From: Candidatus Sulfopaludibacter sp. SbA3
GTDB lineage: Bacteria; Pseudomonadota; Alphaproteobacteria; Caulobacterales; Hyphomonadaceae
Direction of reading: 5' to 3'
DNA length: 61,951 nt
NCBI GenBank assembly: GCA_945913285.1
Contig: CAMEDD010000013.1
Coordinates: forward strand, 1 to 61,951
In this document: positions 1 to 61,951 of the stretch, in pieces
Numbering within the stretch: the first letter of the stretch is position 1
How the letters are laid out: every line of letters begins with the position of its first letter
Notes under the pieces: model-generated
The model's database searches: none
What the model was told of the DNA's origin: nothing
What the model saw: the letters and a program-made list of their open reading frames with translations, nothing else
Program-made: the position numbers and the translations under genes

Positions 1-42
1 CTTCTCGGCCGAAGACTCCTTCGGCCCGGATTTCTGTCTCAT
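1..42 (-). CDS. IS3-family transposase OrfA, first 14 codons only
   Basis: Minus-strand ATG at 42 with a clear GAGGAG ribosome-binding site at 53-48. The 14 visible residues (MRQKSGPKESSAEK) resemble the start of IS3-type OrfA proteins, which carry an N-terminal helix-turn-helix and need an OrfB integrase made by frameshifting. The gene runs off the left edge of the window, so nothing can be said about whether it is intact. The identification rests on a short N-terminal match recalled from the family and on the neighbouring truncated gene. Confidence 0.5.
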   Translation of the reverse strand, partial: MRQKSGPKESSAEK

Positions 43-125
43 CTTCACTCCTCGTATCAGTTACGATGAGCCAGAAATCCTCCTTAAGCAATTTTGCCGA
101 TCTGTCTCACAGTCGCTGACGGGGA
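1..125 (-). mobile_element. End of an IS3-family insertion sequence (partial)
   Basis: The first bases hold the start of a transposase on the minus strand, preceded by about 65-80 bases of non-coding DNA that abuts a gene fragment similar to pdxJ. This layout (short terminal non-coding stretch, then orfA) is typical of IS3-family elements. The exact boundary cannot be fixed because the other end lies outside the window. It probably falls between about 107 and 125, where the pdxJ similarity stops and TG-starting sequence begins on the minus strand. Confidence 0.55.
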
Positions 126-649
126 ACAGCGCCGGCGATGACCGAAGGCTCTGGGTCAATAAACACGATCACCCGCCCCGCAATCTGGCGAAATGCCGTC
201 ACAGCATCGCGCATGTTCACCGGAGTATCCCGCGCGTCGAACTTCCATCCTTCTTCTGACGTGAAGGCGGTAGGGCTGTCGGGAACAAGAGTGCACTGCT
301 CGGGCCTGACTGCTTCCACGATTCTGAAGAGGCGATCATCGGGATAGCCTTCGATGTTCAGTTCGAAACCCGGCCGCCAGGGCTTCATCCGCTCGGCGAG
401 CAGATAGACGTCGTCTTCGCGGATATGCCGCTGATCAGGCCTAGGGTGGACTGTGATTCCGTTGGCCCCGAATTCATAGGCCAGGTCTGCAAAGTGTAGC
501 AGGTCAGGGACACCGGTCCGCCGCGAGTTGCGAAGCAGAGCGACTTTGTTAAGGTTCACGCTCAGTCGGGGTGCGTCTATTATCTTTAGCGCTTGCAGAC
601 TGCTGGCCGCTTGGCCAAGTGGTGAGGGAGTCTTTGACGCGTGTGGCAT
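107..649 (-). pseudogene. Truncated PdxJ-like pyridoxine 5'-phosphate synthase
   Basis: PdxJ condenses 1-deoxyxylulose 5-phosphate with aminoacetone phosphate in vitamin B6 synthesis. The reading frame holds the N-terminal part of the barrel: LSVNLNK..LLRNSR, GITVHPRPDQRHI, a region ending in LVPDS, and FIDPEPS. It then leaves the family and stops after about 145 matching residues, where roughly 240 are expected. The VNLNK version (instead of VNIDH) is typical of a PdxJ variant subfamily, so this is probably not the housekeeping copy. The break coincides with the IS3-like end, so insertion most likely truncated it. ATG at 649 is the first ATG; a TTG at 706 gives a longer, unmatched N-terminus. 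Confidence 0.7.
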
Positions 650-897
650 GGGTATGCGTATTTTCTTTTTCGTTGGTAGGCCCAACGGGACTGGGTCAGA
701 AAGCAAACATTTGAACGCCGATCAGGGCCATCCGTACCAGCCGCGAACCGCTGTCGTTGGTTAGCCGGCCGGCGAATCCGCAGCAAAGTAGCTGCGCCTT
801 AGAGTAGCGGTTCCGGCTTTCCGTGCAGCATGATCCACGTGGTGGCGAGTTTTAGGCCGTGGTCCTTCTACCAATTGAAGCGAGCGACCTGAAAAAA

Positions 898-929
898 CGA
901 GCCGACCGGAATTCTTGCCGGTCGGCTCG
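898..929 (-). terminator. Rho-independent terminator of the fasciclin gene
   Basis: A perfect 12-bp stem (898-909 with 918-929, GC-rich, 8-base loop) is followed on the minus strand by six T (complement of 892-897). It lies about 40 bases past the stop of the fasciclin-domain gene and points the right way for it. Confidence 0.85.
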
Positions 930-970
930 CCTTAGTCAGAAGTTCGAAACGCCTTCCAGCGGAGGCTGTG

Positions 971-1387
971 TCAGCCTTTCGGCATCAAAACCGAATCGAT
1001 CACATGAATGACGCCGTTGCTGCAGGCGATGTCAGCCGTGGTCACGTTGGCATCGTTGATCTTTACTCCGTGCTTCAGATCGATGTGAAGGGTTTCGCCA
1101 TTGAGGGTGGCGGGCGTCGCGCCATCCGAGAGATCCTTCGCCATAACCGAGCCAGCAACGACGTGATATGTGAGAATTGCTGAAAGCTTTGCTTTGTTAC
1201 CCGGCTCTACAAGGCTTTCTACCGTGCCGGCAGGCAGCTTTGCGAAGGCTTCATCGCTCGGGGCAAACACGGTGAAAGGACCTGGTCCCTTGAGCGCGCC
1301 TGCGAGATCTGCAGCGGTGACTGCAGCGACAAGGGTTTTGAAAGTACCGGCAGAAACAGCCGTATCTACGATGTCGTGTTCAGACAT
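971..1387 (-). CDS. Fasciclin (FAS1) domain protein
   Basis: A single FAS1 domain fills the 138 residues: an N-terminal segment with [14 protein letters not shown], the conserved [15 protein letters not shown] block near residues 38-52, the YHVVAG block near 74-79, and the closing [16 protein letters not shown]1 domains mediate adhesion or ligand binding. Most bacterial versions are exported, but this one shows no signal peptide or lipobox, so it is either cytoplasmic or exported by an unseen route. ATG at 1387 follows an AAGAAAG stretch. It stands alone with its own strong terminator. Its role here is not known. Confidence 0.85.
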
Positions 1388-2119
1388 AAAAAATTCTTTC
1401 TTAGTTGTGTGTGCTTATTGGACGTTGACTTAATTGCGCGGGCGGGCGGGTCGTTGACGTAGCCTCTGGTACAGTCCGTATACGGACCGCTAGAAGACCA
1501 TCGCGTCTAGTATCCCTGCGCAAGACCGAACTAGGCCTCGGCTGGTCTGGTTCAATAGCCCTTAGGCAAAAGACAGTTCGGAAATGGAGATACGCAGTAA
1601 GAATGATGTTACCAAGGCAGCCATCAAGGCAGCCATCAGCTCGCCCTATCAGGACCGGGATGTCGTGGCGGCTTAAGATCTGCGTCTGTAAATGATCGGG
1701 CCTGCGGCAAGACAAGATTGTAGCGGCGGTAGCGATCGCAGGCTTGTGCAATTGGCGTCGTTTAAAGCTTAGCGTGTGTGCCAATCCCAGCTGCAGCATA
1801 GACCAAAATATATGGTCGCGCGCGGGTCGCAAGATCAAGCGCTGGCTTTGTGTAAAGGCGCTCGGCGCCGGTAAAACCAGAAGTCACCGTTCAACACTTC
1901 CGTGCTGTAACTCCACCAGGGAAGGCCGGTCACATCAAGTTCAACAGCCCGTTGTCCGTCAAACGGTCAGAAAATGTATTCGGGCTTGACTGACCCTGGC
2001 GGCCTTGACCGGTAAAGACGTTGCCAGCGAAAAGCTTCGACTTGCGGCGCACTGACGCGCCATCTGATCTGCGGTTCTAGAAAACGCGTATACCGCTTCA
2101 ATAGCAACGGAGTTATGAC
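1388..2119. other. Gap without a supported gene
   Basis: About 730 bases between the divergent fasciclin gene and the next small ORF. A 145-codon minus-strand frame exists at 1401-1838, but its composition (runs of R, P and H, no domain) looks like non-coding GC-rich DNA. I see no RNA gene or clear repeat. The promoter of the fasciclin gene presumably lies at about 1388-1450. Confidence 0.4.
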
Positions 2120-2302
2120 ATGGACCCGAACTACAGAGAACGTCTGATGGCCCGAATGCTGGCCGAACAAGCACGGATGCTCAATACCGACGGTATGGTT
2201 GATGAGGCGCGCGAACTGTTGGTCAAAGCCTTTGCGATGTTGCTCGCGTTAGCCGCCCCGCCGAAGCCTGCGCTTGTCCCAGTGCGTATTCGCCGGCGCT
2301 AA
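2120..2302 (+). CDS. Small hypothetical protein, 60 aa
   Basis: Not recognised. ATG at 2120 has a GGAG about eight bases upstream. The peptide begins MDPNYRERLMARMLAEQ and is predicted to be largely helical (alternating Ala/Leu/Glu/Arg up to about residue 45), with a short basic tail (VRIRRR). No signal peptide, Cys motif or domain. Nothing in the neighbourhood suggests a function. It could be a chance frame, but the ribosome-binding site and amphipathic pattern support a real small protein. Confidence 0.4.
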   Translation: MDPNYRERLMARMLAEQARMLNTDGMVDEARELLVKAFAMLLALAAPPKPALVPVRIRRR

Positions 2303-2548
2303 CCGCGCTAAACTGGGGCTGCAGCGCTGTCTGGCGCAGCGCACTGCCGACGCGCACCCAACTTGGCCGTGAAATCCGTGCTCTGCGCTGCCCACCAATA
2401 GTGGGCACTGTAGGTTTCCGTTGGCGCCAGTTTGCCGGGCGAGGTTTTTGCACTCAGGACTACAGAGCGCGGAATTTCTTCAAAGCTTATCACGCGGCGT
2501 GAGCGCCGCAGGGAACGTCTTATAGCCAGAAAGAAGTCAGGGTGAATC

Positions 2549-3190
2549 ATGGCGACCGTTTTGATAATGGGGGCGAGTAGCGGGATCGGTCTTGCAACGA
2601 CGAAGCTGGCCATCGAGCGCGGGCATTCGGTCGTGGCCTTCGCGCGCTCGGCAGACCGGATAGCTTTGCAGCATGCAAGGCTCAAGAAACTGGTCGGAGA
2701 TGCGCGCCAAATCGATGATGTCCGGCGCGCCCTTACAGGTGTCGACGCGGTCATGCAGACGCTCGGCGTACCGGCAAACGCGCGCATGCTCACAGGTCCG
2801 ATCGACTTGTTTTCGACAGCAACGGCAACGCTCCTTCCTCTGATGAAAGACGCCGGCATCCGCCGATTGATCAGCGTGACGGGTTTCGGCGCCGGGGAAA
2901 GCGGGTCGAGGATACCGCCCTTGCAACGGCTTGGCTTCGATCTGGTTTTCGGCCGTGCCTATAGCGATAAGGGGATTCAGGAGAAGATGATCAAGCAGAG
3001 CGCTCTCGAATGGACTATCGTTCGGCCGGGTGTCCTCATAAACACGCGCAAAGTGGGGCGGTACCGCGTACTGGTTTCCCCGCAGGACTGGCGCAATGGG
3101 ATTGTCTCGCGTAGCGACGTTGCCGATTTCCTGGTCAAGCAACTCACCGACGATACCTGTCTCAAACAGGCGCCGGTGCTTGTAAGGTGA
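2549..3190 (+). CDS. NAD(P)-binding oxidoreductase, atypical SDR
   Basis: The 213-residue protein opens with a Rossmann strand and the dinucleotide-binding motif GASSGIG (about residues 8-14), followed by a strand/helix pattern and a VTGFGAG segment. It fits the NAD(P)H-binding (NmrA-like/atypical SDR, PF13460) group. That group lacks a strict YxxxK catalytic pair, and none is obvious here. Substrate unknown. Cytoplasmic, no signal peptide. ATG at 2549 follows an AGGGTGA stretch. The gene stands alone between a gap and a convergent membrane protein gene. Confidence 0.8.
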   Translation: MATVLIMGASSGIGLATTKLAIERGHSVVAFARSADRIALQHARLKKLVGDARQIDDVRRALTGVDAVMQTLGVPANARMLTGPIDLFSTATATLLPLMKDAGIRRLISVTGFGAGESGSRIPPLQRLGFDLVFGRAYSDKGIQEKMIKQSALEWTIVRPGVLINTRKVGRYRVLVSPQDWRNGIVSRSDVADFLVKQLTDDTCLKQAPVLVR

Positions 3191-3351
3191 TCGAGTGCGA
3201 CCCGCTTTTAATTGTCTGCCTGAACCTCGCCGCTGCGCATACTTTGGAATGGGATGCAGGACCAAATAGGTCTCACGTCAGCTGCAGCGCTGATCGCCGG
3301 TGGGAATGTAATCTTGAACTGCGGTCTGCCCAGGCATGCTGACCTATAAGA

Positions 3352-4191
3352 TCACTGGCCGTCAGTGTACTGAGAGGATTTTGGAATAATCCTTGGGCAG
3401 GCGTAGGGTACTGCCCGGCGATATGTCTCAAAGCGCTCGCCATAGCGCTTGGCAAAGCGGCGTTCCTTGAGAAGCGGGGCCAGGAAGCAATACGCTGTGT
3501 AGGTAATGGCCAGACAGAGCTGATCCGGCGTCCAGACAGGTACCAACCAGAGCGTCAGTGCAAAAGCCACATAGATGGGCTGGCGGATGATACGGAAGAG
3601 TCCGTGCGTCGGCATGTCTGGAAAGCGCACCGGGATTTTCCCCATCAAGGATAACCATCCCAGCGCACCTGACTGAACTTCGAGGCCGGCATCGAAGCTG
3701 GCTTTCATCAGCATGAGCCAGGATGCGGCATAAGCGGAAGAGACGAGCGCGAATGTCCAGCCCTCCGCTCGCCACCAGATGATCCCTGACGGGGTCCAGA
3801 GTGCAAAGAGGGCGATGAGCTGGAGTGAGGCAATGAGCGCATAGGAAGTGGTCGCCAGTGCCGGGCCATGCGGTCCTGGAACAAGCCGCGCCAGCGCACG
3901 GCCGCCTCGCCGTGTCAGGAACAGGGAGTGTGCCAGAGGAAATTGAGCAAGCAGCAGAAAGTTGGCGACCAGGGCCCATGGCAGCGCTACCCTTCCAAAA
4001 CTTTCGCTCAGGCCGAAAAACATAGCCGTAATCATGGCGAGGCCGGCTACAGCGAAAATCAAATGAGTTGCGAGACCCAGGCCAAGTGCCAGCGCAATGC
4101 GGCCGGTGCCCGCCGGTGGACGCATCGCTGCGCGGATTAGCCGGGCAAAGCCCTCCACTCGCGGATCAGCCCACAGCGCTCTGAAATCCAT
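3352..4191 (-). CDS. Membrane methyltransferase of the isoprenylcysteine/phospholipid type
   Basis: 279 residues with about six hydrophobic segments. The C-terminal part carries the ICMT/PEMT-like signature: RIIRQPIY (matching the RHPxY motif), then a conserved acidic residue in KERRFAKRYGERFETYRRAVP. These motifs form the S-adenosylmethionine site in integral-membrane methyltransferases. The bacterial substrate is unknown and could be a lipid or small molecule. ATG at 4191 is the only good start. It is convergent with the preceding oxidoreductase gene and divergent from the DUF2805 gene. Confidence 0.75.
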   Translation of the reverse strand: MDFRALWADPRVEGFARLIRAAMRPPAGTGRIALALGLGLATHLIFAVAGLAMITAMFFGLSESFGRVALPWALVANFLLLAQFPLAHSLFLTRRGGRALARLVPGPHGPALATTSYALIASLQLIALFALWTPSGIIWWRAEGWTFALVSSAYAASWLMLMKASFDAGLEVQSGALGWLSLMGKIPVRFPDMPTHGLFRIIRQPIYVAFALTLWLVPVWTPDQLCLAITYTAYCFLAPLLKERRFAKRYGERFETYRRAVPYACPRIIPKSSQYTDGQ

Positions 4192-4359
4192 GGCTTTTCA
4201 AATCATCGGTTGCTCGATTGTTGAAACTACGGCTCTCACGAAGTCGATCAATTGCGACACCTAGCCTTTGTGACATGCGCGTCGCATTGACTTTTAGCTG
4301 CGGGGAGACAGCTGGCAGGCTTGGTCCATGGGTCTTTACGAGTTGAAACTGAAACGAAC

Positions 4360-4572
4360 ATGTCCAGACCTCCCATTGACGTTGCAACCGAGAGCGAGAT
4401 CATTGAGATGGCGCTCAGCGATCATGTCACCTTTGCGCAGATCCGGGCTCTGTACGGGCTGGGACCTGACGAAGTCAGGGCTTTGATGCGCCGGCGGCTC
4501 AAGCCCGGAAGCTACCGGGCCTGGCGCAAGCGCGTGCGCCGGTTCTCTGACCGGCGCGAGGTCTACAAATGA
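4360..4572 (+). CDS. DUF2805 (TIGR03643) small protein
   Basis: The 70-residue product has the family pattern: IIEMALSDHVTF at the start, a helix-turn-helix-like YGLGPDEVRALMRR, then LKPGSYRAWRKRV and a basic tail. Function is unknown. From memory the family is often found beside photolyase/cryptochrome genes and light- or singlet-oxygen-induced genes, which fits the photolyase-like gene 3 kb downstream. ATG at 4360 was chosen because the family match begins there; an earlier frame start at 4321 adds unmatched residues. The stop overlaps the next start (ATGA). Confidence 0.8.
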   Translation: MSRPPIDVATESEIIEMALSDHVTFAQIRALYGLGPDEVRALMRRRLKPGSYRAWRKRVRRFSDRREVYK

Positions 4573-5127
4573 CCCGTGACCCTCATCCCTGGGCGGCGAG
4601 CCTTGCCTCCATGCAGGCTCAGGTCTGGAAGCGGCGTCCATGACCGGCGCGCACCTGCGCGGCATCCGGCGCTTGGGACTGTCACCCCTGAAGGCTTGCC
4701 CCGAGTTCGCACCGTGGTCCTGCGAAGTGTTGACCGGCTAACCGCGCATCTGGAAATCCATACTGACCTGAATTCAGCAAAGGTCTCTGAACTGCGTGCG
4801 ACGCCGTTTGCAGCTCTGCATTTTTGGGATGAAGCGGGGCATCTGCAAATACGGCTGGAAGCCGAGGCCGTGATCCTCTCCGGCCCGGAGGTTGCCGAGA
4901 TCTGGGCGCGCGTTCCTGAGACGTCACGCTTGAGCTACGGGATTACCCCTCAGCCCGGGCATCAGATCGCAGGCGCTCTCGACTATTCAAGAAAGCCTGA
5001 TCCAATGTCGTTCTCAGTTCTGCGGCTCAAGGTCACGGCCATCGACGTCCTGCATCTTGGCCCGGATCATCGCCGGGCCAAATTCATACGCTCCGATGAT
5101 TGGGCCGGGCAATGGCTGGCGCCGTGA
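4569..5127 (+). pseudogene. PNPOx-like FMN-binding protein (Alr4036 type), frameshifted
   Basis: From ATG 4569 (overlapping the DUF2805 stop) the frame reads MTRDPHPWAASLASMQAQVW and KRRP, then stops at about 4643. The second reading frame, open from 4576, picks up with GVHDRRAPARHPALGTV and runs as a good pyridoxamine-phosphate-oxidase-like fold (RTVVLR, HTDLNSAKV, QIRLEAEA) to 5127. Joined, the two give the usual Alr4036-family protein of about 185 residues, so a one- or two-base indel near 4615-4640 separates them. This is either a true pseudogene or a sequencing error. The family binds FMN; its substrate is unclear. Confidence 0.75.
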
Positions 5128-5316
5128 AAGCAGCCTTTACGCAGCCAGTTGCTGCTCCTTCAACTGGCGACTGATGTTGCGTTTCTGACCCGCTGCATCT
5201 CTTGCCCCCAGTGAGCCCGGAAGCTGGACTCGCGGTACATATCGCTCCCGAGCGGACAAGTGCCTTGCCAGACGAAAATCTGAGAATAACATCGGTTAAA
5301 ACCAGAGGTATTCATT

Positions 5317-6138
5317 TTGGGTAATTCGCACCCCGCCGTCGACCTGCAGCTGTTTGAACGCGCAACCTCGCGCTTTGCCCAGAAGCGCGCGACGCTTGAC
5401 GTTGACGCGGTTGGAACGCTGGCCAGTGACATTGTCCGCCGCCTCTCGCGGACGGTAAAGCCAAGCGAGAAACTGCCCGAGACTGTTATCAGCGCAGCGA
5501 GCATTGGCGCGTTCTGCGACACACTTGTGCACGATGATCCGTACGCCGCTTTGCAGTTTATCGACGCGCGCCGCGCTGAAGGGATAACCCGTCAGGATGT
5601 ATATCTCGGCTATATCGGCGCTGCTGCCACGATGCTCGGCGAGCGCTGGGATGACGACCGGGTTTCACTCATCGAAGTCACCGTCGCGACTGGGCACCTG
5701 TATGCGCTTATGCGCAGCCTGAGGGACGAAGAGACTGGCGTGCGCCTCGCCTACGATGCGCGAAGAAGCGCTTTGTTTGCGACTGTCCCCGGTGAAGACC
5801 ATGGGATCGGGATTACGATAGCGGCCGATATGTTTAGGGAGGCGGGTTGGGAGATCGATCTCCAGATCGGGATTGAGCATGATGAACTTATGGCACACGT
5901 GGCGCGGTCCGCGCCCCATGTTATAGGTTTGTCCCTGAGCACAGAACGACGGCTTGGTGAATTGATGCGGCTCGTGGTTGCCATGCGCATCACCGTGCCA
6001 AACGCAATCATAGGTGTGGCCTCGGGCGCTGGGCTCGACCCGGACCAGCTAAAGAATCTTGTCGACATCGATTTGCTTTTTGGAGACGCGCAATCAGCGC
6101 TGAGTGAGCTTGACCGTATGGTACGGTTGCGGGCTTGA
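5317..6138 (+). CDS. B12-binding domain regulator, AerR/PpaA-like
   Basis: 273 residues in two parts. A helical cap-like segment lies at about residues 60-130 (FIDARRAEGITRQDVYLGYIGAAATMLGERW), and a Rossmann-like B12-binding domain at about 145-270. The cobalamin loop reads GEDHGIG: the ligand His and following Gly are present, but the usual Asp two residues before His is Glu. The GIGITIAADMFREAGWEI segment resembles AerR/PpaA light- and oxygen-response regulators of purple bacteria. There is no DNA-binding domain, so it probably acts on a partner. Start is TTG 5317, about eight bases after AGAGG. It could sense cobalamin, light or haem. Confidence 0.75.
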   Translation: MGNSHPAVDLQLFERATSRFAQKRATLDVDAVGTLASDIVRRLSRTVKPSEKLPETVISAASIGAFCDTLVHDDPYAALQFIDARRAEGITRQDVYLGYIGAAATMLGERWDDDRVSLIEVTVATGHLYALMRSLRDEETGVRLAYDARRSALFATVPGEDHGIGITIAADMFREAGWEIDLQIGIEHDELMAHVARSAPHVIGLSLSTERRLGELMRLVVAMRITVPNAIIGVASGAGLDPDQLKNLVDIDLLFGDAQSALSELDRMVRLRA

Positions 6139-6732
6139 AGGCGTCTGGAAGCGGCGCCCCGATTTTGATCTATCCTCAGTCATCATTGCCCGGATGGTCA
6201 GCTCTTCAGGGTCATGCGCGATAAAGCCGCTGGGGTGGGGTGCGCGTGCAAATTCTAGCCTTTTCCAATTAGGCTGCAGGTCCTCCACAGACCCGAACGT
6301 CAAACAGGATCCGGCGCGCGTTTCAGGTCCCGAAGCGGCCGCAAGAAGCCGATTAGATCGTCCGATGTTGCCAGCTTCAAGGTGCCTGGGTCGATTTCGT
6401 TTTACGATCTTATCCATGTCGCGGCTGGAACATGCAGCATTGCCTAGCCGACGAATGTTCGCCTGCGCACATCATCTTCGACCGGAACTTTGACCTCCTA
6501 TTGGCGGTCGTGGTCCCGGATACGTGCGAGCGCAGCCCGCACTCTTGCCTCAATCGTGGATCGACGTGGAGATTGGGCGCCTATCGGCGCGCCACCTCAT
6601 TGATCTCGCTGAAACTGGCGGGGTCATGTTCTGGCGCCGAGTCATAACTCTGCGGCAGCACACCGCACGCAACAACCCGGTCCACCTTACGTCAGCTTTC
6701 GTAAGCCAAGCCGTTAAAGCGGAGTGCAGCCT
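6139..6732. other. Gap with one copy of a conserved short segment
   Basis: No convincing full-length gene. A minus-strand frame at 6094-6417 (107 aa) has an ATG but no ribosome-binding site and no family. A tiny minus-strand frame at 6581-6685 (GTG start, 34 aa) ends in SAPEHDPASFSEINE, and a closely similar tail occurs at 10123-10179. That argues for a coding or functional remnant. Confidence 0.4.
6596..6640 (-). repeat. Diverged repeat, copy A (SAPExDPxxFSxINE segment)
   Basis: 45 bases that align without gaps to 10135-10179; I count 37 identical positions. Both copies read in the same minus-strand frame as SAPE(H/D)DP..FS(E/K)INE shortly before a stop codon. The preserved frame suggests a shared C-terminal coding sequence, not a non-coding repeat. 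Confidence 0.6.
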
Positions 6733-7065
6733 ATGACGAGTTTGAGCCATCGCGGTGTGGCGCGTTTATTTGTCTGGATGTACGCGGTGCCGGTCCTCGG
6801 CTTCTGGGTAATGCTGTCCTTCCTGCCGCTTGCCGGAGTGCTGGTTGAAGGTGCGACAACACTCTCGATCATCGGCGATAGTCTGTTTTTTGTTCTCGGC
6901 TTTGGCGGACTCTTCTCGTTGAACCTGCTTGCTCTGTATTTCGCCGCCGGTCGAGATCAACGAACGCAAATCCTCGGGGTCATGCGGGGACGCGTTGGCC
7001 TTGTATCCGCGTATGCAACAGTCTGGCTCGTCGGCTATTGGCTCTTCAAATACCTTGTCGTGTGA
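6733..7065 (+). CDS. Small membrane protein, hypothetical
   Basis: 110 residues from ATG 6733, with GGAG eight bases upstream; a GTG at 6724 would add three residues. It has three or four strongly hydrophobic segments (around LFVWMYAVPVLGFWVML, SLFFVLGFGGLFSLNLLALYF, and a C-terminal LVSAYATVWLVGYWLFKYL), so it is an integral inner-membrane protein. I do not recognise the family. It lies between the B12-domain gene and the photolyase-like gene on the same strand, but with long gaps, so co-transcription is uncertain. Confidence 0.6.
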   Translation: MTSLSHRGVARLFVWMYAVPVLGFWVMLSFLPLAGVLVEGATTLSIIGDSLFFVLGFGGLFSLNLLALYFAAGRDQRTQILGVMRGRVGLVSAYATVWLVGYWLFKYLVV

Positions 7066-7153
7066 ACCGATGTATTCCAATATAGTAAGTCGGCCGTTCT
7101 TGCGGAGCGGACTGAAAAACCATTCCCGACCCTCCGGCTGAGTGGCAAACAAG

Positions 7154-7212
7154 GGCCAGGTTGGCTCCGATCATGATCAACAGGCAGAGGCAGGCTCTCC
7201 GGTCCGGTCATT
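7154..7212 (-). repeat. Diverged repeat, copy A (small membrane peptide segment)
   Basis: About 60 bases similar to 9925-9985. On the minus strand both read as RR.CL.L.IMI.A.LA, a short hydrophobic segment. In this copy the frame is not continuous with the upstream ATGAC, which suggests a small indel. Just upstream on the minus strand both copies carry a short frame rich in GGG followed by Tyr, ending in TGA that overlaps an ATG. Confidence 0.5.
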
Positions 7213-7350
7213 GTGAACCAGCGCCGTAAGATGCCCCCCCCCCGCGTCCATTGATATCAAGCTCGTGGTGCACCGCTCAGCGTCCGGACTCCATGCCGAT
7301 TTGCAGACGTAGCCCCTTGAGACTGTCCTTCACGGCCTACTTCAGCAGGC

Positions 7351-8577
7351 ATGAGTGAGACAAACACGTTCCCGATGCGGCAAGCGATTAACTGGACACC
7401 CACCCGCGCGGCGGGCCTCATCCGGCTTGAGGCTTTCTTGCCCAACGCCGGATACGCGTATGCCCGCACCCGGAACGTCGACCGCGGACCGGAGGACCGG
7501 TCGAACGTGTCGGCCCTGTCGCCGTGGATCCGCAGGCGGATGATCACTGAGGAAGAAGTGGTCGCAGCCGTGCTTGAACGCCACAGCCCGTCGGCCGCCG
7601 AAAAATTCATCCAGGAAGTCTTCTGGCGTACGTATTGGAAAGGCTGGCTCGAAATGCGGCCCGGCATCTGGGACCGCTTCAACCACGAACACGACCCGCT
7701 GTCGGCGGCCTTGGGCAGCGACCGCAAACTCGCGGCGGCGATGCGCGGCGAAACCGGTATCGAGGCGTTCGACCACTGGGCGCGGGAACTCGTCGATACC
7801 GGCTGGCTGCACAACCATGCGCGCATGTGGTTTGCGTCAATCTGGATCTTCACGCTTCGCCTGCCCTGGCAGCTCGGCGCGCGCTTCTTCTACGACCACC
7901 TCCTCGACGCTGACCCGGCGTCCAACACGCTGTCCTGGAGATGGGTTGCCGGCCTGCACACACGCGGCAAGCATTATCTTGCCCGCGCCTCGAATATTCG
8001 CGACAACACGCTCGGGCGGTTCGACCGGGCGAGCGGGCTGGACGAGTCCGCGCCGCCGCTGACCGAGGACGAGCCGTCCCTGCCCGCTCTGGCACGCCCG
8101 TCGTCCGGAGGCCGACCCACAGCGGCCCGCGTTGCGCTGCTGCTCACTGAGGAAGACCTGCATCCGGAGAGCTGGCCGCTTGAGGCGGACATTATCGCCT
8201 GCGCGGCGTTAGCAGTTTTTCCAGTCCATCCCGGTAGCCCGGCGGCCGAGTTCAGCACAGGCGCTTTGGCCGACGCGCTCGCACGGGCACAAAGCCGGTT
8301 CGGCGCCGAAGGACGATTGGTCGTCGCCGACGAGATCGCTGACTGGGCGCGCAGCACGGGCGCTGCGGAGATCGTTACTGGATTTGCGCCTGTCGGCCCC
8401 ATCGCCCGGTACCTTGATGCAGCCGAGCCGCGCCTTCAAGAACAGGGCCAGCGCCTCGTCCGGCTGCAGCGCGACTGGGACAAGCGGGCATGGCCGCTGG
8501 CGACAGCCGGTTTCTTTAAGATGAAGGCGCAGATTCCCAAGATGCTCGCCGAATCTGGGCTGATTTTGCCACGCTGA
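7351..8577 (+). CDS. Photolyase/cryptochrome-like FAD-binding protein, apparently permuted
   Basis: 408 residues. Residues about 12-230 match the helical FAD-binding half of photolyases: W.PTRAAGLIRLEAFLP, SNVSALSPWIRR, AEKFIQEVFWRTYWKGW, HNHARMWFASIW, and LSWRWVAGLHTRGKHYLARASNI. The N-terminal antenna/Rossmann domain normally found first is absent. A further domain at about 250-400 (ARVALLLTEEDL, DIIACAALAVFPV, GAAEIVTGFAPVGPIARYL) has alternating strands and helices and ends WDKRAWPLATAGFF, suggesting that the alpha/beta domain sits at the C-terminus. Role may be DNA repair or light signalling. ATG 7351 is the chosen start. Confidence 0.75.
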   Translation: MSETNTFPMRQAINWTPTRAAGLIRLEAFLPNAGYAYARTRNVDRGPEDRSNVSALSPWIRRRMITEEEVVAAVLERHSPSAAEKFIQEVFWRTYWKGWLEMRPGIWDRFNHEHDPLSAALGSDRKLAAAMRGETGIEAFDHWARELVDTGWLHNHARMWFASIWIFTLRLPWQLGARFFYDHLLDADPASNTLSWRWVAGLHTRGKHYLARASNIRDNTLGRFDRASGLDESAPPLTEDEPSLPALARPSSGGRPTAARVALLLTEEDLHPESWPLEADIIACAALAVFPVHPGSPAAEFSTGALADALARAQSRFGAEGRLVVADEIADWARSTGAAEIVTGFAPVGPIARYLDAAEPRLQEQGQRLVRLQRDWDKRAWPLATAGFFKMKAQIPKMLAESGLILPR

Positions 8578-9001
8578 CACTTCGCATTGAAACCAGCGAA
8601 AAAGCACGACTTGCAAGTCATGACGCCTACTCGCGGACTCGCAACGCCGCTTCACATCTTGAAAGAACCGTCCATGTGAACCGCGCCGGCAAACCCGGAG
8701 GCTATTTGGCTGGTGTCCCTGCAGCCAGGGTGGTTTCCTCTGGCGCCGCAGGGGCAATAGTCCAGGCTTCTGGCGAATGGTCCTGACCGGAAGTTTAGGG
8801 CCAGGTCCACATCGACCAGTGTTCTGCGCGACCGGCAGGGTCACTTTAAGACCGACATCGGGATGTCAGTCGGCCGCTCGGCCAGCGCCGCTGTAGACTT
8901 TGAAGAGTGAGTGGGGCCGCCGACCGGGATTGGTATCGGTTTCGTGGCTGGCATCGGCTTGCTTCCCTTGGCGTCTTACAAGCTTTAACTAAATCGCCGT
9001 C
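8578..9001. other. Gap without a supported gene
   Basis: About 420 bases between the photolyase-like gene and the Sel1-repeat gene. One plus-strand frame stays open past the photolyase stop for roughly 65 codons without a good start. I see no RNA gene and no terminator with a T-run. Confidence 0.35.
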
Positions 9002-9649
9002 ATGAGCGATCCACAGACCCTTTTTGAACGTGCCCACCACTTGCTGGCGCAGACCAGTGGCGGGGACCGGCTGGATGCGGCGGCCAGGCTTCTGAGGGAG
9101 GCAGCCGACCGCGGCCATCCGGGCGCGGCGAACAATCTTGGCGTGCTGCTACAGCATGGCCGCGGCACGCAGGCCGATCTGCAGGATGCGCGGTCCTATT
9201 ATGCGATGGCTGCTGACGCAGGATTGCCTGCAGCCCAGTTCAATCTCGGCTTCATGTATCTGAACGGGCTTGGAGGCGATCAGGATCCGGCGATCGCCAG
9301 GCAACTCTTCGAACTGGCCGCAGCTGGAGAGGATACAGATGCCCTCTCGCATATGGGACGGATGGCCATGCTGGGAGACGGCGGGGCGCAGGACACTGAG
9401 GCAGCAAGGACCTATTGGGAAAGGGGCGCGGCCCTCGGTGATAGCCGGTGCGCCTTCAATCTCGGTGTTGCCGCCGCTGGCGGGCATGGCGCACCTCCCG
9501 ATTTCGTACGCGCCCATGGCTGGTTCCGCCGGGCAGATATGCTCGGCAACCCGGGCGCGGCGGCCGAACTGCGAAAACTAGATGCTGTCATGGATGAAGT
9601 CGAGCGATCCCAAGTGATGGCGGAACGGGCTGCCCAGCACCAATCATGA
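9002..9649 (+). CDS. Sel1-like repeat protein
   Basis: 215 residues made mostly of Sel1-like (TPR-related) repeats of about 36 residues, for example AARLLREAADRGHPGAANNLGVLLQHGRG, ARSYYAMAADAGLPAAQFNLGFMYLNGLG, and a terminal AHGWFRRADMLGNPGAAAEL. Such arrays form superhelical scaffolds for protein-protein contacts in signalling or envelope functions. No signal peptide, so likely cytoplasmic. ATG at 9002 fits the start of the first helix. The stop overlaps a possible following ATG at 9646. Confidence 0.85.
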   Translation: MSDPQTLFERAHHLLAQTSGGDRLDAAARLLREAADRGHPGAANNLGVLLQHGRGTQADLQDARSYYAMAADAGLPAAQFNLGFMYLNGLGGDQDPAIARQLFELAAAGEDTDALSHMGRMAMLGDGGAQDTEAARTYWERGAALGDSRCAFNLGVAAAGGHGAPPDFVRAHGWFRRADMLGNPGAAAELRKLDAVMDEVERSQVMAERAAQHQS

Positions 9650-9990
9650 TCGAGACAACATGCTTGAGGCGCGTCACCGGCAATTCGAGCTGGTGGAAAG
9701 CAAAAAAGTACCGGCGCGAAACGGCTGAAGCCCTATTTGACTATCGTGCCCGAGGCTGGCGCCTCGTCGCCATTCGCCGCCTAACAACTGCGGGCGTCGA
9801 TACCCGCATTTTTTCCGAATATACCCTTGAGCGGGAACACGCCGGGGCTGACGCGTGCGCCGCGTCTCGGGAGAATGACCCGCCTGAGTTACGGGATGCT
9901 GGGCTGGCGTATATCGCTGTTGAAGGCGAGGCCGGCTGCGATCATGATCGGCAGCCAAAGGCAGGATCGCCTCAGTACCGTCATTCGTAA
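9646..9990 (+). CDS. Doubtful ORF after the Sel1 gene
   Basis: Starts with an ATGA overlap with the Sel1 gene, which favours translation. Residues 15-65 (KAKKYRRETAEALFDYRARGWRLVAIRRL) look protein-like; the rest is low-complexity and overlaps a duplicated minus-strand segment at 9925-9985. No recognisable domain. A second ATG at 9660 in another frame gives a 22-residue peptide. It may be a decayed gene. Confidence 0.3.
   Translation: MIETTCLRRVTGNSSWWKAKKYRRETAEALFDYRARGWRLVAIRRLTTAGVDTRIFSEYTLEREHAGADACAASRENDPPELRDAGLAYIAVEGEAGCDHDRQPKAGSPQYRHS
9889..9984 (-). CDS. Tiny hydrophobic peptide ORF, copy B of a duplicated segment
   Basis: A 31-residue minus-strand frame starting at ATG 9984 (MTVLRRSCLWLPIMIAAGLA...) with one short hydrophobic stretch. 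Its ATGA overlaps the stop of an upstream frame ending in MTMFGELQPGGGEAYE. A diverged version of both pieces is found at about 7154-7265. Function unknown. The overlap arrangement and the second copy are the only support. Confidence 0.35.
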   Translation of the reverse strand: MTVLRRSCLWLPIMIAAGLAFNSDIRQPSIP

Positions 9991-10134
9991 GCCTCGCCGC
10001 CACCCGGCTGCAGTTCGCCGAACATAGTCATCCGCCGCTTCAAGACGAACGGCTGCTTGGGGGCAAGTTCGATGCCGACCTAACCGCCGCGTTCCAGCAT
10101 CAAGTGGAGTAGTTACCTGGGGTTACAGCACCTC

Positions 10135-10179
10135 CTCGTTGATTTTGCTGAAACGGACTGGGTCGTCTTCTGGCGCCGA
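10135..10179 (-). repeat. Diverged repeat, copy B (SAPExDPxxFSxINE segment)
   Basis: Partner of 6596-6640, aligned without gaps over 45 bases. On the minus strand it ends ...SAPEDDPVRFSKINEEVL followed by TAA at 10125-10123. An in-frame stop lies shortly upstream, so only the tail is preserved here. The 304-base gap at 9991-10294 holds nothing else I can support. Confidence 0.55.
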
Positions 10180-10300
10180 GCTACAAACTCAGCGCGGCAT
10201 AGAGCCACGGCGGGGACATCAGGTTGCTGCAGACGTTGACTTGATTGTCCAAAAATGCGGTTGGGCAGCGCGGTGGATCTGCAGGCTTTGAAAGTTGTCA

Positions 10301-11050
10301 ATGTTGTCGTCACTTACCCAGTCGGGGCAAGCTTTCCTGGACCAGCTTGTCCGCGGTCTGACCGGCGGGCGGCCCGAGGAGCTGCTTGTTGTACTGATCG
10401 GGCTTGGCTGCACGGCCTATATCATCTTCCGGGAAGGCGGCCGGGTCTGGGCGTTCCTCTATTTTGCGGCGATTCCATTTCTCAATTGGTCGTTTGGAGT
10501 CATTGAACCGTTGTGCCTTGTCACACCAGGCTCGGGTGAGCCCGGGAGGGTCATGTTCGATGCCTGTCTCATGGAGAATGTCGCCGTTTTCTCCAAAGGT
10601 ATCAGCGTTCATCCGCTTACGATTGTGACGGGTCTCGTCTTTGTTCTTCGTGATTTTGTTCAGCGACGGATGGGCCAGCGGGTCCTGATCGTCATGGGTC
10701 TGGGGATTGCCTGGGCATTCTATTATGCATGGCCGGTGATTGCGATTGCGTCGGGGATTGCCTTTGCGGTTTCAGAACTTGCCGATTGGGCGCTCTACAC
10801 CTTTACCCGCTACCGGCTTTCGACGCGTATACTTTTGTCCTCGGCCGTCGCTGCGCCGATCGATACGACTATTTTCCTGTTTGGCGCCGATCTGGCGGTT
10901 CAGTTGCAATTGGGTGAGCCAGCCGGAACGATGCTGCACCCGGCCAACTGGATTGTATTTGTGATCGGAAAGATGGTTGGGGCCTATGCTGTCTCGATAG
11001 CCGTCCGGCGCCGCGAAGATGCCGGACTTGTCAGTCCAGCATCGGTCTGA
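10301..11050 (+). CDS. VUT-family transporter (YhhQ/queuosine-precursor type)
   Basis: About 249 residues with five or six membrane segments. The family signature of the VUT/DUF165 (COG1738) group is visible near the middle: ASGIAFAVSELADWALYTF followed by SSAVAAPIDTTIFL. Members import small metabolites, with queuosine precursors the established case for E. coli YhhQ. This protein is a divergent member, so the substrate is uncertain. ATG 10301 and TTG 10295 are both possible starts, neither with a strong ribosome-binding site. Convergent with the DHFR-like gene and adjoining it end to end. Confidence 0.75.
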   Translation: MLSSLTQSGQAFLDQLVRGLTGGRPEELLVVLIGLGCTAYIIFREGGRVWAFLYFAAIPFLNWSFGVIEPLCLVTPGSGEPGRVMFDACLMENVAVFSKGISVHPLTIVTGLVFVLRDFVQRRMGQRVLIVMGLGIAWAFYYAWPVIAIASGIAFAVSELADWALYTFTRYRLSTRILLSSAVAAPIDTTIFLFGADLAVQLQLGEPAGTMLHPANWIVFVIGKMVGAYAVSIAVRRREDAGLVSPASV

Positions 11051-11602
11051 TCAGGCGCAATCCGGGGCCCAGGTGACAACATGGACGCCTGTATCAATCG
11101 TGCGGGTTGATGCCGCGCTATATCCAAACGAGGCAAGCACGTGGGCCGCAGTAAGCCCGCCTGTTTCGACCGCGCTGAAGACCCCGGTTCCGCCCGGAAG
11201 CGTGACGCCTTCGATCTGACTGAGATGAAAGGCCGTGTAACAGTGCGGCGGGCGCAGGAAATAATCAAAAACATCTCGGCCGCCGGCGACGGCTATGTGT
11301 TGCACAGGATAACCAAGTGCTTTGACCGCGGCTTCCAGAGAGGCCACAGCCGGATTCCAAAAGACGACATCTCCCTGTCGCTCGTTGCGCGCAACCGACC
11401 GGGTGAGCACGAGGCGGCGCCTGCGTCTGGGGTTGGGGGTCACGTCATGGCTGCGCCTGCCGAGCGCAACGATGTCAGCCGCGTCAAGTCCGTCCTGAAA
11501 GAAGGCCCATTCGGCATCGTTTTTCAAAGCGTCTGGCATCTGCCCCGCCGCGTCAGCAATCCGGTCATCATCGCCGACGACGGCATAACCTTCGATACGC
11601 AT
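11051..11602 (-). CDS. Dihydrofolate-reductase-like protein
   Basis: About 183 residues from ATG 11602. The fold resembles the RibD C-terminal/DHFR superfamily: MRIEGYAVVGDDDRIADAAG at the start, DAADIVALGRRSHD for the nucleotide-binding strand, RRRLVLTRSVA, and HIAVAGGRDVFDYFL (the G-G-x-x-(I/V)-(Y/F) region). The Asp/Glu and Trp expected of true folate reductases are not apparent, so the substrate may differ. It meets the VUT transporter gene tail to tail. Confidence 0.65.
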   Translation of the reverse strand: MRIEGYAVVGDDDRIADAAGQMPDALKNDAEWAFFQDGLDAADIVALGRRSHDVTPNPRRRRRLVLTRSVARNERQGDVVFWNPAVASLEAAVKALGYPVQHIAVAGGRDVFDYFLRPPHCYTAFHLSQIEGVTLPGGTGVFSAVETGGLTAAHVLASFGYSAASTRTIDTGVHVVTWAPDCA

Positions 11603-11717
11603 TGAGGCCCCCATCCGGCGATTTAGCGCCGGAGGGCGTCACCCCCGGGTCGCTGCATGCTCGCGGTTCGGTCGCAGAAACGCAAGCGACGAGTTGAAGT
11701 CAGCGGAACCTGTGTTT

Positions 11718-11772
11718 CGGCGTGCAAGTTTGACCCCTTAGGCGGGGTTATCGGCGTCCAACTTTGACCCCC
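11718..11772. repeat. IS21 left terminal repeats (two copies)
   Basis: Two direct copies of a roughly 20-base motif, 11718-11737 and 11752-11772, sharing CGGCGT.CAA.TTTGACCCC. They are the expected IstA-binding sites. Confidence 0.8.
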
Positions 11773-11809
11773 CGTTTGGAGTGTTTGACCATCCGCGTTT
11801 TGCGAGCGG

Positions 11810-13321
11810 ATGGAGCGGGAGTTGAAGGGCGTGGATACGATTGCGCGGGTTCGGCGGGCGTTTCATCAGCAAGGATGGTCGGTGAAGCGGATCAGCCGGG
11901 AGCTGCATGTTTCGCGCAACACTGTCCGCAAGATACTGAGGACCGGCGAGACCGAGTTCACCTATGAGCGCGAAGTCCAACCGATGCCGAAGCTCGGCGA
12001 CTGGACCGGTGAGCTGGACCGGCTGCTTGCCTCGAACGAGGGCAAGGCGTCGAAGGAGCGCCTGACGCTGATCCGGATCTTCGAGGAGCTTCGCGCGCTT
12101 GGATATGAGGGCGGCTATGACTCCGTCCGTCGCTATGCCCGCTCCTGGTCGAAGGCGCGCGGCGCGGCGATGGCCGACGCCTATGTCCCACTGTTTTACG
12201 AGCCCGGCGAAGCCTACCAGTTCGATTGGAGCCACGAGATTATCGTCGTCAACGGCGTGACGACGCCGGTGAAGGTTGCCCACGTCCGGCTCTGTCATAG
12301 CCGGATGATGTTCGTGCGGGCCTACATGCGCGAGAGCCAGGAGATGGTCTTTGACGCGCACGACCGCGCGTTCGCGTTCTTCCGCGGCGCCTGTACGCGC
12401 GGCATCTACGACAATATGAAGACGGCGGTCGATGCGATCTTCTCTGGCAAGACCCGCCAGTACAACCGGCGCTTTCTGCAGATGTGCAGCCACTACCTTG
12501 TCGAGCCGGTAGCGTGCACACCCGCGTCTGGCTGGGAGAAGGGTCAAGTCGAGAACCAGGTCGGCCTGGTGCGCGAACGCTTCTTCACGCCGCGCGTGCG
12601 CGTAAAGAGCCTCGGCGAGCTCAATGCCTGGCTGATTGATCGCTGCGTCGCCTATGCCAAGGCGCACAAGCATCCCGAGCATGCCGATCTGACGATCTGG
12701 GATGCTTTCGAGCAAGAGCGCCCCTCGCTGGTGCCCTATGTCGGGCCATTTGACGGTTTTCACTCCGTGCCCGCATCAGTCTCGAAGACCTGCTTGGTCC
12801 GATATGACAACAACCGATACTCGGTGATCTCGACGGCGGTCGGCAGGCCGGTTGAAGTACACGCCTATGCCGAGCGGATTGTCATGCGCCAGGACGGCAA
12901 GGTCGTCGGCGAGCACCCCCGCTCCTTTGGCCGGGGCGAGACCCTCTTCGATCCGTGGCACTATGTGCCCGTTCTTACCCGCAAGCCTGGCGCGCTGCGC
13001 AATGGCGCGCCGTTCCGCGAGTGGAGACTGCCGGCCGCGATGACCTCCGTGCGCCGCAAGCTGAAGACCGCGCCAGACGGTGACCGGCAGATGGTCGCGA
13101 TCCTCGGATGTGTGTCCGTCGATGGGCTCGCTGCTGTCGAGGCAGCCTGCGAGGAAGCGCTTGAACAAGGCGTCTTCTCTGCGCCCGTCATCCTCAACAT
13201 CCTCGCGCGCCGACGCGATCCTGCGCCCGTGCCTTTGTTGCAGACACCCGCAACCCTGCAGCTCGCCCACGCACCCGTGGCCGACTGCGCCCGATACGAC
13301 CGCCTGAGAAGGATAGACTGA
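11810..13321 (+). CDS. istA: IS21 transposase IstA
   Basis: 503 residues. An N-terminal helix-turn-helix ([30 protein letters not shown], about residues 14-43) recognises the element ends. A DDE integrase core follows: YQFDWSHE carries the first Asp, [11 protein letters not shown] the second, and [12 protein letters not shown] the Glu. A C-terminal beta region contains [10 protein letters not shown]. IstA cuts and joins DNA together with the IstB ATPase. ATG 11810 follows a GAGCGG stretch. The stop is one base before the istB ATG, so translation is probably coupled. Confidence 0.93.
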
Positions 13322-13322
13322 C

Positions 13323-14051
13323 ATGGACCGGACAGACGTTCTCGACCTCATGGCAACGCTCAAGCTCTATGGCATGCGCAGCGCCTATGACGAGATCATG
13401 AGCAATGCCATCAAGCGCCAGCACGAACCGCCAAGGCTCGTCGGTGACCTCCTGCAGTCGGAGATCGCAGAGAAGCAGGCGCGCTCGATCCGTTACCAGC
13501 TCACCGTCGCCAAGCTACCGCTGGCGAAAGATCTTGAGGAGTTCGAGTTTAACGGCACGCCGATCAACGAAGCCCTCGTGCGCGATCTCCTCTCCGGCGC
13601 CTTCGTTGCCGACCAGCGCAATGTCGTGCTCGTCGGCGGCACTGGTACAGGCAAGACCCATCTCGCGATCGCCATCGCGCGCGCACTCATTCGCAGCGGC
13701 ACGCGCGGCCGCTTCTTCAATACGGTCGATCTCGTCAACAATCTCGAGATCGAAGCGCGAAGCGGCAAACAGGGCCGTCTCGCCGATTACCTGACCCGGC
13801 TCGACTTCGTGATCATGGACGAACTCGGTTACCTGCCGTTCGCGCAGGCTGGCGGCCAGCTGCTGTTCCACCTCATCAGTAAACTCTACGAACGTACCTC
13901 GATCATCGTCACCACCAACCTCGCGTTCGGTGAGTGGCCGACCGTGTTCGGCGATGCAAAGATGACCACTGCACTTCTCGACCGGCTCACGCATCACTGC
14001 GAAATCATCGAGACCGGAAACGACAGCTGGCGGTTCAAGAACCGCGCCTGA
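13323..14051 (+). CDS. istB: IS21 helper ATPase IstB
   Basis: 242 residues, DnaA/DnaC-type AAA+ ATPase. Walker A is GGTGTGKTH (about residues 109-117), Walker B is [11 protein letters not shown], and sensor residues follow in [13 protein letters not shown]. An N-terminal helical region precedes the ATPase. IstB selects target DNA and stimulates IstA. Length and motifs are complete. It starts directly after istA. Confidence 0.93.
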
Positions 14052-14066
14052 GCATCCGGCCGCCCG

Positions 14067-14117
14067 CTGGCCCAGGCCGGTTCCACTCGTTTGAAAAGTT
14101 GCACCGGCCTGGGCCAG
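14067..14117 (+). terminator. Perfect 15-bp hairpin after istB
   Basis: 14067-14081 is exactly complementary to 14103-14117 (CTGGCCCAGGCCGGT type), with a 21-base loop. There is no T-run, so a plain Rho-independent terminator is unlikely. It could block read-through into or out of the element or protect the transcript 3' end. Confidence 0.55.
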
Positions 14118-14133
14118 CTACCACAGCGCAGGT

Positions 14134-14177
14134 GGGGTCAATTTTGGACGCCGAAAGGGGGTCAATTTTGCGCGCCG
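14134..14177. repeat. IS21 right terminal repeats (two copies)
   Basis: 14134-14153 and 14158-14177, inverted relative to the left-end copies and sharing GGGGTCAATTTTG..CGCCG. Confidence 0.8.
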
Positions 14178-14194
14178 ATTGACAGATCACCCAC

Positions 14195-14485
14195 ATGGAC
14201 ATGTGGGAACAACAGTTCGTGGACTTGGTCGTGCCTGGGTTCATCAGGTTCGAGGGTGATGAAGGCGAGATGCGTTTCGTAGCGGTTCGCGCCTGGCTGG
14301 ATGTCCGGTTCTCGGAAGCCGAGGGACTACCTACCGCCGATTTCAGCTGGCAGGGACTGGACGAGCGAGACGACAGGAGCGGACGCGGCAAAGCGATCAT
14401 CTTCGAACCCGGACGCATCACCGGTCAGGTTTATTTCCACATGGGTGATGAAGCCGGTTTCGAAGCTGTCCGTGAGGATCGTTGA
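14195..14485 (+). CDS. Hypothetical protein, 96 aa, possibly 5'-truncated by IS21
   Basis: Not assigned to a named family. The sequence looks like a real compact beta-rich protein (MDMWEQQFVDLVVPGF, MRFVAVRAWLDVRF, ADFSWQGLDE, GRITGQVYFHMGDE). I recall similar unnamed proteins of about this length starting near MDMWE, in which case it is complete. The ATG lies only 11 bases from the IS21 tip, so its native promoter has been displaced and any expression would start from the element. Confidence 0.6.
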   Translation: MDMWEQQFVDLVVPGFIRFEGDEGEMRFVAVRAWLDVRFSEAEGLPTADFSWQGLDERDDRSGRGKAIIFEPGRITGQVYFHMGDEAGFEAVREDR

Positions 14486-14978
14486 GCCGCGCCAATTGAC
14501 CCCGGCAGCCTTTACCGCGCTGGTGACTCACAGAACGTCTCTGGCGGTGATTTCGCGCTCTTCCGCTGGTTTGGTAGCGGCGGGAAAAGAGACCGCTCCT
14601 GAGCGACCTGGAGCGATCAACGCCGGAGGTCGTCAAACACGAAGGCAGACCGCTCGGGAACAGCGCCGATACGCTCGTTGCCAACCGTCAGCAGGCGGTC
14701 ATTCAGCGCGGTTGAGCGAAGTTATACGAAAGGCATACGCAAGTTATGCCGGGTTTCGAAAATGCTGTTTCCGGGACGTTAGTTCGGCCTGCGTCAGCTA
14801 AGGAATCGAACTGCTCGGAATGGACGGGATGAGCATACAAGGCGATCGTGTCCGGGAACTTCAGGGTCTAAACCTTGCCGCAAGAGGTTCTGCGAATGAT
14901 CCATCCGCGGCGCTCTCCGACGCTGCACCAAGCCGTTCCGAAGCGGGGTCAAATCCGGATCGGAGCCGAACATAGGCA

Positions 14979-15107
14979 AAATGCCTATTTTGGTTGCATA
15001 CGCCTCTCTATATATAAATAGTATAACGCTATTAGCCTTCTGACCTTCTGTTCTTAGATAAAAACAGAAAAAATTGAGAAGCGCGTTTGTAACCAAAATA
15101 GGCATTT
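14979..15107. repeat. 17-bp perfect inverted repeat flanking about 95 bp of AT-rich DNA
   Basis: 14979-14995 (AAATGCCTATTTTGGTT) and 15091-15107 are exact reverse complements. The left arm also forms a local hairpin with the preceding ATAGGCA. The enclosed DNA is strikingly AT-rich (TATATATAAATAGTATAAC) in a GC-rich background. It may be a miniature element, a phage-type operator pair or a promoter region. Confidence 0.6.
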
Positions 15108-15585
15108 CCAGAGCTGGTCCGGAATTGAACCACCGCCGGTGCGATGTCGGGACCCACTCCGGGAACGTCCCCGACCCACTCTGTTTCTGCCACCCTGGTG
15201 CGCCGAAGGGTGCGCGCTCAGTGCCACCCGGACCGCGCCGGATCGGCACCTGCGTTCCTCACCTTCCCGATATCACGTGCGATCGCTTCCGGGGATCATC
15301 GATAGCGACCGACGCGGTGAAATGACCGCTTCTTGCAGAACGCGCCAGATTGCTCACTGGCGACCGTCCCGGTCCCTCCGCTGTCCGACTGCGGCCAGCT
15401 TGCCGACGAGGTTTCTGGCGCAATCTGGAGTCACTGGCGCGGTGTTTGGAACTGACCTCGATCGACCCAGGTCTTTGTTGCATCGGATGTGATCAGAAAC
15501 CGAGGGGCAAATGATTCATTGCGATGTAAAAGAGGGCCGACGCCAAACCACCGAAAACAAGGCATTCACAGAGTGAAAAAGGAAA

Positions 15586-15609
15586 CCCGTCGATGCTAGC
15601 ATCGACGGG
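15586..15609 (-). terminator. Rho-independent terminator of the lipoprotein pair
   Basis: A 24-base perfect palindrome (CCCGTCGATGCT and its complement) followed on the minus strand by TTTCCTTTTTC. It lies about 30 bases past the stop of the minus-strand lipoprotein gene. Confidence 0.8.
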
Positions 15610-15637
15610 CTCCTTCGATTTGCGTTGCTCGCGGATA

Positions 15638-16204
15638 CTAAGAAATCGCCAGTGTCGCGTTCGCTGGCACTTCGTCTTTCAGCCGACGCAAGAACTCCCC
15701 GATGTTCGTTCTCACCGCAGCCTCGTTTGCGATGCGCAGCCGTTCAACGCCAACGAAGGCATCAGAGAACGTTCCGGTGCCAGTAGTAGTTACAACCTCG
15801 TCGAATATTGGAGCGCCGCCGGCCGTAGGAGTAACCGTGTAGCGGACGCTGACGGTCACGTTCATATCGATGCCAGCCATAGGACGCTTCAAGTCTTCAA
15901 GATTGGCCGCCACTACGAAACCGGCCTTGGACGAGCTTTCAGCAAGCAGACCAGCATTTTTGAGCGACTGCTCAAGGCCAGCCTGGAATTGACTGTCGGA
16001 AACATTCGACATCCAAAGCGGGTTAGTTTCAGACCCCCCTTTAACTTGATCAACCGTGAGGTTGTTTTTCAGCTGATGGTCTTGCGCGAATGCATTTTCG
16101 TCGGTGACCGGTGCGATAAGCTGGTCGGGACGCGCACCGGAAGCACAAGCTGACAATGCAACCACCGCAAGGGCCGCTCCGATCGCTCTGATGATGTTTT
16201 TCAA
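15638..16204 (-). CDS. Putative lipoprotein, 188 aa
   Basis: The N-terminus MKNIIRAIGAALAVVALSAC is a classic lipoprotein signal with cleavage before Cys20. The mature part has FEVVTT/VTVSVRYTVTP-like strands and RRLKDEV near the C-terminus. I do not recognise a named domain. Exported and anchored in the periplasm-facing membrane. It is the second gene of a minus-strand pair, 37 bases after the PEGA-like lipoprotein gene, and both probably share a transcript ending in the terminator at 15586. Confidence 0.7.
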   Translation of the reverse strand: MKNIIRAIGAALAVVALSACASGARPDQLIAPVTDENAFAQDHQLKNNLTVDQVKGGSETNPLWMSNVSDSQFQAGLEQSLKNAGLLAESSSKAGFVVAANLEDLKRPMAGIDMNVTVSVRYTVTPTAGGAPIFDEVVTTTGTGTFSDAFVGVERLRIANEAAVRTNIGEFLRRLKDEVPANATLAIS

Positions 16205-16241
16205 TTGTTTCTCCTCAGTCTCTCTAGGTGTTTGAATATGA

Positions 16242-16682
16242 CTAGTCTGTGCTCTCGACGCCGATTGGTTCGGCAGTAGGCGCGGCCACCTCAGGCGGCG
16301 GGGCCGCCTTGATCAAATCAATGATCAAAGGGTTCGGTGATAGTTCTTGAGTGGCACCGCTCATAGCGTCGACGCCGATGCCGATGATGCCTCCGACCAG
16401 AACATTGCCGGCCATTCCGGCAGCTCCTCCTCCAGCGAGATTGCTGGTGACCGTCTCTCGAGCCGGAAGATAACCCTCAAGCTCAGCGGTGACCGAGAAA
16501 CCTTCTTTGCGTTGCATTTTGAAGGTGCACGGGGTGGCCGCGCACTTGAAGCCGTTGCTGGTTTTGATCGCCGCACCGGGCGGATTTGACTCGACCACGA
16601 ACGCCTCTGTTGTCCCCCGGGTTATTGTGGCGCAAGCCGAAGTACACGCGAGCGCCATCAAAGCAAAAGTACGTAAAATCAT
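16242..16682 (-). CDS. Lipoprotein with PEGA-like domain
   Basis: 146 residues. Signal MILRTFALMALACTSAC gives a lipid-anchored Cys17. Residues about 25-65 (VVESNPPGAAIKTSNG, CAATPCTFKMQRKEGFSVTAELEGY) follow the PEGA pattern of surface beta-domains. A Gly/Ala-rich hydrophobic segment (GGGAAGMAGNVLVGGIIGIGVDAMSGA) follows and may be membrane-embedded, then a Pro-rich tail. Function unknown; members of this type are envelope-associated. First gene of the lipoprotein pair. Confidence 0.7.
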   Translation of the reverse strand: MILRTFALMALACTSACATITRGTTEAFVVESNPPGAAIKTSNGFKCAATPCTFKMQRKEGFSVTAELEGYLPARETVTSNLAGGGAAGMAGNVLVGGIIGIGVDAMSGATQELSPNPLIIDLIKAAPPPEVAAPTAEPIGVESTD

Positions 16683-17100
16683 TGGTTAGTCCCCCGATAA
16701 AAGTTTTGCGAGAAGAAAGGGAACCGTTTTCGTTGTCAACCACTAGTCGAAGAAAAACTGATATTACCAAGCTCGGTCGGCACCTGTCCTCGCCGCAGAC
16801 TTTAGGAGCGCCGAACCTACGGCCGACGATGCCTGCGTCGGTCGATGGTAGAGTATCCGTTTCTCGCCAAGCTTCACCGCGCCAACCTTGGCGGCGCGGT
16901 GCGCCGAAAATGGTATTGTTGCGCCGGTATCCCAATCACCACGGTGCGCTGTTCGATCTTCTTGGCAGTATAAGCGCCTGTCGGTGAATGCTGGCTTAGG
17001 GTTTGGAACGTTTGCCAGATCTCGTGTCCACAGCTTCTGGGAATTTATTCCCTTACATTGAGGCTAAGTGGAGCTAGGCTGCTGACCGGAAAAACTGGCA
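16683..17100. other. Gap without a supported gene
   Basis: About 420 bases between divergent genes. It should hold the promoter of the lipoprotein pair (minus strand, near 16690-16760). I see no repeat, RNA or hairpin with a T-run. Confidence 0.35.
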
Positions 17101-17331
17101 ATGACCCAACCACCGACGATCAAGCAATCATACATCGATCTCCTAGGCATGGAGCTGATCTGCGCCGCGCCGAAGTGTCGTCACAGCAAGCTCCTGCCGC
17201 TCCAAAACTTCGCCGACGACGACACCGTGATCACGATTGCCAAGCGCGCGCGGTGTTCGAAGTGCGGCGGCAAATCAGTGAACGTGGCGCCGCGCTGGCG
17301 ACCGATGAAGGGATCGGGGTTGCCTGTTTGA
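17101..17331 (+). CDS. Small zinc-ribbon-like protein
   Basis: 76 residues with two Cys pairs, CAAPKC (CX4C) at about residues 22-27 and CSKC (CX2C) at about 52-55 followed by GG, a spacing compatible with one zinc ribbon. Basic C-terminus (RWRPMKG). Such proteins can bind nucleic acid or act as small regulators; the family is not recognised. ATG 17101 is the first start. Convergent with the PD-(D/E)XK-like gene. Confidence 0.55.
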   Translation: MTQPPTIKQSYIDLLGMELICAAPKCRHSKLLPLQNFADDDTVITIAKRARCSKCGGKSVNVAPRWRPMKGSGLPV

Positions 17332-17354
17332 AGCGTTCTTCTACCGATCGACGA

Positions 17355-17825
17355 CTACTGAGGCAGCTTGTGCCAAGCGTTCAATGCGTCATCCGGGATC
17401 TGCCACCGACGCACGTCGCCGTTTGTGGGGTTTCGCTTGTTCCAGTCCGAGTTGTCCCAGATTACACGGGTCTCCATCGACGTCAGAATAAACATCTCGA
17501 CCAGCGCAGGGTCGGCAAGCTGATCAGGTTCGCGAGGCGCCGACACGAAGAACCAAAACTGACTTGCATCGATCGACGGCCTCGTCCGAACAAACCAAGT
17601 TGGACGGCGCGCGCGGTCTGCCTTCACCTCAACGCCGAAGGTCACGCCAGCTGGGCTCGTGACCTCCAGGTCATACTGAAACGTGTTATTGTTCACGGGA
17701 CGAACTCGGAAGCCGCGCTCGCGAAGCGCTTCCGCCACCAAGACCTCCCCCAACGCGCCTGTCGACTTCGCCAATATGGACGTCAACAACTCTGGATGCC
17801 GCTCGGCAATTTCCCGGATTTTCAT
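17355..17825 (-). CDS. PD-(D/E)XK nuclease-like protein
   Basis: 156 residues. A core pattern typical of restriction-endonuclease-like folds is visible: GE at residues 26-27 in a helix (STGALGEVLVAEAL), then YD at 51-52 (FQYDLEV), then VEVKAD with Glu66 and Lys68, giving E...D...ExK. This arrangement supports a metal-dependent nuclease or a degenerate relative. The C-terminal half (WFVRTRPSIDASQFWFFV, RRWQIP) is typical of small standalone members. No partner methylase is adjacent. It may act in the defence cargo of the island or be a DNA-processing enzyme. Confidence 0.6.
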   Translation of the reverse strand: MKIREIAERHPELLTSILAKSTGALGEVLVAEALRERGFRVRPVNNNTFQYDLEVTSPAGVTFGVEVKADRARRPTWFVRTRPSIDASQFWFFVSAPREPDQLADPALVEMFILTSMETRVIWDNSDWNKRNPTNGDVRRWQIPDDALNAWHKLPQ

Positions 17826-18105
17826 TCTTTCCCCTAAACTCTTCGCATTGTCTGTTGCTGTAGAGTTTTTGTTCCTAGTATCGGATTGCGCTCTGGGCTT
17901 CTACGGCAACGAAGGTCCCGCCGAAAAGCAGGGGCTTAACGCAGGCCGAAGCTAGATACCTTCGACGCGATGAAGAAAGCAGCGTGTGCTGCGCAAGAGG
18001 CATTCGGGAGATGCTTGAACGCTAGCTAAAGTTCACCGGAAACCGACCCGTTCATACGTGCAGTTTGAACTTATCTCTTCTACCCCAATCTTATAGGCAA
18101 AGCCG

Positions 18106-18546
18106 ATGTTGAGATACCTGCCAATCTTGATTGTGTCTGCATGCGGGGCTCCGCTGGTGTCAGAAGTCCCTCCCGCTGAGAGCGCTTCGAGTACCGTATT
18201 CTTAAGCTGCGAAACTGAGGACTCTCGAGCTGCGGAGCCGATTACCAACTACCGTATCGACCCGGTAGCACAAACCTGGTCCTGGTGGAATGTGAACGCT
18301 GAGAATGATATTCCACAGTGGGAGGTCTTCTCCTGCCAAGATGAAAATGAAAAGTGCACCTTCGAAGACACGCTGTTCTCACGAGAGAGCATTATTGGCG
18401 ATCTGTATGCTGAGCAAATAATCATCAACCGAATAACAGGCGAAATGCAAAGAAAAACCTACATGCCAGGCAACGGCTGGCTTGATTGGAAACACAAGTG
18501 TAAGTCTACCAGCAACCCAGCTGATGCTTTGAAAAAAAAGTTCTAG
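18106..18546 (+). CDS. Putative lipoprotein, 146 aa
   Basis: MLRYLPILIVSAC is a short lipoprotein signal with a lipobox (VSAC) and Cys13. The mature protein has further Cys residues and aromatic strands (YRIDPVAQTWSWWNV, QWEVFSCQ, MQRKTYMPGNGWLDW). No known domain. The codon choice and base composition are more AT-rich than in the core genes, in keeping with island DNA. ATG 18106 is the only start preserving the signal. Confidence 0.6.
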   Translation: MLRYLPILIVSACGAPLVSEVPPAESASSTVFLSCETEDSRAAEPITNYRIDPVAQTWSWWNVNAENDIPQWEVFSCQDENEKCTFEDTLFSRESIIGDLYAEQIIINRITGEMQRKTYMPGNGWLDWKHKCKSTSNPADALKKKF

Positions 18547-18624
18547 CGGAAAGCGCTTCCCACCCGACACCGGAGTCAACGCGTCCTAATCTGCTCCTGC
18601 AACCAAACAAAAAGGAGCAAAAAC

Positions 18625-19002
18625 ATGAACCCCAACCTCCACTGGCTATCCGACTTCCCTCCGCAGAAGCGCATGGGACTTTTCCTGTCCGAAGCACTCG
18701 ACGGCGAGGACCACGACGAGCGAGTCAGGCAGCTTGCAACCGAGCTCGGCTGTAAGAACGGCAAGACCGTCGAGATGTGGAAGACCGGCGCGGCCAAGGT
18801 CCCCCTGCGAATGCTGATCCCGCTCGCGCGGCACACAGGCATCGATGTGTCAGAGTGGCTGCCGCTCTGGATCGCTGCTGAGATCGGCAGCGACGACGGC
18901 GACCAGCTCTACAAGGCCTCGCAACGGATGCTGTCCGTCTGGGAGTGGAACTTGATAGCGGTGGCGCGCGACATCTATCGCGGCGACGAGGACGATGATT
19001 GA
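18625..19002 (+). CDS. Small HTH-like protein
   Basis: 125 residues with a strong ribosome-binding site (AAAAAGGAG) about eight bases before ATG 18625. The middle (RVRQLATELGCKNGKTVEMWKTGAAKVPLRMLIPLARHTGIDVSEWLPLW) has the spacing of a Cro/CI-type helix-turn-helix in which KVPLRMLIPLARHTGI would be the C-terminal helices. Acidic tail (DEDDD). Probably a phage- or island-type regulator. It lies convergent to the AlbA_2 gene and could regulate the island. Confidence 0.5.
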   Translation: MNPNLHWLSDFPPQKRMGLFLSEALDGEDHDERVRQLATELGCKNGKTVEMWKTGAAKVPLRMLIPLARHTGIDVSEWLPLWIAAEIGSDDGDQLYKASQRMLSVWEWNLIAVARDIYRGDEDDD

Positions 19003-19062
19003 ATAGTCCAAGGAAAAATGAGCAAACGCCTAGCGGTGCAATGCCGAGATTGCAGCTTTCGG

Positions 19063-19863
19063 TTAAGGCACAATCCCAAGTCGCGCTTTGCGGGCTTCGA
19101 TGAATTGCTCGATAGCAAGGATGTCTACATTTTCAGTGCTGGACCCCCGTCGAGTGTAGATGCCGAACTGCCGCAACTCGGAGCATTTGCAGAAAGTCAA
19201 CTTTCGCCGCGGAGTAACCTCAGCGAGGATCATAGTCATACCATCATGCCTCCCGGCCTGCAGTCGCACGTGATGTAGAATTTGGTCGGGCTCGTGGAAA
19301 AACTGAGTAACAGCGCCTCGAAACGCCTTTAGCCAACCATCAACGCTTTGTTCCTTGGGGCATGCAATGGGGTATTCTTGTTCGATCCCCAAAATTGAAC
19401 GGTCGTCAGATATCCCGATGACCAAACTCCCACCGTCTTCATTGAGGAACCCACAAAGAGTCTTCATTGCAGAGTGGCAAACTTTCAAGCTCTTGAGTTG
19501 GTCGACGGTCGCCTTGGCATCAGACCTTCGCCGGTTGATGTCCAACCACAAAGTCGACTTTAGCTCTATCTGCGGCAACTCCCCTTCCTGCACCAGCCGA
19601 ACAATTCGAGCGCCAATCGCGTCAATTGAATTCGTATCGATTCGCCGAAAGACCAAGGGGTCCCTGGGGCCAACTGACGAAGGCTTGGGAACAATTTCTA
19701 TCCCGTGAGCGATCGCCTCGTCGATCAGAAACCCCATCGCCGCCAAGGGATCGTCCGCATACGGTCGAAATTCCGAAAACAAAAGAATCTCATCAAACGA
19801 CGACGTAACGCCGCCGGACGCGGCCTCTACGAACAATGTTGACAAGCGCCTCATGGCGATCAA
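19063..19863 (-). CDS. AlbA_2 (Schlafen-type) domain protein
   Basis: 266 residues. The AlbA_2 fold starts near residue 98: IELKST (100-104), then CGFLNEDGGSLVIGISDD (137-154) with the hallmark GG and GI.DD, followed by ILGIE and a Trp-containing helix (VDGWLKAF), and a closing V..EVTP strand. Schlafen-related AlbA_2 proteins bind or cut nucleic acids; many serve as regulators or defence effectors. The N-terminal 90 residues are specific to this protein. TTG 19863 overlaps the preceding stop (TTGA); an ATG at 19854 is an alternative. It forms a coupled pair with the DUF262 gene. Confidence 0.8.
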   Translation of the reverse strand: MIAMRRLSTLFVEAASGGVTSSFDEILLFSEFRPYADDPLAAMGFLIDEAIAHGIEIVPKPSSVGPRDPLVFRRIDTNSIDAIGARIVRLVQEGELPQIELKSTLWLDINRRRSDAKATVDQLKSLKVCHSAMKTLCGFLNEDGGSLVIGISDDRSILGIEQEYPIACPKEQSVDGWLKAFRGAVTQFFHEPDQILHHVRLQAGRHDGMTMILAEVTPRRKLTFCKCSELRQFGIYTRRGSSTENVDILAIEQFIEARKARLGIVP

Positions 19864-21776
19864 AGCCGTGCGATGGTCTTACTCAACAAATCACTCGCAA
19901 TAAGTTCTGCTCTCCGCTTCCAAAATTCCTGAACTCCCTCCAAATCCTGCACCATCAGCTCAAAGAGCTCTTTCGAAATGTAGGATGCTGACATTGCGTC
20001 CTGAATCGTCGTGTAAGAAATGTTACGCGCAGCAACAAAAGTCCCGGGAGACATATCGCGCCAATCCTTATTTGTCGCAGAACTCAATGGCATAAGATTG
20101 GCTGTTGAACCAACGTAATCCATCTCGCTCTTCTTCGAATTTAGCACCCGCTCATATTTGCCGTTGGCGTTTGTAGAACACCATTTGTTCGGGAAAATGT
20201 GGTGCAGCTCCACGCCGCCGGGACGGTCGAAAGCAATGTCGATTCCGGCGATATCATGCGGAGAACTTGCCAACATACAGAGCTGCACAGCGCTCTGGAG
20301 AGCTCCACCAGGCCGACCGTTGAGCAAGACTTCTACCATCCGCTCCTGGCTCGGAAGCTCCTTCTGCATGTGCTGCTCTAAAGCTTTTTGAGCTTCCTTA
20401 AGCCAAGAAGATGCGGATTCATGCTCTTGCCGCCGTTGTAGCGTCGCTTTTAAGAAGGTTATGTCGGCACCCAGTTGAGTCAGAAACCCCTGGTCGTACC
20501 TTCCCGACAAGGCGTTCCACCAGAAAAACGCTTTGTACAGAGCATTCAACTCATTCTTTTTCCACGGAGCGTCCTGTCTCGGGTAGTCCTTGGAAAGATG
20601 CCAACGCAGCGAAACATAAATTGCGGCAGATACCGGGTAGGGGCATCGGTCTGCAGGAAATTGTCCGCCTGCAACCAATTCTTGGAAGTCCGCCAAATAC
20701 GATGCGAATTCCTCGTTGAAAGCAACGATCTGACGCCAATGTGCTTTCGGCGTGTTGAGCAGATCCGGAGACTTTACGCTCTTGATTTCGCGGCTGACGC
20801 CTTTTGATTTTCTAGGAGGCTCGGGCTTTTCGGTTCTCGCGACGTAACACGCAGTAACAAATTGCGCTGTAAGCTCAGGGCGCTTTTCTGCAGAGACCCA
20901 ACCCACCGCACCGTGAAGTGACGACACCTCCTCCATCCAGTCCCGAATGGACAAAGGCGCGCCTTCTTTGGTCGTGTCAGTTAGGATCCAACTGTGGATC
21001 AAATCAACTGTGGATACCTTGACGCCGGTCTGGTTCAGAGTTTCGAAGATGTCACAAATCTTCCCCAAGTCGTAGTCGTTCGGAACTGTGTAAACTGCGA
21101 CTGTGGAGTGGAAGATGCCTTTGTACGCCGACCTTAATATGAGAGCGCGACGATCTAACTCCTCAGCATCCGGCATGCGGTCAGCAGGGTACACCTCCTT
21201 TTTTCTGACGACTTCAACGTAGTCCAGCCATTGCTCAGTCATGTTTGCTCCGTTGGCGGGTGACAACGGAAACAATCCCTCAGCGGCAAACGCGGCCAAC
21301 GACGTCAAGTTACGCTTCTTCAGTGCACGGTACTTATGAAAAGCTATTCGTTCGTTCGGATCTTTCGCCTTAACGTCCAGGAAGAACTGGCCGGCGAACT
21401 TGCGCTTTTCATATTGTTGACCAAAGTTGGCAAACAAGATTGCTAGAGCGGTGCACCGTTGCCGACCGTCAAGAATTGCTTTCGGTTGATGGCTTTTCTT
21501 CTCACCAAAGGTGCGTTTCACGACTTCGGCGTTGGCGGCATCCCAATCTGGCAGGGATATAAGTTCTAGATGTGTGCCGTCCTCTTCGTCGGATTGATCC
21601 CAGAGTGTCATCATCCCTATTGGATAGCCATCAATGATCGAAGTGGCCAGGGAAGTGATGGCAGAAACGTCCCAAACGAATTCTCGTTGAAACGCGGGTA
21701 CCAGCCACTCCCCTTCGGACAGCTTTTTGAGAACGTCGGGGACCGAAACGGCGGAGATAGGAATTGAGGTGCTCAA
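19860..21776 (-). CDS. DUF262/HNH (GmrSD-like) protein
   Basis: 638 residues. The N-terminal DUF262 domain shows FQREFVWD (29-36) and the NTP-binding-type DGRQR (103-107). The C-terminal region has an HNH-like nuclease motif with HHIFP (His525-His526) and NLMPL (about 560), then N-K-D-W. GmrSD-type enzymes use NTP hydrolysis to cut modified phage DNA, and many DUF262 proteins belong to defence islands. TTG 21776 is used with GGAAAGG upstream. Followed directly by the AlbA_2 gene with a four-base overlap, and encoded in AT-richer DNA beside an integrase. Confidence 0.85.
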   Translation of the reverse strand: MSTSIPISAVSVPDVLKKLSEGEWLVPAFQREFVWDVSAITSLATSIIDGYPIGMMTLWDQSDEEDGTHLELISLPDWDAANAEVVKRTFGEKKSHQPKAILDGRQRCTALAILFANFGQQYEKRKFAGQFFLDVKAKDPNERIAFHKYRALKKRNLTSLAAFAAEGLFPLSPANGANMTEQWLDYVEVVRKKEVYPADRMPDAEELDRRALILRSAYKGIFHSTVAVYTVPNDYDLGKICDIFETLNQTGVKVSTVDLIHSWILTDTTKEGAPLSIRDWMEEVSSLHGAVGWVSAEKRPELTAQFVTACYVARTEKPEPPRKSKGVSREIKSVKSPDLLNTPKAHWRQIVAFNEEFASYLADFQELVAGGQFPADRCPYPVSAAIYVSLRWHLSKDYPRQDAPWKKNELNALYKAFFWWNALSGRYDQGFLTQLGADITFLKATLQRRQEHESASSWLKEAQKALEQHMQKELPSQERMVEVLLNGRPGGALQSAVQLCMLASSPHDIAGIDIAFDRPGGVELHHIFPNKWCSTNANGKYERVLNSKKSEMDYVGSTANLMPLSSATNKDWRDMSPGTFVAARNISYTTIQDAMSASYISKELFELMVQDLEGVQEFWKRRAELIASDLLSKTIARL

Positions 21777-22016
21777 ATAAGTTGCCTTTCCAATGCGGGA
21801 AGCCTGTACCGAATCGGTAGTCGTCAGCCTTCACCGAGTGGACGCTAGAGTGCAACGTTTGTGAGCAAATTTGCAAGGTGCGCCGTTGTGGAGGCACTGT
21901 TATGGCAGGCCAACTAAGCACTACTGGTTATACGCAACATTTGTTGGCGAGCGGGATCTATTAACCGCCGTGACTTTGGTTTGACAGAGCGACGTTCGGC
22001 TCGAATTGACCGACGA

Positions 22017-23021
22017 TCAATTCTCTTTCGGCATGGTCGCGCACGACCAGGTATTTTCTGGAATGCTGAGATGCGCGTACCGCGCCAGCATCCGGAAATC
22101 CCTGTGACCGCTGATTGAGGCGACCTCCGGCATGGAAAGTCCCCGCTCGAAGAGGCGCGACACGGCCTCATGCCGGAGATCATGGAAATGCAGGTCCTCA
22201 ATTCCGGCAGCCTCGACGGTCCTCTGCCAAGCCAGCTTGAACCCATTCTCGGTGACTTCGAACAAAGGAGTGCTGGGGTGCGCTTTGTCCAGGTGCGTGA
22301 GCTGCTCTCGAGCAACGGCTGACAGAGGGATCGTGCGAGGCACGCCTGTCTTCGTCTCCGGTATGTGGAGGGTCTTCATACCCTCCCCCAGATGACCACG
22401 CTGCGCGGCGAGGATCTCTCCGCGGCGCATAGCGGTCTCTACAGCGAGGATGATCATCGGCTTGAGGTATTTGACCCTCCGGTTCTCGGCAGCCGCAAGC
22501 AGGCGCACATACTCATCACCTTGGAGGCGCCTCGTGCGTGGCTTGTTGTTCTGCGGCTTGCGAACGCGCTTGAGCGGATTGTCGATGATAGGAAGTCCCC
22601 ATTCAGACTGCGCGATCTGGTACATGTGCTGAAGCGGCGAAAACTCGCGATTGAGCGCCGACGGTGACACACGCTTGAGACGCTCGTCCCGGTATCTGGC
22701 GAACTCAGCGGAAGTCACCTGAGAGAGGGGACGTTTTGCCAGCCGGTGCCTGAGGAACGCATTCAGAATGGTCTGCTCAACGTCACAGCTCTTCTTGTTG
22801 GCGCAGATTTCATCCCGGTAGCGGACAACCAGATCACCGAGCGTGATACGGTCCAGAACCCTGGGGTCATGCTTGAGGCAGCGGCGGTCGGCCTCGACCT
22901 CCATTTCGCGTCCCCAGGCCTCTGCGTCGGAGCGTTTTATGAAGCTTCGGGTGATGTTTGGTGCGTGCTGACGGCGGATCTGGACCTGCCAGCGGTCACC
23001 GCGTTTTCGGATACTAGGCAT
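22017..23021 (-). CDS. Tyrosine-family site-specific integrase
   Basis: 334 residues. The N-terminal SAM-like DNA-binding region spans about 55-150. The catalytic domain keeps the set Arg199 (AMRRGEI), Lys224 (TKTG), His280-x-x-Arg283 (HDLRH), His306 (GHR) and nucleophile Tyr315 (ARYAHL). Intact length. It integrates the island by recombination at a tRNA 3' end. ATG 23021, on the minus strand, is 105 bases from the 3' end of tRNA-Val, the usual arrangement for an integrative element. Confidence 0.92.
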   Translation of the reverse strand: MPSIRKRGDRWQVQIRRQHAPNITRSFIKRSDAEAWGREMEVEADRRCLKHDPRVLDRITLGDLVVRYRDEICANKKSCDVEQTILNAFLRHRLAKRPLSQVTSAEFARYRDERLKRVSPSALNREFSPLQHMYQIAQSEWGLPIIDNPLKRVRKPQNNKPRTRRLQGDEYVRLLAAAENRRVKYLKPMIILAVETAMRRGEILAAQRGHLGEGMKTLHIPETKTGVPRTIPLSAVAREQLTHLDKAHPSTPLFEVTENGFKLAWQRTVEAAGIEDLHFHDLRHEAVSRLFERGLSMPEVASISGHRDFRMLARYAHLSIPENTWSCATMPKEN

Positions 23022-23126
23022 CTGTCTGAACTCACTCGGTGTGACGTGGGTGTGACAGACTGATTTTTCTGGGTTTGTTCAGGTCCCCGCCAATCCAAAA
23101 TCCCCTATGAAATTAGGAGCTTCGAA

Positions 23127-23201
<75 letters not shown>

Positions 23202-23310
23202 GTCTGTCCCAGCCCTGAGGCCAAGTTTCAAGAAGCGTGCGTAATGGACATTTCGGGGGAACACGTCAAGCGGGCTTTCGCCACTTGGCCCTTCGCCGGC
23301 CGGGCCTGCC

Positions 23311-23670
23311 TCAGGCGGCCATCACCTTGTCCACTTCCTCCACGATTTCGCGGAGGTGGAAGGGCTTGGAGAGGACTTTCGCGCCCGCCGGTGTCGGCGC
23401 GCCGGATGACAGCGCCACAGCGGCAAAACCGGTGATGAAAACGATCTTCATGGCGGGATCGAGTTCGGCGCCGCGGCGGGCGAGCTCGATCCCGTCGAGG
23501 CCCGGCATCACGATGTCGGTCAGCAGCAGGTCAAAGACTTCCCGCTCAAGTGCCTGCAGGGCGCCTTCGCCGTCCGCATAGTCTTGCACGTCATGGCCCG
23601 CACGGCGCAGGGCCGCCGCGAGAAACCCGCGCATCGAGTCGTCGTCTTCCGCGAGCAGGATCTTCGTCAC
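23311..23670 (-). CDS. cpdR: CpdR-type cell-cycle response regulator
   Basis: 119-residue single-domain receiver. Acidic pocket EDDD near residues 8-11, phospho-acceptor Asp52 in LLLTDIVMP, Thr80 in FITGFAA, and Lys102 in VLSKPF. The TGFAAVAL and KVLSKPFHLR stretches are characteristic of CpdR, which in its unphosphorylated form directs ClpXP to the cell pole to degrade cell-cycle proteins and is phosphorylated by the CckA-ChpT relay. Marks the core chromosome right of the island. Confidence 0.88.
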   Translation of the reverse strand: MTKILLAEDDDSMRGFLAAALRRAGHDVQDYADGEGALQALEREVFDLLLTDIVMPGLDGIELARRGAELDPAMKIVFITGFAAVALSSGAPTPAGAKVLSKPFHLREIVEEVDKVMAA

Positions 23671-23824
23671 AGAGGCCTCGTGTGGAATGAGTCGGTGCAG
23701 AGTAGCGCATAAAGGCTAACGAAGGTAAATCACTCGTGAACATTTCTGCGCAGCAGGCGCCAATGTTTACCCCGGGCGCAGGAAAGCGCTTGACCTCGGC
23801 GCCGGTTGCCAAACCATAAGGCCG

Positions 23825-24727
23825 ATGCGTGACACGTCCCCTGCCCTGAAACTCGACGACACGTCCGGCCCGGTCGAGAACCCGTTCGGCGCGCCCTTCG
23901 AATTTGCCCAGGCCGAGGCACCCGCCGCGCCCGTCTTGTTTGCCAGCCCGCATTCGGGCGTCCTCTACCCGCCCTCGATGCAGGCCGCGCTATGCGTGCC
24001 GCTGATCGACGTGCGACGGACCGAAGATGCCTTCGTCGATGAGCTGTTTGCCGGCGCTCCTGCCCTCGGCGGCAGCCTCCTGGCCGCGCGCTATGGCCGG
24101 TCCGTGGTCGATCTCAACCGGGACCCGCACGAGCTGGACGCGGCGATGTTTGCGGACGGCCCACCCCGCGTTTGCGCCATGCCGACAGCCAGGGTCGAAG
24201 CCGGCCTCGGCTGCCTGCCGCGTGTCGGCGCGCGGGGCGAAGCGATCTACGGCCGCCTCCTGTCACGCGCCGAGGGCGAAGAACGCCTGACCCACCTGCA
24301 TGATGTTTACCACGCCCACCTCTCCGGCGCGCTGGACGCGGTGCGAAGCACTCACGGCCACGCGCTGCTCGTCGATTGCCACTCGATGCCCTCCGTCCAG
24401 CCCGGGCGGCGCGCGTTGACCGACATCGTGCTCGGCGACCGGTTCGGCTCCAGCGCCGATGCCCGCCTCATCGTGCGGATCGAGCGCAGCTTTAGGGCGC
24501 ATGGGTTCACTGTGGCGCGCAACGCACCCTATGCTGGCGGTTACACAACCCGCCGCTACGGCCGTCCCCGCCGCGGCATCCATGCCCTGCAGATCGAAAT
24601 CAATCGCGGCCTCTACATGGACGAGCAGCGCATCACGCGCTCGGCCGGTTTCGATAGCCTGAAACAGACCCTTGAGCTGGTCATCACGCAGATAATTGAC
24701 GCAGCACGCCTGCTTCCGAAGGGTTGA
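23825..24727 (+). CDS. N-formylglutamate amidohydrolase-family enzyme
   Basis: 300 residues, family PF05013. Visible hallmarks: ASPHSGVLYP near residue 37, VVDLNRDPHELD, LVDCHSMPS near 180, a metal-binding His/Glu set, and GGYTTRRYGRPRRGIHALQIEINR. Members release formate from N-formylglutamate in histidine breakdown, but many alphaproteobacterial copies stand outside hut operons, as here, and may act on other N-formyl amino acids. Cytoplasmic. ATG 23825 follows AAGG. Confidence 0.8.
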   Translation: MRDTSPALKLDDTSGPVENPFGAPFEFAQAEAPAAPVLFASPHSGVLYPPSMQAALCVPLIDVRRTEDAFVDELFAGAPALGGSLLAARYGRSVVDLNRDPHELDAAMFADGPPRVCAMPTARVEAGLGCLPRVGARGEAIYGRLLSRAEGEERLTHLHDVYHAHLSGALDAVRSTHGHALLVDCHSMPSVQPGRRALTDIVLGDRFGSSADARLIVRIERSFRAHGFTVARNAPYAGGYTTRRYGRPRRGIHALQIEINRGLYMDEQRITRSAGFDSLKQTLELVITQIIDAARLLPKG

Positions 24728-24783
24728 GCGCGCCGCTTAGTTACGCCGGAATGCCGTCGCAAACTGAAATCCCGAAAAAAGGA

Positions 24784-24805
24784 GGCCGCGCCTTCAGGCG
24801 CGGCC
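24784..24805 (-). terminator. Perfect 9-bp hairpin with T-run on the minus strand
   Basis: 24784-24792 and 24797-24805 pair completely (GGCCGCGCC, loop TTCA). On the minus strand it is followed by TCC and six T; on the plus strand no T-run follows. Its orientation does not fit the plus-strand gene it follows, so it may stop antisense transcription or act weakly on both strands. The gap 24728-25031 is otherwise empty and should contain the promoter of the XRE gene. Confidence 0.6.
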
Positions 24806-25031
24806 AAAGTCAAAGGGAGGAAACGCCAGAGGCGTCTGCACCTGAGTGCAACGGCAAGATATGTTGCGACGCACAACACGCCAAGGGATTATCTGCCGCA
24901 CCTCCACACACCCGGAGGCTGTGCCCTCAAAACAGGCAGTTTCCAGAACGCGGCACGCGGTTTGCGTAGAAATTGCGCGAACTTCCTGTTTTGGGACTGA
25001 CCCCGGTCCCGCGCCTTCTTGGAGACCGACC

Positions 25032-25430
25032 ATGGCTGACGAAACTGACCTGCACGTAGGCAAAAGATTGCGCCGGCGGCGCCGTCTCCTGGGCATGACC
25101 CAGCAAGAACTGGCCTCACAGGTCGGCGTGCGCTTCCAGCAGATCCAGAAATACGAGTGCGGCGCCAACCGCATCACGGCGTCCCGGCTGTTCGATCTCT
25201 CCCGCGCCCTGAATGTCTCGGTCCAGTACTTCTTTGACGGCATGCCGGTTGCCAACCCCATGCCAAACGCGGCCAACGACGCCGAACAGCTGGAAGGCGA
25301 CATTCTCTCCCAAAAAGAGACCCTGGAACTGGTCCGCGCCTATTACCGCCTCGGTGAACGCCCCCGCAAACGCCTGCTCGAGCTCGCCAAAGCCCTCGAG
25401 GGCGACAATACCAGCTCCGGCGCCGCTTGA
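25032..25430 (+). CDS. XRE-family transcriptional regulator
   Basis: 132 residues from ATG 25032 (an upstream frame start at 24846 adds unmatched sequence). N-terminal Cro/CI helix-turn-helix at about residues 10-65: RLRRRRRLLGMTQQELASQVGVRFQQIQKYECGANRI. This basic version, with the (F/V)QYFFDG segment after it, is a common alphaproteobacterial single-domain type (similar to SinR/PhyR-neighbour regulators). C-terminal helices (ETLELVRAYYRL) likely dimerise. Targets not visible. Confidence 0.85.
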   Translation: MADETDLHVGKRLRRRRRLLGMTQQELASQVGVRFQQIQKYECGANRITASRLFDLSRALNVSVQYFFDGMPVANPMPNAANDAEQLEGDILSQKETLELVRAYYRLGERPRKRLLELAKALEGDNTSSGAA

Positions 25431-25463
25431 CGCTTACCGGCCGCCGGGGCATCACCTCCGCCC

Positions 25464-26276
25464 ATGACCGCCAAGCGCAATCTCGACGCTGATCTCGACT
25501 TTGCCGCCCAGCTGGCTGACGCCGCCTGGGCGGCTATTCGTTCGCACTTCCGCGCGCTGGCGCAGGTGGAGGGCAAAGCCAATTCTTCAAAACCGGGTTT
25601 CGATCCCGTCACCGAGGCAGACCGCGCCGCCGAACTTGCGATGCGCGCGCTCGTGGCCGCCCACCGGCCGGGTGACGGCGTCACCGGCGAGGAGTTCGCC
25701 GAAACGCCTTCGGACACTGGCTACCGCTGGTATTTCGACCCAATCGACGGCACCCGCGCCTTCGTTGCCGGCCTGCCGGTCTGGACCACCCTGATCGCCC
25801 TCGCTGGCCCCGACAACGTCCCCCTCATCGGTGTCATCGACCAGCCTGTCCTTGGCGAGCGCTATCTCGGCTGGCCCGGCGGCGCGCGTCTCGACACCGC
25901 TTCCGGCCGCCAGCCGATCCGGTCTTCCGGCTGCGCAGACCTGCGCCTCGCCACGATCGCGACCACCGATCCCTTCATCTTTTCCCCGCCCGAGCAGGGC
26001 GCCTGGAACCACTTGCGCTCGGCCGCCCGCATCACGCGATACGGTCTCGACGCCTATGCCTATGCCCGGCTCGCCGGCGGCACGGTCGATCTGGTGGCCG
26101 AATCCGGCCTCAAATCCTGGGATGTCGCTGCGCTGATCCCGGTCGTGCGAGGCGCCGGCGGCCTTGCGACGGACTGGCGCGGAAACGCGCCCGCGCTGGG
26201 CGGCCAGATCGTCTGCTCATCCAGCGAAGCCGTACTCGAACAGGCCCTGCTCGCGCTCCGGCGCGCCGCCGACTAG
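25464..26276 (+). CDS. hisN: Inositol-monophosphatase-family enzyme, probable HisN histidinol-phosphatase
   Basis: 270 residues. All metal-site motifs of the family are present: DPVTEADR near 47-54, GEEF at 75-78, DPIDGT at 92-97, and SWDVAAL near 220. The short GTRAFVAGLPVW stretch after the first motif is typical of HisN-type histidinol-phosphatases, which remove phosphate in the penultimate step of histidine synthesis in many alphaproteobacteria. The substrate call is inference. ATG 25464, 33 bases after the XRE stop. Overlaps the converging TraB gene by four bases. Confidence 0.78.
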   Translation: MTAKRNLDADLDFAAQLADAAWAAIRSHFRALAQVEGKANSSKPGFDPVTEADRAAELAMRALVAAHRPGDGVTGEEFAETPSDTGYRWYFDPIDGTRAFVAGLPVWTTLIALAGPDNVPLIGVIDQPVLGERYLGWPGGARLDTASGRQPIRSSGCADLRLATIATTDPFIFSPPEQGAWNHLRSAARITRYGLDAYAYARLAGGTVDLVAESGLKSWDVAALIPVVRGAGGLATDWRGNAPALGGQIVCSSSEAVLEQALLALRRAAD

Positions 26277-27295
26277 GGCCCGGTGACCTCGTAACCTTCG
26301 GCCCGCAGCATCTTGATCACGCTGTCCTCGCCGGCGAGATGCCCGGCGCCGACCGCGATCAGCCGCGTCCCCGGCGCCTCCAGCATGCCCGCAATGATCG
26401 GCGTCCAGCGTTCATTCCGGTTTTTCAGCAGCGCGTCATAGGCGGCAACCGACCCAAACTCTTCCGGCGACGCCATCAGCGCGCCGAGCCCGGCTGTGTC
26501 CCCATCCGCCCATTCCGACACCAGCAGGTCCAGCATCTCGGCGCCCCGGTCCATCGTCTGCACGCTCTGCATCAGGAATTCGACCTGGGCGCAGGTATCG
26601 AGGCGCGCAAACTCGCCGAGCTGCTGGTCGACCGTCTCCAGATAAACGAACGCGGCGCCCTTCGCCTTGGCTTCGGCCTCGATCTTCATCTCGACGCCTG
26701 CAGACGGGTCAAACCCCTCCTGAGTCATCTGCATGACCGACAGGTTCAGCGCCGCATACCAGGGCCGCATCGGCTGCATGGCCTCGAGCGGCAGGCCGAC
26801 TTCGGACAAGGCCGCCTCAAGCTGCTTGATCTCCGGCGCAGTCAGCAAGCTCGTCAGCTGCGTGCCATCCGAGAACATGCCCTCGGACGAGAAGAACTTC
26901 ATCAAGTCCCGGCCCGCCTGCTCGCTGGTCGTATCCGCTTCGAACACGACTGTGTCGGCGGCTGCAATCGCCGCGTCGATCTCCGGGGTGCGCCAGACAA
27001 GATCCGGCCTCAGCAGGTGCACGGTCCCGAGTACAAAGAGGGTGGTATCGTCATCCTTCAGCGTCCAGAGAACCGGCGCGCCAGGCCCCCGGCTCGCGGC
27101 GGCCGCCGCCCTTGCGCGCGCCTCAGCCTCTGCCGACGCCGCGAGCGCCGCCGCCGGATCAGCCGGCCGCGTGCAGCTCTCCGGCGCTTCAGCGACCGCG
27201 GGCGCTGTTTCCGCGGGCACGCTGCGTTCGCACGCAGGCAGTGCCACTGCGGCAGCGGCAGCAGCTGCCGACAGGATCAATCGGGAAAAAAGCAT
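26273..27295 (-). CDS. TraB/GumN-family lipoprotein
   Basis: 340 residues. Signal peptide with a lipobox-like ALPAC (Cys22), then an Ala/Glu-rich linker. The TraB/PrgY/GumN domain shows the first GxxH (LFVLGTVHLL), a conserved FEAD stretch, and the second (AVGAGHLAG) near the C-terminus. Members are thought to be metal-dependent proteases or hydrolases related to Tiki; the role in proteobacteria is unclear. It converges on hisN. ATG 27295. Confidence 0.85.
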   Translation of the reverse strand: MLFSRLILSAAAAAAAVALPACERSVPAETAPAVAEAPESCTRPADPAAALAASAEAEARARAAAAASRGPGAPVLWTLKDDDTTLFVLGTVHLLRPDLVWRTPEIDAAIAAADTVVFEADTTSEQAGRDLMKFFSSEGMFSDGTQLTSLLTAPEIKQLEAALSEVGLPLEAMQPMRPWYAALNLSVMQMTQEGFDPSAGVEMKIEAEAKAKGAAFVYLETVDQQLGEFARLDTCAQVEFLMQSVQTMDRGAEMLDLLVSEWADGDTAGLGALMASPEEFGSVAAYDALLKNRNERWTPIIAGMLEAPGTRLIAVGAGHLAGEDSVIKMLRAEGYEVTGP

Positions 27296-27444
27296 GGGAT
27301 CATGGCTCCGGGAGGATTCGCAGTCTACTCATTAGCCTAGCGGATCGGGGCGGCGTCTCCAATGGCTGGCGCGCGGCAGCGCCGGGCCCCGCGCTTGCCG
27401 GTTGCACCCTCCCCCGCGTTCGCTTAAACACAGGCTTCGGCGAG

Positions 27445-27521
27445 GCACCCATAGCTCAGCTGGATAGAGTGTTGCCCTCCGAAGGCAAAGGTCAGAGGTT
27501 CGAATCCTCTTGGGTGCGCCA
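27445..27521 (+). tRNA. tRNA-Arg(CCG)
   Basis: 77 nt with encoded CCA. Acceptor GCACCCA (27445-27451) pairs with TGGGTGC (27511-27517). Anticodon loop CTCCGAA gives CCG (Arg), and the T-loop is GTTCGAAT. A toxin-antitoxin cluster follows immediately, so this tRNA may also be an integration site. Confidence 0.95.
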
Positions 27522-27712
27522 TAAAATCAAGGACTTAGCTGTTACTTTCGGACCGACGAGCTCCTGATTTTCCCCCTGGGTTCAACCTGGGTTCCACCGA
27601 GTTTTCCGCCTCCTGCGATGTTTCGACGGGCTGCAAGCCGTTTCGATCCATGCCGCGTGAGCCTCACCGCAGGAATAAGGACGCGCCCGGGCCACTTCAC
27701 CCACCTTGCAAT

Positions 27713-27742
27713 TTGATATCGGAGTTTGCATATTGATATCAA
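27713..27742 (+). promoter_or_regulatory. Likely operator of the vapBC-type locus
   Basis: TTGATATC occurs at 27713-27720 and again at 27733-27740, two helical turns apart; the second is part of the palindrome TTGATATCAA (27733-27742). The sites lie 30-60 bases before the antitoxin ATG. This is the usual place for ribbon-helix-helix antitoxin binding, with autoregulation inferred. Confidence 0.6.
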
Positions 27743-27769
27743 CGCTATCAAAGAGCGGAGTTTGCCATC

Positions 27770-28024
27770 ATGGTCGCCGTAACCATTCGAAATCTTTCAG
27801 AGGAAGCGCATCGCGCTCTCAGAATGCGGGCGGCTGAACACAATCGAAGCGCAGAAGCTGAAATGCGAGCTATCCTCGAGGCCGCAGTTCGGCCACCCGG
27901 CCGGCTCCGGCTCGGGACCGCTTTGTCAGACATCGGGCGGAAGGCTGAGCTTACAAGTTCTGATATTGAGGCGCTCGGCCAGGCGCGAGACTCCAAACCT
28001 GCAGAGCCGTTCAGTTTCGAATGA
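27770..28024 (+). CDS. FitA/VapB-type antitoxin
   Basis: 84 residues. N-terminal ribbon-helix-helix, with MVAVTIRNLSEEAHRALRMRA as the DNA-binding strand and first helix, then HNRSAEAEMRAIL. The C-terminal half (GRLRLGTALSDIGRKAEL) would neutralise the toxin. It is of the FitA subgroup, which pairs with PIN toxins. GCGGAG at 27755-27760 serves as ribosome-binding site. Its stop overlaps the toxin ATG by four bases, which keeps antitoxin synthesis ahead of toxin synthesis. Confidence 0.88.
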   Translation: MVAVTIRNLSEEAHRALRMRAAEHNRSAEAEMRAILEAAVRPPGRLRLGTALSDIGRKAELTSSDIEALGQARDSKPAEPFSFE

Positions 28025-28443
28025 TTGTGCTGGATACAAACGTGGTCTCGGAGGCGATGAAGCCCCAAACCGACAACCAAGTGCGCGACTGGCTGGATGC
28101 TCAGGCCGCAGAAACGCTCTTCCTGACAAGCATCACCATCGCGGAGCTCAAGTTTGGCGTCGGCGCTCTAGCGAACGGCAAGCGCAAGGACAAGCTCAAG
28201 GTCGCGATTGATGGATTGATTGAGCTGTTTGCGGATCGGATCCTGGCGTTCGACACTAAGGCAGCGCACCGATATGCGGATATCGCCGTCCTTGCCCGTG
28301 CGGCCGGGCGAGGCTTTCCGACCCCGGACGGATACATCGCAGCCATCGCAGCAGCGAACGCATTCAGTGTCGCGTCGCGCGACATCAGCGCCTTTGCGAC
28401 GGCCGGCCTCAACGTCATTGATCCTTGGACCAGCCAAAGTTGA
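28021..28443 (+). CDS. vapC: VapC/FitB-type PIN-domain toxin
   Basis: 140 residues, one PIN domain. The acidic active site is complete: Asp5 (VLDTN), Glu42 (TIAELKFG), Asp103 (TPDGYIAA) and Asp121 (ASRDISAF). PIN toxins are Mg2+-dependent RNases, often cutting tRNA or rRNA. Overlaps the antitoxin gene (ATGA), so the pair is one operon. No other gene is obviously attached. Confidence 0.9.
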   Translation: MIVLDTNVVSEAMKPQTDNQVRDWLDAQAAETLFLTSITIAELKFGVGALANGKRKDKLKVAIDGLIELFADRILAFDTKAAHRYADIAVLARAAGRGFPTPDGYIAAIAAANAFSVASRDISAFATAGLNVIDPWTSQS

Positions 28444-28521
28444 CGCTGCACTCGCTCGATGCGGATGCGATCTCCCTTGTCTCGACTTTTTCAGCTTGAA
28501 GCTTTGCGGAGATTGACCTTC

Positions 28522-28550
28522 ACATTCTCCGCATTTCATGCGGAGAATGT
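28522..28550. promoter_or_regulatory. 13-bp palindrome upstream of the Fic gene
   Basis: ACATTCTCCGCAT (28522-28534) and its exact complement (28538-28550) with a TTC spacer. A half-site copy (TGCGGAGAATGTCG) recurs at 28594-28607 over the start codon, and a partial one at 28504-28510. Probable binding site of a dimeric regulator, perhaps the Fic protein's own C-terminal winged helix. Confidence 0.65.
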
Positions 28551-28575
28551 ATTCGCTTTTCTCCGTATGATCAGG

Positions 28576-28581
28576 TACAAT
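28576..28581 (+). promoter_or_regulatory. Possible -10 box of the Fic gene
   Basis: TACAAT lies 12 bases before the GTG start and 21 before the ATG. With a normal start site the mRNA would have almost no leader. The -35 region (TCGCTT near 28553) is weak. Confidence 0.4.
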
Positions 28582-28592
28582 CTCTGCAAGAG

Positions 28593-29726
28593 GTGCGGAG
28601 AATGTCGTGCATATATGAGCGAGAGGCGTGGCCATCATTCCGGTGGAATGAGCCGGCTATCGCCGCAATCCTGACTGGACTGCGCCATCGCCAGGGCCGC
28701 TTGCTCGGGCGTATGGAAATGCTGGGGTTCGCTCTGAAGAACGAAGCCGTGCTGCGCACCCTGACCGCCGATGTCCTCAAGACGAGCGAAATCGAGAACG
28801 AATATCTGGATGCCGATCAGGTTCGCTCCTCACTCGCCCGGCGCCTCGGCATCGACATCGGCGCCCTCACCCTGGCTGACCGCGACGTCGAGGGCATCGT
28901 CGAGATGATGCTCGATGCAACGCAGAATTATCCAGCGCGACTGACCGAAGACAGACTGTTCGGATGGCATGCCGCCCTTTTTCCGACGGGGCGATCTGGC
29001 ATGTCGAAGATCATCGTCGGCGCCTGGCGGGATGACGCATCCGGCGCGATGCAGGTCGTCTCAGGCCCGATCGGAAGATATCACGTTCACTTTGAGGCGC
29101 CGCCTGCCAACAAAGTTCCGGCTGAAATGACGGTCTTCCTGAACTGGTTCAACGCCAAGGACACGCTGGATCCTGTCCTCAAGGCCGCCACCGCGCATTT
29201 GTGGTTTGTCACGATCCATCCGTTTGCAGATGGAAACGGACGTATCGCGCGCGCGATCGCAGACCTATGCCTTGCACGTTCGGAAAGCAGCGCGCAGCGC
29301 TTTTATTCGATGTCCAGCCAAATCCGCACCGAGCGTTCCGCCTATTACCTCATGCTTGAGTCAACCCAGCGCGGCGACCTCGATATCACGAGCTGGCTTG
29401 AGTGGTTTCTGGCGTGTCTCGACCGCGCTTTCACAGGTGCAGAAACCATCCTCAGCGCCGTGCTTATGAAGGCCAGGTTCTGGGAACGCTTTGCCTCTGC
29501 GGGCCTCAACGACCGCCAGCGACTGATTCTGAACAAGCTGTTTGATGGTTTTGAGGGCAAACTGACGTCTTCAAAGTGGGCCAAGCTCGCCAAATGCTCG
29601 CAAGACACCGCAAGCCGTGACATCGAAGGCTTGATCAGGCTTGGCATCCTCCAGAAAGATCAAGGCGGCGGGCGCTCCACGTCCTACTCGCTGATTGCAT
29701 CGGGAGAGCAAATACCAGAACGATGA
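28593..29726 (+). CDS. Fic-family AMP-transferase-like protein (class II)
   Basis: 377 residues. An N-terminal DUF4172-like region ends in the inhibitory helix with TSEIEN (64-69), matching the (S/T)xxxE(G/N) rule of class II Fic proteins, where Glu68 blocks ATP. The Fic core motif HPFADGNGRIAR (209-220) is complete, with His209 and Arg217/Arg220. A C-terminal winged-helix (SSKWAKLAKCSQDTASRDIEGLIRLGIL) suggests DNA binding. Fic enzymes usually AMPylate a target Tyr/Ser/Thr. GTG 28593 or ATG 28602 could start it, both with little leader. Likely autoregulated through the upstream palindrome. Confidence 0.88.
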   Translation: MRRMSCIYEREAWPSFRWNEPAIAAILTGLRHRQGRLLGRMEMLGFALKNEAVLRTLTADVLKTSEIENEYLDADQVRSSLARRLGIDIGALTLADRDVEGIVEMMLDATQNYPARLTEDRLFGWHAALFPTGRSGMSKIIVGAWRDDASGAMQVVSGPIGRYHVHFEAPPANKVPAEMTVFLNWFNAKDTLDPVLKAATAHLWFVTIHPFADGNGRIARAIADLCLARSESSAQRFYSMSSQIRTERSAYYLMLESTQRGDLDITSWLEWFLACLDRAFTGAETILSAVLMKARFWERFASAGLNDRQRLILNKLFDGFEGKLTSSKWAKLAKCSQDTASRDIEGLIRLGILQKDQGGGRSTSYSLIASGEQIPER

Positions 29727-29873
29727 GCACTCATTGTGGTCGAGAGCAGATTGTCGAACTGACCTTAGCCCCGCGCGTCCCTCATTTATTGCGAGAGTCT
29801 GGCCCCTTCATAGTCCATTGGCGCCCTTTGCAAGCTGCTCTGAGCCCGACTCAAGACGTGAAGCCAGATAGGC

Positions 29874-30008
29874 TTAACGTCCTTCCTCTTCCTGGTCCCG
29901 GCGAACGAGATCGCGGAAATATTCGGTCTCATTGTTGAACTGGCCCCGCTCGATCCTGGCCGCAATCCAGTCAGCCATAAGGTCGGGCATGGATATGGTC
30001 TTGCGCAT
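29874..30008 (-). CDS. Orphan ParD-like antitoxin, 44 aa
   Basis: A short minus-strand gene. ATG 30008 with GAAGGAG about 11 bases upstream and TAA at 29876-29874. MRKTISMPDLMADWIAARIE has the ribbon-helix-helix start of ParD antitoxins (TISMPDLM...DWI), then GQFNNETEYFRDLVRRDQE, which closely follows the ParD pattern. The product is about half the usual length: it ends where the toxin-binding tail would begin. No ParE/RelE toxin frame follows on the minus strand. It may be a remnant, or a free DNA-binding regulator. Confidence 0.7.
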   Translation of the reverse strand: MRKTISMPDLMADWIAARIERGQFNNETEYFRDLVRRDQEEEGR

Positions 30009-30043
30009 TATGATAAAGGCTCCTTCAGCTTCGAATATCGCAC

Positions 30044-30060
30044 GTATGAACTATTCATAC
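30044..30060. promoter_or_regulatory. Palindromic operator upstream of the ParD-like gene
   Basis: GTATGAA (30044-30050), CTA spacer, TTCATAC (30054-30060): perfect seven-base arms about 40 bases before the ATG at 30008. This is the typical position of a ParD autoregulation site. Confidence 0.6.
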
Positions 30061-30277
30061 AGTTACAAAGGAGGCCGACACGCCCATTGGCACGCCGCTC
30101 TTCGCGCAATGACGACCCTATAGGACGCCTTTGGCTGCGAGAACACCTGCTTGCATCCCGGCAAGCAGGGGCTCAACAATACGATCGGCCTGCACCCAGC
30201 CGCGACTGAATTCGACCATCTGAAACAACGCTGATCGCGCCCACAAGAGGCTGCAGCCAACCGCAAGGAAACGCCCC

Positions 30278-31048
30278 ATGGACCTTCATCTCAAAGGCAA
30301 GACAGCCCTCATCCTCGGCGGCACGCGCGGCATTGGCCGTTCGATCGCGGACACGCTCGCGAAGGAAGGCGCCCATGTCGGCGTCTGCGCGCGCAACGCC
30401 GACCAGGTCGCCGCGACGGTTGCGGAACTGAAAGCCCTCGGCGTCAAGGCCACCGGCGCCTCTGTCGATGTCACGGACGGCGCCGCCCTCAAGGCCTGGA
30501 TCGCGTCTGCAGCCACCGAACTCGGCGGCCTCGACCTTCTCATCTCGAACGCCGGCGCGATGGCACAGGGCAATGATCCTGCTGCGTGGGAAGCAAACTT
30601 CCAGCTCGACGTGCTCGCCGCCGTCAACGCCTTCGACGCCGCCCAGCCCCTGCTCGCGAAGTCCGCCGCCGCCACCGGCGACGCGGCCTTCGTGATCATC
30701 TCGTCGATCTCCGCCGCGCAGGCCGACCGCGCCGACAGCTACGGCCCGATCAAGGCCGCGCTGATCCACATGGCCAAGGGCCTCGCCCGCCAGCACGCCA
30801 AGGCCGGCATCCGCGTCAATGTCGTCTCCCCCGGCATGGTCTTCTTCGAGGGCGGAGTCTGGGACACGGTGAAGAAGAACGCGCCGGACTTCTTCGCCCA
30901 GGCGAATGCCCGCAACCCCACAGGCCGCTGCGCTACCCCGCAGGAGATCGCAAACGCCGCCGTTTTCCTGGCAAGCCCGCTCTCCTCCTACACGACAGGC
31001 TCAAACCTCATCGTGGACGGCGCAGTGTCGAGCCGGGTCAATTTCTAG
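30278..31048 (+). CDS. Short-chain dehydrogenase/reductase
   Basis: 256 residues with the classical SDR set: GGTRGIG cofactor loop (about 14-20), SNAGA strand (89-93), catalytic Ser in IISSISA, YGPIKAAL with Tyr and Lys four residues apart, and a VSPGM stretch. It acts on an alcohol or keto group with NAD(P)H; substrate unknown. Loosely similar to 3-oxoacyl-ACP reductases. ATG 30278 follows AAGGAAACG. Separated from the RND operon by 200 bases. Confidence 0.88.
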   Translation: MDLHLKGKTALILGGTRGIGRSIADTLAKEGAHVGVCARNADQVAATVAELKALGVKATGASVDVTDGAALKAWIASAATELGGLDLLISNAGAMAQGNDPAAWEANFQLDVLAAVNAFDAAQPLLAKSAAATGDAAFVIISSISAAQADRADSYGPIKAALIHMAKGLARQHAKAGIRVNVVSPGMVFFEGGVWDTVKKNAPDFFAQANARNPTGRCATPQEIANAAVFLASPLSSYTTGSNLIVDGAVSSRVNF

Positions 31049-31248
31049 GATCCGCTGATCACGAACCGGTTACCGGCTCGCGGCGTCCCGCCTCGCCGCA
31101 ACCCTGCGTGGCAAATATACAACTTGTAACGCTGCAGGTGCGACGGACAGGCGCCGCAAAAGCGTTTATGTTCAGAACTCAGGACTTAGTACGCCCGGGG
31201 CCGTCATAGCCTTGAACGGATAGGTTCACCGTCTATCTGTCGAGGATC

Positions 31249-32700
31249 ATGGCAAGCTTGTTCTCCCTCCGGCCGGCCCGTCTTGCGGGCGCAGCGCTCG
31301 CGGCGTCGCTGACAGCTGCGTGCGCGGGCGTGCCCCCTGCGCCGCTGAAGGCAAACCCGGCGACCGAAACCGGCACCGATTTCCTCGCCCTGCCGGGGGA
31401 CGCCGCCCCGTCTGCCAACTGGTGGACGGGCTTTGATGATCCCGAACTGCAGCGTCTCGTCGAAACCGCCCTGCGCGCCTCGCCGGTGCTGCGCGGCGCG
31501 GACTATTCCGTCGCTGAAACCGAGGCCCTCCTGCGCCTTGCCTTGCTAGGCCGCAGCCCATCCCTATCGTCCTCCGCGCGCGCGTCCGCGGACCGCCGGC
31601 TGAGCGAGGATGCGTTCGAAACGACCGGAAACCTCAACCTCGCCGCGAACTGGGAGCTTGATGCTTTTGGCCGCCTCGGCGGCGCCATTGCGGCCGCCCG
31701 CTTTGATGAAGCTGCCGCCCGGGAACTCCGGCGTGACCTCGCCGTCACGGTCGCGTCCGAAACCGCCCTCGCCTATATCGACCTGCGCAGCGGCGAAGCC
31801 CGGCTCGCCGTCGCCCGCCAGAACGCAGAGGCCCAGAAAGAAAGCCGCGATCTCGTCCGCACCCTGTTTGAGAATGGCCGTGCCAATGAGCTCGACCTCA
31901 ACCGCTCGGAAACCCAGTACCGCACCACGCTCGCCTCGCTTCCCGCCTTCGAGGCAACGATTACCGCTGCGCGCAGCCGCCTCGCCGCGCTCACTGGCAA
32001 CTCCGCCTCGCTCGCCTCAGGACTTGCCAATACCGATCCCGCCACCGCCGGCCGGATCCCGAGCCTGACCACCCCGCTCGCCGCCGGCACGCCCGAAGAG
32101 ATGCTCCGCCGCCGGCCCGACGTGCGCCTCGCCGAGGCCCGCATCGGCTCGGCTCTCGCCCTCGGCCGCGCCGCCCGGGCGAACCTGTTCCCGCGTGTGA
32201 CGCTGGGCGCAAACGTGCTGAGCCTGTTCAGCGAAACCGGCGTCGCCTTCAGCGACGAGACGGTCAGCCTCTCCTTTGGCCCGGCAATCAGCTGGGCCGG
32301 CCCGGACCTGCGCCGCGTCTATGCCCAGATCGATTTGAATGACGCGCGCACGCTTGGCGCCGCCGCCGACTATGAAGCCGCCGTGCTCGGCGCCCTCGCC
32401 GAGACCGAAACCGCCCTCTCCGCTTACGTCACCGAGCGCCAGCGCAGCGCCGATCTGGACGCCGCGTTCGTCTCCGCCCGACGCGCGTACGATCTCGCCC
32501 GCCTGCGTTATGAAGAAGGCCTCGATTCCTTCCTCGACGTGCTCGACGCGCAGCGCACGCTGCTGGACGCCGAAGACCGCCTCGCCGTGAACGAAGCCGA
32601 GATTGCCCGTCGCGCCATCCGCGCCTACCGTACGCTCGGCGGCATCTGGACGGACGCAGAACTCGCTGCCTTCCGGGCGGAACAGGAAGAAAATCCATGA
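31249..32700 (+). CDS. RND efflux outer-membrane lipoprotein (NodT/OprM type)
   Basis: 483 residues. Lipoprotein signal ending in TAAC (Cys25), then two outer-membrane-efflux (OEP) repeats: the first with WWTGFDDPELQRLVETAL and NWELDAFGRLG, the second with RRRPDVRLAEARI, ANLFPRVTLGA and a final RYEEGLDSFLDVLDAQRTLL. It forms the trimeric tunnel for drug export through the outer membrane. ATG 31249 follows GAGGATC. Its stop overlaps the adaptor start (ATGA), so the three genes make one operon. Confidence 0.9.
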   Translation: MASLFSLRPARLAGAALAASLTAACAGVPPAPLKANPATETGTDFLALPGDAAPSANWWTGFDDPELQRLVETALRASPVLRGADYSVAETEALLRLALLGRSPSLSSSARASADRRLSEDAFETTGNLNLAANWELDAFGRLGGAIAAARFDEAAARELRRDLAVTVASETALAYIDLRSGEARLAVARQNAEAQKESRDLVRTLFENGRANELDLNRSETQYRTTLASLPAFEATITAARSRLAALTGNSASLASGLANTDPATAGRIPSLTTPLAAGTPEEMLRRRPDVRLAEARIGSALALGRAARANLFPRVTLGANVLSLFSETGVAFSDETVSLSFGPAISWAGPDLRRVYAQIDLNDARTLGAAADYEAAVLGALAETETALSAYVTERQRSADLDAAFVSARRAYDLARLRYEEGLDSFLDVLDAQRTLLDAEDRLAVNEAEIARRAIRAYRTLGGIWTDAELAAFRAEQEENP

Positions 32701-33839
32701 TGACGCTGATCCGAAACCCCATCGTCCGCGCCGCCGCCGTGATCGCGGTCGTGTTCACGCTGGCAAACCCGGCCCTCACCCAACAACGCGGCGGTGGCGG
32801 CGGACGCGGCGGCGGCCAGGGGCCCGTCAGCGTGTTCGCTGAACCCGTCCGCACTGAGCCCTTCTCCAACCGCGTCGAAGCCATCGGCACGCTGGAGGCC
32901 AACGAGCGCGCTGATCTCACGCTCAGCGCCTCGGACCGCGTCACCGCCGTTTATTTCGAGGATGGCGAGCGCGTCAAAGCCGGCAAGACCCTGATCTCCC
33001 TCGCCCAGCGCGAACAGAGCGCCCTCGTCGAAGCCGCCGAAGCCACGCTTTCCCAGGCCCGCCAGGACCTTGACCGCCTCAGCCCGCTCGCAGAGCAGGG
33101 CGCCGTGTCCAAATCTGAACTCGAAGTCGCCCGCCGCAATGCTGACTCCGCGGCCGCCCAGCTGCGCGCCGTCCAGTCCCGCCAGCGCGACCGCGTGCTC
33201 GTCGCCCCATTCGACGGCGTCCTTGGCTTCAGGATGGTCAGCGTCGGCTCTTTTGTGCGCCCCGGAGACGTCGTTGCGACCCTGATCGATGACAGCGTCA
33301 TGCGGCTCGATTTTGCGGTGCCGTCGATCTTCCTCATGAACCTCAAACCCGGCTTGACGATTGAGGCGACGTCTAAAGATGTGCCGGGCCGAACTTTCAA
33401 GGGCACCGTTGCCAGTATCGACAATGCGATCGACCCGGTCACCCGGTCCGTCCGTGTGCGGGCAATGATCCCGAACGCGGACGGCTCGCTCAAGGCCGGC
33501 ATGTACGCCGCCGTCACCCTGCTCACCGAGCCGCGCAAGGCGCTCTCTGTGCCGGAAAGCGCACTGCAGCCGCTCGGCCCCGAAACATTCGTCTGGGTTC
33601 TGGCCAAGGGCGATGACGGCGCGGTGGCAAACCGCGTGAAGATTGAAGCCGGCCTGCGCCAGAGCGGGCGCGTGGAAGTGATGTCCGGCCTGCAGGAAGG
33701 CCAGCGCGTTGTCACTGAAGGCGCCCTGCGCCTGCGCGAAGGTGCGGTCGTCAAGATCCAGGACCCGGCAATCCTCAAGCCAAAGGCGGCTGCCCGCACG
33801 GGCGGCGGCGGAGACCCAGCCGGCGCGAACCGGGAGTAG
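32697..33839 (+). CDS. RND periplasmic adaptor (membrane-fusion) protein
   Basis: 380 residues. N-terminal signal/anchor (about 10-28), then a Gly/Arg-rich stretch RGGGGGRGGGQG. A HlyD-type architecture follows: barrel-sandwich (GTLEANERADLTLSASDRV and VLVAPFDGVLG), a coiled-coil hairpin (EAAEATLSQARQDLDRL ... ARRNADSAAAQLRAVQ), and beta-barrel domains (PGRTFKGTVASIDNAIDPVTRSV). It joins the inner-membrane pump to the outer-membrane tunnel. The polyglycine stretch is unusual but matches one in the pump. Confidence 0.88.
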   Translation: MMTLIRNPIVRAAAVIAVVFTLANPALTQQRGGGGGRGGGQGPVSVFAEPVRTEPFSNRVEAIGTLEANERADLTLSASDRVTAVYFEDGERVKAGKTLISLAQREQSALVEAAEATLSQARQDLDRLSPLAEQGAVSKSELEVARRNADSAAAQLRAVQSRQRDRVLVAPFDGVLGFRMVSVGSFVRPGDVVATLIDDSVMRLDFAVPSIFLMNLKPGLTIEATSKDVPGRTFKGTVASIDNAIDPVTRSVRVRAMIPNADGSLKAGMYAAVTLLTEPRKALSVPESALQPLGPETFVWVLAKGDDGAVANRVKIEAGLRQSGRVEVMSGLQEGQRVVTEGALRLREGAVVKIQDPAILKPKAAARTGGGGDPAGANRE

Positions 33840-33845
33840 ATCGCC

Positions 33846-36800
33846 ATGCTCCTGTCCGATACCTCGATCAAGCGTCCGGTCTTTGCCTGGGTGCTTGCCC
33901 TTGTCCTGATCGTGTTCGGACTCGTCGCCTTCTCGCGCCTGGCGCTGCGCGAATATCCCGATATCGACCCGCCGGTTGTCTCGATCTCGACGAACTATCC
34001 AGGGGCCTCCGCATCGGTTGTGGAAACCCGCATCACCCAGGTGATCGAAGACCGTATTGCGGGTGTCGAAGGCGTTCGCTTCATCAACTCCCGCTCCTCT
34101 GACGGACGCTCAAACATCTCGATCGAATTCCGGATCGATCGTGACATCGAGTCGGCTGCCAACGATGTACGCGACCGGGTATCCGGCGTCGTTGACCGCC
34201 TGCCGGACGAAGCCGATCCTCCGGAAGTCCAGAAGGCCGACGCCGATGATGACGTCATTCTCTGGCTCAACCTCGCGAGTGAAAAACTCGCGACCCCCGA
34301 ACTCACGGACTATGCCAACCGTTACCTCGTGGACCGCTTCTCCGCACTCGACGGCGTCGCCCGGGTGCAGGTCGGCGGCGCGCGCGAGTACGCGATGCGC
34401 GTCTGGATCGACCGCCGCGCGCTCGCCGCCCGCGGACTGACCTCCGGTGATATCGAACGCGCCCTCCGGTCCGAGAACATCGAAGCGCCCGCCGGCAACC
34501 TCGAATCCGGCGATCTCTATTACACAATGCGGATCGACCGCGCCTTCCGGTCCGTCGAAGATTTCGCCGGCCTCGTCATCGCGCAGGGCGATGGCTACCT
34601 CGTCCGGCTCAGCGATGTCGCCCGCGTCGAACGCGGCACGGTCGACGACCGCACGACCTTTCGCGGCAACGGTGCGCCCATGGTCGGGCTTGGCATCGTC
34701 AAGCAGTCGACTGCCAACACCGTTGACGTCGCCAAGGCCGCAAAGGACCTTTCCGCCGAACTCAACACTTCCCTGCCGGACGGCATGCAGATCTACCAGG
34801 CCTTCGACAGCTCCGTCTTCGTCGAAGCCTCAATCCACGAAGTCTGGCTGACCCTCGCGATTACAGTCGGCCTCGTCACGCTCGTCATTTTCCTGTTCCT
34901 CGGCAGCCTGCGCGCAACGCTGATCCCGGCCGTCACTGTGCCCGTCTCGATCATCGCGACTTTCATCATCATGTATGCATTCGGCCTGTCGCTGAATCTC
35001 CTTACCTTGCTCGCCCTTGTGCTCGCCATCGGCCTTATCGTGGACGACGCCATCGTTGTGCTGGAGAACATCTACCGCCGCATGGAAGAGCTGGGCGAAA
35101 CCCCGCTCGTCGCCGCCTATAACGGCACGCGCCAGGTGGGATTCGCGGTTGTGGCGACCACGCTTGTGCTGATGGCGGTATTCATCCCGATCACGTTCAT
35201 AGGCGGCAATACTGGCCGTCTGTTCACGGAGTTTGCGGTGGCGATTGCCGCCTCGGTCGGCTTCTCTATGTTCGTCGCCTTGTCGCTGTCCCCGATGATC
35301 GCTTCGAAGATTCTCAAGCCACATGGCGAAGACCGCAAAGGCGTGATGGCCATCCTGCCAAACGCGGTGGACCGTGTATTCGACTCGATCAAGTGGGCCT
35401 ATGGCCACATCTTTGACGTCGTGGTTCGGTTTCCGGTCTTCCTTGCGATAGGCCTCGTGGCGGCATTCGGCGCAATCTGGCTCCTGTTCCAGAACCTCGG
35501 CCAGGAATACGCACCGCGTGAGGACCGCGGCACCTTCTTCATCTCCGTCCGTGGTCCGGAAGGCGCCTCGTTCGAGTACATGTCGAAGTATCTTGACGAG
35601 ATCGAACGCCGCCTCCTTCCGTATACGGAATCTGGCGAGATCAGCCGCCTTCTCGTGCGCGCACCGGGCTTCGGGTCAAATGCCTACAACCAGGGTAACG
35701 TCGTGGCCGTGCTCGACACGTGGGGAAATCGCCGCCCCGCCGACGAAGTGATCCAGGAAGTCAACGCCAAGATGGCGGACCTTCCCGGCATTCGCGCCAC
35801 GGCCGTAATGCGCCAGGGGCTCTCCGGCGGCGGCGGGGGTGGCGGCGGCAAGCCGGTCCAGTTCGTGATCGGCGGGCCGTCCTATGAACAGGTCGTCGCC
35901 TGGCGCGACACATTCGTCGCCGCCCTCGAAGCAGACAATCCGGGAATCACCGACGTGGACTGGGACTATAAGGAAACCCAGCCGCAATACCGGATTGAGA
36001 TCGACTATGCCCGCGCCGCAGACCTCGGCGTCACGGTCTCTGAAATCGGCTCGACCCTGCAGACCATGCTCGGCTCCCGCCGGGTGACCACGTACATTGA
36101 AGATGGCGAAGAGTATGACGTCCTTCTTGAGGGTTTGCGCTCCGAGCAATCGACGCCCAATGACGTTCAGAACATCTATGTGCGCTCGTCCCGGTCTGGC
36201 GAACTGATCCCGCTCTCCAGCGTCATCACCATCCAGCCCTTCGCCGATAGCCCATCGCTCAACCGGTACAACCGCGTGCGCGCCATAACGATCGACGCCA
36301 ACCTTGCGCCTGGAACCACCCTCGGCGCGGCGCTGACGGGAATGGAGCGCGTCGCCCGCGACGTTCTCCCCGAGGAAGCCTCGATTGACTTCAAGGGTCA
36401 GTCGCTCGAGTTCCGAAATTCCGGCGGCTCCATCCTTTTCGTTTTGGGCCTCGGCCTGCTGATCGTCTTCCTCGTGCTCGCTGCTCAGTTTGAAAGCTGG
36501 GTCCACCCGCTGGTGATCATCCTCGCAGTCCCGGCCACCCTCGCGGGCGGCATGTTCGGCCTCTGGATCATGGGCCAGACCCTGAACATCTACACTCAGA
36601 TTGGCCTCATCATGCTGATCGGCCTCGCGGCCAAGAACGGCATCCTCGTCGTCGAGTTCGCCAACCAGCTGCGAGACGAGGGCAAGGATTTTGACACCGC
36701 GCTCAAGGAAGCCTCCCTCGCCCGCCTGCGCCCGATCCTGATGACGGGCCTGACCACCGCCGTCGGCGCCATCCCGCTGATCCTGACACATGGCGCCGGC

Positions 36801-36980
36801 GCGGAGACGCGCGCCGCGATCGGCATCGTCGTCTTCTTCGGCGCCATTGCCTCGGTCACCGTCGCCCTTCTCGTCGTGCCCGCCGCCTACAGCCTGCTCG
36901 CCCGCCGCACCGGCTCGCCGGGCGACGTTGCGCGCCAGCTGGAAGCCGAAACCGCCGCGATCGCCGAGCCCGCTGAATAG
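33846..36980 (+). CDS. RND multidrug efflux pump (HAE1-like)
   Basis: 1044 residues, normal for the family, with two sets of six membrane segments and two large periplasmic loops. Key sites: IDPPVVSISTNYPGASASVVE after TM1, the proton-relay aspartates in TM4 (GLIVDDAIVVLENI), GGNTGRLFTEF, and Lys in TM10 (GLAAKNGILVVEF). Function is proton-driven export of drugs or hydrophobic compounds. A run of eight glycines (about residues 660-667) interrupts the second periplasmic loop. ATG 33846, seven bases after the adaptor stop. Confidence 0.92.
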   Translation: MLLSDTSIKRPVFAWVLALVLIVFGLVAFSRLALREYPDIDPPVVSISTNYPGASASVVETRITQVIEDRIAGVEGVRFINSRSSDGRSNISIEFRIDRDIESAANDVRDRVSGVVDRLPDEADPPEVQKADADDDVILWLNLASEKLATPELTDYANRYLVDRFSALDGVARVQVGGAREYAMRVWIDRRALAARGLTSGDIERALRSENIEAPAGNLESGDLYYTMRIDRAFRSVEDFAGLVIAQGDGYLVRLSDVARVERGTVDDRTTFRGNGAPMVGLGIVKQSTANTVDVAKAAKDLSAELNTSLPDGMQIYQAFDSSVFVEASIHEVWLTLAITVGLVTLVIFLFLGSLRATLIPAVTVPVSIIATFIIMYAFGLSLNLLTLLALVLAIGLIVDDAIVVLENIYRRMEELGETPLVAAYNGTRQVGFAVVATTLVLMAVFIPITFIGGNTGRLFTEFAVAIAASVGFSMFVALSLSPMIASKILKPHGEDRKGVMAILPNAVDRVFDSIKWAYGHIFDVVVRFPVFLAIGLVAAFGAIWLLFQNLGQEYAPREDRGTFFISVRGPEGASFEYMSKYLDEIERRLLPYTESGEISRLLVRAPGFGSNAYNQGNVVAVLDTWGNRRPADEVIQEVNAKMADLPGIRATAVMRQGLSGGGGGGGGKPVQFVIGGPSYEQVVAWRDTFVAALEADNPGITDVDWDYKETQPQYRIEIDYARAADLGVTVSEIGSTLQTMLGSRRVTTYIEDGEEYDVLLEGLRSEQSTPNDVQNIYVRSSRSGELIPLSSVITIQPFADSPSLNRYNRVRAITIDANLAPGTTLGAALTGMERVARDVLPEEASIDFKGQSLEFRNSGGSILFVLGLGLLIVFLVLAAQFESWVHPLVIILAVPATLAGGMFGLWIMGQTLNIYTQIGLIMLIGLAAKNGILVVEFANQLRDEGKDFDTALKEASLARLRPILMTGLTTAVGAIPLILTHGAGAETRAAIGIVVFFGAIASVTVALLVVPAAYSLLARRTGSPGDVARQLEAETAAIAEPAE

Positions 36981-37079
36981 CCTTCCCGCAGCCGCCCTTG
37001 CGGTGGACGCTTGAAACAAGCGTCAACGCTTCGCATAGAGGGGACTGATAAAGATAAGCGGGAAACGCGCAGGCCCATC

Positions 37080-37601
37080 ATGAACCTCTTCTTCCGCTTT
37101 CTCCGCGTCTTCCTGCCCGCCTTCTTCGCGCGCGTGCACACGGGCCTGCTCGACCTACACATCGTGCGCTCCGCCGTCTGGCTGGGCGACCAGGACCCGA
37201 TGGGTCACATGACAAACTCGCGCTATTCCTCATTCACCGACCTTGGCACGATGAACTTCATGGGCCGCACCGGCGCTTTGAAAGCCTACCGCAAGCGCGG
37301 CTGGATTCCGATCGTCCAGTTCGAATCCTTCAACTACATCCGCATGCTGCGTTACCCTCAGAAGTTCGAACTCCAGACCCGCCTCGCGGGTTGGGACGAC
37401 TGCTTCATCTGCTTCGAGCACAAGTTCGTCGCGAAGGACCAGGTCTGCGCGACGAGCCGCATGGTCGCGCGCCTCTATGGCCGCAGGAAAGCGCGCGTGA
37501 CGGCCGAAATGGCGATGGAGGCGCTGGGCGTGAAATACGAAAGCCCGCCGCTGGACGAGCCCTTCCGCGGCATAATCGCCGACCTGCAGGCCCGCGGATG
37601 A
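37080..37601 (+). CDS. Thioesterase-family (THEM/4HBT) protein
   Basis: 173 residues from ATG 37080 (an earlier frame start at 37011 adds unmatched residues). Hotdog-fold pattern of the acyl-CoA thioesterase THEM6-like group: RSAVWLGDQDPMGHMTNSRYSSFTDLG near residues 30-57 and a C-terminal ICFEHKFVAKDQVCATSRMVARLYG strand pair. The Asp and Asn/His in DQDPMGHMTN are the likely catalytic site. A short hydrophobic stretch at residues 3-18 may attach it to the membrane. Stop overlaps the nucleoside hydrolase start (ATGA). Confidence 0.8.
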   Translation: MNLFFRFLRVFLPAFFARVHTGLLDLHIVRSAVWLGDQDPMGHMTNSRYSSFTDLGTMNFMGRTGALKAYRKRGWIPIVQFESFNYIRMLRYPQKFELQTRLAGWDDCFICFEHKFVAKDQVCATSRMVARLYGRRKARVTAEMAMEALGVKYESPPLDEPFRGIIADLQARG

Positions 37602-38545
37602 GCACGATTTCAAAGTCCGGGCCCCGCCCCCTGATCATCGATTGCGATCCGGGCATCGACGATGCCGTTATGCTGATGATGGCCTTCCTCAGCCCCCGGG
37701 TCGATGTGCGCGCGGTCACCACGGTCGCCGGCAACGTCCCGCTCCGCCTGACCAGCCGCAACGCCCGCATGATCTGTGAACGGATGGGGCGCGGCAATGT
37801 GCCCATCTATGCCGGCTGCCCTCGCCCGATGACGCAGAAGGCCGTCACCGCCGAAGATTTTCATGGGCTGACCGGTATTTCCGGCATCGAAGTGTTCGAG
37901 CCGAAAGCGCCCCTCGCCAAGGGCCATGCCGTCAATGCGCTGATCGACCTTCTCTCCGCCCCGCCGCCAGGCGGATACACTGTCATCGTGTCGGGTCCGA
38001 TGACCAATCTCGCCGCCGCCCTCGTCATGGCGCCGCAGATCACCTCAGGCATCCGCGAGCTCGTCGTCATGGGCGGCGCCGATACCGCCGGCGGCAACAT
38101 CACGCCCACCGCCGAGTTCAACATCTACGCCGACCCCCTTGCCGCGAACATCGTCTTCGATGCGAACTTGCCCACCGTCGTCCTCGCGCTGGACGCGACG
38201 CACCAGGTTCGCGCCGCGCCAGCCCGCGTCGAGCGCATCCGCGCCCTGCCCGGCGTAAACGCTGCCTTGATGGCCGACCTGCTGGACGCCGCGAATGCGC
38301 TTGAAACCCGCTGGCGCCCGGGCCTCTGGGTCCCGATGCACGACCCCTCGACCACTGGCTGGATCCTGGCGCCTCACCTCTTCGAGACCAAACCCTGCCG
38401 CATCAGCGTCACGGTCCGCCCCGGCAAGGATCTCGGCCGTACACGGATCGAGTACACGGCCAACGGGCCCCACCGCTGGGTCACCAAGGCCGACGATGAC
38501 GGCTTCTTCGCTCTCGTCGAAGACCTGCTGATGGGCCGCGCATGA
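37598..38545 (+). CDS. Nucleoside hydrolase
   Basis: 315 residues. Family hallmarks: IIDCDPGIDDAVMLMMA (Ca2+-binding Asp cluster at about 13-29), TTVAGNVPL, VVMGGADTAGGNITPTAEFN near the middle, and MHDP near the C-terminus. It cleaves the N-glycosidic bond of ribonucleosides to free base and ribose. The next gene encodes a ribokinase-type enzyme that would phosphorylate that ribose, giving a nucleoside-salvage operon. The start was set at the four-base overlap with the thioesterase gene. Confidence 0.9.
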   Translation: MSTISKSGPRPLIIDCDPGIDDAVMLMMAFLSPRVDVRAVTTVAGNVPLRLTSRNARMICERMGRGNVPIYAGCPRPMTQKAVTAEDFHGLTGISGIEVFEPKAPLAKGHAVNALIDLLSAPPPGGYTVIVSGPMTNLAAALVMAPQITSGIRELVVMGGADTAGGNITPTAEFNIYADPLAANIVFDANLPTVVLALDATHQVRAAPARVERIRALPGVNAALMADLLDAANALETRWRPGLWVPMHDPSTTGWILAPHLFETKPCRISVTVRPGKDLGRTRIEYTANGPHRWVTKADDDGFFALVEDLLMGRA

Positions 38546-39405
38546 TCACCGTCGTCGGCTCGGTCAATCTTGACCTGGTCGCCTCCGGCGCGCCGCTGCC
38601 CCATCCTGGCGAAACCGTCACCGGCGCCCGCCTCGCGCGCTATCCGGGCGGCAAAGGCGCGAACCAGGCCCTCGCCGCCGCCCGCCTCGGCCAGTGCGTC
38701 CGCCTGATCGCCGCCGTTGGCAATGACGATATGGCGGAAGAAGCCCTGAAGCTCCTGCGGGCCGGCGGTGTCAATCTTTCGGCCACGCATTTCCTGAATG
38801 GCGAGACGACCGGCGTTGCGCTCATCGCCGTCTCGCCGGAAGGCGAAAATCTGATCGTTGTCTGTCCGGGGGCAAACAATGCACTCACGCCGGCCGATAT
38901 CTACGGCCAAGCCATTGAGCACATGATCGGCGTCCTCGAAGTCCCCGTGCCTACCCTTCTCGCCGCCGCCCGGCGCGCCACGGGTTTCGTCGCCCTGAAC
39001 CTCGCCCCGGCCCTGCCCGTACCGCCCGAACTGCTCGCCGAAGCGGACCTTCTCGTCGTCAATGAAACCGAAGCCGCCGTCTATGGCGACAGCCTCCACG
39101 CGCCGGGCCGCTATGTCGCCGTCTCGCTTGGCGCAGACGGCGCCGAGCTCTGGAAAGGCGGCATAAGAATCGCTTCAGCCAGGCCGCCGAAGGTTCACGT
39201 GGTCGACACCGTCGGCGCCGGTGACACCTTCTGCGCGGCCCTCACCGCCGCCCTGATCGAAGGCAAGGACGACGCGTCCGCCCTGGAATTCGCCGTCGCC
39301 GCCGGCGCCGCCGCCTGCACCCGCCCCGGCGCGCAACCCAGCCTCCCCATGCGGCCCGACGTCGAAGCCCTTCTCAAGGCCGGACCGGCAGATTTCAGCG
39401 CATAA
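38542..39405 (+). CDS. rbsK: Ribokinase (PfkB family)
   Basis: 287 residues. MITVVGSVNLDLV, the first PfkB signature GGKGANQALAAARLG (about residues 36-50), NETEAAVYG, and the second signature DTVGAGDTFCAAL containing the catalytic Asp. It phosphorylates ribose (or deoxyribose) to the 5-phosphate. ATG overlaps the nucleoside hydrolase stop, so the pair is coupled, in keeping with ribose release by the previous enzyme. Confidence 0.88.
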   Translation: MITVVGSVNLDLVASGAPLPHPGETVTGARLARYPGGKGANQALAAARLGQCVRLIAAVGNDDMAEEALKLLRAGGVNLSATHFLNGETTGVALIAVSPEGENLIVVCPGANNALTPADIYGQAIEHMIGVLEVPVPTLLAAARRATGFVALNLAPALPVPPELLAEADLLVVNETEAAVYGDSLHAPGRYVAVSLGADGAELWKGGIRIASARPPKVHVVDTVGAGDTFCAALTAALIEGKDDASALEFAVAAGAAACTRPGAQPSLPMRPDVEALLKAGPADFSA

Positions 39406-40089
39406 ATTTCGGATCTAGCCTCTGAAATCGCGCCTTCTCTCCCACCGGGAATTTTTCTGTCTTGTCACCCTGGCGAAATCCGGGGCCCAGAAAACCGGGT
39501 AAAACAACGCTTCTGGGGCCCGGCGCTCATGCCGGGCCTGCCGAAGGACCCCGGGAAGACAGATAAGTGAAAAATCCGCACGCGCGCCAATCCGGCAGCG
39601 TACCCAACTGGGGCCAGAGTGCGCGGCGACAACCTAAACGCTGCATCAGCCCCCCACCGGCATGACCGGCTTCCTGCGCCTCATCTGGCCGCTGATCTAT
39701 TTGCGGCTGATCGCGCTGACGGCCTGGGTCCGGAAACACTATGGCCCCGGCGTGCGCTACCGGTACGAAATCAGCGCTCGGGAATCGTCTCCCTGACGCA
39801 CATGCCGATCGACTTCACCTGGAGCTATTCGCCGAACGCTGCGCTCCAGCCCACAAAGTTCGATTTCTCGCTGGCAATCAGATCGCTGCGCCTCGCGTGC
39901 GCGCTGGCGGATGAGGCTGTCACCGAGCCGCCCGCACCCGTGCGCGGCGCGCCCGCATACTCCGTACACACACGCTCAATTATCGCGCGCCCGGACACGT
40001 CCTAGGCTCAGCTCATCCCTAAATATCAGCAACCATCCGCACCGGCGCCTCGCCTCTGCGGCGGCCCGTGCTGAAACTGGGGTAAACCC
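39406..40089. other. Convergent gap with REP-like inverted repeats
   Basis: Between ribokinase and rpoN. Around 39470-39540 are inverted GC-rich blocks (GGCCCGGC at 39517-39524 with GCCGGGCC at 39531-39538; CGGGGCCCAGAA near 39481 with TTCTGGGGCCCG near 39511), typical of REP-like intergenic elements. No T-run follows. A possible small ORF lies at 39662-39796 (separate entry). Confidence 0.5.
39662..39796 (+). CDS. Possible small membrane-associated peptide, 44 aa
   Basis: ATG 39662 to TGA 39796. The peptide begins MTGFLRLIWPLIYLRLIAL, a hydrophobic segment with Arg residues, followed by a basic soluble tail (WVRKHYGPGVRYRYEIS). No ribosome-binding site is evident and no family is known to me. 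It may be a chance frame. Confidence 0.3.
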   Translation: MTGFLRLIWPLIYLRLIALTAWVRKHYGPGVRYRYEISARESSP

Positions 40090-41583
40090 CTACCCTGCCT
40101 TGCCAATCCGGCGGCGTTGGACGCTCGACGGAATATGCAGGCTCTCGCGGTACTTCGCGACTGTTCGCCGGGCAATGTCGATGCCGAAGCCCGTCAGGAT
40201 CTCGACGATCTGGTCATCCGACAGCACGTCTTCGGGCGATTCGTCATCGATCAACTGCTTGATCCGGTGACGGACGGCCTCTGCCGAATGCGCCTCGCCG
40301 CCGCCCGTCGCCGGGATCGAGGCGGAGAAGAAATACTTCAGTTCGAACAGCCCGCGCGGCGTAGAGATATACTTGTTGGTGGTCACCCGGCTCACGGTCG
40401 ATTCGTGCATCTCGATTGCGTCTGCCACCTGCTTGAGGTTCAGCGGGCGAAGGTGTGCGACGCCGTGCGCGAAGAAGCCATCCTGCTGGCGGACGATCTC
40501 GCTCGCCACTTTCAGGATCGTGCGCGCACGCTGGTCGAGGGACTTGATCAGCCAGGTCGCCGAGGCGGCGCATTCGGAGATGAATTCCTTTTCCTTCTCG
40601 CGCATTGGCAAAGCGGTGACTTCGGCATAGTAGGCCTTGTCCATCAGCACGCGTGGCAGCGTGTCGGAATTGAGTTCCACGGCATACATGCCATTCGGCA
40701 GTTCACGGACATAAACATCCGGCGCCACGGCCACAGTCGTCTCGCTCGAGAATCCGGCGCCCGGCTTCGGCGACAACTGGCGCAGTTCCAGCAACATTTC
40801 CTGGATATCGGCCTTGTCCACGCCGCACACGTCCATCAATCCCTTGATGTCGTGCTTGGCCACGAGGCCCAGATTTTCCAGCATCGCCTTCATGGCGGGA
40901 TCAAACCGGCCCCGGTCCTTCAATTGAAGGGCAAGGCATTCGGGCACCGAACGCGCCATCACGCCGGTCGGGTCAAAGCCCTGACAGACGCAGAGAACGG
41001 CTTCGATATTTGCGATATCCGCGCCGAGCGATTTGGCGATATCTTCCAGCGGCGCCCGCAGATAACCGGTCTCGTCGGTCTCGTCGATCAGGCGCGAGGC
41101 GATCAGCCGGTCAGCGTCCGAGAGGCCCGCAAAGTTAAGCTGCGTATGCAGGTGTTCTTGCAGCGTCACATCACTGGAGAGGTTCGCCGTATAATCGAAA
41201 TCTTCCGAAGCCTGACCATTCCCGGCTGTCGACCAATCGGTCTTGGCGGATGGTCCGGTCGCATTCGCCGGGAGCGCCGCGTCGGAACCGGTGCCCGGCT
41301 CGTAGACGTCCTCACCCGGGGCATCGAGCTGCTCGCGCGCCTCGCTCTGGCTGGTGCGGTCTTCGCGTTCGCGCTCGTCCTGGCGCTGCGTCTCGACCGT
41401 TTCGGCGGCCGGCGCCGTGTCGCCTTCGATCTTCACGAGCAGCGGGTTGCGCTCGAGTTCAGCCTCGACGAATTCGGCAAGTTCCTGGTTCGACAGCTGC
41501 AACAGCTTGATCGCCTGCTGAAGTTGCGGCGTCATCACCAGGGACTGGCCCTGGCGCATGTCGAGAGAATGTTTCATGGCCAT
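40090..41583 (-). CDS. rpoN: RNA polymerase sigma-54 factor RpoN
   Basis: 497 residues. Region I with Gln-rich LRQGQSLVMTPQLQQAIKLLQLSNQEL near the N-terminus (activator contact), an acidic region II (about 55-130), the core-binding domain, a helix-turn-helix (MHESTVSRVTTNKYISTPRGLFELKYFF), and the RpoN box ARRTVAKYRE near the C-terminus that reads the -24 element. It directs nitrogen, flagellar and stress genes through enhancer-binding proteins. ATG 41583 or 41577. Placed right after lptB on the same strand, the common alphaproteobacterial order. Confidence 0.95.
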   Translation of the reverse strand: MAMKHSLDMRQGQSLVMTPQLQQAIKLLQLSNQELAEFVEAELERNPLLVKIEGDTAPAAETVETQRQDEREREDRTSQSEAREQLDAPGEDVYEPGTGSDAALPANATGPSAKTDWSTAGNGQASEDFDYTANLSSDVTLQEHLHTQLNFAGLSDADRLIASRLIDETDETGYLRAPLEDIAKSLGADIANIEAVLCVCQGFDPTGVMARSVPECLALQLKDRGRFDPAMKAMLENLGLVAKHDIKGLMDVCGVDKADIQEMLLELRQLSPKPGAGFSSETTVAVAPDVYVRELPNGMYAVELNSDTLPRVLMDKAYYAEVTALPMREKEKEFISECAASATWLIKSLDQRARTILKVASEIVRQQDGFFAHGVAHLRPLNLKQVADAIEMHESTVSRVTTNKYISTPRGLFELKYFFSASIPATGGGEAHSAEAVRHRIKQLIDDESPEDVLSDDQIVEILTGFGIDIARRTVAKYRESLHIPSSVQRRRIGKAG

Positions 41584-41601
41584 AAGCCGCGCCCCTTGAG
41601 A

Positions 41602-42348
41602 TCAAGCGGCGAACTGCTCACCCAGATAGACCCTGCGCACGTCGTCATTGCGCAGCACGTTTTCAGGCGTGCCGTCAAAGAGGACAGCGCCATCATACAT
41701 CACATAGGCCCGGTCCACGATCTGCAGCGTCTCGCGAACCTGGTGGTCCGTGATCAGAACGCCCAGGCCGCGCTGCTTGAGAAAGCGGACGAGGTCGGAA
41801 ATGTCGGAGATGGCGAGCGGGTCAATGCCGGTGAACGGTTCGTCCAAAAGCATGAAGCTCGGACGGGACGCGAGTGCGCGCGCAATCTCGACCCGCCGCC
41901 GCTCGCCGCCCGAAAGGGAGGTCGCCGGCTGCTTGCGGAGATGTTCCACGTGCAGTTCGCTGAGCAGGCTGTCCACCTGTGCCTGGCACGCGCGGCGGTC
42001 GGGTTCGACCAGTTCCGCAACAGCCAGTACGTTCTCTTCGACAGTCATGCCCCGGAAGATCGAGGCCTCCTGGGGCAGGTATCCGACGCCCAGACGGGCG
42101 CGCTGATACATCGGCAGGCGGGTGACATCCTCGCCGTCGATGGAGATCGAGCCCGAATCGGCCCCGATCAACCCCATGATCATGTAGAAGCAGGTGGTCT
42201 TGCCGGCCCCGTTGGGTCCAAGCAGGCCGACAATCTCGCCGCGGGCAAGGGAGAGGGACACGTCGCGCACGACCTGGCGCTTGCCAAAAGACTTGGCAAG
42301 ATTGGCAACTACCAGGCCTTCGGCCGCTTCGTTCATCCGGACATCCAT
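41602..42348 (-). CDS. lptB: LPS export ATPase LptB
   Basis: 248 residues. Walker A GPNGAGKTT (about 38-46), Q-loop region GYLPQEASIFRGM, signature LSGGERRRVEIARAL, Walker B FMLLDEPF, and the switch His in VLITDHQV. LptB powers lipopolysaccharide extraction from the inner membrane with LptF/LptG (not in this window) and hands it to LptC and LptA. ATG 42348 used; 42336 also possible. It lies between lptA and rpoN on one strand. Confidence 0.94.
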   Translation of the reverse strand: MDVRMNEAAEGLVVANLAKSFGKRQVVRDVSLSLARGEIVGLLGPNGAGKTTCFYMIMGLIGADSGSISIDGEDVTRLPMYQRARLGVGYLPQEASIFRGMTVEENVLAVAELVEPDRRACQAQVDSLLSELHVEHLRKQPATSLSGGERRRVEIARALASRPSFMLLDEPFTGIDPLAISDISDLVRFLKQRGLGVLITDHQVRETLQIVDRAYVMYDGAVLFDGTPENVLRNDDVRRVYLGEQFAA

Positions 42349-42426
42349 CCATCCACGGCCAGTTTTCCGGCCTGCCTAAGCCTTAACCTGCTATACTTAA
42401 GATCGGTTTCAACAAACCCGTCAAAT

Positions 42427-42969
42427 TCACGGGGTCTGGCCCGGCTGCGAGGACGGATCGATGACCATCCGGGTCCGGCCATTGCCGCCTTCCAGCGTGG
42501 TGCGCCGGTTCTTCACTTCCATCCGGAGCGTTGCGCCCTCGGCCACGTCGCGGTCGCGCATCAGGGCCACCTTGCCGGTCATGGTGATCGTATCGGTCGC
42601 CAGTTCGTAGACGCCGCGTTCGCTCTTGGCCTTCAGTTCTGGGGTGACGTAATAAACGTTGCCCTCGGCGACGATGCTCTCGACCTGGCCGAAACCACCC
42701 ACAACGCTGGAGGACGCAGGCGCGCCGGCGGTCTTGCCGGTGAACTTGATCGTCACCTGGTCGGCGCGCAGCCGGGCCGTGCCTTGCTGGATATCGACAT
42801 GGCCGACCAGCAGCACCTTGCGCTCGGCCTCAAGGCTCTCGGTGCGGGCCGAATTGATATAGATCGGGCCGCCTTCCGAGGAGATTTGCGCGCAGGCCGG
42901 GGCGGCCATCAGGGCAAAACCCAGAATGTTCAGACAAAGGGCGGCGCCAGCGGCTTTACGGAGTGCCAT
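42427..42969 (-). CDS. lptA: LPS transport periplasmic protein LptA
   Basis: About 180 residues from ATG 42969 (GTG 42978 is an alternative). A signal peptide (LCLNILGFALMAAPACAQ) precedes an OstA-like beta-jellyroll: GGPIYINSARTESLEAERKVLLVGHVDIQQGTARLRADQVTI, then VYYVTPELKAKSERGVYEL and TMTGKVALMRD. LptA bridges the periplasm to carry lipopolysaccharide. Its start overlaps the lptC end, so the two are translationally coupled. The C-terminus (NGRTRMVI) is short of disorder. Confidence 0.9.
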   Translation of the reverse strand: MALRKAAGAALCLNILGFALMAAPACAQISSEGGPIYINSARTESLEAERKVLLVGHVDIQQGTARLRADQVTIKFTGKTAGAPASSSVVGGFGQVESIVAEGNVYYVTPELKAKSERGVYELATDTITMTGKVALMRDRDVAEGATLRMEVKNRRTTLEGGNGRTRMVIDPSSQPGQTP

Positions 42970-43630
42970 CTTGCTCACTTTCGACTGTTGCGGGCTCTTC
43001 GGCCGGTTCAGGATAGATCACGGTGCGCACGTTGCCTTCAAAGACTACGCGGTTGCCGCCATCGAGGATTTCATACGAGTCCGCCCGGATATCGCCAAGG
43101 GGGCCCTTGCCTTCCAGAGGTGACAAACCTTCCACCCGGTCCTCACCGAGGACCAGTCGGGCGCCGCGGCTTACGAAGGAATAGCCGCCGCTGTCGGTTA
43201 TGTTCACCGCTTCGTAGAGTTCGAGCACGCCCTTGTCACGGTCGTAATAACCGGTGGGAGCCTTGAGCTCGGCGCCTTTCGCGTCCCGCATGACCGGGTT
43301 GACGAGGTCCACCACACCGTCTTCGGCGCGGCGGCGCTGGGCGGCGTCGGCGGTGATGCTGAAGACTTCACCCGCCGAGTCCCGGCCCGTAAAGCGCGGA
43401 TTGATCATCGTCACGGCCTCGCCGTCCTCGACCGCTCGCGGGCTGGCATCCTGGCTGAGCGCGCTGCGGAACACGAAACCGAGAAACAGGCCGATCGAAA
43501 TCGCGGCAGCGCCGACCAATGCGTAACGCAGCTGGACGACCCGTTGCGACCGGCGGCGCGCCTGCGCCAGGGTCATCTGGCGCCGTGGGGCCCAGAGGGT
43601 TGCGGGGTCCTGATGAAGGCTGGCGTCCAT
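42956..43630 (-). CDS. lptC: LPS export protein LptC
   Basis: About 224 residues from ATG 43630 (TTG 43669 would extend it by 13). One N-terminal membrane anchor (LRYALVGAAAISIGLFLGFVF, about residues 30-50) and an LptC periplasmic domain: ITADAAQRRRAEDGVVDLVNPVMRD, YYDRDKGVLELYEAVNITDSGGYSF, and KGPLGDIRADSYEILDGG. It receives lipopolysaccharide from the LptBFG machine and passes it to LptA. Overlaps lptA by 14 bases. Likely operon rnd - lptC - lptA - lptB - rpoN. Confidence 0.9.
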   Translation of the reverse strand: MDASLHQDPATLWAPRRQMTLAQARRRSQRVVQLRYALVGAAAISIGLFLGFVFRSALSQDASPRAVEDGEAVTMINPRFTGRDSAGEVFSITADAAQRRRAEDGVVDLVNPVMRDAKGAELKAPTGYYDRDKGVLELYEAVNITDSGGYSFVSRGARLVLGEDRVEGLSPLEGKGPLGDIRADSYEILDGGNRVVFEGNVRTVIYPEPAEEPATVESEQDGTP

Positions 43631-43715
43631 TTCGGGGGCTGCCTGATCCTGCGCTATGTTAAGCAACAAGGCTTAGCCGCGTTAGACGACAAGTGAAAGC
43701 GCGGCGCGCACAGGT

Positions 43716-44330
43716 TCAGCTATGCGAAAAGATGTCTTCCTCGCCCCAGCCGGCGAGATCGAGTTCGGCACGAACGGGCAGGAAGCCGAAGCAGGCTTCG
43801 GCCAGCGACGTGCGGCCTTCGCGGGCGAGCATTGCTTCAAGACCGGCCTTGATCTGATGCAAGTAGAGCACATCGGACGCAGCATACTGGATCTGGGCAT
43901 CGGTCAGCGTGGCCGCGCCCCAATCGGAGCTCTGCTGGGCCTTCGACATGTCGATCCCCGCAATTTCGCGGGCGACATCCTTGAGGCCGTGCCGGTCGGT
44001 ATACGTACGGGCGAGGCGCGAGGCGATCTTGGTGCACCAGACGGGAGAGACCGTGATTCCCATCCAGCGGCGCATCATGGCGATGTCAAAGCGCGCAAAG
44101 TGGAAGAGCTTCACGATCTTTGGATCGGTCATCACCGCCTTGAGGTTCGGGCAGTCGAAATCCCGCGTCAGCTGGACGAGATGGGCCGTGCCATCGCCGG
44201 ATGAGAGCTGCACGAGCGTGAGGTAATCCCGGTTCGGATTGAGGCCCATCGCTTCGGTATCAACGGCGACAACCGGTCCGAAGCTGAGGCCCTTGGGGAG
44301 ATCCCCTTTGTGAAGCGTGATCTGGCTCAT
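43716..44330 (-). CDS. rnd: Ribonuclease D, short form
   Basis: 204 residues, the DEDDy exonuclease domain only: Asp24-x-Glu26 (VAVDTEAMGL), Asp82 (FARFDIAMM), Tyr149 and Asp153 (IQYAASDVLYL). The C-terminal HRDC domains of the E. coli enzyme are absent; this short form is normal for many alphaproteobacteria. It trims tRNA and other RNA 3' ends. ATG 44330. First gene of the block leading into the lpt genes. Confidence 0.9.
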   Translation of the reverse strand: MSQITLHKGDLPKGLSFGPVVAVDTEAMGLNPNRDYLTLVQLSSGDGTAHLVQLTRDFDCPNLKAVMTDPKIVKLFHFARFDIAMMRRWMGITVSPVWCTKIASRLARTYTDRHGLKDVAREIAGIDMSKAQQSSDWGAATLTDAQIQYAASDVLYLHQIKAGLEAMLAREGRTSLAEACFGFLPVRAELDLAGWGEEDIFSHS

Positions 44331-44378
44331 CTGCGGGCCTTAGCACGGCCCCCGTTAAGGGCAAGTGAGGACAAGACC

Positions 44379-44843
44379 CTACCCCGCCGCCTTCTTCACG
44401 GCGACGAGGGCTGTATCGAGCGCCGAGAGGAACCGCGACCGATCGGCCTTCGAGAAAGGCGGCGGGCCGCTGGCACCGATTCCGGCGACGCCGACGCGCA
44501 GGTCCGCCATGATGGCGCGGGTGGCGAGCGCCCCGCCGATCGAATCGGGTGTAAAGGGTTTGCCGGCGTGACTGAGCACTTTCGCGCCGGCTTTCAGGCA
44601 GCGATCCGCGAGCGGAATATCGGCCGTGATCACGACGCAGGCGGGTGTGGCCTCAGCGGCAATCCAGTCATCGGCGGCATCAAACCCGTCACTGACGATC
44701 TTGCGCGACAGCAGCGGATGCTCCGGAATGCGGATGTAGGAATTGGCGACAATCACCGCCTCCACGCCGCGCCGCAGGGCGACTTTGTAAATCTCGTCCT
44801 TCACCGGGCAGGCATCGGCGTCCACGAGGATACGAGGGGTCAT
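44379..44843 (-). CDS. YaiI/YqxD family protein (UPF0178)
   Basis: 154 residues, complete for the family: PRILVDADACPVKDEIYKVA at the start (DxDACP signature, PIN-like fold), VANSYIRIPEHP, ADDWIAAEATPACVVITADIPLADRCL, and a tail with GPPPFSKADRSRF. A DUF188 protein of unknown role; a PIN-like RNase activity is suggested by the fold and acidic residues. ATG 44843. It begins 12 bases after the stop of the preceding gene. Confidence 0.9.
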   Translation of the reverse strand: MTPRILVDADACPVKDEIYKVALRRGVEAVIVANSYIRIPEHPLLSRKIVSDGFDAADDWIAAEATPACVVITADIPLADRCLKAGAKVLSHAGKPFTPDSIGGALATRAIMADLRVGVAGIGASGPPPFSKADRSRFLSALDTALVAVKKAAG

Positions 44844-44855
44844 GTGCAGCTCCGG

Positions 44856-45251
44856 TCAGCCGGCGGCGGGGGCGGCTTCCTCCCGGCGCGTAGCAACCCA
44901 GATCATGAGGAAATCGCGGCCCTGAGACAAGGTCTGGCCCTCGATTCGGCCATTCACGAGACGGCCGGAATGGCTGTAGGGCGCTTCGCCATCGGTGGTG
45001 ACGCTGGCGAAGGCAAGCGTTTCCCCGCGCAGGGAGTATTCGGCTTCGAGGAATTCGGAACTGTAGAACGAGCCGGTGAGCTTGCCGTCTTCGGCGACGT
45101 TGAGGACCATGACGGTGGAGCTCGGGGGTTCGGTCGGCGACCAGAACATGGTCACGTCCCAGGTGCCGTTCAGGTCCTTCGGCGCAATCGCGGGAACGGC
45201 GACTTCGGCGGGCGGCGCCGGGAGCGCAGCGAGCGCGGCGGCGGCTTTCAT
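44856..45251 (-). CDS. Hypothetical beta-rich protein, 131 aa
   Basis: No named family. The sequence reads as a lipocalin-like or beta-sandwich domain: LNGTWDVTMFWSPTEPPSSTVMVL, then GKLTGSFYSSEFLEAEYSL, GETLAFASVTTDG, and SGRLVNGRIEGQTLSQG. N-terminus Ala/Pro-rich without a clear signal, so export is uncertain; the start may lie upstream. It stands between the UPF0178 gene and the cytochrome gene on the same strand. Confidence 0.6.
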   Translation of the reverse strand: MKAAAALAALPAPPAEVAVPAIAPKDLNGTWDVTMFWSPTEPPSSTVMVLNVAEDGKLTGSFYSSEFLEAEYSLRGETLAFASVTTDGEAPYSHSGRLVNGRIEGQTLSQGRDFLMIWVATRREEAAPAAG

Positions 45252-45360
45252 TGGCAGGGCTTCCGGTCTGAATGGGGGGGGTCGGCGATGCAGCCAGAGC
45301 CTGCTATCGGCGGGACAAGCGCTGCCCCTTCCAACGGGGCATATCGGCTACGGCTTTCGT

Positions 45361-46386
45361 TCAGGGCGTGTCCATCTCCGCGATCCAGGCGCGCACGAGG
45401 GCGAGACCGTCCGGGTCCGCAACAGTACGTCCGAGTTCGGGCATCGCGATGCCGGGTTCGACCGAGGACATACGGAAGGCGAGGATCGATTCGTCCGGTT
45501 GGCCGGGGACGACAACCTGCATCAATGCACCTGCGCCGCGCCCGGCCGCCACGGGGTGCTTGCCGAGACCGAGCTTGACCGGATCGATCTCAGTCGCCGA
45601 GAGCCAGAGCCCGGAATTGGAGGCCGAGCCATCCGGCTTGTGGCAATGCGCGCAGTTGATATCGAGCCAGGCGCGGGCGCGCGCTTCAACCGGCAGCGCA
45701 ACATCGTACATCGCGGGCGCACGCGGCAAGCCTGGGGGCAGGTCTGAGAGAACGCCGCGCGCCGCCCAGTCTTCCAGCTGGCCTTCGTGATTGAGGTTGC
45801 GCGCCTTGGGGCCAATCGGCGAGAGGGCGGAGCCGGCCTGATGGCAGGTCTTGCACTGGTTCTGATTGGGTACTGAGTACTTGATCGTGAGCTGATCACC
45901 GGAGGGGCTTATGGTCTCGATGGTGCGGCGCCCGCCGACCGGCGAATAGACGGCCTCTGTGCCGGCCTCGTTCCAGAGATAGGGATAGGCCGCCCATCCT
46001 GTTTCCTTGTGGATCAGGAGGCGCGTCTCGACCCTGTAGGCTCCGGTTTGAGGTGCGCGCATGTCGGGCGCGAAAGCGAATGTCTTGACGAGGACGGTGC
46101 CGACCGGAAAGGCAAACACATCGTCCTTTCGGAAGCCTGCGGATGCGCCGCCTGGTACGAAGACGAGACGGTGCTTTTCGGCATGATCCGAAAACAGGGG
46201 CGTGGCCAGCGCGTAAGCCATAACCCCGCTGGCCGGGCTGGCGGCGGCGATATCAGAGAAAAGTCCGTAGGCAGAAAGTGTTTCGGCTGGCGCGTCCGCA
46301 AGGATGACGGCCATGTCCGGCCCCGAAGCGGAGCGCGCGCTGCACCCGGCAAGCAGCGCGGCCAGAAGGAGCGCGGCGAGACGCAA
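45361..46386 (-). CDS. Diheme c-type cytochrome, SO2930/HNE_0200 family
   Basis: 341 residues with a lipoprotein signal ending LLAGC (Cys15). Two CXXCH haem sites: QCKTCHQAG near 181-189 and NCAHCHKPD near 247-255. The rest matches the TIGR03806-type family, including YGLF near 40-43, LATPLFSDHAEKHR and GIAMPELGR. Electron transfer or an enzyme role is likely in the periplasm; substrate unknown. The next gene, four bases away, is a parallel beta-helix lipoprotein, and from memory these two form a conserved pair in many bacteria. Confidence 0.85.
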   Translation of the reverse strand: MRLAALLLAALLAGCSARSASGPDMAVILADAPAETLSAYGLFSDIAAASPASGVMAYALATPLFSDHAEKHRLVFVPGGASAGFRKDDVFAFPVGTVLVKTFAFAPDMRAPQTGAYRVETRLLIHKETGWAAYPYLWNEAGTEAVYSPVGGRRTIETISPSGDQLTIKYSVPNQNQCKTCHQAGSALSPIGPKARNLNHEGQLEDWAARGVLSDLPPGLPRAPAMYDVALPVEARARAWLDINCAHCHKPDGSASNSGLWLSATEIDPVKLGLGKHPVAAGRGAGALMQVVVPGQPDESILAFRMSSVEPGIAMPELGRTVADPDGLALVRAWIAEMDTP

Positions 46387-46389
46387 GGC

Positions 46390-47643
46390 CTAGTCCTTGA
46401 CGTGGGCCAGCACGACCGGGGCGGGTTCGGCGGGCGGCGTTCCGGCTGGCCGGTCCGGCGAAGGCGCAATGGTGGCCGGATCGAGCGGATAGGCGGGCAC
46501 GCCGAGGTTCAGGAAGCCGACCTCCGGCGCTTCGGCAATCGTGAGGTTCACCGGCTGCGGCTCGGCCGCGCCAGGCCAGCTGGCGACGCCGTCCCAGACG
46601 ATCGGCGGCAGCTTGCCGCCAAGGGCTGCGGCGAGCGGCCCGAGCGTGCCCTGCGGATCATCCCCGCCGCCGGAATAGGTATTGCTGCGCACGACGATAT
46701 CACGCGGCAGCGGGTTATAGGCCGGATCGGTGAATGATTCCGAATAGGCGGTGATCAGGACGTGTGCGGAGCGATTGTTCTCGAACGTGTTCTCGAACAC
46801 ATGCACGTTGCGGTTGGCCATGATGATGACACCGGTGCCGGAGGGCACGCCGGCGACGATGTTACCCGGGGGGGCGAAGTTGCGCGTATTGTTGGCAACG
46901 ATCTGGTTGGAATAGATGCGGGTGGAATTGCCGCCCGAGACCGGCAGGGCCGGCAGGTCGAATACCAGGATGCCTCCGGTATTGTTGCGCGCGATATTTG
47001 CGTACACGTCGGCGCCGGTGGAGTTCTCGATCTCGATGCCGGCGACGTTGTATTCGACGACCGAGTTGCGCACGATGATGTTCTTCGACTGGCCGACATA
47101 GATGCCGGCGTCCGATGCGCCGCGCACGGTGACATGCTCGACCAGCACGTCCGCCGATTCGACCGGATAGATGCCGTAGGCGCCGTTGGTTTCGTCCGGC
47201 TCACCGCTCCACTCGACCGTGAGGTATTTGTAGGTGATGCGGTCGGCGCCCTTGGACTTGATGCCGTCGCCCTTGGTGTCGCGGACGGTGAAATCCTGCA
47301 GGGTGACGTCATCGGAGGTGACGAGCAGCCCCTCCCCCGCGCCGGCTTGCTGGGCGAAGTCCAGCACCGTGCCGCCCTGGCTTGCGCCGCGCAGGGTTAC
47401 GCCGTCCACATCGAGCGAGAGCGGATCAATGAGGGAGAAGGTGCCTTCCGGCATGACAATCGTGTCGCCAGGCTTGGCGGAGATAAGCGCGGCTTGAAGG
47501 GTGGCGCCGAAATCGCCTCTGGCCGACAGGGGTGCGGGCAGGCCGGCCGCATCCGGCGCCGGGGCGACGGTCTCCTGACCGCAGGCTGCGAGGGTAATGG
47601 CCAGAGCGAGGGCGAAGGCGGCGCGCGTAAGTTTCATGGACAT
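46390..47643 (-). CDS. Parallel beta-helix repeat lipoprotein
   Basis: 417 residues. Lipoprotein signal LALAITLAACG (Cys21). The middle is a right-handed beta-helix of the pectate-lyase/NosD type: GDTIVMPEGTFSLIDPLSL, VTLRGASQGGTVLDFAQQ, VTLQDFTVRDTKGDGIKSK, IIVRNSVVEYNVAGIEI, NARNNTGGILV and VFENTFENNRSAHVLI. Such folds bind or cleave polysaccharide. It is in the same operon as the diheme cytochrome (stop 46390, next start 46386), suggesting a joint periplasmic function, not yet known. Confidence 0.85.
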   Translation of the reverse strand: MSMKLTRAAFALALAITLAACGQETVAPAPDAAGLPAPLSARGDFGATLQAALISAKPGDTIVMPEGTFSLIDPLSLDVDGVTLRGASQGGTVLDFAQQAGAGEGLLVTSDDVTLQDFTVRDTKGDGIKSKGADRITYKYLTVEWSGEPDETNGAYGIYPVESADVLVEHVTVRGASDAGIYVGQSKNIIVRNSVVEYNVAGIEIENSTGADVYANIARNNTGGILVFDLPALPVSGGNSTRIYSNQIVANNTRNFAPPGNIVAGVPSGTGVIIMANRNVHVFENTFENNRSAHVLITAYSESFTDPAYNPLPRDIVVRSNTYSGGGDDPQGTLGPLAAALGGKLPPIVWDGVASWPGAAEPQPVNLTIAEAPEVGFLNLGVPAYPLDPATIAPSPDRPAGTPPAEPAPVVLAHVKD

Positions 47644-47712
47644 TTCCCCGGATCCGTTGCGCCGAGTGTCAACGTCAATCCGGGGAAAAGCAAGCCAAGC
47701 TGAAGCCTGGGC

Positions 47713-47952
47713 TTAATGAACGCTGAGCGGGTTCAGGTCATGGGCGAGGGCGGCCGCAAAGGCGGCGGCGCGGCCTTCCACGATGGCCAGGCGCTGGCCT
47801 TCGGCGGAGGCGACCACGAACAGGTCATCCGGATCGGCGACATCGCCGAGCGCATCCGGTGGCAGGAGGCTGCGGATTTCTCCGTCGTCCAGAGGGCGGA
47901 TATAGACGAAGGCATTGCTCTCAAGGAAATTTGGTTTCAGGCCGGTCGTCAT
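47713..47952 (-). CDS. DUF1150 family protein
   Basis: 79 residues. The family pattern is present: AFVYIRPLDDGEI at the start, LPPDALG, DDLFVVASAEGQRLAIVEGR, and the closing NPLSVH that is typical of DUF1150. Small alphaproteobacterial protein of unknown function, often beside heat-shock genes in rhizobia, though none is here. ATG 47952 follows an AAGGAG-type site (complement of 47964-47969). Confidence 0.85.
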   Translation of the reverse strand: MTTGLKPNFLESNAFVYIRPLDDGEIRSLLPPDALGDVADPDDLFVVASAEGQRLAIVEGRAAAFAAALAHDLNPLSVH

Positions 47953-48177
47953 AGGTCCACTCCTTTCCTCGCCCCGTCGGGGGATGGCTGGGAGAACCGG
48001 CGCTTTGGCTGTCTCCCACGGGAATGAAGGTGGGCCCCGATTGTGTCCGGTTCAAGCGCCGGTCTGCGGCAACACAGCGGCGGCGCCTGACAGCGCTGTG
48101 AAACGGGGGTTAAAGGATCAATTTTTGACCTGTTTGCCCGAAAACCGGGTTTTCAAGCGGGTTTTCTTGGGCGGTCC

Positions 48178-48253
<76 letters not shown>

Positions 48254-48308
48254 TGACCGGGAAGCGGGAGGGATAGTCTGTGCCCCCCGCGCTTTCAAGC
48301 CTTATTTC

Positions 48309-48833
48309 TCACCGCTCGTCATCATCATCACCGCCGCCGATTTCGAGGTCGTCATCGGCGTCGTCGTCTTCGTCGATTTCGAATTCTTCGTCATCGTCAT
48401 CGGCAATGATCAGACCGTCTTCGTCCGCTTCGGCGCTGTCATCTGACACGCCGCGCGCGACCTTGCCGGCGGCCGGCTCTTCTTCTTCCTCACCGGCGCC
48501 TTCGATGATCACGTCATCGTCTTCGCCCACGAGTTCCTTGGTTTCTTCTTCGTCTTCCTCGGCCTCTTCCTCGGCTTCGGCGGCGTCTTCCTCATCATCC
48601 CGGATGATGGCGTCGTCCTCTTCCTCGGCGTCGTCATCGTCATCTTCGACGGCTTTGACGGCGGCGCGGGCGGCCTTGGCCTTCACTTTCGTGATGGTCG
48701 TGCGGATGACTTCGTCTTCAGGATCGAACTCCGCGCCGCATTTGGGGCAGACGGCGGGGCGTTTGTGAAGGTCGTAGAATCGCGACTCGCAGGACGGACA
48801 GACCTGCTTGGTTCCGAGCTTGTCCTTGGACAC
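48309..48833 (-). CDS. TIGR02300 family protein with acidic tail
   Basis: 174 residues from GTG 48833 (site GAGGAGCG just upstream); longer frames add unmatched sequence. The conserved head, LGTKQVCPSCESRFYDLHKRPAVCPKCG, is a zinc-ribbon-like motif (CPSC and CPKC) shared by the alphaproteobacterial TIGR02300 family. The rest is an unusually long Asp/Glu-rich, low-complexity tail. The function is unknown; zinc binding is inferred. It is divergent from aroA, with tRNA-Ala downstream, the usual order in relatives. Confidence 0.88.
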   Translation of the reverse strand: MSKDKLGTKQVCPSCESRFYDLHKRPAVCPKCGAEFDPEDEVIRTTITKVKAKAARAAVKAVEDDDDDAEEEDDAIIRDDEEDAAEAEEEAEEDEEETKELVGEDDDVIIEGAGEEEEEPAAGKVARGVSDDSAEADEDGLIIADDDDEEFEIDEDDDADDDLEIGGGDDDDER

Positions 48834-48957
48834 TTGGGCGCGCTCCTCTTGGTTGGGGGGGAAAGACCGGTGGGAAGCTGGCGCGCTTGCCATGAACGCC
48901 CGGCGCTGTCAAAGGCCGAATGACGACAGCAACCTATTCATAACAGGGCCTTCCCCC

Positions 48958-50280
48958 ATGGTCTGGACCAGCCGACCCGTTCGCCGCATCGCCGGATCCG
49001 TCCGCGCGCCGGGGGACAAATCCTGCAGTCACCGCGCTCTGATCTTCGGCGGCCTGGCAAGCGGCACCAGCTCGTTCACCGGCCTGCTGGAAGGCGATGA
49101 CGTGATCCGCACCGGCCGGGCGATGTCCGCGCTGGGAGCAGAGGTCGCGAATACGGGACCGGGCGTCTGGGAGATAACGGGTGTGGGCGAGCAGGGCCTG
49201 ACCTCGCCGGCGGGCGAACTGGATTTCGGCAATTCGGGCACCGGATCGCGCCTGATGATGGGCGTGATGGCGGGGTTTAAGCTGACGGCGGCACTGACGG
49301 GCGATGCGTCGCTCTCCTCCCGCCCGATGAACCGGGTGCTGAGGCCTTTGCGAGAGATGGGTCTGAAGGACACGGCCGGGCCGGAGGGGCGCCTGCCCTT
49401 CACGCTGACGGGTTCGAGCGAACTCAAAGCCATCCGTTATGCGCCGCCGCAGGCGAGCGCGCAGGTGAAGTCTGCGGTATTGCTGGCCGGGCTGAACGCG
49501 GTTGGAGCGACAACCGTGGTGGAGGCCAAGGCGACGCGGGACCATACGGAGCGGATGCTTCAGGGCTTCGGGGTGAAGCTCGGCTTCAAGACGGCGCCGG
49601 GCGGGGCCACCGAAATTTCCATCGAGGGCAAGCAACCCTTGTTCGCGCTGGACGCCGCAATTCCGGGCGATCCGTCCTCGGCGGCCTTCCTGATTGCAGC
49701 GGGCATCCTGTCGCGGCAGGGGGACGTGTTGGTCGAGGGCGTCATGTCGAACCCGACGCGGTCCGGCTTCTACGATGCGGCCAACCTGATGGGCGCGTCC
49801 CTCGGCGCCGAAGAGCGGGGCCTCGCGGCGGGTGAGCGGCTGATCGACCTGCATTCAGGTTATGCGGGCCTCAAGGGCATTGCCGTGCCGGAGCGGCTGG
49901 TGGCGTCGATGATCGACGAGTTTCCGATCCTTGCCGTGCTGGCGGCCTTTGCGACCGGCGAGACACGCGTGACGGGGGCGCACGAGCTGCGCGTCAAGGA
50001 GAGCGACCGGATCAAGGCGATCGTCGCGATGCTGCGCGTCAATGGCGTGGGCGTCGAGGAGACCGAGGACGGCTTTATCGTCGAGGGTTGCGGCGGACCA
50101 GTGCCGGGCGGCGGCCTCGTCGAGACACGCCACGACCACCGCATAGCGATGAGCGCGCTGGTGATGGGCACCGCGGCGCTTAAGGCCGTGAGCGTGGACG
50201 ACGTGTCGATGATCGATACGAGCTATCCGGAGTTCCTGGGGCACATGGCTCAGCTGGGGGCGGAGATTTCGGAAGGGTGA
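48958..50280 (+). CDS. aroA: 3-phosphoshikimate 1-carboxyvinyltransferase (EPSP synthase)
   Basis: 440 residues from ATG 48958. Class II-like EPSP synthase motifs: PGDKSCSHRALI (substrate-binding Lys/Ser), LDFGNSGTGSRLMMG (NSGT motif), SLSSRPMNRVLRPL, SAQVKSAVLLAGL, PGDPSSAAFLIAAG, DEFPILAVLAAFA (catalytic Asp), LRVKESDRI, and ETRHDHRIAM. Joins shikimate 3-phosphate and PEP on the way to aromatic amino acids. A GNAT gene follows three bases later; cmk and rpsA lie further downstream. Confidence 0.95.
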   Translation: MVWTSRPVRRIAGSVRAPGDKSCSHRALIFGGLASGTSSFTGLLEGDDVIRTGRAMSALGAEVANTGPGVWEITGVGEQGLTSPAGELDFGNSGTGSRLMMGVMAGFKLTAALTGDASLSSRPMNRVLRPLREMGLKDTAGPEGRLPFTLTGSSELKAIRYAPPQASAQVKSAVLLAGLNAVGATTVVEAKATRDHTERMLQGFGVKLGFKTAPGGATEISIEGKQPLFALDAAIPGDPSSAAFLIAAGILSRQGDVLVEGVMSNPTRSGFYDAANLMGASLGAEERGLAAGERLIDLHSGYAGLKGIAVPERLVASMIDEFPILAVLAAFATGETRVTGAHELRVKESDRIKAIVAMLRVNGVGVEETEDGFIVEGCGGPVPGGGLVETRHDHRIAMSALVMGTAALKAVSVDDVSMIDTSYPEFLGHMAQLGAEISEG

Positions 50281-50283
50281 CGC

Positions 50284-50775
50284 ATGATCGACATCATCTA
50301 CCTGCGGAAAGATCAGGTGGCGGCGCACCGCGCGGCCGTCGAAGCGGTCGCGGCTGAGCGGATTTACCTTGGCCTGGTGACGCTGCCGCCTTTTGATTCG
50401 GACCATGCCTTTCCGCTCCGGCTGATCGAGAATGACTGGCCGATGTATGCGGCGATGGACGGGGATGAGCTGGTGGGCTGGGCCGACATCACGCCTTTGG
50501 GCGTGCCGGAGAGCGTGCATCGCGGCGTGCTCGGCATGGGCCTCGTCGCGAGCCATCGGGGCGCCGGAACCGGGCGGCGCTTGCTGGACGCCTGTCTCAC
50601 GCATGCGCCGCGCTGCGGCATGACGAAGGTGGAGCTGACCGTGTTCACGAGCAACACAGCGGCGATCGCGCTTTACCGGCGGGCTGGCTTCACCGACACC
50701 GGGATCATCAAGGATTATCGCCGGCTCGACGGCGTGACCTATGACGCGCTGATGATGGACTACTTCCTGCCTTAG
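50284..50775 (+). CDS. GNAT-family N-acetyltransferase
   Basis: 163 residues. Standard acetyltransferase core: LVGWADITPL strand, HRGVLGMGLVASHRGAGTGRRLLDACL containing the acetyl-CoA loop (RGAGTGRRLL fits Q/RxxGxG/A), KVELTVFTSNTAAIALYRRAGF, and a final YDALMMDYFL. Substrate unknown; the close similarity in arrangement to PhnO/RimI-type domains does not decide it. ATG 50284, three bases after aroA, so co-translated. Confidence 0.88.
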   Translation: MIDIIYLRKDQVAAHRAAVEAVAAERIYLGLVTLPPFDSDHAFPLRLIENDWPMYAAMDGDELVGWADITPLGVPESVHRGVLGMGLVASHRGAGTGRRLLDACLTHAPRCGMTKVELTVFTSNTAAIALYRRAGFTDTGIIKDYRRLDGVTYDALMMDYFLP

Positions 50776-50808
50776 CGGGCAGCGGTTTCAAGACGCGCGG
50801 GCTTGGCG

Positions 50809-51183
50809 TTAGCGCAGCGCCGCCGACAGCCCGGCAGAGGCGGCCGTATCGACATATTCGCGGACGATCGTGACCTTGCCGTCTTTCACGTCTGCGACGA
50901 CGCAGACCGCAAGTTCCAGCGGCTTGCCATCCGGCAACGTGCCGCGGACGGCGTGTTCTTCGACGAAGCCGGCTTCGGTGGCGGAGCAGACGGCGTCCTC
51001 GTAGCGGAAGCCGGTGACCGCCTTGCCGACCATGCGGTTGAACTTGAGCAGGGAGCCGAGGCTCATTGGCGGGCCGTTATTCTGGCGCACCTTGAGATCG
51101 GGAGAGCACAGACCTCGAACCGCCGCCTCATCCTGACCGGCGAGGGCGGCAAAGAGTTGTCTTGCGATTTCGGCGTTGGTCAT
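50809..51183 (-). CDS. SnoaL-like (NTF2-fold) protein
   Basis: 124 residues from ATG 51183. The NTF2-like pattern is present: AEIARQLFAALAGQDEAAVRGLCSPDLKVRQNNG at the start, GYRYEDAVC, a polar strand EEHAVRGTLPDGKPLELAVCVVADVKDGKVTIVREYVDTA. Such proteins are small isomerases, hydrolases or ligand binders. No catalytic residue can be assigned. The minus-strand ATG overlaps a preceding short frame with a GGDEF-like tail, so the two may be translated together. Confidence 0.75.
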   Translation of the reverse strand: MTNAEIARQLFAALAGQDEAAVRGLCSPDLKVRQNNGPPMSLGSLLKFNRMVGKAVTGFRYEDAVCSATEAGFVEEHAVRGTLPDGKPLELAVCVVADVKDGKVTIVREYVDTAASAGLSAALR

Positions 51184-51416
51184 GACCCTGCCCTCCCGGT
51201 GCAAATGCAGACCGCAGAATAGACACTCGCAGCGCCGGCGTAAATCAGGGCGTCAGGTCGGAGGCCGGCGCGTTCGAACAGATCGTCGGCGGTCGAACCC
51301 GGCTTGAATTGGCAGACGCCGAACGAAGCGGTGACGCGGACGATATCCTGATTGCCGGGCGGATCGAAGGCCGGCGGCGGGGTATCGCTTTCTTCGACCG
51401 AAACAGCGGCCAGCAT
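51180..51416 (-). pseudogene. GGDEF-domain tail remnant
   Basis: A 78-residue minus-strand frame with AAGGGA upstream of ATG 51416. Its middle, IVRVTASFGVCQFKPGSTADDLFERA, matches the end of diguanylate cyclase domains (VTxSxGVA...s.ddLl..AD.ALY). The GGDEF signature and the N-terminal half of the domain are missing, and the final helix is altered (LIYAGAASVYSA). It cannot make c-di-GMP. Probably a fragment left by deletion, though the coupled stop-start with the SnoaL-like gene (51180-51183) is neat. Confidence 0.5.
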
Positions 51417-51625
51417 GGTCAAATCCCTTGCCCCGCTTCTGCGCCAGCTCCCGCCTCTCAGGGGCAGAACACGGCTTGGCTGTGCCATGTCTAAAAAGGA
51501 CCTGGTTTGCTTTCTCTATTCCGATCTTGTTGACCGCTTGATCCAAAGCGCGCGTTCGCCAAGCCGCAGGCCCGCCAAGGCTGCCCCAGCGGCAGAAATT
51601 GACGCCGGGCGCGTAGGCGCGCTTC

Positions 51626-52717
51626 ATGGGCGCCATGACCGACCTTCAAGCTCCCCTCTCCCTTTCGCGCGGACCCGCCCTGAAGAACCGCTTCATGCTG
51701 GCGCCGCTGACCAACCTCCAGAGCCATGCCGACGGCACGCTGAGCGATGACGAGTTCCGCTGGCTGACCTACCGGGCGCAGGGCGGCTTCGGGCTGACGA
51801 TGACCTGCGCGGCGCATGTCCAGGCCGCCGGCCAGGGATTTCCTGGACAGCTCGGCATTTTTGCCGACAAGCACATCGCCGGCCTGACGCGGCTCGCCTC
51901 GGCGCTGAACGCCGAGGGGACACATTCGGTGGTGCAGCTGCATCATGCCGGCATGCGCAGCCCCAAGGAGCTGATCGGCGAGGCGCCGCATTGCCCGTCG
52001 GACAATGCCGAGTTCGGCGCGCGCGCGATGAGCCTGCATGAGGCGCAAGCCTCGCGCGATGCGTTCATCGCGGCAGCGAAGAGGGCGCAAGAGGCTGGCT
52101 TTCACGGCGTGGAGCTGCACGGCGCGCACGGCTACCTGATCTGCCAGTTCCTGTCCGGAGAGGTCAATCAGCGTAAGGACAGGTATGGCGGTAGTGCCGA
52201 GAACAGGCGGCGTTTCCTGCTTGAGATTCTGGACGGCGTGCGGGATGCGTGCGGCAAGGATTTTTCGGTGGGCGTGCGCCTTTCGCCTGAACGGTTCGGC
52301 ATGGACCTTGGCGAGATCCTCGGTCTTGCCGGAGACCTGATGCAGGGCGGCAAGGTCGATTATCTCGACATGTCGCTCTGGGATGTTTTCAAGACGCCGG
52401 AAGACGCCGCCTTCAAGGACAAGACGCTGCTGGAATGGTTCTGCGCGCTGCCGCGCGGCAAATGCCGGCTGGGCGCGGCGGGCAAGATCGTCAACGGCCG
52501 CGATTGCCTCGCGGCGATGGAAAAAGGCCTCGACTTCGTCGTCATCGGGCGCTCGGCCATCCTGCACCATGACTTTCCGAAAAAGGTGGCCGCCGATGCA
52601 GGGTTTGTCCCGATCGCCCTGCCCGTGCCGGAAGATCACCTGAGCGCCGAGGGCCTCGGCACGGCCTTCCTGAGTTACATGAAAACCTGGAAGGGCTTCG
52701 TGGCAGAGCCCGCCTGA
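51626..52717 (+). CDS. NADH:flavin oxidoreductase (Old Yellow Enzyme family)
   Basis: 363 residues. TIM-barrel OYE pattern: LKNRFMLAPLTNL at the start (FMN phosphate/isoalloxazine contact), HHAGM, FHGVELHGAHGYLICQFLS with the His-x-x-His/Asn region, NQRKDRYGGSAENRRRFLLEIL, VGVRLSPERFG, and a final FVVIGRSAI. It reduces activated C=C bonds with FMN. ATG 51626 or 51635. The SDR gene follows about 40 bases later, as a possible metabolic partner. Confidence 0.9.
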   Translation: MGAMTDLQAPLSLSRGPALKNRFMLAPLTNLQSHADGTLSDDEFRWLTYRAQGGFGLTMTCAAHVQAAGQGFPGQLGIFADKHIAGLTRLASALNAEGTHSVVQLHHAGMRSPKELIGEAPHCPSDNAEFGARAMSLHEAQASRDAFIAAAKRAQEAGFHGVELHGAHGYLICQFLSGEVNQRKDRYGGSAENRRRFLLEILDGVRDACGKDFSVGVRLSPERFGMDLGEILGLAGDLMQGGKVDYLDMSLWDVFKTPEDAAFKDKTLLEWFCALPRGKCRLGAAGKIVNGRDCLAAMEKGLDFVVIGRSAILHHDFPKKVAADAGFVPIALPVPEDHLSAEGLGTAFLSYMKTWKGFVAEPA

Positions 52718-52758
52718 TACCATCCGCTGACAGACAAAAAGACCAAGGGAGAGACACC

Positions 52759-53541
52759 ATGCAGATCAACAAGGACACAGCCGCGATCGTGACCGGCGGC
52801 GCCTCGGGCCTCGGACAGGCCACAGCGCGGGCACTGGCCAAGGCCGGCGCGAAGGTAGCGATCTTCGACATCAACGCCGAGGCCGGCGAAGCGACTGCCA
52901 GGGAAATCGGCGGCATCTTCTGCAACGTCAACATCATGAGCGAAGAGAGCTGCGTCGCGGGCTTCGAGAAGGCCCGCGCGGCCAACGGGCAGGAACGCAT
53001 CACCGTGCACTGCGCGATGGCTGCGAAAGGCGGCAAGACGCTGAGCTGGGACAAGGAAAACGCGAAGTACAAGCGCCTGCCGACGGCGGATTATGCGTTT
53101 GGCGCCGAGGGCGTGCTGGTCGCCTCCTACCGAATTGCATCCCTTTCCGCTGAAGGCATGGCCTACCTGCCGGAACTGGAAGATGGCGAGCGCGGCTCGA
53201 TCACTCTGACGGCGTCGGTTGCAGCGCAGGACGGGCAGGTGGGACAGGTTGTGTACGGATCATGCAAGGCGGGCGTCAACGGCCTCGTGCTGCCGATGGC
53301 GCGGGATCTGATGGACCTCGGCATCCGGGTGAACTCGATCATGCCGGGCATCTTTGCGACGCCGCTGATGCTGCGCGCCTCGGACAAGGTGCTGAACTCG
53401 CTGGCAGCTTCTGTGCCCTTCCCGAAACGCCTCGGCAAACCGGAGGAGTATGCCTCGCTCGCGCTGCAACTGGCGACGAACAGCTACTTCAACGGGCAGT
53501 GCGTCCGGCTCGATGGCGGGATACGGATGGCGCCGCGTTAG
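52759..53541 (+). CDS. SDR-family dehydrogenase (3-hydroxyacyl-CoA type)
   Basis: 260 residues. GGASGLGQATARALAKAGAKV (Rossmann loop) with the DIN acidic residue for NAD, TVHCAMAAKGG, catalytic Ser in TASVAAQDGQVGQVVYGSCKAGVNGL with Tyr and Lys spaced by four, and MPGIFATPLM. The glycine after the Ser, and the overall spacing, resemble type 2 3-hydroxyacyl-CoA dehydrogenases (HSD10). AGGGAGAGACACC precedes ATG 52759. It is on the same strand as the flavin oxidoreductase gene. Confidence 0.88.
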   Translation: MQINKDTAAIVTGGASGLGQATARALAKAGAKVAIFDINAEAGEATAREIGGIFCNVNIMSEESCVAGFEKARAANGQERITVHCAMAAKGGKTLSWDKENAKYKRLPTADYAFGAEGVLVASYRIASLSAEGMAYLPELEDGERGSITLTASVAAQDGQVGQVVYGSCKAGVNGLVLPMARDLMDLGIRVNSIMPGIFATPLMLRASDKVLNSLAASVPFPKRLGKPEEYASLALQLATNSYFNGQCVRLDGGIRMAPR

Positions 53542-53637
53542 AGCGAGACTGCGAGCCGCGGCGACACAGAGATTTCACACTCTGCGCCCTGCTGCGATGT
53601 TAAGAGCGTTGTTTCGAAATATCAGCCGAGGCTCTCC

Positions 53638-55089
53638 ATGCTTTATTCTCGCCGCGCGCTCATCCGCTCTGCTGCAACCCTTGCTCTTGCGGCGCCGGCG
53701 CTGAAGTTTCTCTCGGGCTGCGCAACCGCCGGTCCCGCCGGGGTCGGCCCAAAAGCGTCTGCGCTTGAGCTGATACCTGACCCGAAGGGTCTTCTCGATC
53801 TGGCGCCCGGCCTTCGCTATTGGGTGGTCTCGCAAACCGGGGACGTCATGTCGGACGGGCTGGCCGAACCCGGCAAGCATGATGGCATGGCAACCTTCCC
53901 CGTCGCGGGCGAACCGGGCCGCTGCCTGATCGTTCGCAATCACGAACTTGGCACCGACGACGGCGATGCCGGGATCGGCGCATTCGGCCGTGACGGCGCC
54001 GGCGCCAGCAGGATCGAGCCGTCGCTCATCTATGACCGCACACCCGGCGGGCGTCCGCATTCCGGCGGCACGACGACCCTCCTCGTCAACACCCGCACCC
54101 GGCGGGTCGAGCGCAGCCATCTGTCGCTTGCGGGGACTGCGGTGAATTGCGCCGGGGGCCCAACCCCCTGGGGATCCTGGCTGAGCTGCGAAGAGACGGA
54201 GCTGAAAGCGGGCGATGGCGGCGCGAAGGATCATGGTTTCGTGTTTGAAGTGCCAGCCGGCGCGACCGGGCTCGTGCAGCCGCTTGCGCTGGTCGACATG
54301 GGGCGCTTCCGGCATGAGGCGGCCGCGGTCGATCCGGCGACGGGTGTCGTGTACCTGACCGAAGATACCGGTGACAGCCTGCTCTACAGGTTCCTGCCGA
54401 GCGCGTCCGGCGAACTGCACAAGGGCGGACGCCTGCAGGCCCTGGCCATTCTCGACCAGCCCGGCGCTGACACGCGCAACTGGTCTGCCGCCAGCGGCGG
54501 CGATCCGGCGCAGACCTTTCAGATGGGTCGGCGCTTTGGCGTCCGCTGGATCGATCTTGACGCGGTGCAGGCTCCGGACGGCGACCTGCGGATGCGCGGA
54601 CGGGCCAAAGGCGCTGCGATCTTTGCGCGCGGAGAGGGCATGGCGCTCGCCATCGAAGACGGCAAAGCGGTGATCTATTTCGCCTGCACCTCGGGCGGCG
54701 CGGCCAAGAAGGGTCAGATCTGGCGCTATACACCGAGCCCGGAGGAAGGGTCCGCGTCCGAAACCGCCTCGCCGGGCATGGCCGAGCTGTTCGTCGAAAG
54801 CGCGGGCGACCAGCACTTTGATCATGCGGATAACATCGTCGCCTCCCCGATCGGTGATCTCATTGTCTGCGAAGACGGCTCCGGCGACGAATTCGTGCGT
54901 GCGGTCACACCCGCAGGCCTGGTCTACAAGATTGCCCGCAATGCGCATTCCAGGCAGTCGGAGTTCGCCGGGGCCTGCTTCTCGCCGGATGGCAGCACGA
55001 TGTTCGTCAACATTCAGACGCCCGGCGTCACATTGGCCATCACCGGCGATTGGAAAGCGCTTCGCCGGCAAGCCGAACAGGCGGTGTGA
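53638..55089 (+). CDS. PhoX-like (DUF839) secreted protein, Tat substrate
   Basis: 483 residues. The N-terminus SRRALIRSAATLALAAPAL with the twin arginine fits a Tat signal, and a GCAT site at about 28 may be a lipobox. The body has the beta-propeller-like PhoX pattern: GGTTTLLVNTRTRRVERSHLSLAGTAVNCAGGPTPWGSWLSCEET, RFRHEAAAVDPATGVVYLTEDTGDSLLYRFLP, FDHADNIVASPIGDLIVCEDGSGDEFV, EFAGACFSPDGSTMFVNIQTPG. True PhoX is a Ca2+/Fe3+-dependent phosphatase. Whether this one is a phosphatase is uncertain. Confidence 0.85.
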   Translation: MLYSRRALIRSAATLALAAPALKFLSGCATAGPAGVGPKASALELIPDPKGLLDLAPGLRYWVVSQTGDVMSDGLAEPGKHDGMATFPVAGEPGRCLIVRNHELGTDDGDAGIGAFGRDGAGASRIEPSLIYDRTPGGRPHSGGTTTLLVNTRTRRVERSHLSLAGTAVNCAGGPTPWGSWLSCEETELKAGDGGAKDHGFVFEVPAGATGLVQPLALVDMGRFRHEAAAVDPATGVVYLTEDTGDSLLYRFLPSASGELHKGGRLQALAILDQPGADTRNWSAASGGDPAQTFQMGRRFGVRWIDLDAVQAPDGDLRMRGRAKGAAIFARGEGMALAIEDGKAVIYFACTSGGAAKKGQIWRYTPSPEEGSASETASPGMAELFVESAGDQHFDHADNIVASPIGDLIVCEDGSGDEFVRAVTPAGLVYKIARNAHSRQSEFAGACFSPDGSTMFVNIQTPGVTLAITGDWKALRRQAEQAV

Positions 55090-55138
55090 TCGCTGCGGCA
55101 GGATCTGTCTTGCCCACCTGAACTCAATTTGTGCCGCT

Positions 55139-55160
55139 GACCCCCGCCTTCGCGGGAATG
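55139..55160. repeat. Short REP-like hairpin
   Basis: CCCGC (55143-55147), CTTC loop, GCGGG (55152-55156), followed by AATGAG. The CCCGCCTTCGCGGGAATGA form is a common intergenic element in alphaproteobacteria. Lies in the gap before cmk. Confidence 0.5.
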
Positions 55161-55209
55161 AGCGGAGTTAGCTTGACTCGCGATAGTGTCTCCATCACTC
55201 CCCGGCGCC

Positions 55210-55848
55210 ATGATCATTGCGATTGATGGCACGACGGCGTCCGGCAAGGGGACGATTGCCACGCGGCTGGCGGGGTATTTCGGCTTGCCGCACATGGATA
55301 CCGGGCGGCTTTACCGGGCGGTGGCGATTTCGGCGCTTAAGCACGGTGTGCCGCTGGATGCGGCGGGGCCCTTGTCGGATCTCGCGCGGACGCTGGACCT
55401 GAATGACTTCATTGAGCACGAATTGCGCTCGGCCGAGGCCGGCCGGGCAGCGAGCGTGGTGGCAGCGATCCCTTCGGTGCGCCAGGCCCTGTTCGAGCTG
55501 CAGCGGGCCTTCGCCACACGGTCCGGCGGCGCGCTGCTGGACGGGCGCGATATTGGCACGGTGATCGCCCCGGACGCCGACGTGAAGCTGTGGGTGGACG
55601 CCGACGTACGCGAACGCGGCGCGCGGCGCTGGAAGGAACTCGTCTCGCAGGGGGCAACCTTCACGCTCGACGAGGTGATCCAGCAGCTCAAAACCCGCGA
55701 TGCGCGCGACCAGGGGCGCAGCGACGCCCCGGCGCAGATGGCCGCCGATGCCATCTTGATCGACACCACTGATCTCACTATAGACGCGGCTGTGGAAAAG
55801 GCGGTGGTGGCTGTAGAGGCTGCCCTCGTCCGTGGAAAGACTGCCTGA
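55210..55848 (+). CDS. cmk: Cytidylate kinase
   Basis: 212 residues from ATG 55210. P-loop GTTASGKGT (about residues 7-15), MDTGRLYRAVA, GRDIGTVIAPDADVKLWVDADVRERGARRW, RDARDQGRSDAPAQMAADAILIDTTDLTIDA. It phosphorylates CMP and dCMP. The conserved order aroA ... cmk - rpsA - ihfB is kept here, though with genes inserted between aroA and cmk. Cytoplasmic. Confidence 0.94.
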   Translation: MIIAIDGTTASGKGTIATRLAGYFGLPHMDTGRLYRAVAISALKHGVPLDAAGPLSDLARTLDLNDFIEHELRSAEAGRAASVVAAIPSVRQALFELQRAFATRSGGALLDGRDIGTVIAPDADVKLWVDADVRERGARRWKELVSQGATFTLDEVIQQLKTRDARDQGRSDAPAQMAADAILIDTTDLTIDAAVEKAVVAVEAALVRGKTA

Positions 55849-55990
55849 GGGCCCCAACGGCTCAATCCAAACAGGCGGCGCCGCAACAGAACAAGACCAC
55901 CCCCCAAACTACGCATGGGGCCGGATGTCCGCAGGCTGCAATGGTGCAGGCCCTGCCTTTGAACCATTCATGCCCTTCCCCGGAGACCCA

Positions 55991-57967
55991 ATGAACACCT
56001 CAATGAACCCTACCCCCGCCGACTTCGCCTCGATGTTCGAAAGCTCGGCCGCCGCCGGCGCGATGAAGGAAGGCCAGGTCATCGCGGCCACCGTCCTTCG
56101 CATCGACAATGACTCGATCGTCGTCGACATCGGCCTGAAGACCGAAGGCCGTATCCCGATCAAGGAATTCTCCCTTGAGGACAAACAGCCGGCCCCCGGC
56201 GATATCGTGGACGTGTATCTCGACCGGATCGAGAACGCGCTCGGAGAGGCTGTCCTCAGCCGCGAGAAAGCCCGCCGCGAAGAGCGCTGGGTCAAGCTGG
56301 AGCGCAGCTTTGCCAAAGGCGAGCCCGTCAAGGGCGCCATCTCCGGCCGCGTCAAGGGCGGCTTCACGGTCGACCTCGGCGGCGTCAACGCGTTCCTTCC
56401 GGGTTCGCAGGTGGACATTCGTCCGGTGCGCGATGTCGGCCCGCTGATGGGCGAGGTGCAGCCGTTCGCGGTTCTGAAACTCGACCGCGTACGCGGCAAC
56501 ATCGTTGTCTCGCGCCGTGCGATCCTCGAAGAGAGCCGCGCCGAACAGCGCGCCGAAATCGTCTCCGACATGAAGGAAGGCGATGTCCGCAAAGGCGTCG
56601 TCAAGAACATCACCGATTACGGCGCGTTCGTTGACCTCGGCGGCATCGACGGCCTGCTGCATGTCACCGACATGTCGTATAAGCGCATCAACCACCCTTC
56701 GCAGGTGGTGGAAGTCGGCCAGGAAGTCGAAGTCCAGATCATCAAGATCAACCCCGAGACCCAGCGTATCTCGCTCGGCATGAAACAGCTCGGCTCCGAT
56801 CCCTGGGACAATATCTCGGCACGTTACCCGTCGGGCGCACGCCTCAAGGGCATCGTCACGAACATCACCGATTACGGCGCGTTCGTGGAACTCGAAGATG
56901 GTGTCGAAGGCCTGATCCACGTCTCGGAAATGAGCTGGACCAAGAAGAACGTGCACCCGGGCAAACTGCTCTCGACCACGCAGGAAGTCGAAGTGGAAGT
57001 GCTGGATGTGGACAGCGACAAGCGCCGCATCTCGCTCGGCCTCAAGCAGACGATGGACAATCCTTGGAACGCCTTCATCAAGGAACATCCCGTCGGCTCC
57101 GAAATTGAAGGCGAAGTGCGTGGGATCACCGAGTTCGGCCTGTTCGTGGGCCTTGGCCCCGACCTCGACGGCATGGTGCATATCAACGACATCTCGTGGG
57201 ACAAGCCGGGTGACCAGGCCATCGAAGCCTTCACCAAGGGCGACCGCGTCAAGGCGAAAGTCCTCGACGTCGATGTCGACAAGGAGCGGATCTCGCTTGG
57301 CATCAAGCAACTTTCGGGCGACCCGATCGAAGCGGCCGGCGAATCGGGCATCAAGCGCGGCTCGACCGTGACCTGCACCGTGACAGAAGTCTCGACGGGC
57401 GGCCTGGAAGTCGAATTCGGCACGCCGCCGGTGAAGACCTTCATCCGCCGCTCTGACCTCTCGCGCGACCGGGCCGACCAACGTCCCGAGCGCTTTGCGG
57501 TCGGCGACAAGGTAGATGCCAAAGTCGTGACCGTGGACAAGGCCTCGCGCCGCGTCTCGCTCTCGATCAAGGCGCTCGAGATCGCCGAAGAAGCAGAAGC
57601 CGTGGCCCAGTATGGTTCGGCAGATGCCGGCGCCTCGCTCGGCGACATCCTCGGCGCGGCGCTGGCCTCGTCGGGCTCCAAGGGCAAAGCCAAGGCCGCT
57701 CCCGCAGCCAAGGGCGACACCAAGTCGCTCGATGCACGTGGCCGTCTCACGGGTCCGCAGGGCGGCGCAGATGATCTGAAGAAGATCAAGGGCGTCGGTC
57801 CGGCCTTCGAGAAGAAGCTCAACGAAGCCGGTGTTTTCCACTTCTGGCAGATCGCCGCGCTTTCCGAAGACCAGGTCTCGAACCTCGAGGAAGAGCTGGC
57901 CTTCCAGGGCCGGATGGAACGCGATGACTGGAAGGGCCAATCCGAAGCCCTGATGTCCGAAGGCTGA
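55991..57967 (+). CDS. rpsA: Ribosomal protein S1 with a helix-hairpin-helix-like tail
   Basis: 658 residues, against about 560 for most S1 proteins. Six S1 (OB-fold) repeats are visible, beginning near residues 27, 110, 195, 280, 367 and 455; repeats 3-5 have the clearest [22 protein letters not shown]-type pattern. S1 unfolds and holds mRNA on the 30S subunit. After an Ala/Lys linker (about 540-590), the tail [36 protein letters not shown] resembles the small HhH-like module at the end of some NuoE and L21 proteins. ATG 55991 follows GGAGACCCA. GC-rich, core-type codons. Confidence 0.95.
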
Positions 57968-58064
57968 GGTTGGCCGGCGCCCGCAAGGGCCCCGTCTAAA
58001 ATTCAGGCAATGTTTGCGGCGGGGGCCTAGCGCTTCCGCCGCAAATGCATTTAATATCAACACG

Positions 58065-58364
58065 ATGCTGAAGTCCCAACTGATCGATAAGCTCGCGGCA
58101 GAACACTCTCACCTGCGTCACGAAGACGTAGAGAAGGTGGTAAACGTGGTGCTCGAAGAAATCGGCGAAGCGTTGAAGCGCGGAGACCGGGTGGAGCTGC
58201 GCGGCTTCGGTGCCTTCTCGGTGCGCAAACGTGAAGCGCGCAAGGGTCGCAATCCGCGCACCGGAGAACCGGTGAAAGTCCCCGCAAAAGCCGTTCCCTT
58301 CTTCAAGGCCGGCAAGGAATTGCGCGCCCGCGTCAATGGCGGCGACGACCCGGAAGCGCGTTGA
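58065..58364 (+). CDS. ihfB: Integration host factor beta subunit
   Basis: 99 residues from ATG 58065, normal for [57 protein letters not shown], then [29 protein letters not shown], where the NP(R)TGE arm inserts Pro into the minor groove. IHF bends DNA and serves recombination and sigma-54 promoters; the latter may matter given rpoN in the window. Follows rpsA, the usual order. Two more frames upstream of the ATG add unmatched residues. Confidence 0.94.
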
Positions 58365-58475
58365 GCGCTCGCAGCCTTTCGCAGTCTTCATGGCATGCGC
58401 GCTTGACCCTTTGCTCAAACCCCGCAATCTGATAGCGCGTTGCGGGCGGCTAACCGTGCGGGGAGAAGGGGAATT

Positions 58476-58886
58476 ATGTTAAAGGAATTCAAAGAGTTTG
58501 CGATGAAGGGCAACCTCATCGACATGGCCGTGGGCTTCGTCATGGGCGGCGCGTTTGCCACCGTCGTGACGGCGTTCATCCAGGGCCTGTTCCTGCCGGT
58601 CCTGGCACCGGTCATGGGCGGCATCGATTTCGCGAACCTTAAGGTAACAATGCAGGAAGCGGTTCTGAACGCGGATGGAACGGTCGCCAAGGAAGCCGCC
58701 GTGGCGGATCTTGGCGGGTTCATTACGGCGCTGATTTCATTCCTGATCGTCGCGTTCGTGATGTTCATGCTGATCAAAGGCATGAACAAGATGAAGAAGG
58801 CCGAGGCCGCTGCGCCGCCGCCGCCGCCTCCCCGCCAGGAAGTGCTGCTGGAAGAAATTCGTAACCTGCTCGCCAAGCAGAGCTAG
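58476..58886 (+). CDS. mscL: Large-conductance mechanosensitive channel MscL
   Basis: 136 residues from ATG 58476, with GGAGAAGGGG just upstream. LKEFKEFAMKGNLIDMAVGFVMGGAFATVVTAF is the gate helix, followed by a periplasmic loop with VLNADGTVAKEA, a second membrane helix (FITALISFLIVAFVMFMLIKGMN) and the C-terminal helix (EVLLEEIRNLLAKQ) after a Pro-rich linker. It opens on membrane tension to relieve osmotic shock. Strong terminator 80 bases after the stop. Confidence 0.94.
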   Translation: MLKEFKEFAMKGNLIDMAVGFVMGGAFATVVTAFIQGLFLPVLAPVMGGIDFANLKVTMQEAVLNADGTVAKEAAVADLGGFITALISFLIVAFVMFMLIKGMNKMKKAEAAAPPPPPPRQEVLLEEIRNLLAKQS

Positions 58887-58965
58887 GGGCGCAACCCGCG
58901 TTCACGGAGCATTAGGTTTTCAAGCCCATGCTCCGGAACAGTAGAGTACCGAGTAGAGTAGTGAG

Positions 58966-58995
58966 GGGCGGCCAGATGGCCGCCCTTCTTTTTTT
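58966..58995 (+). terminator. Rho-independent terminator after mscL
   Basis: GGGCGGCC (58966-58973), AGAT loop, GGCCGCCC (58978-58985), then TTCTTTTTTT. Right orientation and distance for mscL. Confidence 0.92.
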
Positions 58996-59019
58996 AGCTG
59001 GCGCCGTATCGGCGCTACG

Positions 59020-59105
59020 CGCCTCACGTGAACCGGGTTCAGGGCTTCTTTGATTCAGCGGGCTCCGCGCGAAGCAGAGCGCCGCGCATGAACCGGGCTC
59101 AGGGC
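59020..59105. repeat. Imperfect tandem repeat
   Basis: Two copies of a (C/A)GTGAACCGGGTTCAGGGCTTCTTT-like segment, near 59027-59053 and 59085-59111, spaced about 59 bases, the second covering the stop of the HAD gene. Both units sit beside GCGC-rich sequence. No function evident; a local duplication is likely. Confidence 0.5.
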
Positions 59106-59755
59106 TGTTTTGCGTCGGCCAGATCCGTGTGAACGCCTAACGCCTCGGCGAGGACCGCGTGGGAGCCTTCCGTGAAATGAAACGCCTGCCAGCCGCGTCC
59201 GCGCGCGGCGAGGATGTTTTCGTGCATATCATCGACGAGCAGGATCGTGGCGGGGTCGGCCTGCAGTTCGTCTTCGATGTGCGCAAAATAGGCCGTATCA
59301 GGCTTGGCAAGTTTCATCCGGCCGGCGGCGAAGATGCGCTCGACATGCGCTGTGAAGCCCATTTCGGTCTCGATGAAGTTCGTCCGCTGGGCTTCGTTAT
59401 TGGTGGCCATTACGTTCAGGACGCCGCGCGACTTCAGGGCGCCGGCGATGGCCAGCGTACCGGGATCGGGCAGCGCATCGGTGCGGAACCAGTAATCGAG
59501 AATCTCGTGCGTGCGGCCCTGGGCGCCGTTGAGCTCCGTCCATTCGGTGACGATGTCGATCAGGCAGGCATCGCCGACCATCGCCTTCTGGAACCGGCCG
59601 CCAAAGAGATGCGCGCTGAACGAGCGCACGCAGAGGCCGAGGTCACGCTCGAAATGCCGCGACCAGGCAAACACGCCGTTTTCGATGTTGCGGTTGAGGA
59701 CACCGTCAAAGTCCCAGGCGACGACTTGAATGGCGGAAGGATCGAGACGGCTCAA
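59099..59755 (-). CDS. HAD-superfamily hydrolase
   Basis: 218 residues. Motif I WDFDGVLN (nucleophile Asp15, acid/base Asp17), motif II in VMATNNEAQR, Lys in KLAKPDTAYF, and motif IV LLVDDMHENI. An inserted helical cap (WSRHFERDLGLCV ... LDYWFRTD) lies between motifs I and II. It is a phosphatase-type enzyme of unknown substrate, similar in layout to epoxide-hydrolase N-terminal phosphatases and DUF-type HADs. TTG 59755 overlaps the upstream stop (TTGA), showing translational coupling with the DUF3299 gene. Confidence 0.88.
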   Translation of the reverse strand: MSRLDPSAIQVVAWDFDGVLNRNIENGVFAWSRHFERDLGLCVRSFSAHLFGGRFQKAMVGDACLIDIVTEWTELNGAQGRTHEILDYWFRTDALPDPGTLAIAGALKSRGVLNVMATNNEAQRTNFIETEMGFTAHVERIFAAGRMKLAKPDTAYFAHIEDELQADPATILLVDDMHENILAARGRGWQAFHFTEGSHAVLAEALGVHTDLADAKQP

Positions 59756-60501
59756 TAGGTGTATTCCTCGATGCCGGTCAGCTTGATCGTGTAGGCGGCG
59801 TCGGCCAGTTCGCTTTCCTGGGTCTGCGTATAGATCGTGCCTTCGATCCAGACCGCCTGGGCGAGGTCTTTCATCTTGATGGCCTTGTCCGCGATCACGA
59901 AGATCGTCTGGTTCGGTGGCGGCGGCGGCGAGTGGATACAGGCGCCGAAATACGGGACCAGCAGGAATTCCTTGATCTGGGCGTCGGCGCCGTACTCGAA
60001 CGGAACGGTGTAGCCGGGGATGCGGATCTTCTTGCCGTTGAGTTCCTTCACGGTGTTGAACGTGCCGACCTGAACTGCGGTATCTGCGGCGGAGCCTTCG
60101 GCGACGCCGGCGCCGGAATAAAGCATCGCCATCTGGGCCTGGTACATCTGGGCGAGGCGCTCCTCCTCCCCTTCCGGCATCAACTCTTCCCAGCCGATCC
60201 GTTTGACGCCTTTGGCGGCGAGCTCAGCGTCCTGCTTCTTGGTGGCTGCGGCGCGTTCGGCGGCTTTCTTCTCGCGGGCGGCGGCGCGGTCAGCGGCGGT
60301 TTCGCCGATCTTGTCGCCGACTTGCGGTCCGGAGACGGGTTGAACCTGGGCCGCGGCCGGGGCCGCGACGGGCGCCGCTGCTTTTGCAGCTGGCTTGGCG
60401 GGGGCTGCTTCAGCGGTGTCGGTGGAAGACGCTGCGCCGCAGGCGGCGAGGCCCAGGGCAAAGAGGACGGACACGGTGCGGGCTTTGAGCGTTTTCATCA
60501 T
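59752..60501 (-). CDS. DUF3299 lipoprotein
   Basis: 249 residues. Lipoprotein signal with LGLAAC (Cys21), then an Ala-rich, charged linker (about 25-95). The DUF3299 domain follows: GWEELMPEG, IRIPGYTVPFEYGADAQIKEFLLVPYFGACIHSPPPPPNQTIFV, then VWIEGTI near the end. From memory these proteins accompany ABC exporter genes of the FtsX/LolE type, as here (permease and ATPase upstream on the same strand). Function unknown, probably in metal or lipid export. Confidence 0.88.
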   Translation of the reverse strand: MMKTLKARTVSVLFALGLAACGAASSTDTAEAAPAKPAAKAAAPVAAPAAAQVQPVSGPQVGDKIGETAADRAAAREKKAAERAAATKKQDAELAAKGVKRIGWEELMPEGEEERLAQMYQAQMAMLYSGAGVAEGSAADTAVQVGTFNTVKELNGKKIRIPGYTVPFEYGADAQIKEFLLVPYFGACIHSPPPPPNQTIFVIADKAIKMKDLAQAVWIEGTIYTQTQESELADAAYTIKLTGIEEYTY

Positions 60502-60554
60502 GCGTTCCTAATTAAGCGGCGGACGCGCCGGGCGCCAGAGATGTTTGCCATGAC

Positions 60555-61823
60555 TTACAGCCGCACACTGAGGCCATCCGCGAGGGAGCGGCGCATGGCG
60601 GTCAGCGCGGGGATAGCGCCGATCAGCAGCGAAGCCGCCGAAACCGCGCCGAGCACGCTGAGATCCACGAAACCGGGTGCGCCCATCTGGAAGGCGACGC
60701 CGTACTGCGCCTGAAGCATCGGCGCGAGCAGCGCGATGAGGCCATGCACCAGCGCAATGCCGAGCAAAGCACCGAGGACGCCGACAAGGCCAGCTTCGAA
60801 TACCAGCAGCAGGAAGATGTGATGCGGCCGCGCGCCGGTGGCCCTGAGGATCGACATCTCACGCCGGCGCTCGTTGAGGCTGGTGAGGATGGAGGTCAGG
60901 ATCGAGACGAGGCCGACCGCGATGACGAAAGCGGAGACGGCGAGCAGTGCGCGCTCGGCGACGGAGGTGACGTTCCAGAGTTCGGCGAGGGCTTCGCCGG
61001 GGATGATCGCCATCAGCGGCTCGCCCCGGTTGGTGTTGATGGCGCGCCGGGTGGTGAGGACCGTGCCCTTGCGCTCAAGCCCGGCGAAGATGGCGGTGAC
61101 GCTCTTCGGCGTCAGGTCGAAGGACCGGATCATGTCTTCGGGGATGGTGTCGGCGAGCGGGTTCTTGGCGCCGGTCTCCCAGCCGACATGGATGGCGGTG
61201 ATCGCTTGGAGCGAGACGTGCACCGTGCGGTCCACAGGCGTGCCGGTCGGCTTCAGGATGCCGGTGATACGGAAGGGGCGGTTTTCATGGCCGGACCCGA
61301 GATCGGCCGTGCCAAGGCCGTGCGACAGGGTCAGCGGGGTTTCGAGCGAATAACCAAGCTCGCGCGCGACTTCCGAGCCGATGACAGCATCGAAGAGATC
61401 GCCGAAGGGTTTGCCTTCGGCGAAGGTGAGCGCCTGTCCGCCGCCGAACTTGTAGTGTTTGAAATAATCGAGGTTCGTGCCCATCACTCGGTAGCCGCGG
61501 TGGCTATCGCCGAGGGCAATCGGGACGGTCCAGGCGATGTCGCCCCGCGCGGCGATCTTCTGGTAAGTCGGCCAGGACACTTCGGCCGTGGCGCCGCCCA
61601 TGCGGAAAACCGAATAAAGGAGCAGGTTCACCGAACCGGTCGGTGCACCGATGATCAGGTCTGTGCCCGAGATCGTGTTGCCGAAGCCTTCGCGCGCGCC
61701 GCTGCGGGCTTTCTCGACGCCGAGGAAGAGCGCGACCGACAAGGCGACCGCGACGATGGTGAGGATGACCGAGCCTTTGCGGTTGAGAAGGCTCGCCCAG
61801 GCGAGGGAGAGAAGCGCGCTCAT
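60555..61823 (-). CDS. FtsX-like ABC transporter permease
   Basis: 422 residues. One N-terminal membrane segment (ILTIVAVALSVALFLG), a large periplasmic MacB-like domain (about 45-275), and three C-terminal membrane segments (LLAVSAFVIAVGLVSILTSIL, LLLVFEAGLVGVLGALLGIAL, LSVLGAVSAASLLIGAIPAL). The pair with the ATPase before it, and DUF3299 after it, resembles the DevC/LolE-like exporters of lipoproteins or metals. Starts at ATG 61823, overlapping the stop of the ATPase. Confidence 0.88.
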   Translation of the reverse strand: MSALLSLAWASLLNRKGSVILTIVAVALSVALFLGVEKARSGAREGFGNTISGTDLIIGAPTGSVNLLLYSVFRMGGATAEVSWPTYQKIAARGDIAWTVPIALGDSHRGYRVMGTNLDYFKHYKFGGGQALTFAEGKPFGDLFDAVIGSEVARELGYSLETPLTLSHGLGTADLGSGHENRPFRITGILKPTGTPVDRTVHVSLQAITAIHVGWETGAKNPLADTIPEDMIRSFDLTPKSVTAIFAGLERKGTVLTTRRAINTNRGEPLMAIIPGEALAELWNVTSVAERALLAVSAFVIAVGLVSILTSILTSLNERRREMSILRATGARPHHIFLLLVFEAGLVGVLGALLGIALVHGLIALLAPMLQAQYGVAFQMGAPGFVDLSVLGAVSAASLLIGAIPALTAMRRSLADGLSVRL

Positions 61824-61951
61824 GCGGCGGCCCCTGCCCGGGCCTTGACCTGGTTGATGGCGGCGAGATCGACGGCGCGGGTGAAGAACGGCGCGAGGCC
61901 CGCGTCATGGCTGACGAAGAGGAGGCTGGCGCCGGTGCGGGTCACTTCCTC
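61820..61951 (-). CDS. ABC transporter ATP-binding protein, C-terminal end
   Basis: Only the last 43 codons are in the window; the gene continues beyond the right edge. The readable end contains the H-loop strand LLFVSHDAGLAPFF, typical of ABC ATPases, then FTRAVDLAAINQVKARAG and the stop TGA at 61822-61820. Overlaps the permease ATG (ATGA). It will supply energy for the exporter encoded downstream. Confidence 0.75.
   Translation of the reverse strand, partial: EEVTRTGASLLFVSHDAGLAPFFTRAVDLAAINQVKARAGAAA

Follow-up and report, generated by a model that had tools for sequence, protein, structure and literature searches.

The locus considered here raises the question of whether a gene for a GmrSD-type DUF262 protein and the gene for a small AlbA_2 protein directly behind it act together, and if so, what the second protein contributes. 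The two genes lie in a window of 61,951 nt from Candidatus Sulfopaludibacter sp. SbA3 (the window being the whole stretch of DNA that was analysed), where the original prediction had placed a candidate two-gene defence system, DUF262/HNH plus AlbA_2, at 19063..21776. Both open reading frames, called A and B below, were found intact on the minus strand with the families that had been claimed for them. The features are as follows:

19063-19863, minus strand: gene B, AlbA_2 protein of 266 aa with an N-terminal extension of about 90 residues (intact ORF, Pfam)
19114-19596, minus strand: AlbA_2 (Schlafen-type) domain of B with the putative triad Glu95/Glu100/Asp154 (limits judged from the alignment)
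19860-21776, minus strand: gene A, GmrSD-type DUF262 protein of 638 aa with a putative C-terminal His-Me/HNH region (intact ORF, Pfam)
20061-20204, minus strand: putative HNH/His-Me region of A, with L524-H525-H526-I-F-P529, N560 and N569 (conserved residues)
20985-21734, minus strand: DUF262 domain of A, with Q30-R31, D103-G-R-Q-R107 and F244-xxx-N248 (Pfam)
22017-23021, minus strand: tyrosine integrase, upstream of A, of the element that probably carries the pair (Phage_integrase, E 2.5e-25)
23127-23201, minus strand: tRNA-Val(gac), probable attachment site of the element (ARAGORN)

Residues 15-264 of A match GmrSD_N (PF03235) in Pfam with E 2.8e-24, and HEC-05 is the best PADLOC model for the protein (E 1.8e-29). 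When a profile of A was searched against solved structures, BrxU (PDB 7p9k, E 3.4e-17) was the best solved relative by sequence. The TTG start of A aligns within two residues with the ATG starts of its relatives. Eight motif positions of the DUF262 domain (Q30, R31, D103, G104, Q106, R107, F244 and N248) are invariant in all five members of the A subfamily, and NTP binding by this domain, which belongs to the ParB/Srx fold, is predicted. Residue 105 is variable, so that the DGRQR motif of the original prediction holds for the window and is replaced by DGKQR in the four relatives. The match to GmrSD_C (PF07510; E 0.098, 13 versus 23 bits) is under the curated Pfam cut-off, and the putative HNH region is recognised through conserved residues rather than a significant Pfam match; these residues, H526, N560 and N569 included, are invariant in five of five members with the exception of F528. 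The His-Asn-Asn residues of A align with the HNH/DHIYP region of BrxU solely in a weak second stretch of 2.2 bits, in which the DHIYP histidine falls on His526 and His525 occupies the Asp position. By this alignment the catalytic histidine is more likely His526 than His525, the residue that had been proposed. The AlphaFold models of A and B, each built from a 4-row alignment, were too poor to be of use (mean pLDDT 54 and 52, respectively).

Protein B matches SLFN_AlbA_2 (PF04326) with E 1.2e-9 and 39.1 bits against a curated cut-off of 25.3, and its four relatives score 44.6-60.4 bits. This was the only Pfam domain found in B at E values up to 1, DUF262 thus being absent, and neither B nor three of its relatives matched any PADLOC model. 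Among solved structures, a profile of B matches Schlafens, SLFN12 (7eg0) with E 2.3e-7 over the whole chain being one of them. The N-terminal extension of some 90 residues is common to the B proteins and holds few invariant positions. Within the AlbA_2 domain, Glu95 and Glu100 (E-x4-E) and an Asp at 153 or 154 are kept in all five B proteins, each of which has Asp154, and in all eight of the single-chain fusions described below. In the profile alignment the invariant Asp of B falls on the Asp of SLFN12 GLNEDK, the E-x4-E lying outside the aligned part. The SLFN13 counterparts E205/E210/D248 are reported to be catalytic (PMC5862951), the same site in the SAMD9L AlbA_2 domain is reported to be required for antiviral activity, and cleavage of tRNA-Phe has been ascribed to SAMD9 (PMC11221667). 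By our estimate, B is somewhat more probably a catalytic protein than an inactive one. Of 51 other AlbA_2 rows, the first Glu is present in 49, Glu or Asp occupies the second position in 50, and Asp stands at 153 in 31. Because nearly all rows keep both Glu positions whatever the partner, the carboxylates mark the family and not a role at this locus.

The original prediction had described A and B as translationally coupled by a TTGA overlap. Gene A does end in TTGA, the TTG of which is a possible start of B; a second candidate start, an in-frame ATG, is found 9 bases further on (19854-19852), which makes the overlap possible and not certain. With either start the spacing in the window is within 5 bases, and in the relatives the two genes are separated by 0-5 nt or overlap by 4 nt in GTGA. 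The integrase that had been noted beside the pair is present and adjoins the tRNA-Val gene. The G+C content is 52-56% over about 15-23 kb, with approximately 52% over the pair, versus 61-67% over 22-29 kb, and it falls on the left side of the tRNA-Val gene. It is probable that A and B ride on a mobile element with this integrase and with tRNA-Val as attachment site. A search of the window for another copy of the tRNA 3' end (att) gave none, and the sole other match in the 98-contig assembly has 3 mismatches; as such, the far edge of the element is not defined. Comparison of the 16 ORFs of window positions 1-23300 with PADLOC gave no BREX match. Before position 33846 gene A is the only ORF of at least 600 aa; two ORFs of more than 1000 aa are located at 33846 and 40117. 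An istB-like gene at 13323-14051 was matched by the PADLOC DrmD model (E 4.7e-38), and a DISARM reading of it was rejected given a Pfam match to IstB_IS21 with E 8.2e-76.

The co-occurrence implied by the original prediction was borne out. In the A subfamily, B lies directly downstream in five of five complete loci: the window, L034 (on the same contig as G031:C59), L035 from Thalassovita aquimarina, L036 and L076. All five B proteins carry AlbA_2 by Pfam. Identity to the window among the relatives is 36-40% for A and only 21-24% for B, and the flanks differ among loci, containing a phosphate-transporter-like gene, a tyrosine integrase or a transposase (named by eye). Of 150 related genomes, 17 had some DUF262 match, and besides the window a single one (G031) had a close match, with 40% identity over nearly the full length of A and a B relative directly behind. 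Among the 29 loci from a scan of GTDB contigs, three are full-length with at least 36% identity (L034, L035 and L036) and the rest are distant, apart from L039, which was left out of the count because a contig end cuts the gene after 77 residues. A draw of 398 genomes from the phylum added one further complete pair, G281, which brings the complete loci to the five listed, the window included. Scanning genome contigs with B alone, and viral contigs with the B alignment, gave no match. Scans of viral contigs with A gave 13 and 17 loci, all of them distant DUF262 genes, and no phage-borne copy is claimed.

Linkage of the two families is rare outside this subfamily. A draw of 289 Alphaproteobacteria genomes contained 105 matches to DUF262, spread over 74 genomes, and 54 to AlbA_2, spread over 43 (counted by hand). 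Close linkage was confined to two cases, the window and a fusion in genome G746; setting the window apart, this amounts to 1 of 104 DUF262 matches. The next-nearest distance between the families was 31 kb, in G695. AlbA_2 was found in none of 40 control DUF262 loci (a stretch of 3-5 kb each), which were drawn from the 105 matches and are mostly high-scoring, one coming from the window's own genome. Long DUF262 proteins of Nostoc and Paracoccus have no AlbA_2 domain by Pfam, and around the AlbA_2 genes of three plasmid matches (H2, H3 and H75) neither the annotation nor inspection by eye shows a DUF262 gene in the stretch. The reading of the AlbA_2 gene as an unrelated neighbour, which the original prediction had named as fatal to itself, is therefore contradicted within the A subfamily and agrees with DUF262 genes at large; since the latter are generally without AlbA_2, the link belongs to particular lineages.

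Additionally, GmrSD_N and AlbA_2 occur by Pfam in eight single chains of 701-756 aa, in the same order as in the A-B pair. They were found in both bacteria and haloarchaea: G115, G746 (712 aa), Sinorhizobium meliloti pSymA, the halophilic archaeon DL31, Haloquadratum walsbyi PL100, G395, G301 and G423. GmrSD_C matches two of the fusions at E 0.003 or better, yet under the cut-off. The G115 fusion sits between HsdS and HsdR, an interval reported as a frequent location of GmrSD genes (PMC11411939).

AlbA_2 domains like that of B also have other partners. A profile of B gave 10 matches at E ≤1e-10 in 329 genomes of the phylum. These are the window, the pair in G281, the fusions in G115, G395, G301 and G423, a protein in G255 with an unrecognised N-terminus, and membrane-type proteins in G196, G239 and G282, the membrane part being judged by eye. 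Hence DUF262 is lacking from 4 of these 10 matches, of which 3 are a membrane protein. At class level (385 genomes, E 1e-8) there were 3 matches, namely the window, the G746 fusion and G658, where AlbA_2 stands behind a type I methylase/specificity-like protein. Pseudoalteromonas has an N6_Mtase with AlbA_2 in a type I operon. Among the B relatives of the 150 related genomes, for which loci were inspected in G002, G085, G035, G069 and G138, one protein combines BrxL_ATPase, a PLD-like domain and AlbA_2 (G002, L014) and another a REase-helicase (MTES_1575, DUF3320) and AlbA_2 (G138, L011). L004 is a short protein with AlbA_2 only by Pfam, and L003, L006, L010 and L013 are alike by eye.

Trees of the DUF262 domain were built after the AlbA_2 part of each fusion had been trimmed off. 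In the 58-row tree the 13 AlbA_2-linked rows need four changes, and well-supported branches force four; a 28-row rebuild, from which the far half and the long row L188 were removed, again required four, and again its well-supported branches force them. For groups named after the tree had been seen, the AU test rejects a single clade of all linked rows (p-AU 3.58e-41) and of the fusions alone (p-AU 3.19e-9). The A subfamily is long-branched and placed apart from BrxU, and both trees warn of long branches meeting that of A, in the 28-row tree Haladaptatus with A. Read most simply, the trees would reflect four separate unions of DUF262 and AlbA_2, with the proviso that such change counts cannot separate gain from loss.

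The AlbA_2 domains give a complementary picture. A tree of 64 domains has one branch (95/88) that unites the five B proteins, five fusions, two fusions to methylases, one solo gene and one protein containing Sel1. When the tree was enlarged to 74 domains by the other three fusions, those with BrxL and with the helicase, and the membrane-type proteins, the branch was still recovered, but with support lowered to 96/78 (23 rows, without the Sel1 protein) or 95/57 (24 rows, with it). L143, an AlbA_2 match with an internal stop, was excluded from both trees. In the larger tree the fusions are intermixed with other carriers and do not form one clade, and the membrane protein lies on the same branch as B. 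This mixture of carriers argues that the branch moves between partners. Most of the carriers observed are DNA-directed defence enzymes, the exceptions being the membrane protein and the solo gene. The clustering comes partly from selection, as most rows of the branch were found through their likeness to B.

Taken with the close spacing, these patterns make it almost certain to us that A and B constitute one functional unit, and very likely that the unit serves defence. In the mechanism that we favour, A and B would be two subunits of one mobile anti-invader system, most likely directed against phages. The DUF262 domain of A would bind NTP and sense foreign, probably modified, DNA, and this would license the C-terminal HNH nuclease of the same protein to cut or nick DNA. 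B would be bound to A as a Schlafen-type nuclease effector. Once A fires, the Glu95/Glu100/Asp154 site of B would cleave a further nucleic acid, for which tRNA or another RNA is the most probable candidate, and translation and phage growth would be halted. The chances that RNA is the target of B seem to us about even, and so do the chances of the whole reading, in which type IV restriction is supplemented by another nuclease effector that is of Schlafen type and probably acts on RNA; it is the likeliest of the readings considered. With moderate confidence we infer a dual DNA/RNA effector system. More tentatively, and at a probability a little short of even, the locus may exemplify a recurrent bacterial and haloarchaeal architecture, in which a modification-sensing type IV DNA nuclease and a Schlafen-type RNase are linked within an operon or a single chain and one recognition event leads to both DNA restriction and RNA (tRNA) cleavage. 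The AlbA_2 lineage would then be a general RNA-targeting add-on of DNA-directed defence, an idea that derives from the same lineage forming the tail of type I methylase-like, BrxL-PLD and REase-helicase proteins.

Those same carriers may be read differently. B could be a non-catalytic subunit for nucleic-acid binding or assembly that holds DNA, a modified base or a DNA end for A, the HNH region of A being the sole cutter of a two-subunit type IV enzyme. A role on DNA would be natural beside type I methylase-like, N6_Mtase, BrxL-PLD and REase-helicase partners. The SAMD9 AlbA_2 structure is described as DNA-binding, and SLFN5 is said to bind tRNA without cleaving it (PMC11221667). TgvAB and GrwAB, each reported to require both genes (PMC11411939, PMC12137116), would provide a precedent. 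Against a binding subunit stand the carboxylates kept in B and the fusions, which binding would perhaps not need, an argument weakened by their conservation across the family; we regard this explanation as rather unlikely.

AlbA_2 proteins are often annotated as 'AlbA_2 transcriptional regulators', and some are multidomain and regulator-like, as is L087 with AlbA_2 and HATPase_c_4. B might accordingly regulate the module as a nucleic-acid sensor, through control of expression, or as an inhibitor of A until infection. However, the fusions put AlbA_2 on the enzyme itself, and in none of the five B proteins did Pfam recognise a helix-turn-helix or a HATPase domain, so that a regulator appears improbable. 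The close coupling and the fixed order of A then B would also suit a toxin-antitoxin or guard arrangement, with a toxic RNase B restrained by A and freed upon phage attack on A, and several bacterial defences are reported to cleave tRNA (PMC12851939). A nevertheless retains enzyme motifs of its own and the fusions are ill-suited to a separable antitoxin, which leaves this reading very improbable. That A and B are adjacent on a mobile element by chance and do nothing jointly would fit DUF262 genes in general and is contradicted here by the pairing in five of five loci, the eight fusions and the four tree changes, to the point of being scarcely credible.

No description of a GmrSD-type restriction variant with an AlbA_2 partner was found in the open-access literature searched, in agreement with the original prediction. 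Within that literature (most subscription journals and bioRxiv being outside its scope), no paper contained both DUF262 and AlbA_2. DUF262 together with Schlafen occurred there only in PMC3710099, and GmrSD together with Schlafen only in PMC12839542. To our knowledge, type IV enzymes have been described as DNA-acting. If B is an RNase, the pair would be a compact system in which the sensing of DNA modification drives attack on both DNA and RNA. It would then also represent, in bacteria and archaea, an equivalent of the antiviral Schlafen/SAMD9 AlbA_2 nucleases whose trigger is of a known kind. The activation of prokaryotic Schlafen domains would become directly testable, and the fusions are single-chain versions that are easily expressed.

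Comparison with known systems begins with BrxU and GmrSD, with which A shares QR, DGxQR, FxxxN and, as far as the weak alignment of its putative HNH region shows, the domain order and the His-Asn-Asn residues. It differs from them in having DGRQR or DGKQR versus DGQQR, LHHI[FY]P versus DHIYP, and an AlbA_2 partner in five of five loci. A survey of the GmrSD family lists DUF4268, DUF4357 and DNA_binding_1 as extra domains, and neither 'AlbA' nor 'AAA_4' occurs in its text (PMC4619093). TgvAB and GrwAB are, like A-B, two-gene operons with a DUF262-HNH protein (PMC11411939, PMC12137116); by the available accounts their second protein also carries DUF262, whereas B has none by Pfam. The HEPN-ParB (DUF262)-HNH fusion VNG7073 resembles the pair in joining a restriction-type protein to an RNase domain, yet as described in the accessible text its RNase fold is other than Schlafen/AlbA_2, and the same HEPN survey lists HEPN-Schlafen fusions separately from HEPN-DUF262-HNH (PMC3710099). 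GmrSD-type HNH proteins and Schlafen RNases appear in the accessible portion of a BREX survey as auxiliary or backup effectors beside BREX (PMC12839542), where they are separate additions uncoupled to each other, and no BREX protein was recognised near the pair in the window. The ptuXYZ operon likewise combines a DUF262 protein and a predicted RNase effector (PMC11980606); however, as the available text has it, PtuX is without HNH, the BECR RNase is of another fold and there is an extra P-loop ATPase. The Schlafen and SAMD9 nucleases, bacterial Schlafens included, share with B the AlbA_2 domain and the E-x4-E...D carboxylates. Unlike them, B is small, has an N-terminal extension of its own and is coupled to a restriction enzyme of type IV.

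The Schlafen-type AlbA_2 domain encoded by gene B was found in related form in the following proteins, where L-numbers denote loci.

L160:5084-5890, L164:4597-5400, L163:5275-5847, L089:5575-6480 and L004:1150-1977, recurring short AlbA_2 protein
L130:3875-5659, Sel1-type repeats followed by a fused AlbA_2, 594 aa

In the short proteins predicted membrane helices, identified by eye, precede the AlbA_2, which shares one common branch with that of B; no restriction context was seen around them. The AlbA_2 of L130 was placed near this branch. AlbA_2 is also joined to other domains in the following proteins.

L011:1210-3207 (genome G138, contig C1), C-terminal AlbA_2 protein, the coordinates being the end of a 2048-aa frame
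L087:4252-6603 and L087:9448-11433, two AlbA_2 proteins in a type I operon on a Pseudoalteromonas plasmid

The L011 frame comprises a helicase, MTES_1575 REase, DUF3320 and the AlbA_2. The fusion partner is N6_Mtase in one L087 protein and HATPase_c_4 in the other.

Three other features were noted in the window.

11810-14051, plus, IS21-type element in which an ORF judged istA-like by eye precedes an istB-like gene
17355-17825, minus, 156-aa protein weakly resembling families of the restriction endonuclease fold
18625-19002, plus, ORF of 125 aa, its 3' end facing that of gene B

PADLOC labelled the istB-like gene DrmD, which is wrong given its PF01695 match (E 8.2e-76). The 156-aa protein matched pPIWI_RE_REase (E 0.009), NOV_C and NERD, all below cut-off, and is possibly a second nuclease of the probable mobile element carrying genes A and B. 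The 125-aa ORF, which lies outside the A-B operon, may encode a DNA-binding protein, judging from a RovC_DNA-bd match below cut-off (E 0.09).

Two further DUF262 genes were noted besides gene A.

L199 (C10:56147-56788 of the window's own genome, G000), another DUF262 gene, 551 aa
L093:4501-6819, 772-aa DUF262 protein, Nostoc plasmid

The former belongs to a different subfamily from gene A, with no AlbA_2 nearby within the stretch fetched. The latter has a C-terminal region without an assigned family, and its gene follows DISARM-type genes (drmC, helicase and PD-(D/E)XK).
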